Below, one piece after another: positions 1-38,538 of a DNA stretch of 38,538 bases. Source of the stretch: Rhodovibrio sp. (lineage in GTDB: Bacteria > Pseudomonadota > Alphaproteobacteria > Kiloniellales > Rhodovibrionaceae); contig SKZV01000228.1 in NCBI GenBank assembly GCA_007127165.1, positions 1 through 38,538 of the forward strand, read 5' to 3'. Every line of letters starts with the position of its first letter. Position 1 is the stretch's first letter. Below the pieces are notes generated by a model. That model worked only from the letters and a program-made list of their open reading frames with translations. It was not told where the DNA came from and made no database searches. Position numbers and translations under genes: made by a program.

Positions 1-90
1 ACCGTCGCCTTGATGCGCAAAATGCTCGTGACCCTAAACGCTATGATGAGAAATCAAGAACCCTGGAAGCATGCCCCCGCAATAACATGA
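1..90 (+). mobile_element. IS110-family transposase, C-terminal fragment cut by window edge
   Basis: Reading frame 1 is open from the first base to a TGA at 88-90 and encodes 29 residues. The stretch with LMRKMLVTLNAMMRNQEPW matches the usual end of IS110/IS116/IS902 transposases, where an RKML.ILNAM..D..PW-like tail closes the protein. The rest of the transposase lies outside the window, so intactness cannot be judged. IS110 elements usually lack terminal inverted repeats, so the element end cannot be placed from sequence alone. It marks the left side of the window as a place where mobile DNA has landed. The family call rests on a short tail and is from memory, not from a search. Confidence 0.72.
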
Positions 91-102
91 AAGACACAGT
101 TG

Positions 103-127
103 CTCCCGCCGCTCTTCGCGGCGGGAG
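103..127. repeat. Perfect 10-bp hairpin between IS remnant and mutS
   Basis: CTCCCGCCGC and GCGGCGGGAG form a perfect 10-bp stem around a five-base loop. Neither strand has a T-run after the stem, so a Rho-independent terminator is not supported. It may be part of a dispersed GC-rich palindromic repeat, or a Rho-dependent end for the mutS transcript, which stops 49 nt away. Confidence 0.45.
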
Positions 128-175
128 GGTGAGGGACTGCCTTAATTTGCCACCCGCCACGTCCGCGCCGTCAAT

Positions 176-2869
176 CTACCCCCGCTCCAGCCGCCGCAGT
201 TCGTAAAGCAACTCCAGCGCCTCTTTCGGCGTCATCTCGTCCGGGTTCACCTCCCGCAGGCGAGCCTCCACCGCGCTGTCCTTCGCTTCGGCGGCAGCGG
301 CCTTGGCGGGAGGCGGCATGGCGGCGAAGAGCGGGAGGTCGTCGGCGAGCTTGGCGAGGCTATCGCTCTGCTCACCGCTTTCCAGCGTCTCCAGAACCGC
401 GCGCGCCCGCTCCACCGCCGCCGGAGGAAGGCCCGCCAGCTTGGCGACGTGAATGCCGTAGGAGCGGTCCGCCGCGCCCGCTTCGACCTCGTGCAGGAAG
501 ACCACCTCGCCCTGCCATTCCTTCACCCGCATCGAATGGCAGCTTAAGGCCGGAAGCCGCGCGGAGAGGCGGGTCAGTTCGTGGTAGTGCGTGGCGAAGA
601 GCGCGCGGCAGCGGTTGGTTTCGTGCAGGTGCTCGACGCAGGCCCAGGCGATGGAAAGCCCGTCGAAGGTCGCGGTGCCGCGTCCGATCTCGTCCAGGAT
701 CACCAGCGAGCGCGGTCCGGCCTGGTTCAGGATCGCCGCCGTCTCCACCATCTCCACCATGAAGGTGGAGCGCCCGCTGGCCAGATCGTCCGCCGCGCCG
801 ACGCGCGAGAACAGGCGGTCCACCACGCCGATCTCGGCGCTCTCGGCCGGAACGAAGCTCCCCATCTGCGCCAAGACGGCGATCAGCGCGTTCTGCCGCA
901 GGAAGGTGGACTTCCCCGCCATGTTCGGACCCGTCACGAGCCAGATGCGGCTTTCCTCCTCCGCCAGCGCGCAGTCGTTGCCGACGAAGGGGCCGTCGCC
1001 GCTCTTGCGCAAGGCTTGCTCCACCACGGGATGGCGGCCCTGCACGACGCGGAAGGCGGTGGAGTCGTCCACCTTCGGTCTGCACCAGCCTTCCACCGCC
1101 GCAAGCTCCGCCAAGCCGCACACCACGTCCAGTTCGGCCAGCGCCTCCCCGGCTTTGTCGATCTCGCGGGCGCGGGCGACGGCCTCGTCCACCAGATGCT
1201 GGAAGTGCTGCTGCTCGATGGCGAGCGCGCGCTCCCCGGCGGAGGCGATCTTCTGCTCCAACTCCGCCAATTCCACGGTGGTGTAGCGCACCGCGCTCGC
1301 CAGCGTCTGACGGTGGATATAGGTGCCGTCACCGGGCAGGTTTTCGCTCTGGCGGGGCGTCACCTCGACGTAGTAGCCGAGCACGTTGTTGTGCCGGACC
1401 TTGAGCGTTTGAATGCCGCTGTGGCTGATATATTTGGCTTGCAGGTTGGCGATGTGGCGGCGGCTTTCGTCGCGCAGCCCGCGCAGTTCGTCGAGTTCCT
1501 GCGCATAGCCGCGCGCAATGAAGCCGCCGTCGCGCGCCTGTACCGGAAGGTCGGCGGCGAGCGCCCGGCTGAAGCGTTCGACCAGCCCGTCGTGATGGCC
1601 CAGCGCCTCGCCGCATTTTCCCAAAAGCTCGGGACCGCCGCCCGCGCGCTGCACCGCCTCGCCCGCGAGTGTCCCGCGCAGAAGCCCCGCCTCGCGCAGC
1701 CCGTCGCGCAGCGCCGCCAGATCGCGCGGCCCGCCGCGCCCCACGGTCAGGCGCGACAAGGACCGCTGCACGTCCGGGCAGCGCTTGAGCCGCGCCCGCA
1801 ACTCCTGAAGCAGCCCCTCTTCCGCCAGCAGGAAGGCCACGGTTTCCAGCCGCGCGCCGATGGCCGCCGGATCGGTCAGCGGCGCCGCCAGCCAGTCCGC
1901 CAGCATCCGCCCGCCCGCGCCGGTCAGCGTGCGGTCGATGGCGGCGAGAAGCGAGCCCTGCCGCTCGCCGGTCAGGGTTTGCGACAGCTCCAGATTGCGC
2001 CGCGTCGCCGCGTCGATCTCCATCACCGCGTCGCTGGCCAGCGGGCGCGGCGGGCGCAGATGCGGCAGACTGCCCTTCTGGGTCAGCGCCACATAATCCA
2101 CCAGCGCCCCGCAGGCGGCCAGCGCCGCCCGCCCGAAGCGCCCGAAGGCGTCCAACGCCTTCACGCCGTAAAGCTCCTCCAGCCGCGCCTCGGCGTTGGC
2201 GCTGTCGAAGCGCGTGGTTGGCAGCGGGGAGAGCCTGTCCTTCCAGCTCTGGAAGGTTTCCCACAAGGCTTCGCGCTGCAAGAGCTTCTCCGGCAACAGG
2301 ATCTCCCCCGGCGAGAGCCGCGCCAAAGCGGCGGGGAGCGCGCCCGGAGCCAGCTCCTGCACCTGGAAATCGCCGGTCGAGACGTCGAGCCACGCCAGCG
2401 CCAAGCCGCCGCCCGCCTCGGCCAGCGCGGCGAGGTAGTTGTGCGCGCGGGACTCCAGAAGCTCGTCCTCGGTCAGCGTGCCCGGCGTCACGACGCGCAC
2501 GACCTCGCGCGCCACCACCGACTTGCCGCCGCGCTTCTTCGCCGCCGCCGGGTCCTCGGTCTGCTCGCAGATGGCGACACGGAAACCGGCGCGGATCAGC
2601 CGGGCGAGGTAGGCTTCGGCGGTATGCACCGGAACGCCGGCCATCGGAATGTCCTGGCCCTCGTGCTGGCCGCGCTTGGTCAGCGTGATGTCGAGCGCCG
2701 CCGCCGCCTTCACCGCGTCGTCGAAGAACAACTCGTAGAAATCGCCCATGCGGTAGAACAGCAGCCCGTCGGGGTGCTGTTCCTTGATCGCATGGTACTG
2801 CGCCATCATCGGCGACGGAGCGCGATGGGGCGCGGCTTGGCTTTGGGGGGCGCAATGGCTGTCGGGCAC
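176..2869 (-). CDS. mutS: DNA mismatch repair ATPase MutS
   Basis: MutS recognises base mismatches and small loops in newly copied DNA and recruits MutL; it acts in the cytoplasm as a dimer. The 897-residue product has the usual full length. The mismatch-binding Phe-x-Glu motif is visible as F44-Y-E46 in the N-terminal domain. The connector, core and clamp regions follow, and the ABC-type ATPase is at the C-terminus, with Walker A GPNMAGKS near residue 650, Walker B DEIGRGT near 728 and the FATHYHEL switch after it. The chosen start is a GTG at 2869. It has no convincing Shine-Dalgarno sequence, and in-frame ATGs at residues 21 and 22 (just before [11 protein letters not shown]) are reasonable alternatives. 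The gene stands alone, divergent from the diguanylate cyclase gene. Confidence 0.97.
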
Positions 2870-2974
2870 GGCCGGACTCGATACGGTTTCCAGGGAGGTT
2901 TGGAGAGCGGAAACCTAGCACGCGGCGGCGGGCTCGGCCTACAGGCGAGACGGTTCGCCGGGGGAGCGGAAGAA

Positions 2975-2989
2975 TTAACCTGAATTTAA
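2975..2989 (+). promoter_or_regulatory. CtrA-like binding site TTAA-N7-TTAA
   Basis: The sequence TTAACCTGAATTTAA fits exactly the full CtrA half-site pair (TTAA, seven bases, TTAA) known from alphaproteobacteria. It sits in a short AT-rich island in the mutS/GGDEF divergent gap, 28 nt before the GGDEF start codon. A third TTAA lies just downstream (2999-3002). Binding by CtrA is inferred; no ctrA gene is in the window. Confidence 0.5.
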
Positions 2990-3017
2990 GAAAAATGTTA
3001 ATAGAACGAGGGGAAGT

Positions 3018-3995
3018 ATGAGGGGATGCGACAACCTGACAGGGTGCTACAGGATGGAGGCTTTGAGCCAGGACGGCGCGTATTCGGTCGATGCGAACGT
3101 GTTCGCCTACATTGTCGAGCACTGCGCCGACGCGATTGTCGCCGTCGACGGTCAGCAAAAGATAGTGCTGTTCAACGAAGCCGCCGAAGGAATGTTCGGC
3201 TATCCGCGAGACGCCGTCCTCGGCGCCGATCTGGGTTTGCTGCTGCCGCGCGTACATCGCAAACGCCACACCGCGCTGGTCGATGCTTTCACCGAGGAGG
3301 GCATCGCGGCGCGCTACATGGGCGAGCGGGGCCGCCAGATCTCGGGGCTGCGCCGCGACGGAACGGTGTTCCCCGCGGAAATCTCGATCATGCGGTCCGG
3401 CGCGATCGACAAGCCCTTCATGGTCTCGATCATTCGCGACATGTCCGACCACCGGCATTTGGAACGCGCGCTGCAGGACCTCGCATCCACCGATTCGTTG
3501 ACCGGCGTGCTCAATCGCCGGGCCTTTACCGAGCGGGCGGAGTCGCTGCTCTCCGCCGCCGGTGAAATCGGACGGCCGCTGTCAGTGCTTCTGATGGATC
3601 TGGACCGTTTCAAGAATGTAAACGACACCTATGGGCACGCGGTCGGAGATCTGGCAATCCGGCAGGCCATCAACAGCTTTTCCGAGTGTCTACGTAAGAG
3701 CGACGTTCTAGGCCGCTGGGGTGGCGAGGAGTTTGTCGCCCTGCTGCCGCAAGCGGACGCGCAGGCAGCGGTGGCGATCGCGGAGCGGGTGCGCGAGCGG
3801 ATCGCGGAGGACCGGCTGTTCGTGGCCGACCAGCGCGCGCCGGTCACCTTCACCGCCTCGCTCGGCGTGGCGGAGCGGTGCTCCACCGATGAATCGCTAG
3901 CGAACCTGCTGGAGCGCGCCGACAAGGCCCTCTACCGGGCAAAGCACAACGGGCGCAACAAAGTCGCCCTCGCCGGGGAGGGCGAGGGCGAGTAA
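3018..3995 (+). CDS. PAS-GGDEF diguanylate cyclase
   Basis: The 325-residue protein has a PAS sensor domain at about residues 25-145 and a GGDEF domain from about 155 to the end. GGDEF domains make cyclic di-GMP from two GTP. The active-site loop is intact (GGEEF, 235-239) and the metal/substrate segment DLDRFKNVNDTYGH is present. An RxxD inhibitory I-site (R226, D229) lies at the correct distance before GGEEF, so the enzyme should be active and feedback-inhibited. There is no transmembrane segment, so it is probably cytosolic and senses through PAS. The ATG at 3018 follows GAGGGGAAG at short spacing; a second ATG at 3054 is possible. A CtrA-like box lies directly upstream, suggesting cell-cycle or motility control. 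Confidence 0.93.
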   Translation: MRGCDNLTGCYRMEALSQDGAYSVDANVFAYIVEHCADAIVAVDGQQKIVLFNEAAEGMFGYPRDAVLGADLGLLLPRVHRKRHTALVDAFTEEGIAARYMGERGRQISGLRRDGTVFPAEISIMRSGAIDKPFMVSIIRDMSDHRHLERALQDLASTDSLTGVLNRRAFTERAESLLSAAGEIGRPLSVLLMDLDRFKNVNDTYGHAVGDLAIRQAINSFSECLRKSDVLGRWGGEEFVALLPQADAQAAVAIAERVRERIAEDRLFVADQRAPVTFTASLGVAERCSTDESLANLLERADKALYRAKHNGRNKVALAGEGEGE

Positions 3996-4061
3996 TAGAG
4001 AACCGGAGGCCGCGGCGGCTCCCCGGAGGGGACATTGTGCGGAAAGCCGCCGCTCGAACGG

Positions 4062-4394
4062 TCACGCCTGACCGTTCGCGTCCATCTGGCCCCCCGTGCT
4101 CAGGCTCGAGATCAGTTCCGCGAGGCTCATGTCCGGCGGCCCGGCGTCGGTCCCGTCGAGACCGCCGCTTTGCCGCTGCGTCTCGCCGCTCTCGCCGCCA
4201 AGCTGCGGTTCCTCGGTCGAGGCACCGCCATCACGCGCCGCGAGAAGGTGATCTGGCGGAGGTCCGGCGTCGCTGGCCGCGGACAGATCCGAGGCCGCCC
4301 CGGCGACCCCGGCGCTCCGGGTCACCTCCACTCCAGGCTGGTCGCCCGCAGGCTGGCCGGTGTCTTCGATGATAATGCGCATTGCCATCGTCAT
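4062..4394 (-). CDS. Small acidic protein coupled to S8 protease (unknown function)
   Basis: No family is recognised. The 110-residue product begins with a short beta-strand-like stretch (MRIIIEDTG, residues 5-13), then a Gly/Ala/Ser/Asp/Glu-rich, probably disordered middle, and ends with a more ordered LAELISSL segment before a Gly-containing tail. There is no signal peptide or cysteine. The start is only 7 nt after the protease stop codon, and AAGGGGGG lies between the two; that ribosome site fits the third codon ATG (4388) better than the first. Such tight coupling argues for a real gene working with the protease, as its substrate, inhibitor or adaptor. It is the last gene of a three-gene unit. 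Its existence is fairly likely; its role is unknown. Confidence 0.6.
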   Translation of the reverse strand: MTMAMRIIIEDTGQPAGDQPGVEVTRSAGVAGAASDLSAASDAGPPPDHLLAARDGGASTEEPQLGGESGETQRQSGGLDGTDAGPPDMSLAELISSLSTGGQMDANGQA

Positions 4395-4401
4395 GCCCCC
4401 C

Positions 4402-6204
4402 TTACCAGCCGTGGACCGCGTAGCGGCCCTCGATGTTGACCACCTCGTTCGTCAAGTTGCGCACCGTCAGCCAGTAGGTGATGCGCGAATCGCTCGCCCG
4501 TTCGATCTGCACCTCGCTGGCGATCTGCGGTCCGCCCGGCCTCGGCGAGGTCGGCACGATCTGCCAGGTTACGTGCCAGTGCGCCGGCCAGGAGTGCGTG
4601 AACCAGCGGCGTGTGGCGTTGGCCGGGACCTGTCCGGTGAACTGGACGCCGACCCAGTCGCGGGTCTGCAACGCCATCGGGATCAGTTGACGCAAGTTCG
4701 GCCGGTTGCCGATACGCTGGCTGCGCGGGCGTCCCGGAGCGTCCGTCTGCGGCGAGCCTGACCTCCGGAGCAGTTCACGCGCCCGCGCCGGAGACAAGGG
4801 GATGCGCCCATGCGCTCGCAGTACGCCCTGTACGCAGCCGATAGCCCCGACGACGATGGGTGCGGACGAAGAGGTTCCCGAGAACTGCCGGGTATAGTGC
4901 AGGTCGCGATTGCTGCCGCCCTGAAGATCGCCGTAACCGGTCGTGACCACTTCGCGGCCCCAACCCTGCGCATCCAAAACCGCGCCGTAGTTGGAGAAGC
5001 CGAGACGCGAGCGGTCCGGCCCGTGATTCTGGTTGTTGGTTCCGGGAGGTGGCGCGCCTGCACCGACCAGCACCGAGCCGGAATCCCGCTGTGCGCGGTT
5101 GAAGGGGTTCAACCAGTCGTTCGGGAAGCCGTTGGGCTTGTTGTTGTAAATCGCCGCGTCAAGATTTTCGCCACCGTTGCCTGCCGCCGAAATGACCACG
5201 ACACCACGATTAACGGCATAACGGATCGCGGCGTAGTCGTCGGGCCACCATTCGATGGGGATGAAGCCCACTTGTCCGACACCGGTGCTGTTCGGCCCCG
5301 GACGATGCAGTTCGATCAGGATGATATCGGCCGGACGCAGCAGGTCCGCCGCTTGCCGCAGCGCCCCCGCCGTGCCGAGCCCGCCGAAGATCGACACGCC
5401 GCGCACATGGGCGTCAGGGCAAATGCCGGTGACGCCGAAGGCGTTGACGTCCCCGCCGATCTCGCCCACCACGGCGGTCCCGTGGTTGTTCCAGCCGGGA
5501 TCCTGGGAGTTCGTGCCGATGACTCCGCCCTGATTCTGCCGCAGGTCCTCATGCGCGAAGTTCCAGCCGCCCTCGATGTCGATGATGCGGACGTTGAAGC
5601 CGCGTCCGCCCCTTTGGGTCCAGGCATAGCGCGCGTCGATGCCGACCGGCGCGGCATCGAGGTAGAGCTGAAGCGCCGTGAAATCCGGGGTTTGCGAGGG
5701 CGCTTCCACCGTATCCGGCATCATTGCGTTGATCGCTTCGTCCTCTTCGAGCACCTGCTCCGCCAGGAGACCTTCCGGCGCGCCGCCGGCGCTTCCCCGC
5801 TCGATCACCTCGGCGGAGGGGTAAGCCGGGGGTTTCACATAAGCGGCTTCGACGCTGGCGCAGGCGGCGAGCTTCTGGCACAGCCCCTCAAGCGCGCTTT
5901 CCGGGGCTTCGACGCGGTAGAAGAGCGACATATCGGGAAGCTGCTCGCGGGATTCGCCACTTTGCGGCATGGCGGCCTGGGCGGCCATGATTCGCTCCTC
6001 GCTGTCGCCGAAGAGGAGTCTTGCCGTTGCCCCGGCTTCCTGCAATGCGGCTTGCAGGTCGCCGAGATCCGCGCCGGAGGCGGAGGCAACGCCGGTTGCC
6101 TGAGCGCGCAGTCCCGCTCCGGCCTTTGCGACCATGATGAGTTCCGGCTCGGAAAGTGGGTTTTGGTTGAGTGATTGGGACGTATTCTTGCCTTTTTGGG
6201 CCAT
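4402..6204 (-). CDS. S8 family (subtilisin-like) serine protease with N-terminal prodomain-like region
   Basis: The 600-residue protein has the full subtilase set: Asp209 in IIDIEGGWNFAHEDL, His241 in NHGTAVVGE, oxyanion Asn343 in SAAGNGG, and Ser445 in FSGTSSSAP. The Asp motif is unusual (D-I-E-G-G rather than D-T/S-G). Residues 20-128 look like an I9-type prodomain ending in VEAAYVKPPAYP, and the last 90 or so residues look like a beta-sandwich ending NIEGRYAVHGW. No signal peptide is visible, so cytoplasmic action or non-Sec export is possible. The start chosen is the ATG at 6204, preceded by GAAAGGT at good spacing; the frame is open upstream to 6294. It lies between a second prodomain-like gene and a coupled acidic protein gene. 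Confidence 0.92.
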   Translation of the reverse strand: MAQKGKNTSQSLNQNPLSEPELIMVAKAGAGLRAQATGVASASGADLGDLQAALQEAGATARLLFGDSEERIMAAQAAMPQSGESREQLPDMSLFYRVEAPESALEGLCQKLAACASVEAAYVKPPAYPSAEVIERGSAGGAPEGLLAEQVLEEDEAINAMMPDTVEAPSQTPDFTALQLYLDAAPVGIDARYAWTQRGGRGFNVRIIDIEGGWNFAHEDLRQNQGGVIGTNSQDPGWNNHGTAVVGEIGGDVNAFGVTGICPDAHVRGVSIFGGLGTAGALRQAADLLRPADIILIELHRPGPNSTGVGQVGFIPIEWWPDDYAAIRYAVNRGVVVISAAGNGGENLDAAIYNNKPNGFPNDWLNPFNRAQRDSGSVLVGAGAPPPGTNNQNHGPDRSRLGFSNYGAVLDAQGWGREVVTTGYGDLQGGSNRDLHYTRQFSGTSSSAPIVVGAIGCVQGVLRAHGRIPLSPARARELLRRSGSPQTDAPGRPRSQRIGNRPNLRQLIPMALQTRDWVGVQFTGQVPANATRRWFTHSWPAHWHVTWQIVPTSPRPGGPQIASEVQIERASDSRITYWLTVRNLTNEVVNIEGRYAVHGW

Positions 6205-6294
6205 GACGGTAAGACCTTTCACACTGCGGTCGCCGGAAGGGCCGAAGCGCTGGCGGCGGCCAGTTGACGCGCAGAGTCTATGAAGAGAGGTCAA

Positions 6295-6576
6295 TCAGGG
6301 GAGGCTGGCGGCGGGCTTGGCGTAAGCGCCCTCGACGCCACTACAATCCAGAAGCCTTTGCGCGGCGGTTTCCGCCTCGGCTGTACTGGGAAGTTCGGCG
6401 GTGAATATTCGCCGCAACTCCGGGTCTTGCACGCCTGGGTTTTGAGCGCGGATCTCAAGTCCGAGGGACGTCAGAACATCTTCCAGTTCGCGAACTTCCG
6501 CCGGCTTGGAGAGGCTTGGCGCGGGATCGAGCATCCAATCCGCCACGCTGGCGTCGAGATAAACGACAAGCTCCAT
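6295..6576 (-). CDS. Stand-alone protease prodomain-like protein (I9-like), paralog of the S8 N-terminus
   Basis: The 93-residue product resembles residues 20-128 of the adjacent protease. Both begin with a hydrophobic strand after Glu-Leu (MELVVYL here, ELIMVAK there), both have an LR..F..E.P-like strand in the middle, and both end in C..VE.AY.KP (CSGVEGAYAKPAA here, CASVEAAYVKPPA there). I9-type domains fold against subtilases as intramolecular chaperones and inhibitors, so a free copy could act in trans. The ATG at 6576 follows GGAGG with five intervening bases; an ATG at 6588 is an in-frame alternative. It precedes the protease by 90 nt in the same direction and is probably co-transcribed. 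The similarity was found by eye. Confidence 0.68.
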   Translation of the reverse strand: MELVVYLDASVADWMLDPAPSLSKPAEVRELEDVLTSLGLEIRAQNPGVQDPELRRIFTAELPSTAEAETAAQRLLDCSGVEGAYAKPAASLP

Positions 6577-6652
6577 TGCCGCCTCCATAACTTGCAACGA
6601 ATGATGGAATCGGCTTTGTTGTCGTTCCAACCTCGCCGCGACTTAAACATTC

Positions 6653-6671
6653 ACCAAATAGGTTATTTGGT
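6653..6671. promoter_or_regulatory. 19-bp palindromic operator-like site upstream of the protease cassette
   Basis: ACCAAATA-GGT-TATTTGGT is a perfect dyad with 8-bp arms, 76 nt before the first cassette start codon. On the minus strand a TTGACC hexamer at 6669-6674 overlaps its edge and could be a -35 element; the matching -10 (AATGTT) is poor. The local DNA is much more AT-rich than its surroundings. Binding of a dimeric repressor or activator is inferred. Confidence 0.45.
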
Positions 6672-6837
6672 CAATATACCCAAAGGTGGTGTTTATTGTC
6701 GAAATGACTAGCTTGTTTCCCTAGAAGCAAGTTGCTAAGAAATAGGGACTTGCCCGCATCCGGTATAAGATTGAAAAAGCTGATACTAGAGGACTTGGCG
6801 CAATTTCCGTCGTTATTCCGCTTTACTTGAATGGGCG

Positions 6838-7752
6838 TTACGGCGCGCGGTGGATCAAGGTGCCGGCACCGCTATCGGTAAAGGTTTCCAGTAACAGGCA
6901 GTGCGGCACCCGTCCGTCGAGAATCACCGCCGCCTCCACGCCGTTCTCAACCGCCGCGAGGCACGTTTCCACCTTGGGGATCATGCCGCCGGAGATCGTG
7001 CCGTCGGCGATCATCTCGCGAGTTTGCTGGACCGAGAGGTCCGTGATCAAGTTGCCGTCCTTGTCCAATACGCCCGGCACGTCTGTCAGCATTAACAGCC
7101 GCGACGCGGAGAGCGCGGAGGCCACGGCCCCGGCCACGGTGTCGGCATTGATATTGAACGTCTCTCCTTCCGGCCCCCAACCGATGGGCGCGATCACCGG
7201 GATCATACCGGCCTGCTCCAGCGATGTGAGTATCTGCGGATTGACGTAACGCGGTTCGCCGACGAAGCCGAGGTCGAGGATTTGTTCGATGTTGGACTCG
7301 GCATCGCGCTTGTGGCGGCGCAGCTTGGTCGCCTGGATCAGCCCGCCGTCCTTACCCGAAACGCCGATGGCGGTGCCGCCCACGGCGTTTATGGCGCTGA
7401 CGATCTGCTTGTTGATCGAGCCGGAGAGGACCATTTCGACGATGTCTACAGTCTCCGCGTCGGTGATGCGCAAGCCGTCGACGAACTTGCTCTTCACCTT
7501 CAGGCGTTCCAGCATCCGCCCGATCTGCGGCCCGCCCCCGTGTACCACCACGGGATTGATGCCGACCTGCTTCATCAACGTGATGTCGCGCGCGAAGATG
7601 TGCGAAAGCTCGGGCTCCACCATCGCATGGCCGCCGTACTTGACCACGAAGGTTCGCCCGGAATGGCGGCGCATGAACGGCAGCGCCTCGGTCAGGGTCT
7701 GCGCCGTGCGCAGCCAGTGCTTGGTTTCCGTGTAGTTTTTCGACTGGGTCAT
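6838..7752 (-). CDS. argB: Acetylglutamate kinase
   Basis: ArgB phosphorylates N-acetyl-L-glutamate with ATP, the second step of arginine synthesis, in the cytoplasm. The 304-residue product has typical length and motifs: [10 protein letters not shown] near residue 35 (nucleotide-binding Lys and Gly-rich loop), [12 protein letters not shown], the [11 protein letters not shown] segment, and a C-terminal SGGMIPKVE block. The ATG at 7752 gives MTQSKNYTE; the frame stays open upstream through engB DNA, but homologs start near here. It is the last gene of the rpmH-rnpA-yidD-yidC-engB-argB run, 14 nt after the engB stop, so it is probably co-transcribed. This linkage of argB to yidC/engB is common in alphaproteobacteria. 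Confidence 0.96.
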
Positions 7753-7766
7753 GGCAGGGACGAACT

Positions 7767-8462
7767 CTAACGGTTCATGGATTCGGGCGCCAGCGCCGCG
7801 AGCTCGGCGCGCAACTCCGCAATGCCCTTGCCCGCCTGCGAGGAGGTGGCGGCTACGACCGGATGCAGGGCAATGTGGGTCTTGCGCAGGGCCTCGATTT
7901 CCGTTAGGCGCCGTTCGACGTCCGCGCCCGTCGCCTTGTCGCTCTTGGTGAGCACGAGTTGATAGGAGACGGCCGCCCTGTCCAGCGCGGTCATGACCTC
8001 CCGGTCGGCGCTCTGCACCCCCCGGCGCGAATCGATCAGCACGCAGACGCGGCGCAGCGTCGGGCGTCCGCGCAGATAGTCGCGCGTCACCTCGGTCCAG
8101 CGCGCGATCTCGGTTTTCGGCGCCTTCGCGTAACCATAGCCGGGAAGATCGACGAGAATCAGCCTGCCGCCAAGATCGAAAAAGTTGATCTGCCGCGTAC
8201 GGCCGGGCGTGTGCGAGGTCCGCGCCAAGTGGTTGCGCCCCGTGAGCGCGTTCAACAGGCTCGACTTGCCGACGTTCGAACGGCCAGCGAAGGCGATTTC
8301 CGGCAAGGCGAATTCCGGAAGTTGCTCCATCGTCGCCACGCCCGCGATAAACCCGCACGCCTGCGCGAACAGCCAGCGGCCGAACTCCGGATCGGGTTTG
8401 TCCTCTTCGGGCACCTGGTCAGGGCCTTCCGGCCGTTCGGAATCCTCGGTCATGGCGTTCAT
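7767..8462 (-). CDS. engB: Ribosome biogenesis GTP-binding protein EngB (YihA/YsxC)
   Basis: EngB is a small essential TrmE-Era-type GTPase needed for large ribosomal subunit assembly. The 231-residue product shows P-loop GRSNVGKSS (G1), the switch region TRQINFF, G3 DLPGYGYAK and G4 TKSDK in the expected order. The N-terminus is acidic and longer than in E. coli (about 45 residues before the G domain). ATG at 8462 (MNAMTED) and ATG at 8453 are both possible starts. It lies 14 nt after yidC and 14 nt before argB, inside the conserved operon. Confidence 0.95.
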
Positions 8463-8476
8463 CGCACAGGCGCGCG

Positions 8477-10570
8477 TCAGCGCTTGCGCGCCTTCTTGCT
8501 TTTGCCGCGGCCTTTCCCGCCGCCCTTGACGGCGGGATTGCCGCCACGGCGCTGGCCGCTTTGGGGCTCTGCGGGGGGCGTCGCACCCGCCCCGGCTGGC
8601 TCGGCCTCGGGTTCCGCGTCGTGCAGAGGCTGCGAGTCGTCCTCGCCGTTCGCGGCTTGCTGTGCCTTTGCGGGTGCCTCCTCGCCTGATTCGGGCGCGG
8701 TGCCGCCGTTGCCGGGCTTGTCCTCGGTTGCGCCGGTTCCGCCGGTGCCGCCGCCCTCGCCGCTGTCCTTTTGCAGGGACTTGAACCAGTTCCCGCCGAG
8801 CGGCTGCTCCATCTTGCCGCCGATCTGCATTCCGTGGCGGCGCATGATGAAGTACTGCTGGCACACCGTGAGCAGGTTGTTCCAGGTCCAGTAGAGCACC
8901 AAGCCGGCCGGGAACTGCGCCAGCAGGAAGGTGAAGATGATCGGCAGCATCTTGAAGATGCGCGCCTGGATCGGGTCGGGCGGCTGCGGGTTCAGCGAGT
9001 GCTGCACGTACATCGTGAAGCCCATGATGATGGGCAGGATGCCGATGTTCAGCACGTTCAGCAGGCCCAGCTCCGGCACGCCCCAGGGGAACAGCCCGAA
9101 GCCGTTCATGATCGACGTCGGGTCCTGCGCCGAGAGATCCTGAATCCACAGGGCAAAGGGCGCGTGGCGCATTTCGATGGTAACGAAAAGCACCTTGTAG
9201 AGCGCGAAGAAAACCGGAATTTGAATCAGGATCGGCAAACAACCGGACGCCGGGTTCACCTTCTCGTTCTTGTAGAGCGCCATCATCTCCTGGTTCAGGC
9301 GCTGCTTGTCGTCGGCGAAGCGTTCGCGCAGCTTCAGCATTTCCGGCTGTAGCTTGCGCATCTTCGCCATGGACTTGAACGATTTGTTCGCCAGCGGGAA
9401 GAAGATGATCTTGATGATCACCACCAGAATTAGGATGGCGACGCCAAAGTTGCCGGTCAACTTGGCGAAGTAGTCCAGGACCTGGAACAGCGGCTTGGTC
9501 ATGAAGTAGAACCAGCCGAAGTCCACCGCGCGGTCGAAGTTGGCGATCCCGTAGGTGTCGCGGTAGTGGTCGAGGACCGAAACCTCCTTCGCGCCGGCAA
9601 AGAGCCGGGTTGTGCTTTCCACCGTATCGCCGGGCTGCACCCGCTGCGCGTCGTAGAGGACGTCCGTCTGATAGCGGTCCACGCCGCGATCCATCGCGTG
9701 GACGAACCGGCTCTGCACCTGACGATCCTGCTCTGGCACGAGGGTGACCAGCCAGTACTTGTCGGTCATGCCGATCCAGCCACCGGTGCCGGAATGCGTG
9801 ATCGGCCCGTCGTCGCGCAGATCGCTGTAGCTCTTTTCCTCCAAGGTGTCGTTGAAGACGCCCAGGGGCCCCTCGTGAAGAATCCAGAAGCCGAAGGTCG
9901 TCGGGGTCTCGCGCCGCGAGATCAGGCCATAGGGCGCCAGCGACAGCGCCTCCGCCGTTTCGTTATGCACCCGCTGCGTCACGGTGAACATGTAGTCCTC
10001 GTCCACGGCGTAGACGCGCTCGAAGGTCAAGCCCTCGTCGTTCGTCCAACTCAGCGTCACGTCCTGGCCGGGTCGCAGCGTCTCGCGGTCGGCTTCCCAG
10101 ACGGTGTCGCTGGCGGGCAGGCTCATGTCGCCGCCGGTTCCCACCCAACCAAAATCGGCATAGTAGGATTGCGCCGATTCGCGCGGTGACAGCAGGGTGA
10201 TGTTCGGACTGCCAGATTCCATTTCTTCGTGGTAGTCGCGCAGAACGATGTCGTCCACGCGCCCGCCCTGAAGCGAAATGGAGCCCTTGAGCTTCGGCGT
10301 GTCCACCTCGACGCGCGGTGCTTCTTCGAGGATCGCCTCGCGGTCCGGCGCGCCGACCAAGCCGGGCGCCGCATCCGGGACACCGTCACTCGGCGCTTCG
10401 GGTCGATCCAACGCTTCCGGCCGCGGCGTGGTATCTACCTCCTCGGCCGCCTCCTGTTCGGCCATGCGCTCCTGCTCCGCCTCGCGCAGCGGCGCGTGGT
10501 AGAGCATCTCGAAGCCGAGCAGGACGACGACCGAAAATACGATCGCCAGGATCAGGTTGCGCTGTTCCAT
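8477..10570 (-). CDS. yidC: Membrane protein insertase YidC with long basic C-terminal tail
   Basis: YidC inserts and folds inner-membrane proteins, alone or with SecYEG. The N-terminal membrane anchor (about residues 6-24) is followed by a large periplasmic domain and the five-helix core from about residue 350. The groove residue that is Arg in E. coli appears as Lys in IIKIIFFPLANKS. After the last membrane helix a hydrophilic tail of more than 100 residues runs first Gly/Glu/Ala-rich and then strongly basic, ending GKSKKARKR. At 697 residues it is much longer than E. coli YidC (548). Extended basic YidC tails in some marine bacteria are known to bind ribosomes; that role is inferred here. 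yidD ends 4 nt upstream. Confidence 0.96.
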   Translation of the reverse strand: MEQRNLILAIVFSVVVLLGFEMLYHAPLREAEQERMAEQEAAEEVDTTPRPEALDRPEAPSDGVPDAAPGLVGAPDREAILEEAPRVEVDTPKLKGSISLQGGRVDDIVLRDYHEEMESGSPNITLLSPRESAQSYYADFGWVGTGGDMSLPASDTVWEADRETLRPGQDVTLSWTNDEGLTFERVYAVDEDYMFTVTQRVHNETAEALSLAPYGLISRRETPTTFGFWILHEGPLGVFNDTLEEKSYSDLRDDGPITHSGTGGWIGMTDKYWLVTLVPEQDRQVQSRFVHAMDRGVDRYQTDVLYDAQRVQPGDTVESTTRLFAGAKEVSVLDHYRDTYGIANFDRAVDFGWFYFMTKPLFQVLDYFAKLTGNFGVAILILVVIIKIIFFPLANKSFKSMAKMRKLQPEMLKLRERFADDKQRLNQEMMALYKNEKVNPASGCLPILIQIPVFFALYKVLFVTIEMRHAPFALWIQDLSAQDPTSIMNGFGLFPWGVPELGLLNVLNIGILPIIMGFTMYVQHSLNPQPPDPIQARIFKMLPIIFTFLLAQFPAGLVLYWTWNNLLTVCQQYFIMRRHGMQIGGKMEQPLGGNWFKSLQKDSGEGGGTGGTGATEDKPGNGGTAPESGEEAPAKAQQAANGEDDSQPLHDAEPEAEPAGAGATPPAEPQSGQRRGGNPAVKGGGKGRGKSKKARKR

Positions 10571-10574
10571 AGCC

Positions 10575-10916
10575 TCACGCCAGTTCGTTGCGGCCGGACG
10601 CGCGGGACGCGCCGGGCCGGCTCAAGGAGGTGTCGCCGCAGCCGCAGTGCCGGGAATCGGCAGGGCGGTCGGGCACCGGATCGTAGCCCCAGCTTCCCAG
10701 GGGATGACATCGCGAAAGCCGCCGCAGAGTCAGCCAGCCACCGCGCAGCGCGCCGTGAGTTTGGATCGCGGTCAGCGCGTAGTCCGAGCAGGTCGGCTGA
10801 AAGCGGCACCCGCCGGGCGTCATCGCCGAGACGCCCTTGTACAGATAGATCGGCACAAGCAACACCCAGCGCCCCGCACGGGCGGCTGCATGTGCTGCTT
10901 GGCTGCGCTCTGTCAT
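10575..10916 (-). CDS. yidD: Membrane protein insertion efficiency factor YidD
   Basis: YidD is a small peripheral membrane protein that assists YidC-dependent insertion. The signature is clear: P[25 protein letters not shown], then a G-x-LRR..RCHP.G..GYDPVP core with the conserved cysteines. The C-terminus extends beyond the core with a short Cys/Gly/Arg tail. ATG at 10916 has AAGGAAG at good spacing. A GTG at 10934 would overlap the rnpA stop by 4 nt (GTGA) and give six extra residues, so translational coupling to rnpA is possible. Length is 113 residues. Confidence 0.93.
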
Positions 10917-10930
10917 AAATGCGTCTTCCT

Positions 10931-11446
10931 TCACGCGTGGGAAGGCCGGTTTTGGGCCGGCTGTCCTGTCTTTCGGCGGGAGGCTGGCTTCCGGCGCGAG
11001 GCGGGGCCGCCGCGCCGGTCGTCCGATCCCTCGGACCCGCGTTTGGGTTCGTTGAGTTTGCCGACAGCCTGTCGCAGATCGGCCAGCAAGTCGGCGTAAG
11101 GCCGCAAGAGCGTACCCTGGCGGCCGATGATCACATAGTCGAAGCCTGCCCGGCCTGCCTGCGGCAAAACTTCCTTGGCCGCGGCGCGAAGCCGCCGCCG
11201 CACCCGGTTGCGCTTCACCGCATTACCGACCTTGCGCGAAACCGTTATGCCCAGACGGATCGGCGGTTCTTGGCCGTCCGACTCCGACTGGAGTTCTTCG
11301 CAGTGTTCTCCACCCACCGATTGGCCGTCGGCCGTCGGGCAGCGGGGCAGGGCTTGCAAGACGAGGCCGGGCGTCACCCACTTACGGCCGCTTCCAGCCG
11401 CGCGCAGGTATTCGCGCCGCTTGGTTAGGCGGTCGAGGGTAGCCAC
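10931..11446 (-). CDS. rnpA: Ribonuclease P protein component
   Basis: RnpA is the protein subunit of RNase P, which matures the 5' ends of tRNAs. The diagnostic RNR region is present as [19 protein letters not shown], and the N-terminus [17 protein letters not shown] is typical. At 171 residues it is longer than the E. coli protein (119). The excess is an acidic insert between the first strands (about residues 35-62, with [18 protein letters not shown]) and a basic, low-complexity C-terminal tail ([13 protein letters not shown]). The start is a GTG at 11446. It lies 25 nt downstream of rpmH. Confidence 0.94.
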
Positions 11447-11471
11447 GGCACGCGCTTGGCCGCTCAGGGTC

Positions 11472-11609
11472 TTAAGCGCTCAGGCGCTTCCGGCCAATGC
11501 GGCGGCGGTTGTTGATAACCCGGCGCCCGCCGACGGTCGCCATCCGGGCACGAAATCCATGACGACGCTTGCGGACAAGCACGCTGGGCTGAAAGGTACG
11601 CTTGGTCAC
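11472..11609 (-). CDS. rpmH: 50S ribosomal protein L34
   Basis: Translating the minus strand from the GTG at 11609 gives 45 residues: VTKRTFQPS at the start (initiator Met in the cell), [18 protein letters not shown] in the middle and RIGRKRLSA at the end, a textbook L34. The upstream ATG at 11614 is out of frame, so the GTG start is forced. It is the first gene of the operon with rnpA, yidD, yidC, engB and argB, behind a strong promoter. Confidence 0.97.
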
Positions 11610-11654
11610 GGCATATACTCCGATTTCTCGCCGACTGCTATCTATTGCGTGTGG

Positions 11655-11683
11655 GGTATAAGCAGCCCTCGGCCTCGTGTCAA
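11655..11683 (-). promoter_or_regulatory. Sigma70-type promoter of the rpmH operon
   Basis: On the minus strand a perfect -35 TTGACA (11678-11683) is followed by a 17-bp spacer and a -10 TATACC (11655-11660). The start of transcription would fall near 11648, leaving a leader of about 40 nt before rpmH. This is the best promoter match in the window and suits a highly expressed ribosomal gene. Confidence 0.75.
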
Positions 11684-11944
11684 CGAAACCGGCGACTCCA
11701 CCGTGGCACTCTAGCCTGCTTTTCTCGTCCCCGGCCCCGACAAACGGTTAAGCGGCCGCCGTTACGCGGAAAATGCGTGCGCCGGACGCGAGGGTCACAG
11801 TCCACTGACGCAGCCTTGATTTGGTTTGTCAATGCCTGCTGCTACATCGTGCGTCGACGGTAACGGGTACAACGTGGCTCGAATGGGGCGGCTCGGATCG
11901 GAATGCGATCGAAAACGGGCGCGACGAAGGGGGAGCTTCGGACC

Positions 11945-12158
11945 ATGAGCGAAACCAAGACCGGCCTCGAGATGCCGGTGACGTCGGTCCGGCCCCACAC
12001 TGGCGCGGCGGAGAAAGGCGTCCGGCTGCGCCGGTTTTCGCCGAAGTTTCGCGATCGCGACGGTATTTGCCCTGTTCTTCCTGCTGCGCCTGGCGGTGCC
12101 GACGCTGGTGCCGGTCATTTTTAAGAGGGTGCGCGCGCGGCGCATCCCACAAGACTGA
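11945..12158 (+). pseudogene. Possible small one-helix membrane protein interrupted by a frameshift
   Basis: An ATG at 11945 follows GGGGGAG at a 9-nt spacing and begins MSETKTGLEMPV. In this frame the sense is lost around 12045 and it stops at 12124. In the frame one base later, 12048-12158 encodes FAIATVFALFFLLRLAVP and then a basic tail ending RRIPQD, a plausible membrane helix with positive-inside end, but that frame has no start codon of its own. Removing one base near 12045 would fuse both parts into a coherent protein of about 70 residues. It may be a pseudogene, a sequencing error or chance. It lies 70 nt before the flavoprotein gene. No family is recognised. Confidence 0.33.
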
Positions 12159-12227
12159 GGGGCGGGCTTTCCGAGCCTTCGTGCTGTATTTTCGGAACAT
12201 TGAATCAAAAGGACTGAGCGACACGAC

Positions 12228-13652
12228 ATGACAGAGACACTCACGCCCGACCTTTGCATCATCGGGGCCGGTTCCGCCGGTCTTTCGATTGCGGCGGGGG
12301 CTCAGCAGATGGGCGCAGACTGCGTATTGATCGAGCGCCATCGCATGGGCGGAGATTGCCTGAACTACGGCTGCGTGCCGTCCAAGGCGCTGCTGGCCGC
12401 GTCGAAGGCTGCGCGCTGCGGCGCTTCCGCGAAGAAGTACGGCGTCGACTATCAAGCGCCGCAGGTCGATTTCCGGCGGGTGCACGATCATGTGCAGGGC
12501 GTCATCGCGGGTATCGCGCCGATGGACTCGGTGGAGCGTTTCGAGGAGCTCGGCGTGAGGGTCCTGCAAGGGGAAGGGCGTTTCTCCGACCCGCGTACGG
12601 TGCAGGTGAACGGCACGGCGGTGAACGCGCGGCGCTTCGTCCTCGCGACCGGTTCCAGCGCGTTCGTGCCGCCGATCCCCGGACTGGACCGGACGCCCTA
12701 CCTGACGAACGAGACGGTGTTCGACCTGACGGAACTGCCGGAACACCTGATCGTCGTCGGCGGCGGTCCTATCGGTACCGAACTCGGGCAAGCCTTTGCG
12801 CGGCTGGGCGCGCGGGTGACGATCGTGGAAATGGGCAGCCTTCTGCCGCAGGACGACCCGGAGATGGTGGACGTCCTGCGCCAGCAGCTTCGCAACGACG
12901 GCATCGACTTGCGCGAAGGTGCTCAGGTCACGCAGGCCGCACCGGAGGGCAACGGCGTGCGCGTCACGCTGCGCCGTCACGACGAGGAGGAAGGCCTGCG
13001 CGGCAGCCACCTGCTGATCGCTGCCGGTCGCCGCCCGGTCCTGGATGGGCTGGGTCTGGAAGAGGCGGGAATCGAGCGCAAGAACGGCGTTCTGGTGCTG
13101 GACCGGCGCCTGCGCACCAGCAACCGCCGCGTCTTCGCAGCCGGGGACACGGCGGGCGGGCCGATGTTTACCCACGTCGCCGGGTATCACTCGGGCGTCG
13201 TCATCAAGAACGCACTGTTCCGGCTTCCCGCGAAGGTGGACCACAGCGCCGTCCCCTGGGTCACCTACACGAGTCCCGAGGTCTCTCACGTCGGCATGAC
13301 CGAGAGCGCGGCGCGCGAACTTCACGGCGAGGTCGAGGTGCTGCGCTGGCCCTTTGCGGAGAACGACAGGGCGCGGAGCGAACGCCAGACCGATGGCCTG
13401 GTCAAGGCGGTGGTCGGCAAGCGCGGCCATGTGCTGGGCTGCTCCATCGTGGGGGAGCACGCCGGGGAGTTGCTGTATCCCTGGATCATGGCAGTGCAGA
13501 ACAAGATGAAGATCGGCACCATCGCGCAGATGATCGCACCCTACCCGACGCTGGGCGAAGCCTCGAAGCGCGCGGCCGGAACCTATTATACGCCAAAGCT
13601 GTTTTCGAACCGGACCAGGCGGATCGTTCGCTTTCTGGCACGATTTGGATAG
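12228..13652 (+). CDS. Class I pyridine nucleotide-disulfide oxidoreductase (dihydrolipoamide dehydrogenase/mercuric reductase-like)
   Basis: The 474-residue flavoprotein has an FAD-binding GxGxxG near residue 13 (IIGAGSAGLS), the redox disulfide GGDCLNYGCVPSK (C44, C49), a second dinucleotide motif (VVGGGPIGTE) near residue 180 and an FAD-contacting VFAAGD near residue 305. The C-terminal dimerisation domain ends in APYPTLGEASKRAA, where true dihydrolipoamide dehydrogenases have the catalytic His-x-x-x-x-Glu (HPTxxE). The base position is Tyr here, as in mercuric-reductase-like proteins, but the MerA C-terminal cysteine pair and N-terminal HMA domain are absent. The substrate is therefore unknown. 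The ATG at 12228 is used. It is not near other 2-oxoacid dehydrogenase or mer genes. Confidence 0.88.
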   Translation: MTETLTPDLCIIGAGSAGLSIAAGAQQMGADCVLIERHRMGGDCLNYGCVPSKALLAASKAARCGASAKKYGVDYQAPQVDFRRVHDHVQGVIAGIAPMDSVERFEELGVRVLQGEGRFSDPRTVQVNGTAVNARRFVLATGSSAFVPPIPGLDRTPYLTNETVFDLTELPEHLIVVGGGPIGTELGQAFARLGARVTIVEMGSLLPQDDPEMVDVLRQQLRNDGIDLREGAQVTQAAPEGNGVRVTLRRHDEEEGLRGSHLLIAAGRRPVLDGLGLEEAGIERKNGVLVLDRRLRTSNRRVFAAGDTAGGPMFTHVAGYHSGVVIKNALFRLPAKVDHSAVPWVTYTSPEVSHVGMTESAARELHGEVEVLRWPFAENDRARSERQTDGLVKAVVGKRGHVLGCSIVGEHAGELLYPWIMAVQNKMKIGTIAQMIAPYPTLGEASKRAAGTYYTPKLFSNRTRRIVRFLARFG

Positions 13653-13990
13653 CGGCGGGAGGGACAAGGGGCGCGGCGCGGCGGTTTCCGCGACCTTCTG
13701 TCGAGTTCTCCAATCCGGGGTAAGCAGGAAGTTTTCACGCAAAAGTGACTTCTGCTTGGGCTCGGCCGCTCTGGTCAGGCGAGGCAAATTGTCGCAGGAT
13801 GGTTAATACAAGGACCGTTCCGGCACGAGATACTCCCCTTCATGGTGTCGCTCGGGTCCAGGGTCTTTGGCCTCTGGCGGGGATTTAGCCCGATGCTATC
13901 GGATCTTAGGGTGCGGTGCCACTCTTGCGCACCGCGTAGGTGCCAGCGCCGAAACAAGAACGTATTCTGATTCAACAGGGAGCTATCGAG
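13653..13990. other. 338-nt gap before the cysteine-repeat gene, with two hairpins
   Basis: There is no convincing gene. A hairpin at 13723-13756 (AGCAGGAAG..., closing with CTTCTGCT, with an inner TCAC/GTGA stem) could end the flavoprotein transcript, although no T-run follows. A second hairpin at 13913-13935 (GCGGTGC, nine-base loop, GCACCGC) lies in the leader or promoter region of the cysteine-repeat gene and could be regulatory. I see no clear -35/-10 pair. Confidence 0.4.
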
Positions 13991-14194
13991 ATGTGGAAAG
14001 AAGCTGCAATCGCCTTCAGTGTCGCCGGTCTGGCCAGTGGTATGGCCGCGCTGCCAACGGCGGAAGCAAAGACGGTCGACACCTCGGTTCAGGTGGCGTG
14101 TTCTCCGTGCGATCCCTGTGCGCCGTGCGACCCGTGTGCGCCGTGCGACCCTTGCGCGCCGTGTGATCCCTGCAGCCCTTGCGCGCCTGAGTAA
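13991..14194 (+). CDS. Small exported protein with (C-x-P) period-3 cysteine repeat
   Basis: The 67-residue product has a predicted signal peptide (hydrophobic [17 protein letters not shown], cleavage likely after AEA at about residue 26). The mature part is short and ends in a repeat [12 protein letters not shown]... with ten cysteines at residues 37-64, one every third residue, and Pro before each following Cys. At DNA level this is an 18-nt tandem unit of about four copies plus a partial copy (14099-14188), with third-base differences. Regular CxxC spacing suggests metal or heme-metal binding, or disulfide stacking, in the periplasm; this is inference. Similar Cys-Asn-Pro repeat proteins occur in other proteobacteria. 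The start ATG follows CAGGGAG at good spacing; a GTG at 13940 is less likely. Confidence 0.72.
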
Positions 14195-14213
14195 CACTTT
14201 GCGCTAGGCTGAC

Positions 14214-14276
14214 GCCGCCGGCGCCCTTGCGGGTGTCGGCGGCCAGCTTGGCTTTTCCGAGCCAGCTTGAATTTTT
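14214..14276 (+). terminator. Tandem hairpins after the cysteine-repeat gene
   Basis: A 13-bp stem with two G-U pairs (14214-14226 with 14231-14243, loop TTGC) is followed by a smaller stem (14245-14253 with 14260-14267) and then by TGAATTTTT. The second hairpin with its T-run resembles a weak Rho-independent terminator 50-80 nt after the stop codon. Confidence 0.5.
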
Positions 14277-14421
14277 GCGGGGAAGCCGGGAGAGATTTGA
14301 GGCGCGTACGGCACGCGGTTGGGCCATCGCACAGCTTCGCTCCGGAATCTTCAATATTTCGCCTATGAAGTTTGTTCTATACGGAGGACACCCCTGAAAA
14401 GCGGTGTTATACTCCGACGGT

Positions 14422-15870
14422 ATGATCACACGCTCGCTTCGCCCACCGCCCATGGCAAAGGGCCTTTCCGCCCGTCTGCTCGTCTTGACGATTTTTTTCG
14501 TCATGCTGGCGGAGGTGCTGATATACGTGCCGTCGATTGCCCGCTACCGCGCGACCTTTCTGGAAGAGCGGTTGGTTAACGCGCATTTGGCGGTTCTGGC
14601 GCTCGAAGCCGCTCCGGAAGTCGAGTTGACCGAAGAGTTCGAAGAGGAATTGCTTCGAAACGTCGGCGTCTTTTCCATTGCGTTGAGCAAGCCGGACAAA
14701 GGCGAATTGCTCCTTGCGCGAACTGTGCCGCGCAGTGTCGACGTGACTTACGACCTACGCGATGTCGGGCCCTTCGAATTGGTCTACGATGCTTTCGATA
14801 CGCTTCTCGGGTCGGATTACCGCTTGATGCGGGTGATCGGAAATTCCAAGCGCGATCCGGAGGCGACGGTTGAAGTGATCCTCGATCAACGTCCCCTCTA
14901 CGCTTCGATGCTTGGCTATTCCGAGCGAATCCTGGTGCTCTCGCTCATCATCTCGTTGATAACGGCGGCGCTGGTGTATCTCAGCCTGCACATTTTGCTG
15001 GTACGGCCGATGCGCCGGATGACCGATAGCATGACGCGATTCCGGGAGAACCCTGAAGAAGTTCAAAACCGTATCGTCCCCTCCACGCGCAGCGACGAGG
15101 TGGGGGTGGCGGAGCATGAGCTTGCGGCGATGCAGGCGCGGATCGCGGGCGCTCTGCATCAAAAAACCCGGCTTGCCGCGCTGGGTATCGCGGTCACGAA
15201 AATAAACCATGATCTGAGAAACATTCTGGCGACCGCGCGGCTGGTATCCGACAGCCTGAGCGACAGCGAGGATCCAGACGTTCGCCGAATCGCGCCCACG
15301 CTGGTGAAGTCGATCGACCGCGCGGTCAATCTCTGCGCCCAGACCTTGAACTTCAGCCGTGAAGGCCCGCCGGACCTGAGTCTCGAGACGTTCGATCTTT
15401 CCGAGCTCGTGGAAGAGGTCGGGCAGTCGTTACCCGCCGCCGCCACGGGAGAGCAGGCTTGGCGCAACCGGGTGCCGCAGGGGATGACCCTCGATGCCGA
15501 CCGCGCTCAACTCTTCCGCGTGTTCGCCAATCTCGGGCATAACGCGATCGAGGCGGGGGCCTCCTGCGTCGATGTCACCAGTGAATACGAAGCTGAAGCG
15601 GTGCGAATCACCGTTGCCGACGACGGCCCCGGCCTGCCGCCGCGCGCCCGCGACACTCTATTCCAGCCCTTCGCCGGTACGGTAAAGCAGGACGGAAGCG
15701 GCCTTGGCCTTGCCATCTCGCGCGATCTTGCGCGCGCGCATGGCGGCGACATCGCATTGGTGGAGAGTACGGGGGCGGGAACGACGTTCCGCATCGTCCT
15801 GCCTCGCCAGTCACGGCAGGTGAGTTCCGCGCGACCCAAAAGCGCGCCACGCCGCGTGGCTGCCCTATGA
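14422..15870 (+). CDS. Membrane sensor histidine kinase (orphan)
   Basis: The 482-residue kinase has a first membrane helix at about 18-39, a periplasmic sensing region to about 168, a second helix at 169-193, a HAMP linker, and a kinase core. The phospho-acceptor is His263 in KINHDLRN; the ATP domain shows the N box (NLGHNAIEAG), G1 (DDGPGLP) and G2 (GSGLGLAIS) motifs. No response-regulator gene is adjacent, so the partner is unknown. The ATG at 14422 is chosen; no start has a good ribosome site, and a GTG at 14404 or the ATG at 14452 is possible. The cysteine-repeat gene lies just upstream in the same direction, but hairpins separate them. Confidence 0.9.
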   Translation: MITRSLRPPPMAKGLSARLLVLTIFFVMLAEVLIYVPSIARYRATFLEERLVNAHLAVLALEAAPEVELTEEFEEELLRNVGVFSIALSKPDKGELLLARTVPRSVDVTYDLRDVGPFELVYDAFDTLLGSDYRLMRVIGNSKRDPEATVEVILDQRPLYASMLGYSERILVLSLIISLITAALVYLSLHILLVRPMRRMTDSMTRFRENPEEVQNRIVPSTRSDEVGVAEHELAAMQARIAGALHQKTRLAALGIAVTKINHDLRNILATARLVSDSLSDSEDPDVRRIAPTLVKSIDRAVNLCAQTLNFSREGPPDLSLETFDLSELVEEVGQSLPAAATGEQAWRNRVPQGMTLDADRAQLFRVFANLGHNAIEAGASCVDVTSEYEAEAVRITVADDGPGLPPRARDTLFQPFAGTVKQDGSGLGLAISRDLARAHGGDIALVESTGAGTTFRIVLPRQSRQVSSARPKSAPRRVAAL

Positions 15871-15894
15871 ACGGGGATAAGTTGCACGAGCGGA

Positions 15895-15908
15895 TTGATT
15901 CACGTCAA
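15895..15908 (+). promoter_or_regulatory. FNR/FixK-like box
   Basis: TTGATTCACGTCAA matches the FNR/FixK consensus TTGAT-N4-ATCAA at nine of ten defined positions. A TAACTT hexamer at 15932-15937 sits where a -10 element would be if the box were centred at about -41.5, the classic activating position. The next gene downstream is the small membrane protein at 16010. Oxygen- or redox-responsive control is inferred. Confidence 0.5.
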
Positions 15909-16009
15909 TGCGGCTTTCGCTTTGCGCTGGGTAACTTTACGGTCATCGGCGGAGGCCAAATGATAAACGGTACAGGCATCGGACGGATCAGGGAAAAGGG
16001 GGAAGCGCG

Positions 16010-16246
16010 ATGGGCGTGACGGGAAGGATTATCGCGGGCAGCCTTGCAGGGCTCCTCGCGCTGCTCGGTTTGTTTTTCTCCGCCAATGCCATCGACGGCG
16101 GGATTTATTACAGCGGGCTGCTGATCTTCGTGACGATGGTCAGCTACATCGGCTATCTGGTGAAGCGGCAGATCGCCGAAGGCGAGGCAGCTCATCGGGC
16201 GAGCGCCGCGGGAGAGGTTGAAGCGGAAGGATCGCGCCGGAGCTAA
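16010..16246 (+). CDS. Small two-helix membrane protein, unknown function
   Basis: The 78-residue protein has two hydrophobic helices (about residues 5-27, GRIIAGSLAGLLALLGLFFSANA, shown here only in outline; and about 33-50, ending near YIGYLVKRQ) and a charged cytoplasmic tail ending GSRRS. Small proteins of this look are widespread in alphaproteobacteria without assigned function. ATG at 16010 follows AAAAGGGGGAAG. An FNR/FixK-like box lies about 100 nt upstream, suggesting induction under low oxygen. It converges with the phasin gene, whose terminator lies between them. I do not recognise a named family. Confidence 0.7.
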   Translation: MGVTGRIIAGSLAGLLALLGLFFSANAIDGGIYYSGLLIFVTMVSYIGYLVKRQIAEGEAAHRASAAGEVEAEGSRRS

Positions 16247-16295
16247 AGCGTGTGACGGCCGTTGCGCGGTCGCGCGTTTTCCCGGACAGCACCAC

Positions 16296-16327
16296 AAAAA
16301 AACCGCCGGTAAAGGTTTTACCGGCGG
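16296..16327 (-). terminator. Rho-independent terminator of the phasin gene
   Basis: On the minus strand the 11-bp stem CCGCCGGTAAA/TTTACCGGCGG with a three-base loop (stem 16303-16327) is followed by seven T residues (16296-16302). It sits 55 nt after the phasin stop codon and is a textbook intrinsic terminator. Confidence 0.93.
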
Positions 16328-16381
16328 CTCCTTTGCGTTTTCACGCGGCATCGGACATGCCGCGTAGCGAGTGGTTGCACG

Positions 16382-16885
16382 TTATTTCTTGCTGCTGCTC
16401 CGGTCCGTCGAACTGCCCATTGCCTGGGACTGCTTCATGACGGACTGGATGGCCTCGCGCAGCTCGTCGAAGCTCTCGGCCATGCGCTTGTTAATCATCT
16501 CCAGCGCCTCGGTGTTCGACTTGGCGCTCATCTCGGCCAGTTCGCGCGCATTCTTCAGCCCGGCTTCGAACGCCTTCTTGGCGATCTCGGACTGCTTGGC
16601 GACCTGCTGATCCGGCGAGCCGGACGCGTCCGTCTGCTGCATGGCCTGCATGGCCTCTTCCATCGCCTGACGCATCACTTCGCCCTGGCGCTGGGCCACA
16701 GCCTGCGCGCCCTCGAACACGACGCGGTTCGCCTGGGTCACGGCTTCAATGTTCTTACGATAGGTCTCGACGAGCTGATCGCTGTCAACGCCCGGGACCT
16801 GGAACTGCTCGGCGTATTTCTTGAAGTCGAACGCTTCGGCGAAGTTCTGATCCAGGAAGGGGTTACCAGTCTTCTTGTCGCTCAT
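16382..16885 (-). CDS. Phasin family protein
   Basis: Phasins coat polyhydroxyalkanoate granules. The 167-residue protein is almost all amphipathic helix, rich in Gln, Ala, Met and Glu, without cysteine or signal peptide, and shows the phasin-like pattern NRVVFEGAQAVAQRQGEVMRQ and AKSNTEALEMINKRMAESFDEL. The start ATG at 16885 has a perfect AGGAGGT Shine-Dalgarno site, suggesting high expression. An intrinsic terminator follows. Two TGC-N3-GCA boxes in the upstream region resemble PhaR operators. The gene lies downstream of a TetR-type regulator in the same direction, but probably has its own promoter. No PHA synthase is in the window. Confidence 0.88.
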   Translation of the reverse strand: MSDKKTGNPFLDQNFAEAFDFKKYAEQFQVPGVDSDQLVETYRKNIEAVTQANRVVFEGAQAVAQRQGEVMRQAMEEAMQAMQQTDASGSPDQQVAKQSEIAKKAFEAGLKNARELAEMSAKSNTEALEMINKRMAESFDELREAIQSVMKQSQAMGSSTDRSSSKK

Positions 16886-16936
16886 GTGCTTTACCTCCTA
16901 ACAAGGGTAGCGGCACGCCGTTGTAGGATTACAATG

Positions 16937-16950
16937 CTGCGCCGCACAAT
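16937..16950. promoter_or_regulatory. PhaR-like box, proximal to the phasin start
   Basis: CTGC-GCC-GCAC followed by AAT matches the TGC-N3-GCA pattern bound by PhaR in Paracoccus and Rhodobacter. It shares GC[AG]C[TC]GCACAATA with the second box at 16997. A TGTAAT hexamer on the minus strand (16928-16933) lies just downstream and could be the -10 of the phasin promoter, so a repressor here would block transcription. Confidence 0.45.
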
Positions 16951-16996
16951 ACGAAGGCCATTTGGGGGCGATACGCCCTATGAGTCAAGCGGTTTT

Positions 16997-17011
16997 TTGT
17001 GCACTGCACAA
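16997..17011. promoter_or_regulatory. PhaR-like 15-bp palindrome, distal phasin upstream site
   Basis: TTGTGCA-C-TGCACAA is a perfect palindrome with 7-bp arms and a TGC-ACT-GCA core. It lies 112 nt before the phasin start codon and 21 nt after the TetR gene stop. Recognition by PhaR is inferred from the motif; the neighbouring TetR protein is the other candidate. Confidence 0.5.
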
Positions 17012-17031
17012 TAAACCGGGCGACACCGCGT

Positions 17032-17742
17032 TTATAGTGGGGGAGGCGCGTTTACAGGGTCTGCCTCCGGTCCCTCTTCCGGCCCTCGTCCTGCTCTGTC
17101 GCCCCGGCCGGCGCGGGAAAAGCGCGGCGCGGAGAGTCCTTCCATGACCGAAACCGGACGCTCGATCCGGCGTAGGTAGCCGTCCAGCGCGGCCATGGTC
17201 TTTGCCATATCCGGGCTTCCGTCCTCAAGCCACACCCGCAGCGTGGCAAGGTAAATGCCGGTCAGCCCGTCGCGCCGCAGCCGTCCGCGCAGCCCGGAAC
17301 TGCTGAGGTCCGCCGCCTCCAGCATGCAGGCCATCGAACGGCGCAGGTCGCAGAGGCCGCCCACCGCCAGAACGGGATCGCGGCGATAGGTCTTCAACAC
17401 GGACTTCAGGCCGTCGCGGTAGGGCTGCAAATGATCGAAGCGCAGCATCAGCGCGTCGAACAGCCGGTCGCGCGCAAGCTCGCCAAGCTCCCCTTCCGCC
17501 TCCGCGTCGCGCTCCGCCAGAACGGCCTCGTCGACGCGGCGGGTGAAGGCGGCCAGAATCTCCTGCTTGGTGTGAGCGTGCTTATAAAGATCGACCAGCG
17601 AGACGTCCGCTTCCTTGGCGATGTCGAGCAGCGAGACCTGCTCCCAGTCGCGCAGGGCGGCAAGACGCAACGCGGCGTCGGTCACCCGCTCGATGTCAAA
17701 GGGCTGACGCGGCTCACTGGCAGCGCTCGTGCTTTCGGCCAT
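17032..17742 (-). CDS. TetR family transcriptional regulator
   Basis: The 236-residue protein has an N-terminal helix-turn-helix of TetR type (about residues 15-65, with VSLLDIAKEADVSLVDLYKH and then TKQEILAAF) followed by a helical ligand domain and a disordered Gly/Arg/Pro-rich tail. The ATG at 17742 (MAESTS) is preferred over a TTG two codons earlier. It lies 146 nt upstream of the phasin gene. A link to PHA metabolism is possible by position only. The ligand is unknown. Confidence 0.87.
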   Translation of the reverse strand: MAESTSAASEPRQPFDIERVTDAALRLAALRDWEQVSLLDIAKEADVSLVDLYKHAHTKQEILAAFTRRVDEAVLAERDAEAEGELGELARDRLFDALMLRFDHLQPYRDGLKSVLKTYRRDPVLAVGGLCDLRRSMACMLEAADLSSSGLRGRLRRDGLTGIYLATLRVWLEDGSPDMAKTMAALDGYLRRIERPVSVMEGLSAPRFSRAGRGDRAGRGPEEGPEADPVNAPPPL

Positions 17743-17854
17743 GATCAACTATCCCTATTCGGTCGCGCACGAGAGGGCTTCGCTCGCGTCCTCTCCTATC
17801 TTATGGAGATGGGGCCTTTTGCGAATTACGCTACCCCCGTCGATCACTCCGTCG

Positions 17855-18355
17855 TCATCCTGCCTTCACTTGGGCGACGAATCCGCCGGTGAGCTCCACC
17901 AGGCGCGCACTCTCGATTCGCACCACCGCATCCGGCGCACCGGCAGCTGCCCAGACTGCTTCGAATGCCAAAAGGTCCCGGTCGATCACGATGAGCGGCG
18001 TTTCCTTGTGGCCGAAGGGTGCGACGCCGCCGATGGCAAAGCCGGTGCGCGCCCGGACGAAGCGGCCGTCGGCGCGCGCCAGCGGTTCGCCGACCAGGGC
18101 CGCCACCCGCTCCGGATCGACGCGGTTGACGCCGCTCGCGATCACCAGAGCCGGACGGTCGCTCTCCGTGGCATGGAAGACCAGGGACTTCGCGATTTCG
18201 GCGACCGAACAGCCCACCGCGGCGGCGGCGTCCTCGGCGCTGCGGGTGCTTTCCGGGAATCGCAGGATGTCCACCGGTAATCCCGCCGCCTGCATCGCAG
18301 CGTGGACGCGGGCGACGCTGCCCTTCAATGGGGCGATCTGCAAAGGTTCGCTCAA
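17855..18355 (-). CDS. YbaK/EbsC-type aminoacyl-tRNA deacylase
   Basis: The 166-residue single-domain protein matches the YbaK/ProXp editing fold: IAKSLVFHATESDRPALVIASGVNRVD with the conserved Lys of the active site, then GFAIGGVAPFGH, and PLIVIDRDLLAFEAVWAAAG. Such proteins hydrolyse mischarged tRNAs in trans (Cys-, Ala- or other-tRNA, depending on subfamily); the exact substrate cannot be told from sequence by eye. It starts with ATG at 18355, 4 nt after the proC stop, and is probably the last gene of the YbjN-proC-ybaK unit. A second, ProX-type deacylase is at 30987. Confidence 0.88.
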   Translation of the reverse strand: MSEPLQIAPLKGSVARVHAAMQAAGLPVDILRFPESTRSAEDAAAAVGCSVAEIAKSLVFHATESDRPALVIASGVNRVDPERVAALVGEPLARADGRFVRARTGFAIGGVAPFGHKETPLIVIDRDLLAFEAVWAAAGAPDAVVRIESARLVELTGGFVAQVKAG

Positions 18356-18359
18356 GGCT

Positions 18360-19178
18360 CTACCCGGCCAGTTCGCGGCTGCGTTTCACCGCCGCATCGA
18401 CCGCCTTCTCCACCAAGGGTTGCAATCCGTCCTCAGCCATCAACACGTCCAACGCCGCCGCCGTGGTGCCGCCGGGGCTCGTGACGTTCTTGCGGAGCTG
18501 CTCGGGCGGCTCCTCGGACTGCCACGCCAGTTCGCCCGCCCCGCAAACTGTTTGCCGCGCAATGCGGCGGGCGAGGTCCTCGGGCAGCCCTGCCGCGATC
18601 CCGGCGTTGGCCATGCACTCGATCATGTAAAACACGTAGGCGGGGCCGCTGCCCCCGACCGCGGTGGCGGCGTCGATCAACGCCTCGTCCTCGACCCAAC
18701 CGGTCTCGCCCACGCCGCGCATCAACTCGTCGCAGACCTTGCGGGCGGCTGCATCCACATTCGAGTTGGCGCAGAGCACCGTCATGCCGCGCCCGACCGC
18801 CGCCGGCGTGTTCGGAATCGTGCGAACGACGGCGGCGGACGCGCCGAGATGCTGCGCGAAAAAGCCCAGCGTGCGCCCCGCCGCCACCGAAAGAAAGACG
18901 CTTCCCGCCGCCGCGAAGCGCGCGTAGGGCGGCACCACCGCATCCATCACCTGCGGCTTCACGGCAAGCACGATCACCGAGGGAGCGGGGCTGCCGGAAA
19001 GCTCCGAGGCATCCGCGACCGCGCGGACACCCTTGGCGGCCAGCGCCGTCCGCCCGGCCTCCGCAGGCTCCACCACGATTACGTCCCCGGCGGAGATGCC
19101 GCGCGCCAGCCAGCCGTCCAGCAGTGCGCCGCCCATCTTGCCGCCGCCGACCAGAAGCAACGGTCCCTCAAGCTGCAT
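18360..19178 (-). CDS. proC: Pyrroline-5-carboxylate reductase
   Basis: ProC reduces pyrroline-5-carboxylate to proline with NAD(P)H, the last step of proline synthesis. The 272-residue product begins with the dinucleotide-binding LLLVGGGKMGGALL, contains VIVLAVKPQVMD and TIPNTPAAVGRGMTVL, and has the C-terminal signature GGSGPAYVFYMIE and VTSPGGTTAAAL. Length and order are typical. It lies between a YbjN-family gene (27 nt upstream) and the deacylase gene (4 nt downstream), an arrangement common in alphaproteobacteria. Confidence 0.97.
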   Translation of the reverse strand: MQLEGPLLLVGGGKMGGALLDGWLARGISAGDVIVVEPAEAGRTALAAKGVRAVADASELSGSPAPSVIVLAVKPQVMDAVVPPYARFAAAGSVFLSVAAGRTLGFFAQHLGASAAVVRTIPNTPAAVGRGMTVLCANSNVDAAARKVCDELMRGVGETGWVEDEALIDAATAVGGSGPAYVFYMIECMANAGIAAGLPEDLARRIARQTVCGAGELAWQSEEPPEQLRKNVTSPGGTTAAALDVLMAEDGLQPLVEKAVDAAVKRSRELAG

Positions 19179-19205
19179 GACGTTTCCGCTCCTCGTTTTC
19201 GTGTC

Positions 19206-19709
19206 TCACGCTTCTCCTTCGGTGTCCATCAGGGTGACCGCCATGGCGTCCGCGCTTTCCGCGCCGCCCCAGACCACAAGCTGGAGCGCCGGGTAAAAAC
19301 GTTCGCATTCGTTGACGGCGCTGTCCACCAGGTCTTCAAGCTGTTCCACGCTGGCCCCGCGCGTTCCGCGCAGCGGCACGGTATGCCGGAACAGGATGCC
19401 GCCATCCTCGCGCGTGATGTCGAAGTGGCCCATCCACAGCGTTTCATTGAAGAGCGCCAGCAGTTCATGGACGCGCGGCTTCTTTGCCTCCGGCACGCGG
19501 GAATCGAAGTGGCAGGCGAAATAGATGGCCCGCAGATCCTCGTTCCACATCGACCACAAATTATAATCCGCCCACCGCCCGCGCACCTGGATTGCAAGCT
19601 CGCTGTCGCTGGTCCGGTCGAACTGCCAGTCGTTGGCCGTCACAAGCTCTTCCAGCAGGTCAAGCGGATTGCCGGGAGTTTGTTCATGGGGGTTCACGAG
19701 ACAGGCCAT
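19206..19709 (-). CDS. YbjN domain-containing protein
   Basis: The 167-residue protein resembles the YbjN family, a type III secretion chaperone-like fold often found next to proC in alphaproteobacteria. Visible features are the start with NPLDLLEELVTANDWQFDRT, the strand pair NLWSMWNEDLRAIYFACHFDSRVP, and the ELLALFNETLWMGHFDI helix. The biochemical role is not established. The ATG at 19709 follows AAAGGAG at a good distance. It is the first gene of the YbjN-proC-ybaK unit. Confidence 0.85.
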   Translation of the reverse strand: MACLVNPHEQTPGNPLDLLEELVTANDWQFDRTSDSELAIQVRGRWADYNLWSMWNEDLRAIYFACHFDSRVPEAKKPRVHELLALFNETLWMGHFDITREDGGILFRHTVPLRGTRGASVEQLEDLVDSAVNECERFYPALQLVVWGGAESADAMAVTLMDTEGEA

Positions 19710-19902
19710 GGATCAACGCTCCTTTCCACCGGGGCATGCGCGCTGCCACGCACCTTAAAGGAAGGCGTGTGGCAGCCGTCGACATATCGAGGCTCCAGAT
19801 AAGTCGCACACTATATATGGAGCGTGACAGGATCGATTCCGCAGCGCAACGGGTTCGGGAAAATTACCTGTGGATAATACCGCGGCCTTCGGCAGCACCA
19901 GC

Positions 19903-22900
19903 TCAGGGTCCGTCCGGCGAGGCGAACTGCTCGTTGCGCCCTCCTTCGCCGCCTTGACCACCGAGTGCGCCGAAGAGGGTGCGCAGGAAGCCGGGCGCGA
20001 GGGCGGAGAGAGGATTGACCGAGACGTCGGGGTCGTCCATCGCCCCCGACAGGCTGTAGTTTATCGCGATGATTCCTTCTCCCGTGCCTCCGGTCAAAAG
20101 CGCCCCCAGAAGCGGAATGGACTCCACCGCGCGGTTGATCGAGGCGGCAGGCACAACGACGCCCTCGAGGTCCATCTGTTGGCCCGGTACGTCGATCCGC
20201 CCTTCCGCCGTCAGCCCGAGGGAAGGTCCGTAGGCGTGCAACTGGTCCGTGGTCACCACGCCGTCGCGATGGAGCACGATGTCACCGGTCACCGACTGGA
20301 AGTGAATCCCTTCGCCGCCCAGCCGCTCGCCGATTCCGGTCAGCGACGCCACGGTCAATAGCCGCGCCAGGATCGGCGCTTGCACCGCCCGCACGTCCAG
20401 CAATGCGAATCGCGCGTCGATTGGGCTCTCCGGGCCTGCCCCGCGCGATATTCCCTCGACTCGCAACTGGCCGCCGTCCAGCGCGTCATAGGCGTTGAAG
20501 GCCCGCAAGACCGCTGCCGTATCCTCCGCCTCGACGCGCAAGGTCTGCCGCCCATCCGCGTCCGGGGCGTAATCGAAGTGGAACGAGGTCGCCGGGGGAT
20601 CCGGCCGCTCTGCCTCCGCGCTCCCGTCCGCCTCAGCTTCATCGAGGGGAACCCTCGAGTGGACGCCGGGCACGGTCCCCGCCAGATGCAGCCGCCGCCA
20701 GTGACCGAGCGTGTTGCGGCGGAGATCCAGGGCGACGTTTTCCAGGTGGCGGCCTTCGCCCAGGACCAGCCGATCCAACTCCGGTGCCGAAAGGCTGAAG
20801 GGCGGCAGCGTTTCCGGGTCGAGACCGCCATAGCCCTCCAACTCGTCGTCGTCGTCCGACGCGGCTCCGGCGAGCAGGGGCGAGAGGTCGAGCGTACCCC
20901 TCCCCAGTGCGATCTGCCACCCCAACTCGCCGCGCTCCGCGTGCAGCGAGTCGAGTCGGCTGCCGCGGAACCGCAGGGAATCGAGGCTGAGCGAGCCGAT
21001 GTCTCCTTCGTCGCCGGAGAAATCCGCCCGCCCGCCAAGCTCGAGCGGCCCCGCCCGCGCCGCGCCTGCGTCGAGGTCGAAGCGCTTAAGGATTCGCGGG
21101 ACTCCATCCTGCAGGCGCAGGTCGAAGCGCGCCTCCGCCGCCTCGCCGGGCTCCTTTGCCCAATCGCTCCCCGGCACCGCCAGCGCCGTGTCCTGCAAAT
21201 TGGCGGAGGCGAGGATGCGGTGCCAGCCGTTGTCGAAGGAGCGCGCCGCGATGTTGGCGGATAGCGGCCCCTCGAGATAAGGCGAAACGTCGAACCCGAG
21301 CCGGGCGAACTGTTCGGCCTCGATGGCGGGAATCTGCGCGTGCACCTCGCCGCGGAATTCAGGCTCGGATGCAAAACTCTCCCGCCACTGCAGATCCAGC
21401 GGAACGCCGCCAAGCTCCACCGGCCCCGCAAGCGTCATGCCGTTCATGTCCACCTGCAGGTCGAACCGTCCGGCGCGGGCGTCCTGCTCCAGCAGAAAGC
21501 CCTCGGCGGTAACGTCCGAAAGCTGCGCGTCCACGCCCAACTCGACCTGCTCGAACCTCAGATCCCCACGCAGCGGGAAGCTAAAGTCCACGAGAGCCTC
21601 CGCATGTCCCGCCGTCGTGGATGGGTCGATGCCAAGCGGCGTGATCAGTTGCAAGCGCGGCTTATCGAGCAACTCCAGTGTCGTTCGCAGCGGCCCGGCG
21701 GCGGCGAAACGGATGTCGATCTTCGGCGCGTAAGTGGACTCGAATTCGGTGATTTCGATTTCAGCCCCGTCAACTACGAGGTCGTTCAGGCGGCCGCGGG
21801 TGGGAAAGATGCGAAGACTCTCGAGATCGAAGGCGGCCGTACCCTCGACCTCGCGGACCGGCGGTAGTGGCCGAAGGTAGTGCACGTCCAGGCCTTCATA
21901 GCGGAACTCGCCCTGCAGCTTCTCGATCGTCAGCTTGGCGAAATCGCCGTCGGGAATCGAGGTTGTCAGGCTGGCGGTCGCGGTTTCGGCGATGCCGGTG
22001 CGGATGTTCTCCTTTACCCAACTGCGGGCCGATACGAGGACTTGCTCGGGCCAGTAGCGGGGCAATGCCTCCGCCGTGATATTCTCCGCCCGCGCCAGGG
22101 CTTCCACCCGCATGTCGTCGTGCAGCCCCGTCAGCCGCGCCTGTGCCTGAAGCGAGGGCGCGGGGGCGCCTTCGTCGCTGGCCTGCAGGTCTACGCGCAT
22201 GTCGTTCAGGTTCACCACGCCGCGCGTGGTGTCCGCCCGAATACCGGCTTTCAGGCTCTCGACCGGCAGTGCTTCGGACAACAGGCCGGGAAGAGAAATT
22301 TCCCCGCTGCCGCCCTGCAGGTTCGCGGTGAACTCACCGAGGCTGAAGCCAAGGTCGAAGTTAGTCTCCACCGTCCCTGAAATCGGCAGGCGAAGGCCCG
22401 AGAGCGGCTCGAATGCGGGACTTACTTCCGCGAGCGCGGCGGGTTCGAGCCCGTGCAGGTTGGCGATCACGTGAGTTCGCTCGCTGGCGGCGTCGAAGTC
22501 GAGCGCCGCGTCGAGATTGACTTCGCTCAGCCCGAGCATCACCGGACCCTGGATCTCCCCCGTGAGGCCGCCGGGCTTGCGGCCCAGTGTGATGTCGGTT
22601 GCGGGCGCTTGCCACGTCACGTCGAGCAGGAAATCATGCACCTCCGTGCGCACCTCACTCAGCCTGATCCATTCCAGGTATGACAGGGGCTTCGCCGGGT
22701 CGGGCTCCGCCATCAGGTCGTCGATCAGGACCGGGAGAAGCAAAGAGATATCGATGTACGGCTGATCTTCCATCCCGGCGAAAGCCAGCCCCTGCTCGTC
22801 GCGAACCAGCGTCAGCCGAGCGCCGCGCACGGCCACCCCGGTGGGGGCGAGCGTGCCGGACATCAGCGCCGAAAGGCTGAGATCGAGATCGACGGAGGGC

Positions 22901-23178
22901 AAACTGGCCACGTGCTCGCCCTCGCTGGTGACTTCGACCTCGTGGGCGCGCAGGGCGATCCTCTCCGGCCAGCCGTCCCAGGTGAGTTGGGCGCGGTCGA
23001 TACGGACCTCCATCCCGGCCTGCAAGTCGCTCAGCGCCTGTTCGATGCGCGGATTCAGGTAATCCAAGTCCACAGGCCCTTGACCAAGCCGCCACACCAG
23101 CACAGCCGCAACGACCGTCGTCGTTACCAGGACGGCGCCCAAAATCTCCAATGCTATCCGCGTCGTGCGCCTGACCAC
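19903..23178 (-). CDS. AsmA-like/YhdP family envelope protein (DUF3971-type)
   Basis: This is a protein of about 1091 residues with an N-terminal membrane anchor (about residues 8-30) and a long periplasmic beta-rich region. It has repeated short strands, an IDRAQLTWDGWPERIALRAHEV motif near the start and an AsmA-like C-terminus (ITGD-like IVLHRDGVVTTDQLHAYGPSLGLTAEGRID, then SLSGAMDDPDVSVNPLSALAPGFLR). Members span the envelope and are linked to phospholipid transport between inner and outer membranes. The start is uncertain: a GTG at 23178 with AGAGG upstream is chosen, a TTG at 23202 is the alternative; the frame is open further but would run into glnE on the other strand. It is divergent from glnE. 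Confidence 0.88.
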   Translation of the reverse strand: MVRRTTRIALEILGAVLVTTTVVAAVLVWRLGQGPVDLDYLNPRIEQALSDLQAGMEVRIDRAQLTWDGWPERIALRAHEVEVTSEGEHVASLPSVDLDLSLSALMSGTLAPTGVAVRGARLTLVRDEQGLAFAGMEDQPYIDISLLLPVLIDDLMAEPDPAKPLSYLEWIRLSEVRTEVHDFLLDVTWQAPATDITLGRKPGGLTGEIQGPVMLGLSEVNLDAALDFDAASERTHVIANLHGLEPAALAEVSPAFEPLSGLRLPISGTVETNFDLGFSLGEFTANLQGGSGEISLPGLLSEALPVESLKAGIRADTTRGVVNLNDMRVDLQASDEGAPAPSLQAQARLTGLHDDMRVEALARAENITAEALPRYWPEQVLVSARSWVKENIRTGIAETATASLTTSIPDGDFAKLTIEKLQGEFRYEGLDVHYLRPLPPVREVEGTAAFDLESLRIFPTRGRLNDLVVDGAEIEITEFESTYAPKIDIRFAAAGPLRTTLELLDKPRLQLITPLGIDPSTTAGHAEALVDFSFPLRGDLRFEQVELGVDAQLSDVTAEGFLLEQDARAGRFDLQVDMNGMTLAGPVELGGVPLDLQWRESFASEPEFRGEVHAQIPAIEAEQFARLGFDVSPYLEGPLSANIAARSFDNGWHRILASANLQDTALAVPGSDWAKEPGEAAEARFDLRLQDGVPRILKRFDLDAGAARAGPLELGGRADFSGDEGDIGSLSLDSLRFRGSRLDSLHAERGELGWQIALGRGTLDLSPLLAGAASDDDDELEGYGGLDPETLPPFSLSAPELDRLVLGEGRHLENVALDLRRNTLGHWRRLHLAGTVPGVHSRVPLDEAEADGSAEAERPDPPATSFHFDYAPDADGRQTLRVEAEDTAAVLRAFNAYDALDGGQLRVEGISRGAGPESPIDARFALLDVRAVQAPILARLLTVASLTGIGERLGGEGIHFQSVTGDIVLHRDGVVTTDQLHAYGPSLGLTAEGRIDVPGQQMDLEGVVVPAASINRAVESIPLLGALLTGGTGEGIIAINYSLSGAMDDPDVSVNPLSALAPGFLRTLFGALGGQGGEGGRNEQFASPDGP

Positions 23179-23277
23179 TCGGTCCTCTATGGGATGTTTC
23201 AACGCGCGGCTTGACCGGCGCGGCGCGCTTTGCGCACTCTTAAAGGGTCCTAACGCTCTCGAGGTTGACCCGCAATC

Positions 23278-26262
23278 GTGACGATCCCGACCGATCCAAG
23301 ACAGATCCCGAAAGCCGGAAACGCCGAACGCGCCGCGCGCGGCTTCGAGCACTTGCGCGAGCGGCTTTCCAGATTAGAAGATGATGCACTTTCGGCCTTC
23401 TGCCAAGGCGTGGTCGCATCGCCCGAGGGAAGAACGCTTCTGGAGTGCATTTTCGGCAATTCTCCCTTCCTTACGGATTGTATACTTTCGGACCTGTCCG
23501 GGTTCCACGAATTGGTCACTCGGGGTCCGGAGGCGGTCGTGCCGGACACGCTCGCGCGGCTGGACGAAACGGTGGCGCGGAGCGAAGACCCGGCGGAGTG
23601 CATGGCCGCGCTGCGAAAGGCGCGGCGGCGTGTCGCGCTGGCGGTCGCGCTGGCCGACATTACCGGCTCGTGGTCGCTGGAACAGGTGACGGACGCGCTC
23701 TCCGACTTCGCCGACGCCGCTGTGGAGGCGGCGTTGTCGCACCTGTTGCGCCGCGCTGCCGCGAAGGGCGACTTCGCGCCGGTCGATTCGGATCGGCCGA
23801 CGCAGGGCTGCGGCTTTACCGTGCTGGCCCTGGGCAAGCTGGGCGGGCGCGAGTTGAACTACTCCTCCGACATCGACCTGATCGTCATCTTCGATCCCGA
23901 GCGTCTGCCGTACGCGGGCAAGAAGGACGTACACAACTTCGCCGTACGCACGACACGGGAGCTTGTACGTCTGCTCGAAGAGCGTACGCGTGACGGCTAT
24001 GTTCACCGCGTCGATCTGCGCCTGCGCCCGGACCCTTCGGCCACCCCGCTCGCGATCTCCTTCCAGGCGGCGGAAACCTATTACGAAAGCCTGGGCCAGA
24101 ACTGGGAGCGCGCGGCGATGATCAAGGCGCGCGCCTGCGCCGGAGACATCGCGCTGGGGCGTGAGTTCATCTCGCTTCTGCGGCCTTTCGTCTGGCGGAA
24201 GCACCTGGATTTCTGGGCCATCCAAGACGTTCATTCCATCAAGCGCCAGATCAACGCGCAACGCGGCGGCAGTACGGTTGCCGTGGACGGCCACAACATC
24301 AAGACCGGGCGCGGCGGCATCCGCGAGATCGAATTCTACGTCCAGACGCAGCAACTGATCTGGGGCGGCCGCGACACGGATTTGCGCAGCCCGCGCACCG
24401 TCGAAGCGCTCGCCGCGCTGGCCGAGGCGGGGCATGTCAGCCAGGAGGATGCGGACACCATGAGCGCGGCTTACCGCGAGCTGCGCCGCCTGGAGCACCG
24501 CCTGCAAATGGTGGAGGACCAGCAGACCCAGCGGCTGCCCGAGACCCCGGAGGGTGTGGCGGAGATCGCCGCGTTCATGGGCTACGAGGACACCGAAACG
24601 TTCCGCGAGGAGTTGTTGCGGCGGCTGCACATGGTGGAAGACCGCTATGCGATGCTCTTCGAGGAAGCGCCGTCGCTCTCCGGCCCCGGCAATCTGGTCT
24701 TCACCGGCGGCGAGAGCGATCCCGAGACGCTGGAGACGCTTGCGAGCCTCGGCTTTGCCGATGGTGAGCGCGTTATCAACACGGTCGCCAATTGGCATCG
24801 CGGCCGCTTCCGCGCCACGCGCAGCCGCCGGGCGCGGGAGCTTCTGACCGAGTTGATCCCGACCCTGCTGCAAAAGCTGGGCGAGAACCCGAACCCGGAC
24901 GCGGCGCTGGGGAAGTTCGACGAGTTTCTGGCCCGGCTCCCGGCGGGCGTGCAGCTGTTTTCCATGTTGCAGGCGAATCCCAGGCTGATGGACCTGCTCG
25001 CCACCATCATGGGGGCCGCGCCCGCGCTGGCCGACCACCTGAGCCGGCGTCCAGGGCTGCTCGACGCCGTGCTGACGCCGGGCTTCTTCGATCCGGTGCC
25101 GCGCCGTTCGGCGCTTCTGGAGGAGATGGAGGCGGCACTGACCGAGGCGCGCGACTTCCAGGACGAGTTGGATATCGCCCGGCGCTGGGCCAACGACCGC
25201 CGTTTCCAGGTTGGGCTGCATCTGCTCCAGGGGACCTGCGGTGTGGACGAGGCGGGGCGTGCGCTCACCGAGATCGCCGAGGCCGCCATCCAGGGACTTT
25301 GGCCGCGCGTGGTGTCCGATTTCGCGGCGACGCACGGGTATTTGCCGGGGCCGGGGCTGGCGATCCTGGCGCTGGGCAAGCTTGGCGGCGGTGAGATGAC
25401 GATCTCCAGCGACATCGATCTCGTTTTCCTCTACGAGACGACGGAAGAGGCCGAAGACTCCGACGGCGCGAAGCCGTTGGAGCCGGGGCGCTACTTCGCG
25501 CGTCTGTCGCAGCGGGCCATCAACGCGATCACCGCGCCGACCGGCGAGGGCAAGCTCTACGATGTGGACATGCGTTTGCGGCCTTCGGGCAACGCCGGCC
25601 CCATCGCGACGACCCTTCCGGGCTTTCAGCGCTATCACGGCAGCGCCGCCTGGACTTGGGAGCACATGGCCTTGACCCGTGCGCGGCCGATCGTCGCCGA
25701 GCCGGAGTTCGCCGACCGAATCGCCGCGACGGTCCGCGATATCCTCACCGCGCCGCGCGATCCGGGCAAGCTGATGCGCGATGTGGCGGAGATGCGCGCA
25801 CGGATCGAAAAGGAGTTCCCGGCGAAGAGCGAGTGGGACGTTAAGTATCTGCGCGGCGGTCTTGTCGATTTGGAGTTCCTGGCGCAGGCGCTGCAACTCC
25901 GCCACGCGCAGCAGCACCCGCAGGTGCTGGCGGCCCGGACCCAGGCCGCCTTTGCGCGGCTGGCGGAGGCGGGGATTTTGCCGCAGGCGAAGGCCGAAGC
26001 CTTGATCGACGCAACCCGTCTGATGCGTTCGGTGCAGGCTCTACTGCGGCTGATGTCTGGCTCCAGCTTCAGCGAGGCGCAGGCTCCGGCGGGTGTGAAA
26101 GCGAAGCTGGCCGAAGCCTGCGGCGCGACGGACTTCGAGGCTTTGCGGTGCGAGCTTGTGGACCGCGCAGCCCAGGTGCGCCATGTCTTCGCCGAGCTTA
26201 TCGAAGCCCCGGCGGCGGAGGCCGCACCTTCGGGCGAAACACAAAAGGAAGACCGCGCATGA
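23278..26262 (+). CDS. glnE: Bifunctional glutamine synthetase adenylyltransferase/adenylyl-removing enzyme
   Basis: GlnE adds and removes AMP on glutamine synthetase under control of PII proteins, tuning ammonium assimilation. The 994-residue product has two nucleotidyltransferase domains. The first (residues about 184-205) has LGKLGGRELNYSSDIDLIV and the second (about 697-718) LGKLGGGEMTISSDIDLVF, each with the metal-binding D-x-D. Helical linker domains and a C-terminal four-helix region follow both. The start is a GTG at 23278 without a clear ribosome site. Its stop overlaps the bcp start by 4 nt (ATGA), so the two are translationally coupled. Confidence 0.97.
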   Translation: MTIPTDPRQIPKAGNAERAARGFEHLRERLSRLEDDALSAFCQGVVASPEGRTLLECIFGNSPFLTDCILSDLSGFHELVTRGPEAVVPDTLARLDETVARSEDPAECMAALRKARRRVALAVALADITGSWSLEQVTDALSDFADAAVEAALSHLLRRAAAKGDFAPVDSDRPTQGCGFTVLALGKLGGRELNYSSDIDLIVIFDPERLPYAGKKDVHNFAVRTTRELVRLLEERTRDGYVHRVDLRLRPDPSATPLAISFQAAETYYESLGQNWERAAMIKARACAGDIALGREFISLLRPFVWRKHLDFWAIQDVHSIKRQINAQRGGSTVAVDGHNIKTGRGGIREIEFYVQTQQLIWGGRDTDLRSPRTVEALAALAEAGHVSQEDADTMSAAYRELRRLEHRLQMVEDQQTQRLPETPEGVAEIAAFMGYEDTETFREELLRRLHMVEDRYAMLFEEAPSLSGPGNLVFTGGESDPETLETLASLGFADGERVINTVANWHRGRFRATRSRRARELLTELIPTLLQKLGENPNPDAALGKFDEFLARLPAGVQLFSMLQANPRLMDLLATIMGAAPALADHLSRRPGLLDAVLTPGFFDPVPRRSALLEEMEAALTEARDFQDELDIARRWANDRRFQVGLHLLQGTCGVDEAGRALTEIAEAAIQGLWPRVVSDFAATHGYLPGPGLAILALGKLGGGEMTISSDIDLVFLYETTEEAEDSDGAKPLEPGRYFARLSQRAINAITAPTGEGKLYDVDMRLRPSGNAGPIATTLPGFQRYHGSAAWTWEHMALTRARPIVAEPEFADRIAATVRDILTAPRDPGKLMRDVAEMRARIEKEFPAKSEWDVKYLRGGLVDLEFLAQALQLRHAQQHPQVLAARTQAAFARLAEAGILPQAKAEALIDATRLMRSVQALLRLMSGSSFSEAQAPAGVKAKLAEACGATDFEALRCELVDRAAQVRHVFAELIEAPAAEAAPSGETQKEDRA

Positions 26263-26723
26263 CACTCGACATCGGCGATACCGCACCCGACTTCACGCTG
26301 CCCCGCGACGGCGGCGGCACGCTTTCGCTGGCCGACTTGAAGGGCAAGCCCGCCGTCATCTACTTCTATCCGAAGGACGATACGCCCGGCTGCACCAAGG
26401 AAGCCTGCGGCTTCCGCGACGCCTGGGAAGACGTCACCGATGCGGGCATCCAGGTGGTCGGCGTCTCCAAGGACCCGGTCAAACGCCACGACACCTTCAA
26501 GGCCAAGTATGAGCTTCCCTTCCCCCTGCTCGCCGACGAGGACGGCACGCTCTGCGAAGCCTTCGGCGTTTGGAAGGAAAAGAATATGTACGGCAAGAAA
26601 TCCATGGGCATCGAACGCTCCACCTTCCTGCTCGACGCCGACGGCGTGGTCCGCAAAGTCTGGCGCAGGGTCAAGGTCGACGGGCATGTGGAGAAGGTGC
26701 TGGCGGAAGCGAAGGGGCTTTAA
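26259..26723 (+). CDS. bcp: Thioredoxin-dependent peroxiredoxin (Bcp/PrxQ type)
   Basis: Bcp reduces hydrogen peroxide and organic hydroperoxides using thioredoxin. The 154-residue product has the peroxidatic Cys45 and resolving Cys50 in DDTPGCTKEACGFRD, the PrxQ CX4C arrangement, preceded by VIYFYPKD. GVWKEKNMYGKKSMGIERSTFL is the typical C-terminal block. The ATG overlaps the glnE stop (ATGA), so it is expressed from the glnE transcript at least in part. Length is normal for the family. Confidence 0.96.
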   Translation: MTLDIGDTAPDFTLPRDGGGTLSLADLKGKPAVIYFYPKDDTPGCTKEACGFRDAWEDVTDAGIQVVGVSKDPVKRHDTFKAKYELPFPLLADEDGTLCEAFGVWKEKNMYGKKSMGIERSTFLLDADGVVRKVWRRVKVDGHVEKVLAEAKGL

Positions 26724-26802
26724 GCCGCGAAGGTATGGATTGCTCCCCCTGGCGTTGGAGCATATTTAGGAACTGCACCAACCAAGCCTGTCGGGAGCCT
26801 TC

Positions 26803-28491
26803 ATGAGCGAAACCCTCGCCATCGCCATTGCGCAGCTTAACCCGCATGTCGGGAAGATCGACGCGAACCTCGCCAAGCTGCGCGCTGCTCGGGCCACGGC
26901 GGCGGAGCAGGGGGCGGATGTGCTGGTCACTACCGAACTCGCGATCTGCGGCTATCCGCCGGAGGATCTGGTGGTGAAGCCGATGTTTCTCGACCGGATC
27001 GAGGCGGCGGTGCGCGAGTTTGCGGCAGAGACCGGGGACGGCGGCCCGGCCGTGATCCTCGGTGCGCCCTGGCGCGAAGACCCGGAGACACGCAAGCGGC
27101 CCAAGGAAAACGGGGTTCTCTACAACGCCGCGCTGCTGCTCGACGGCGGCGAGATCAAGGCGGTGCGGGCGAAGTGGGACCTTCCCAACTACGGCGTGTT
27201 CGACGAGAAGCGGCTGTTCACGCCCGGCCCGCTGCCCGGCCCGATGAACGTGCGCGGCGTGCGCCTCGGTATTATGGTCTGCGAGGATATGTGGAGCGGC
27301 GACGTCACCGAATGCCTGGAGGAAAACGGGGCGTCTTTACTGATCTCCATCAACAGTTCTCCTTTCGAAGACGGCAAGCAGGATCAGCGCCTGCAACTGG
27401 CGCTGCAACGGATCGAGGAATCGGGGCTGCCGCTGCTCTACGTGAATCAGGTGGGCGGGCAGGATGAGCTTGTATTCGACGGCGCATCCTTTGCGCTCGA
27501 CGCCGGGCGGAACCTCCGTGTGCAGCTTCCGGCTTTCGAGGAGACGGTGGCGCTAACCCGCTGGGAGGCCGACAGCCTTGGCGACTGGGGCGTCAGCGAG
27601 GCTCCCCGCGCCGCGCAGCCGGAGGGGGTGGAGGCGATCTACAAGGCGCTGATGCTGGGCCTGCGCGATTATGTCGGGAAGAACGGCTTCCCCGGCGTGG
27701 TGCTGGGGCTATCGGGCGGGGTCGATTCCGCGCTCTCGGCCGTGATCGCGGCGGACGCGCTGGGGCCGGACAAGGTGCACTGCGTCATGATGCCCTCGCC
27801 CTACACCAGCCGGGAGTCGCTCGACGACGCGGCGGAGCAGGCGGAGTTGATCGGCGCGAGGCTGGACAGCATCAACATCGGCCCGGCGATGGACGCGTTT
27901 TCGACCATGTTGCAGCCGCTGTTTGGGGATCTGCCGCCGGGAATCACGGAAGAGAACCTTCAGTCACGCGCGCGCGGCGTCACCCTCATGGCGATCTCCA
28001 ACAAGTTCGGACCGATGGTGCTTTCCACCGGCAACAAGTCCGAAATGTCGGTCGGCTACGCCACGCTTTACGGTGACATGTGCGGCGGCTTCAACGTCTT
28101 GAAGGACGTCTACAAGACCACGGCCTACGCGCTGGCCCGCTGGCGCAACCAGCAGGTTCCGCAGGGCGCGCTGGGCAACACCGGGCGCGTGATGCCGGAG
28201 CGCATCATTACCAAGGCCCCGACGGCGGAGTTGAAGCCGGACCAGAAGGACGAGGACTCCCTGCCGCCCTACGATCATCTGGACGACATTCTGACCTGTC
28301 TGATCGAAGGTGATCTGGGCTTGCCGGAGATCGCCGCGCGCGGCCACGACGGCGCGGTGGTCCGCAAGGTCTGGCACCTGCTGGAAGGCGCGGAGTACAA
28401 GCGCCGCCAAGCCCCGCCGGGCGTGAAGATCACCCCCCGCTCCTTCGGCCGCGACCGGCGCTATCCGATCACGAACGGGTTTCGCGGGTGA
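26803..28491 (+). CDS. nadE: Glutamine-dependent NAD+ synthetase
   Basis: NadE amidates nicotinic acid adenine dinucleotide to NAD+, using ammonia from glutamine. The 562-residue product fuses an N-terminal nitrilase-type glutaminase domain (catalytic Cys160 in IMVCEDMW, Lys in RAKWDLPNYGVFDE and Glu in TTELAICGYPPEDL) to a C-terminal synthetase domain with the PP-loop SGGVDSALS near residue 304. STGNKSEMSVGYATLYGDM follows, contacting substrate. It starts with ATG at 26803 after CGGGAG. The gap to bcp is 79 nt; it may share the glnE-bcp transcript or have its own promoter. Confidence 0.97.
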   Translation: MSETLAIAIAQLNPHVGKIDANLAKLRAARATAAEQGADVLVTTELAICGYPPEDLVVKPMFLDRIEAAVREFAAETGDGGPAVILGAPWREDPETRKRPKENGVLYNAALLLDGGEIKAVRAKWDLPNYGVFDEKRLFTPGPLPGPMNVRGVRLGIMVCEDMWSGDVTECLEENGASLLISINSSPFEDGKQDQRLQLALQRIEESGLPLLYVNQVGGQDELVFDGASFALDAGRNLRVQLPAFEETVALTRWEADSLGDWGVSEAPRAAQPEGVEAIYKALMLGLRDYVGKNGFPGVVLGLSGGVDSALSAVIAADALGPDKVHCVMMPSPYTSRESLDDAAEQAELIGARLDSINIGPAMDAFSTMLQPLFGDLPPGITEENLQSRARGVTLMAISNKFGPMVLSTGNKSEMSVGYATLYGDMCGGFNVLKDVYKTTAYALARWRNQQVPQGALGNTGRVMPERIITKAPTAELKPDQKDEDSLPPYDHLDDILTCLIEGDLGLPEIAARGHDGAVVRKVWHLLEGAEYKRRQAPPGVKITPRSFGRDRRYPITNGFRG

Positions 28492-28524
28492 AGGGGGCTT
28501 GGCGGCCACTCGGAGAGGGTGTCT

Positions 28525-28653
28525 CCCCTCAGTCGCGAAGGGCGACAGCTCCCCCTCAGGGGAGCGGGAATGAGGGGGGAGCGTGGGTCGAACTGCATAA
28601 AACCCTCTTCCGGCTCCCCGCTGGGGGAGCTGCCGCCTCGGGCGGCTGAGGGG
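28525..28653. repeat. Palindromic intergenic repeat (MITE/REP-like) with 30-bp imperfect terminal inverted repeats
   Basis: The gap between nadE and gltX carries an element of about 129 bp whose ends are inverted copies of each other. The left end (28525-28554) starts CCCCTCAGTCGC and ends GACAGCTCCCC, and the right end (28624-28653) is its imperfect inverse, GGGGAGCTGCCGC to GGCTGAGGGG. Each arm has its own inner stem. The interior has further CTCCC/GGGAG pairs, so the RNA would fold into a long cruciform. It looks like one of the dispersed GC-rich palindromic repeats of alphaproteobacteria. It contains no gene of its own. Confidence 0.65.
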
Positions 28654-28749
28654 CGCAAAAGACTCGTCGCGCAAGCGACACCGCTATGTCATGACAGTTG
28701 AACTCGGTGTATCTAGACCACACAGCACACACCAACAAAGGACGAACCC

Positions 28750-30093
28750 TTGAAGGTCCGCTTCGCCCCCAGCCCCACCGGCTACCTGCAAGTCGGCAAC
28801 GCGCGTATCGCGCTGATCAACTGGCTCTATGCCCGCAAGCGCGGCGGCGAGGTGCTGTTGCGGCTGGACGACACCGACGAAGCGCGCTCCACCGAGGAGT
28901 TTGCCCGTGCGATCGAGGAAGACCTGCGCTGGCTCGGCCTCGACTGGGATTCCTTCGCGCGGCAGTCCGAGCGGCATGAACGCTATGGCGCGGCGCTGGA
29001 ACGGCTGCGCGAGGCGGGGCGCATCTATCGCTGCTACGAGACGGCGGAAGAACTCGAGATCAAGCGCAAGACCCAGCAGGCGCGCGGGAAACCGCCCGTC
29101 TACGACCGCGCTGCGTTGCAGTTGAGCGACAGCGACCGCGCCGAACTGGAAGCGGCGGGGCGGAAACCGCACTGGCGCTTCTTTCTGGAGAGCGGCGAGG
29201 TCGCCTGGGACGATCTGGTGCGCGGGCGGCAGGCGATCCAGATGGGCAGCGTCTCCGACCCGGTGCTGGTCCGCGAAGACGGGCGGCCGCTCTACACGCT
29301 GACCTCGGTGGTGGACGATATCGAGCTTGCGGTGAGCGACATCATTCGCGGCGAGGATCACGTGACGAACTCCGCCGCGCAGGTTCAACTTTTCAAGGCG
29401 CTTGGAGCCGTGCCGCCGCGCTTCGCGCACTTGCCGCTGATGACCGACCTGGAAGGGCGCAAGCTCTCCAAGCGCACCGCCGACGTCTCGTTGCGGGCGC
29501 TGCGGGAGCAGGAGGGGATCGAGCCGATGGCGCTCAACGCCTATCTCGCGCGCCTGGGCACGCCTGACCCGATCCAGGTGGAGCCGGATCTGAACGCTCT
29601 GATCGCGAGTTTCGACATTGCCCGGTTCGGCCGTGCCGCGCCGAAGTTCGACTGGAACGAACTGAACCGGCTGAACGCCGAAACGCTGCATGCGCTGAGT
29701 TACGAGGCGGTGGCGGAGCGGCTGACGGCAATGGGTTTGGACAAGGCGGACGAGGCCTTCTGGCAAGCGGTGCGGGCGAACCTGGAGCGGCTGGGTGACG
29801 CCGAGGCATGGCACGGCATCTGCTTTGCCGATATCGAGCCGTGGATCGAGGCGGACGACGCCGACTTTCTGGCGCGGGCGGCGGAATTGCTGCCGCCGGA
29901 GCCCTGGGACCGGGAGACCTGGACCGGCTGGACCGCATCGTTGAAGCAGGAAACCGGGCGTAAGGGCGCAAAGCTGTTCAAGCCGCTGCGCAAGGCGCTG
30001 ACGGGGCGCGAGCACGGGCCGGAATTGCGCGACCTGCTGCCGCTTATCGGCCGGGAGCGCGCGCGGCGCAGATTGCTCGGGGAACGCGGCTGA
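28750..30093 (+). CDS. gltX: Glutamyl-tRNA synthetase
   Basis: GltX charges tRNA-Glu with glutamate and, in bacteria lacking GlnRS, also tRNA-Gln. The 447-residue product has the class I core [15 protein letters not shown] near the start. The HIGH-motif first histidine is Gln14 here, where most GluRS have HxGG/HxGN. The KMSKS-like motif is KLSKR at 238-242. [16 protein letters not shown] and [23 protein letters not shown] are also typical. The start is a TTG at 28750 with AAAGGA eight or nine bases upstream; no ATG is available nearby. Alphaproteobacteria often carry two gltX genes; which type this is cannot be settled here. Confidence 0.94.
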
Positions 30094-30252
30094 CGCCGCC
30101 GCACCTTTTTATCGGAGCAGACGGCTCATCAGGAGAATATCGCAGCGAAACACCTTGCAGGTCCTGTCATGCCGCTTACCCTTAGGGTCAGGCTTAACGT
30201 TGATTGGCCAAGGCCCGGCGCATACCGCTAAAGGTTGAGGAGGCATAGCGAA

Positions 30253-30675
30253 ATGGAACTGACCATCGATGTGCAGGGCGTCCCGTGCCGGTTCAGGCTC
30301 CTAACGAACACCGACAGCTATGCAGTTGTGGCAGACGTGATCGACAGCGCGGTCAAGGCGTGCGGCAAGCTATGGGTTCCGGCTCCGGAGCATGAAGTCG
30401 ATCCCGGGGGCGTTGCCGACAAAGCGACGTTCGAAGGCGAGGTCTATCTGGATGCGGGCCGCCTTGTGAGCAGCCTGATCCGTGCAGGCTACGATGCAGG
30501 CATGGCATTGGATCTCGTGGGGGCCGGTGACGAGGGAGCCTCGGCGGGTAATCCGGCGATGGTGCTGTCTCAGGAACAGTTGGGGCCGCGCCGGGTCCAG
30601 TTGCAGCTTCTCGAGGACGGGGTCGAGGTGTTCAAGGGGCGCCACGACGATTTTCTCGGCTGGGCCGCGGGCTGA
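30253..30675 (+). CDS. Conserved-looking hypothetical protein
   Basis: No family is recognised. The 140-residue soluble protein starts with a beta-strand region (MELTIDVQGVPCRFRLLTN), continues through a mixed alpha/beta region with two early cysteines and an aliphatic helix around DAGRLVSSLIRAGYDAGMAL, and ends with strands (RVQLQLLEDGVEVFKG). There is no signal peptide or membrane helix. AGGAGG lies at nine bases before the ATG at 30253, supporting this start over the in-frame TTG at 30235. It stands between gltX and the convergent tRNA-Gly gene. Confidence 0.7.
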   Translation: MELTIDVQGVPCRFRLLTNTDSYAVVADVIDSAVKACGKLWVPAPEHEVDPGGVADKATFEGEVYLDAGRLVSSLIRAGYDAGMALDLVGAGDEGASAGNPAMVLSQEQLGPRRVQLQLLEDGVEVFKGRHDDFLGWAAG

Positions 30676-30695
30676 AGAGGTTGGTATACGTACAA

Positions 30696-30733
30696 TAAAA
30701 ACAGGGGCTTAGCCTAGTTAAGGCTAAGCCCCT
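30696..30733 (-). terminator. Rho-independent terminator of tRNA-Gly
   Basis: A perfect 13-bp stem AGGGGCTTAGCCT/AGGCTAAGCCCCT with a five-base loop (30703-30733) is followed on the minus strand by TGTTTTTATT. It lies 8 nt after the tRNA gene end. On the plus strand no T-run follows, so it serves the tRNA. Confidence 0.93.
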
Positions 30734-30741
30734 GAAAATGT

Positions 30742-30817
30742 TGGAGCGGGCGATGGGATTCGAACCCACGACCTTCTGCATGGCAAGCAGACGCTCTAGC
30801 CCCTGAGCTACGCCCGC
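30742..30817 (-). tRNA. tRNA-Gly (GCC)
   Basis: The 76-nt gene folds into a complete cloverleaf. The acceptor stem is GCGGGCG/CGCCCGC, the D stem GCTC/GAGC, the anticodon stem TCTGC/GCAGA around TTGCCAT (anticodon GCC), and the T stem GTGGG/CCCAT around TTCGAAT. The discriminator T and a genomically encoded CCA end are present. An intrinsic terminator follows directly. Confidence 0.98.
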
Positions 30818-30986
30818 ATAAAGCGCCGAATCGTTCCCCTTCGGGTTTTTCACGGCGTGTGAAGCGGGAAATAATGGAATCCGCGCCGCTTTGCAAGAGG
30901 CGTTTTTCACTTTCGCGGCGGATGGCGAGTCCAGTAGTCTTCGCGCCACCCCGACCCGCCGCAATCCCAGGAGAGGATTTCCGCCG

Positions 30987-31532
30987 ATGAGCGAGCAGCC
31001 GAGCCCCTGCGCCCCAGCGACTCCCCCAGCGACTCCGGGTGACCTTTTCGCCAAGCTGGAGTGGCTTGGAATCGCGACGGAGACGATCCGCCACGCGCCG
31101 GTCTACACCGTCGAGGAAGCGAAGGCGCTCCGCGGCGAGCTTGCCGGGGGCCACACCAAGAACCTCTTTCTGCGGAATAAGAAGGGCCGGATGTGGCTTC
31201 TCACTTGCCTGGAGGATCGGGAGATCGATCTGAAGGCGCTGGATGCCCGGCTGGAGAGTGGGCGACTGTCGTTCGGCAGCGCCGAGCGCCTGATAAAGCA
31301 TCTCGGTGTCAATCCCGGCGCCGTGACGCCCTTTGCCGCCATCAACGACCGGGAGGGCGCGGTGCAGGTCGTGCTCGACAAGGCGATGCTGGAAAAGTAC
31401 GAAATTCTGAACTTCCATCCACTGGACAACGCCATGACGACGGCGATCGCGCCGGGCGATCTGGTGCGGTTCCTCGACGCGACCGGCCACGTGCCGCAGG
31501 TGCTGGACCTTTCCGACCTTGGCGCGACCTAA
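30987..31532 (+). CDS. Prolyl-tRNA editing deacylase (ProX/PrdX type)
   Basis: The 181-residue protein belongs to the INS-like editing superfamily. It shows VYTVEEAKALRGELAGGHTKNLFLRNKKGRMWLL with the conserved catalytic-type Lys, then LIKHLGVNPGAVTPFAAIND and NFHPLDNAMTTAI. ProX-type members clear Ala-tRNA-Pro in trans; that specificity fits the general look but was not tested. ATG at 30987 follows AGGAGAGG. It lies divergent from the tRNA-Gly gene. Together with the YbaK-like protein at 17855 it makes two free-standing editing factors in this window. Confidence 0.88.
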   Translation: MSEQPSPCAPATPPATPGDLFAKLEWLGIATETIRHAPVYTVEEAKALRGELAGGHTKNLFLRNKKGRMWLLTCLEDREIDLKALDARLESGRLSFGSAERLIKHLGVNPGAVTPFAAINDREGAVQVVLDKAMLEKYEILNFHPLDNAMTTAIAPGDLVRFLDATGHVPQVLDLSDLGAT

Positions 31533-31651
31533 ACTGTGGCGGGAGATGGCTGAGGCGAAGAGAGCGGGAGCGTGTAGGTATTGCCTGGAGTTGCGAGGCG
31601 GACGCTGCTAGATTGGTGCCTATCTTACGATTCGCAAGTAAACGGTGTACC

Positions 31652-32251
31652 GTGATCTGCTCGCCTCGTTCTCTTAGAGAGCAAACCTCACGCCCGGCAG
31701 CGGCTCGCGCGTTCGCGGGCGTGTTACGGGACGCGCGGCTCGATGCGCTGCTGCGATACTGGAGCGAACAAAGGAACGGCAGCCCCCTGCCGCCGCGTTC
31801 GGCCATCGATCCGCTGGATATGCCGACCGAAGTCTTACCGTTCTTGATGTTGGTCGACGTCATCCCGGCCGGTGAACGGCGGCGCTACCGCTACCGCCTT
31901 TTCGGAACGGAAATGGTGATAGCGGCCAAGGGCGATATGACATGGAGGTTCCTGGATGAGTGTGTGCCGGAGAAGGACGGCTACCGGGATTACATCCTGG
32001 CGCTCTATGAAAGCCTCGTTCAAGAACGCCGTCCGCTCTATTCCACGGGCGATTTCCTCGCCCACGCCGCGCCGGGGACGCTGGAGCGAAGCACGCAACG
32101 CCTGATGCTTCCGCTTGGAACGCCGGAAGATGGCGTCACGCACGTCTTGGCGGGACAGATCCTGACGGCCCATGTGCAGGTTGAGGGTCATCCGATGCAC
32201 TCGGCTGCGCTATACCGCGAGCACGCGCACCGCTTCCTCCAGATCGACTGA
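31652..32251 (+). CDS. PAS-like (PAS_5 type) protein
   Basis: The product of about 199 residues resembles the single-domain PAS_5-type proteins common in Rhodospirillales. The segment LLRYWSEQRNGSPLPPRSAIDPLDMP, then the PAS beta strands YRYRLFGTEMV and a C-terminal MLPLGTPEDGVTHVLAGQIL fit this pattern. No output domain is attached, so its role (sensing or binding partner) is unknown. The start is uncertain: a GTG at 31652 gives this length, but the frame is open upstream and a GTG at about 31720 is possible. No strong ribosome site is seen. Confidence 0.7.
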   Translation: MICSPRSLREQTSRPAAARAFAGVLRDARLDALLRYWSEQRNGSPLPPRSAIDPLDMPTEVLPFLMLVDVIPAGERRRYRYRLFGTEMVIAAKGDMTWRFLDECVPEKDGYRDYILALYESLVQERRPLYSTGDFLAHAAPGTLERSTQRLMLPLGTPEDGVTHVLAGQILTAHVQVEGHPMHSAALYREHAHRFLQID

Positions 32252-32350
32252 ATGCCGCAAGGCTGACATGCGCAGGTCTCGCTTGCATTGGCGGGCGAGA
32301 CATGCGCCTTTTCCCGCCCCTGATCCGCTCTGGCAGCCTTTTCGGAAACC

Positions 32351-33265
32351 ATGTCCCTTCTCCTCGAGGTCGTCACACAGATCACGCTGCCCATCGTGGT
32401 TCTGGCAGCGGGCGGATACGCCTTGCAGCTTTGGGCGCGGTTCGATGTGCAGACGCTGAACCGGCTTCTGGTCTACGGCACGTTTCCCTGTTTCATTGTC
32501 GTGACGCTGTCGCAGGCGACCGTGCCGCTGGGCGAGGTTCGGGGCACGGCGATTTTCACCGCGCTGCAGTTCTTCGGCCTCCTGGCCGTCGGCTGGTGGG
32601 TCGGCGGGCTGTTCAAGCTGCCGCGTCCCATGCGCGCCGTGGTCGCGCTGGCCTGCGCCTTTCCGAACAGTGGGAATTACGGAATTCCGGTGGCGGAATT
32701 GGCGTTCGGGCGGGATATCGTGACCCATCAGGTCATCATCACCTCGGTCCATACCGTGGTGATCCTCATGGTTGCGCCGCTGATGCTTACGGGGGGCGAC
32801 GGCGGGCTCAAGGGGCAACTCAAGGCGATGTTCCAGACGCCGATGATCCCCGCCGTGATGCTGGGCCTCGGGCTGAACGCGCTGGACCTTCGGCTTCCGG
32901 CGGTGATCGAGACGCCGATGGACATGCTGGGTCAGGCTTACGTCGGGGTGGCGCTCTTCGCCCTTGGCGCGCAGTTGGCCACCAGCCGGGCCAAGGTCGA
33001 TCTCGGCTCCGCCGGGCTGGCGATCGGCGCGCGGCTGCTGCTGGCGCCGCTGCTGACCGGGCTGGCCCTGCTGGTCGTGCCCTTGCCGTTCGAGGTGAAG
33101 GCGCTGCTGTTCGTCGGCGCAACCGCTCCGGTGGGGGTGCTGCTGGCGATCTTTGCGGCGGAGTTTCGCGGCAACGCCGAACTTTCCTCCGCGGTGGTGA
33201 TCGCCTCGACGATGCTGTCTCCGCTGTTTGTGACGGCGGCCTTGGTCATCGTCCGCATGTGGTGA
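32351..33265 (+). CDS. AEC family transporter (auxin efflux carrier type)
   Basis: The 304-residue inner-membrane protein has about ten hydrophobic helices in the two-half arrangement of AEC carriers, with the hallmark CAFPNSGNYGIP in the middle of the first half and VGATAPVGVLLAIFAAEF in the second. Bacterial members move dicarboxylates or similar anions; the substrate here is unknown. ATG at 32351 is used. The stop codon (33263-33265) directly abuts the stop of the convergent kinase gene, so there is no terminator space between them. A malic enzyme gene is about 2.4 kb away, a weak hint of malate-type substrates. Confidence 0.88.
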   Translation: MSLLLEVVTQITLPIVVLAAGGYALQLWARFDVQTLNRLLVYGTFPCFIVVTLSQATVPLGEVRGTAIFTALQFFGLLAVGWWVGGLFKLPRPMRAVVALACAFPNSGNYGIPVAELAFGRDIVTHQVIITSVHTVVILMVAPLMLTGGDGGLKGQLKAMFQTPMIPAVMLGLGLNALDLRLPAVIETPMDMLGQAYVGVALFALGAQLATSRAKVDLGSAGLAIGARLLLAPLLTGLALLVVPLPFEVKALLFVGATAPVGVLLAIFAAEFRGNAELSSAVVIASTMLSPLFVTAALVIVRMW

Positions 33266-34732
33266 TCAGGCGGCTGCGGTCCTGCTGCTGTCGCTCTGGG
33301 CGGCCGGGGTTGGGGTGGTCGGCAGGTAGACGGTAAAGCGGCTGCCTTTGCCGGGCGTGCTGTCGATCTCGATTTCGCCGCGATGGCGGTTGACGATGTG
33401 CTTGACGATGGCAAGGCCGAGCCCGGTTCCCCCCATGGCCCGCGAGCGCGCGGAATCGGCCCGATAGAAGCGTTCGGTCAGGCGGGGGATATGATGTCGC
33501 GCAATGCCCTCGCCCTGGTCGATGACCGACACCGCGAGGCCGGGGCGCGATCTGCGGCTGTGCGCCGTGTGTTCGGCCGCCCGCGCGGGGCCGCCGGGTT
33601 CGCAGACATTTTCGATGGAAACCGTCACCGTTGTGCCCGCGGCACCATACTTGATGGCGTTGTCGATCAGGTTCTGGAACACCTGTGTCAACTGCCCCCC
33701 GTCCCCGCGCACGCGCGCCGGAGTTCTGGGGAGATCCAGCTCGATTGTCATCTGCTTCTCGCGGGCGCGCAGTTCCAACGCGCTCGCCACCCGCTTCAGC
33801 AGGTCCGCAAGGTCCGTAGTCTCGTGGGGGAGGGTGTGTTCGTCCATCTCGATCCGGGACAGCGAGAGCAGGTCCTCCACCAGATTCGCCATGCGCCGGG
33901 CTTGCTCGTGCATGATCGCGAGGAAGCGCGCCTGCGCGTCCGGGTCGTCTTTCGCCGGTCCCTGCATGGTTTCCACGAAGCCCAACAGGCTGGAAAGCGG
34001 TGTGCGCAGTTCATGGCTGGCGTTGGCGACGAAATCGGCGCGAAGCCGCTCGGCGCGGCGGATCGTGGTCACGTCGTGCAGCGCGATCACCGCGACCGCT
34101 CCATCCGGCCCGCGCTCCGGCAGGCTGGCGATGCGCGCGATGTAATAGCGGTCCAAGTGTCCGTGCTGGACGAACTCGACCTCGGCGCTGCGTCCGCTCT
34201 CCAGCGCCCGATTGGCGGCCTCCAGCAGATCGGGCTGGCGCAGCGCCATCGACAACGGACGGCCCTTTATCCGTGTGTCGAACATGCGCTCGGCCGCCGG
34301 GTTCGCACCGCGCACGATCCCGTCGCGATCCAGCAGCAATAGCGGGTCCGGGAGGCCCGCCAGAACCGCCTCGTTCGCCAGCATCGCGGCGCGCAGTTCC
34401 AGGCGGCGGGCGCGGCGTTCGCGGAGCGATTCGGCGATCGCTCCGGTCAACTCCGGCGCCAGTCCGGGCGACGATACGGGCGGCATCCGCGGAACCGGCT
34501 CTTCCTCGTTCCATTCGTTGCGCAGCGATTGCACATAGCCGCGCAGCACCGCCAGATCGCCGAAATGACTGGCCAGCAAAGCCGCCATCGCGGCCACGGC
34601 GACAAGGCCGCCAACCGTCGCCGGGAGAGGTTCAAGCGCGCCCGACGCCACCAGCACGATCAGCACGAGAACGATGGGCGCGGCAAGGAGAAGCAGCGCG
34701 TGAATCAAGTATCGGGGCCGGTAATGCGCCAT
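33266..34732 (-). CDS. PhoR-type sensor histidine kinase
   Basis: The 488-residue kinase has two N-terminal membrane helices (about residues 9-30 and 37-57) with almost no periplasmic loop, as in PhoR, then a PAS domain (about 122-225), the phospho-acceptor His240 in VANASHELRTPLSS, and an ATP domain with the N box (NLIDNAIKYG), G1 (DQGEGI) and G2 (GGTGLGLAI). This layout fits phosphate-regulon PhoR, but no phoB, pst or phoU gene is in the window, so the symbol is withheld. ATG at 34732 is preferred; a GTG at 34750 is possible. A convincing Pho box is not seen upstream. Confidence 0.85.
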   Translation of the reverse strand: MAHYRPRYLIHALLLLAAPIVLVLIVLVASGALEPLPATVGGLVAVAAMAALLASHFGDLAVLRGYVQSLRNEWNEEEPVPRMPPVSSPGLAPELTGAIAESLRERRARRLELRAAMLANEAVLAGLPDPLLLLDRDGIVRGANPAAERMFDTRIKGRPLSMALRQPDLLEAANRALESGRSAEVEFVQHGHLDRYYIARIASLPERGPDGAVAVIALHDVTTIRRAERLRADFVANASHELRTPLSSLLGFVETMQGPAKDDPDAQARFLAIMHEQARRMANLVEDLLSLSRIEMDEHTLPHETTDLADLLKRVASALELRAREKQMTIELDLPRTPARVRGDGGQLTQVFQNLIDNAIKYGAAGTTVTVSIENVCEPGGPARAAEHTAHSRRSRPGLAVSVIDQGEGIARHHIPRLTERFYRADSARSRAMGGTGLGLAIVKHIVNRHRGEIEIDSTPGKGSRFTVYLPTTPTPAAQSDSSRTAAA

Positions 34733-34863
34733 CGCCGTCCATGCTATCACAATCGTTGAACCAACGGTCGTATGATAACACGAGGATTATGACCGTTACG
34801 TTGCGGAGCACGTCTTTTCAACCTCGTCCGACTCTGGTCAATGGGCCGGGAACCCGGTAAAAC

Positions 34864-34891
34864 GCAGCGTGTCGCTCGCAGCGTGTCGCTC
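34864..34891. repeat. 14-bp tandem duplication in intergenic DNA
   Basis: GCAGCGTGTCGCTC occurs twice in direct succession in the divergent gap between the kinase gene and the gene at 34942. It is a small duplication with no evident function. Confidence 0.6.
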
Positions 34892-34941
34892 ATGGAGTCC
34901 ACCAGAGCAGCGGCCCCGAGAACCATGAAGCGGAGGAAACG

Positions 34942-35508
34942 GTGGCGGATCAAGTTCACGACGACGCTTACGGCAAGCAGCCGAGCAGCGCGGAGCACAC
35001 AATCGAGGTTGTCGGCTGGTTCGAAGACCGCGAGAGTTTCAAGACGGCGGTGAAGGCGTTGTTGAAGGACGGCTTCCAGCGGACCGACTTGTCGGTGCTC
35101 GATTCGCATGAATCGCTGTCCGCCGCCGAAAACCCGCGCGAGGTGTTTAAGGAAACCATGAGCGGCCTCGTTCATGAAATCAACTACATCGGCCCGATTG
35201 CCGCCGCCGGTTTCATCGCGGTGGCGACCGGCCCGGTGGGCGCGATGGTTTCCGCCGTGGTGGGAGCGGGCCTCACCGGCTACGCTCTGCGCGAGGTGCT
35301 GGACGAGGTGCGGGCGACGCCGCACACCGAAGCCTTCGCGCGCGCCGCCGAGAACGGGGCGATCCTGCTCTGGGCGCGAGCCGAAGCGCCGGAGGCGCAG
35401 GACAAGGCACTCGCGATTTTGGCACGCAGCGGTGCTCAGGGCGTTCACACGCACGAACGCCCAGTCGTGCAACCAGAGGACGGCGAACCGTCCAGCGGCG
35501 GCTCATAG
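34942..35508 (+). CDS. Glycine-zipper protein with N-terminal stress-protein-like domain
   Basis: The 188-residue protein has an N-terminal alpha/beta part (HTIEVVGWFEDRESFKTAVKALL, about 19-55) similar in look to general stress protein 17M/YflT-type domains, then a hydrophobic glycine-zipper stretch (about 85-120, with ATGPVGAMVSAVVGAGLTGYAL), and a short domain with RAEAPEAQDKALAILARSGA. It may associate with membranes. The start is a GTG at 34942 preceded by GGAGG. Function is unknown; the domain call is from appearance. Confidence 0.72.
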   Translation: MADQVHDDAYGKQPSSAEHTIEVVGWFEDRESFKTAVKALLKDGFQRTDLSVLDSHESLSAAENPREVFKETMSGLVHEINYIGPIAAAGFIAVATGPVGAMVSAVVGAGLTGYALREVLDEVRATPHTEAFARAAENGAILLWARAEAPEAQDKALAILARSGAQGVHTHERPVVQPEDGEPSSGGS

Positions 35509-35629
35509 GATCGCCGGAGGGTCCAAACACGCTCTTTTCAACGGCTGTGGAGGGGGCTACCCTCTTAAGCAATGCGGTCGCACTCAAGCGTCCGCGCAGA
35601 CATAAACAAGGCTCAAGGGGAGAATCGGC

Positions 35630-37900
35630 GTGGAGGACAACGAGTCCCGGATTACCGAGGAAGAGGCGATTGCCCTGCATGCGCGTGGGCGGCCCGGCAA
35701 GATGGAGATCCGCGCCACGAAGCCGCTGACGACACAGCGGGATCTCTCGCTCGCCTACTCGCCGGGGGTGGCGTTCCCATGCCTGCACATTCGCGACGAC
35801 CCGCAAAAGGCCTACGACCTGACGGCCAAGGGCAACATTGTCGCGATCATCTCCAACGGCACCGCCGTCTTGGGGCTTGGCAACCTTGGAGCGCAGGCCG
35901 CGAAGCCGGTGATGGAGGGCAAGGCGGTCCTGTTCAAGCGTTTCGCCGACATCGACGGCATCGACCTGGAGGTGGACACCGAAGAGGTGGACGCCTTCGT
36001 CAACTCGGTGCGCTACCTGGGATGCTCGTTCGGCGGCATCAATCTGGAGGACATCAAGGCGCCCGAGTGCTTCATCATCGAGGAGCGGCTGAAGGAACTG
36101 CTGGACATCCCGGTGTTCCACGACGATCAGCACGGCACCGCGATCATCACGGCGGCGGGTATCCTCAACGGTTGCCACCTCACCGGTCGCCGGATCGAGG
36201 ATCTGGTTATCGTCATCAACGGTGCCGGGTCCGCCGGGATCGCCTGCGCGGAACTGGTCAAGGCGATGGGCGTCAAGCACGACAACGTGATGCTCTGCGA
36301 CACCAAGGGAGTCATCCATCAAGGCCGCGCGGAGGGCATGAACCAGTGGAAGTCGGCCCATGCCGCCGCGACCGACCGGCGCACCCTGGCCGAGGCGCTG
36401 GAGGGGGCGGACTGCTTCCTGGGGCTGTCGGTCAAGGGCGCGGTGGATCAGGAGATGGTGTCCCGCATGGCCGACCGCCCGCTGATTTTCGCCATGGCCA
36501 ATCCGGACCCGGAGATTACGCCGGAAGAGGTGAAGGCGGTGCTGCCCGAGGCGATCATCGCCACCGGGCGCTCCGACTACCCCAACCAGATCAACAACGT
36601 CCTGGGCTTTCCTTATATTTTCCGGGGCGCGCTGGACGTGCGGGCCTCCACCATCAACATGCAAATGAAGATTGCCGCCGCCGAGGCTCTGGCCAAGCTG
36701 GCGCGCGAGGACGTGCCGGACGAGGTGGACAAGGCGTATTCCGGGCGGCGGCTGCGCTACGGGCCGGAGTACATCATTCCCGCGCCCTTCGACCCGCGCC
36801 TGATCGTGGCGGTTCCCAAGGCGGTCGCCAAAGCCGCGATCGAAAGCGGCGTTGCCCGCGTGCCGCGTGCCGATCTGGAAATTTACGAGAAGGAGCTTTC
36901 GGCGCGGCTCGACCCGACCACCGCAAGCCTGCAAAAGATATTCGATTCGGTGCGCGAGAATCCCCGGCGCGTGGTGTTTGCCGAGGGTGAGGAAGAAAAG
37001 GTCATACGCGCCGCAATCGCTTTTTACAACGGCGGCTACGGGCAGCCGGTGCTCGTTGGGCGGGAAGAGCAAATTCAGGAGACCATCAAGGCCATCGAAG
37101 TGGAGGGCGACTGCCTGGAAATCCACAACGCCCGCCTGAGCGGCCTCAACAAGACCTACACCGACTACATCTACCGGCGTTACCAGCGCCAGGGGATGCT
37201 TTACCGCGATTGCCAGCGGATAGTGAACCAGGACCGTAACGTCTTTGCCGCCTGCATGGTGGCGCACGGCGAGGTCGACGCGATGGTCACGGGGCTGACA
37301 CGCTCCTTCGTCGGCTCGTTCCAGGACGTGAGGCGGGCCATAGATCCCACGCCGGGCAGCCGCATGATCGGCCTTTCGATGGTGCTTCAGGGGCCGCGCA
37401 CCGTTTTCCTCGCCGATACCTCGGTGCATGAACTGCCGAGTGCGGAGGAGCTGGCGGATATCGCCGCGCAGACCGCCGCGCAGGCCCGCGCCATGGGGCA
37501 CGAGCCGCGCGTGGCGCTGCTCAGTTTCTCCAACTTCGGCAATCCCATGCGCGAGAAGGCGCAGCGAATCCGCGAGGCAATCGAGGTGCTGGACAGCCGC
37601 ACGGTGGACTTCGAATACGACGGCGAGATGCAGGCGAACGTGGCGCTCGATTTCGACTTGATGCGCGAGCTTTACCCGTTCTGCCGCCTGACCGGACCGG
37701 CCAACGTGCTGATCATGCCCGCGCTGCATTCGGCCAACATATCGGCCAAGCTGATGCAGCAACTCGGCGGCGGCACCGTGATCGGCCCGCTGTTGATCGG
37801 CCTGTCGAAGCCCGCGCAGATCGTCTCAATGGGCGCGACCGTGAACGACACGGTGACGGCCGCCGCACTGGCCGCCTACGACGCGATCCGGCGAGGGTGA
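35630..37900 (+). CDS. maeB: NADP-dependent malic enzyme, MaeB type (malic enzyme-phosphotransacetylase-like fusion)
   Basis: MaeB decarboxylates malate to pyruvate, making NADPH. The 756-residue product has the malic enzyme domain at about 1-430, with Tyr43 in LAYSPGVAFP, the metal/catalytic block VFHDDQHGTA near residue 162-170 and the dinucleotide motif GAGSAGIACAEL near 198. A C-terminal phosphotransacetylase-like domain follows from about 440 (RRVVFAEGEEEKVIRAA, then GLTRSFVGSF and LIMPALHSANIS), usually regulatory rather than catalytic. The start is a GTG at 35630 with GGGGAGA upstream. The following GNAT gene begins 7 nt after the stop. Confidence 0.96.
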   Translation: MEDNESRITEEEAIALHARGRPGKMEIRATKPLTTQRDLSLAYSPGVAFPCLHIRDDPQKAYDLTAKGNIVAIISNGTAVLGLGNLGAQAAKPVMEGKAVLFKRFADIDGIDLEVDTEEVDAFVNSVRYLGCSFGGINLEDIKAPECFIIEERLKELLDIPVFHDDQHGTAIITAAGILNGCHLTGRRIEDLVIVINGAGSAGIACAELVKAMGVKHDNVMLCDTKGVIHQGRAEGMNQWKSAHAAATDRRTLAEALEGADCFLGLSVKGAVDQEMVSRMADRPLIFAMANPDPEITPEEVKAVLPEAIIATGRSDYPNQINNVLGFPYIFRGALDVRASTINMQMKIAAAEALAKLAREDVPDEVDKAYSGRRLRYGPEYIIPAPFDPRLIVAVPKAVAKAAIESGVARVPRADLEIYEKELSARLDPTTASLQKIFDSVRENPRRVVFAEGEEEKVIRAAIAFYNGGYGQPVLVGREEQIQETIKAIEVEGDCLEIHNARLSGLNKTYTDYIYRRYQRQGMLYRDCQRIVNQDRNVFAACMVAHGEVDAMVTGLTRSFVGSFQDVRRAIDPTPGSRMIGLSMVLQGPRTVFLADTSVHELPSAEELADIAAQTAAQARAMGHEPRVALLSFSNFGNPMREKAQRIREAIEVLDSRTVDFEYDGEMQANVALDFDLMRELYPFCRLTGPANVLIMPALHSANISAKLMQQLGGGTVIGPLLIGLSKPAQIVSMGATVNDTVTAAALAAYDAIRRG

Positions 37901-37906
37901 GACCCG

Positions 37907-38538
37907 GTGCGCCGTCACCGCGTGAACGACCTCGACCAGCCGGTGGGCTCGCCCTTACCCGGCTGGACGGCGCGGCCATTGCCACCGCGTACGGCGATGG
38001 AGGGGCGCTTTTGCAGGGTCGAGCCGTTGGAGCCGGAGCGCCACGCGGAGGGGCTTTTCGCCGCCTTTCGCGAAGATCGGGAAGGGCGGGGCTGGACGTA
38101 CATGCCCTACGGCCCCTTCCCGGAGTTCGACGGGTTTCGCGCGTGGCTGGAGGGCGTGGCCAAGGGGAGCGACCCGCTGTTTCATGCCGTCGTGGAGCTG
38201 TCCAGCGGGCGGGCGCTCGGGGTGGCGAGTTATCTGCGGATTGCGCCTGCAGCCGGTGTTATCGAGGTCGGGCACATTCACTTCGCCCCCGCCCTGAAGG
38301 CCACTCCGGCGGCGAGCGAGGCGATGTATCTGATGATGCGCCGGGCCTTCGAGGACCTGGGCTATCGCCGCTACGAGTGGAAGTGCGACAGCCTGAACGC
38401 CGCTTCCCGCCGTGCCGCCGAACGGCTGGGGTTCACCTTCGAAGGCGTTTTCCGCCAGGCCACGGTCTACAAGGAACGCAACCGCGATACCGCGTGGTAC
38501 GCGGTGATAGATAGCGACTGGCCGGGGCTGAAAGCGGC
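37907..38538 (+). CDS. GNAT family N-acetyltransferase, cut by right window edge
   Basis: From a GTG at 37907 the frame is open to the window end (210 codons). The sequence resembles RimJ/RimL-type acetyltransferases: GRFCRVEPLEPERHAEGLFAAF near the start, VIEVGHIHFAPALKATPAASEAMYLMMRRAF in the core, and RRYEWKCDSLNAASRRAAERLGFTFEGVFRQ with the acetyl-CoA and acceptor region. The substrate is unknown. The start is uncertain (GTG at 37922 or ATG at about 38000 are alternatives). It follows maeB by 7 nt and may be co-transcribed. The C-terminus lies outside. Confidence 0.85.
   Translation, partial: MRRHRVNDLDQPVGSPLPGWTARPLPPRTAMEGRFCRVEPLEPERHAEGLFAAFREDREGRGWTYMPYGPFPEFDGFRAWLEGVAKGSDPLFHAVVELSSGRALGVASYLRIAPAAGVIEVGHIHFAPALKATPAASEAMYLMMRRAFEDLGYRRYEWKCDSLNAASRRAAERLGFTFEGVFRQATVYKERNRDTAWYAVIDSDWPGLKA

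Follow-up and report, generated by a model that had tools for sequence, protein, structure and literature searches.

A subtilase locus of Rhodovibrio with a free copy of the protease's N-terminal domain and a motif-repeat protein: a possible protease-control cassette

On the minus strand of a contig of Rhodovibrio sp. the gene of a subtilase stands between two small genes, and the locus raises the question of what these three adjacent genes do together. The window, i.e. the whole stretch of DNA that was analysed, comprises 38,538 nucleotides. P0002 (93 aa, 6295-6576) is followed after 90 nt by the S8 protease P0001 (4402-6204, 600 aa from the ATG of MAQKGK), and the first ATG of P0003 (110 aa, 4062-4394) lies 7 nt behind the protease stop. 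A sequence-only reading of this DNA had described a three-gene cassette, and its positions and 7 nt gap were correct. Judged from its relatives, P0003 may start at the M of MRIIIED at residue 5. By reading of the protein sequences we take the flanking genes to be of MutS and PAS/GGDEF type on one side and of ArgB type on the other side. As these look by eye like housekeeping genes, the cassette seems to sit as a small island among ordinary genes. We also compared the neighbourhoods of related loci in which the protease carries the same C-terminal domain (CTD) as P0001. Generic ABC ATPases, at four loci, were the only recurrent neighbours besides the cassette genes; the cassette is therefore self-contained, as the sequence-only reading had supposed. 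The layout is not described in the open-access literature that we searched, which does not prove that no description exists.

P0001 consists of an N-terminal domain, a catalytic domain and the CTD. PF00082 was the sole Pfam domain on the protein (E 2.3e-14), and the Pfam and PDB matches place the catalytic domain at approximately residues 169-512 (4669-5700). The residues D209, H241, N343 and S445 were invariant in all 84 aligned sequences, i.e. P0001 and its relatives. P0001 is a peptidase of family S8, with the subtilase fold, the Asp/His/Ser triad and the oxyanion Asn. The active site is intact and, in line with what had been noted from the sequence, a simple hydropathy check detected no signal-peptide-type hydrophobic N-terminal stretch in any of the three window proteins. 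Within its own genome P0001 matched only itself. Its relatives are found in Proteobacteria, Streptomyces and other Actinobacteria, Cyanobacteria, Chloroflexota, Acidobacteriota, Armatimonadota, Bacteroidota and Haloferax.

Several observations concern relatives that do not carry the CTD. In L043 (2677-9633), L038, L039 and L033 two adjacent genes lie downstream of the protease, one of them for a RimK-like ATP-grasp protein; the hosts are Roseovarius/Sulfitobacter, Psychrobacter, Pacificimonas and Nitrospira, and in the Roseovarius group a GDSL-lipase/trypsin/EEP fusion is encoded upstream on the opposite strand. Histidine-phosphatase-like genes were encountered 3' of the protease in L036, L048 and L089, which come from different phyla (two of the three were recognised by eye). 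L089 (2638-6104) lies on a Paenibacillus megaplasmid and holds two S8 peptidases, one of which is the P0001 relative, and a trypsin-like protease in a single run. The proteases of L030, L032, L034 and L087 have other C-terminal parts such as BTRD1 repeats (Pfam), and by eye we noticed FG-GAP-like and beta/gamma-crystallin-like ends among them. It appears as if the C-terminal end of the protease were freely exchanged.

We then compared P0002 with the N-terminus of the protease, which it had been said to echo. Both window proteins contain the closing motif C..VE.AY.KP (CSGVEGAYAKP and CASVEAAYVKP), of which the Cys is not kept in relatives. BLASTP of the window pair alone returned an E-value of 4e-5 with 39% identity over 41 residues, and hhalign of the free N family against the family of protease N-domains gave a probability of 98.5 and an E-value of 2.5e-15 over 94 columns, which is far above chance. 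Furthermore, an HMM built from the free N proteins matched nearly all protease N-domains tested. The match is secure at the family level: P0002 is a free-standing paralogue of the N-terminal domain that the protease itself carries (residues 19-128, 5821-6150). P0002 terminates in ..VEGAYAKPAASLP, and the free N proteins in general end just past the AY.KP segment.

The free N copy was found directly upstream of the protease in ∼45 of 85 loci from many phyla. It is also specific to the locus: in 21 whole genomes the matches of the free N profile were confined to the cassette, where they corresponded to the free gene (15 clear cases and one weak) and to the protease's own N-domain. The free N gene is not obligatory, since it is absent from some CTD-bearing loci (Haloferax, Actinomycetospora and Catellatospora). 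In three loci of Chloroflexota (L013, L015 and L154) the free N proteins open with a lipoprotein-like leader, MRRALAIFVWLLLASMLVACA, and the adjoining proteases have no obvious signal peptide.

The AlphaFold2 model of P0002 (pLDDT 94.4) shows a ferredoxin-like plait with the order E-H-H-E-H-E, and according to this model P0002 is a plait of the propeptide type. The top structural matches in the PDB were ACT, PII, FtsX and other plait domains, with no subtilase propeptide among the matches listed. Pfam Inhibitor_I9 was matched neither by P0002 (E ≤ 5) nor by 18 relatives (E ≤ 1), and the I9 test gave one weak match to a fervidolysin prodomain model (E 0.032). The earlier assignment as an I9-type prodomain is hence borne out by fold and position, and the Inhibitor_I9 profile search, with no match in the small family, speaks against it. 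We call P0002 prodomain-like, not I9, because it is homologous to a domain in the prodomain position and has no Inhibitor_I9 sequence match. Pfam, NCBIfam, PADLOC and PHROGs gave no informative label for the small proteins, and a PDB sequence search with the profiles of both small domains returned no convincing match.

Two features had been overlooked in the sequence-only reading, namely the CTD of the protease and the repeated DAGPP motifs of P0003. The CTD comprises ∼84 residues (516-600 of P0001, 4405-4659) and was modelled by AlphaFold2 as a six-stranded jelly roll (pLDDT 88.9). It matches no Pfam or NCBIfam family, is characterised by conserved Trp/Phe/Tyr-rich residues and has GOLD domains, the Tk-SP jelly roll and the PPC domain as weak structural neighbours. 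Most CTD-bearing relatives have a free copy of 84 residues 3' of the protease gene; the window's genome has the fused copy only. Across 20 genomes the CTD occurred at the cassette locus only, either once (fused) or twice (fused and free). The CTD tree separates free and fused copies into two old groups; L031, the haloarchaeal pair and the copy in the window are exceptions to this split or of uncertain placement. Few genomes have the domain: apart from those that we started from, we detected it in ∼8 of ∼1,850 sampled genomes, where the samples may overlap. The viral contigs that we searched contained no CTD, and the phage matches were only distant phage subtilases; a phage origin was rejected on these grounds.

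P0003 belongs to a family, here called D, whose hallmarks are an MRI.IE-like start and repeats of [D/N/S][A/G]G..P, after which there is usually a short segment, LL..I or WL..I, that looks helical. In P0003 alignment with the relatives identifies motif 1 as DAGPPPDHLL (4242-4271) and motif 2 as DAGPPDMSLAELI (4110-4148), and across the family a D chain holds one to five motifs. We counted 38 strict motifs, compared to a mean of 0.2 and a maximum of 3 in shuffled sequences. Among ∼2,204 non-D open reading frames of similar length from the same loci none had two of the stricter motifs; the only two further frames that did were themselves D proteins, from duplicate loci. The third gene had been read as dedicated to the cassette, and indeed a D gene is present in all 28 S8 loci with the CTD, which cover several bacterial phyla and haloarchaea, and in none of the 56 CTD-less relatives. 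In 24 of the 28 it was recognised by the strict motif pattern, and in L010, L015, L017 and L029 by variant motifs read from the downstream DNA. The D gene lies 3' of either the protease gene or the free CTD gene. In a tree of the protease family built on the catalytic domain the CTD and D were gained or lost together in ∼5 changes, at least three of them on well-supported branches.

The number of motifs also varies with the number of CTD copies. An extra motif at the C-terminal end of D was observed in 16 of 18 loci with a free CTD and in only one of 10 without. The two free-CTD loci lacking this terminal motif are those of haloarchaeal D proteins with an added tail, and the single locus with the motif and no free CTD is L031, where the fused CTD clusters with the free copies. 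The association recurs over several separate losses, and a sign test that allowed for kinship, asking whether the free CTD and the terminal motif disappear together, was consistent in direction but, with 3-5 events, not significant. The Haloferax D proteins of L023 (8020-8619) and L086 (7017-7658) are twice as long as the others, hold up to five motifs and carry the added C-terminal segment DYE..VSGTVEEVKDRV....

The CTD is not restricted to subtilases. Genome searches recovered it as the C-terminal part of an astacin metalloprotease (L136), of NAL1_N-like uncharacterised proteins (L137, L138 and L152) and of a Vps10/BNR propeller (L151), which has no protease domain according to Pfam. Behind the astacin gene come first a D-like gene and then a free CTD, and the propeller gene of L151 has a free CTD and a D-like gene downstream. 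L153 has a divergent CTD on a larger propeller and no D gene. The position of the CTD is C-terminal in all carrier proteins. The excess of D motifs was significant in three of the six non-S8 loci (L136, L138 and L152), and the D-like genes of L137 and L151 are backed mainly by start and position; the gene of L137 appears to contain a frame shift, and in L152 it is uncertain where the D gene starts. The CTD and D may form a portable two-part module of a kind not described before, in which a C-terminal receptor domain and a multivalent ligand with repeated motifs would serve to collect, store or address proteins that are unrelated to each other (subtilases, astacins and propellers) in bacteria and haloarchaea. 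We put this generalisation forward tentatively and consider it rather less than an even bet. Where the carrier is the subtilase, many relatives have its N-terminal and C-terminal domains as free genes next to it as well, so that the enzyme would be encoded along with loose copies of its regulatory parts.

For the window we propose that the locus is a self-contained protease-control cassette, an explanation to which we would give an even chance. It draws on the gene set, the homologies, the predicted folds, the intact active site and the co-occurrence, and it has three steps. The free N-domain would act in trans on the subtilase, most simply as a chaperone that helps folding and/or as a product-like inhibitor. 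Homology, fold and position suggest this role, together with the analogy to stand-alone propeptide-like proteins that act on other subtilases, and the free N protein stops shortly past AY.KP, at the place where the tail of a propeptide would reach into the cleft of the active site. The D protein would be the dedicated partner of the jelly-roll CTD, as their strict co-occurrence suggests. Its [D/N][A/G]GxxP motifs would be the docking sites for the CTD, and a single D chain could gather or position several CTD-bearing molecules, one of which would be the free CTD copy in many relatives. The proline-containing motif and the Trp/Phe/Tyr-rich CTD are compatible with a putative aromatic docking site. 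Finally, the complex would be cytoplasmic, because signal peptides are absent, and the small partners would hold a latent protease until a trigger arrives. A purely cytoplasmic complex fits poorly with the lipoprotein-like leaders on the free N proteins of L013, L015 and L154.

The role of D can be read in other ways. If D were a dedicated substrate, the CTD would recruit it and the protease would cut at or between the [D/N][A/G]GxxP motifs and release short peptides. The repeated short motifs with variable spacers do resemble repeated cores or cut sites and the D gene lies directly behind the protease gene, but D-like genes also accompany the CTDs of the astacin, the NAL1-like proteins and the propeller without a protease domain, and the motifs track the CTD copies and not the type of protease. 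We consider this unlikely. Because D follows the CTD and not proteolysis, we favour the view that P0003 serves the CTD as a multivalent ligand or adaptor and is not simply a substrate; of the two roles that the sequence-only reading had offered for the third gene, the adaptor is the likelier one. The same motifs and the conserved N-terminal strand of D, together with the ATP-grasp genes next to CTD-less cousins of the protease, could point to a RiPP-like cluster in which D would be the precursor, with MRI.IE as its leader and the repeats as its cores, and the subtilase would be the leader peptidase. This appears very improbable to us and was rejected, as no modifying enzyme recurs within ∼6 kb of the CTD-bearing loci and the CTD/D pair also exists without a subtilase.

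It is also doubtful, though conceivable, that the CTD works as a tag for localisation or export, with D and the free CTD as its dedicated chaperone or carrier. Jelly-roll and PPC-like domains are frequent at the C-termini of secreted proteases. The CTD has a weak fold match of this kind, is always C-terminal and is common to several extracellular-type proteins without obvious signal peptides, and the lipoprotein-like leaders in Chloroflexota fit as well. On the other hand, the neighbourhoods of the CTD loci have no dedicated transport gene in common, and generic ABC ATPases are all that recurred there. Given the taxonomic spread and the extracellular-type carriers of the CTD we considered eCIS cargo in particular. 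A search of the genome that contains the window (92% complete) gave no match to the eCIS marker Pvc16_N, and Pvc16 was not enriched overall, with 13 of 31 CTD-bearing genomes compared to 10 of 33 control genomes; eCIS cargo was therefore dropped. The stress or conflict role suggested earlier found no evidence: none of the three window proteins matched a PADLOC-DB protein model, so that a known anti-phage defence system is unsupported, and neither viral CTDs nor other recurrent neighbours were detected. A defence role of some other kind is conceivable.

Our preferred explanation, a protease controlled by its small partners, resembles known systems in part. Stand-alone propeptide-like inhibitors of subtilases exist in fungi, plants and protists (PMC6993865). 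Like P0002, POIA1, the yeast peptidase B inhibitor, Arabidopsis SPI-1, TgMIC5 and Plasmodium SUB1-ProM are small separate products with a propeptide plait, and SUB1-ProM adjoins subtilase genes as P0002 does (PMC6993865). These inhibitors come from eukaryotes, and no CTD/D partner is known for them, whereas P0002 is bacterial, lies directly upstream of its protease and is recognisably homologous to the N-domain of that protease; inhibition by P0002 is putative. Bacillus Isp1 with its inhibitor IPI/BsuPI likewise combines an intracellular S8 protease and a small all-beta partner (PMC3901451), but the CTD has no match to Pfam PF12690 (BsuPI), is fused to the protease and has a second copy, as a gene of its own, in many relatives. 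In structure the CTD has weak matches to the C-terminal beta-jelly-roll of Tk-SP subtilisin (PDB 3afg, Z 7.2 over 76 residues) and the collagenase PPC domain (PDB 5sv5, Z 5.9). There is no detectable sequence relationship to either of them, and Z values of 5.9-7.2 may reflect only a common arrangement. Tk-SP and PPC-domain proteins are secreted, and we know of no D partner for them.

Trans-acting propeptides are an already known kind; new are a putative one beside a bacterial subtilase and, together with it, a CTD/D pair without a family entry. If our explanation is right, the locus would provide an instance from bacteria and archaea in which trans-acting propeptides are encoded beside their protease. 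More important, the CTD and D are two protein families without a Pfam or NCBIfam entry and an apparent interaction pair that is reused on unrelated proteins. The pair would go beyond a new variation on trans-acting propeptides if it proved to be a docking module that can be reused. A pair of short motif and jelly roll with countable copies would lend itself to testing and may be of use as a docking tool. The locus also makes testable the question of what keeps a subtilase without a signal peptide harmless to its cell.
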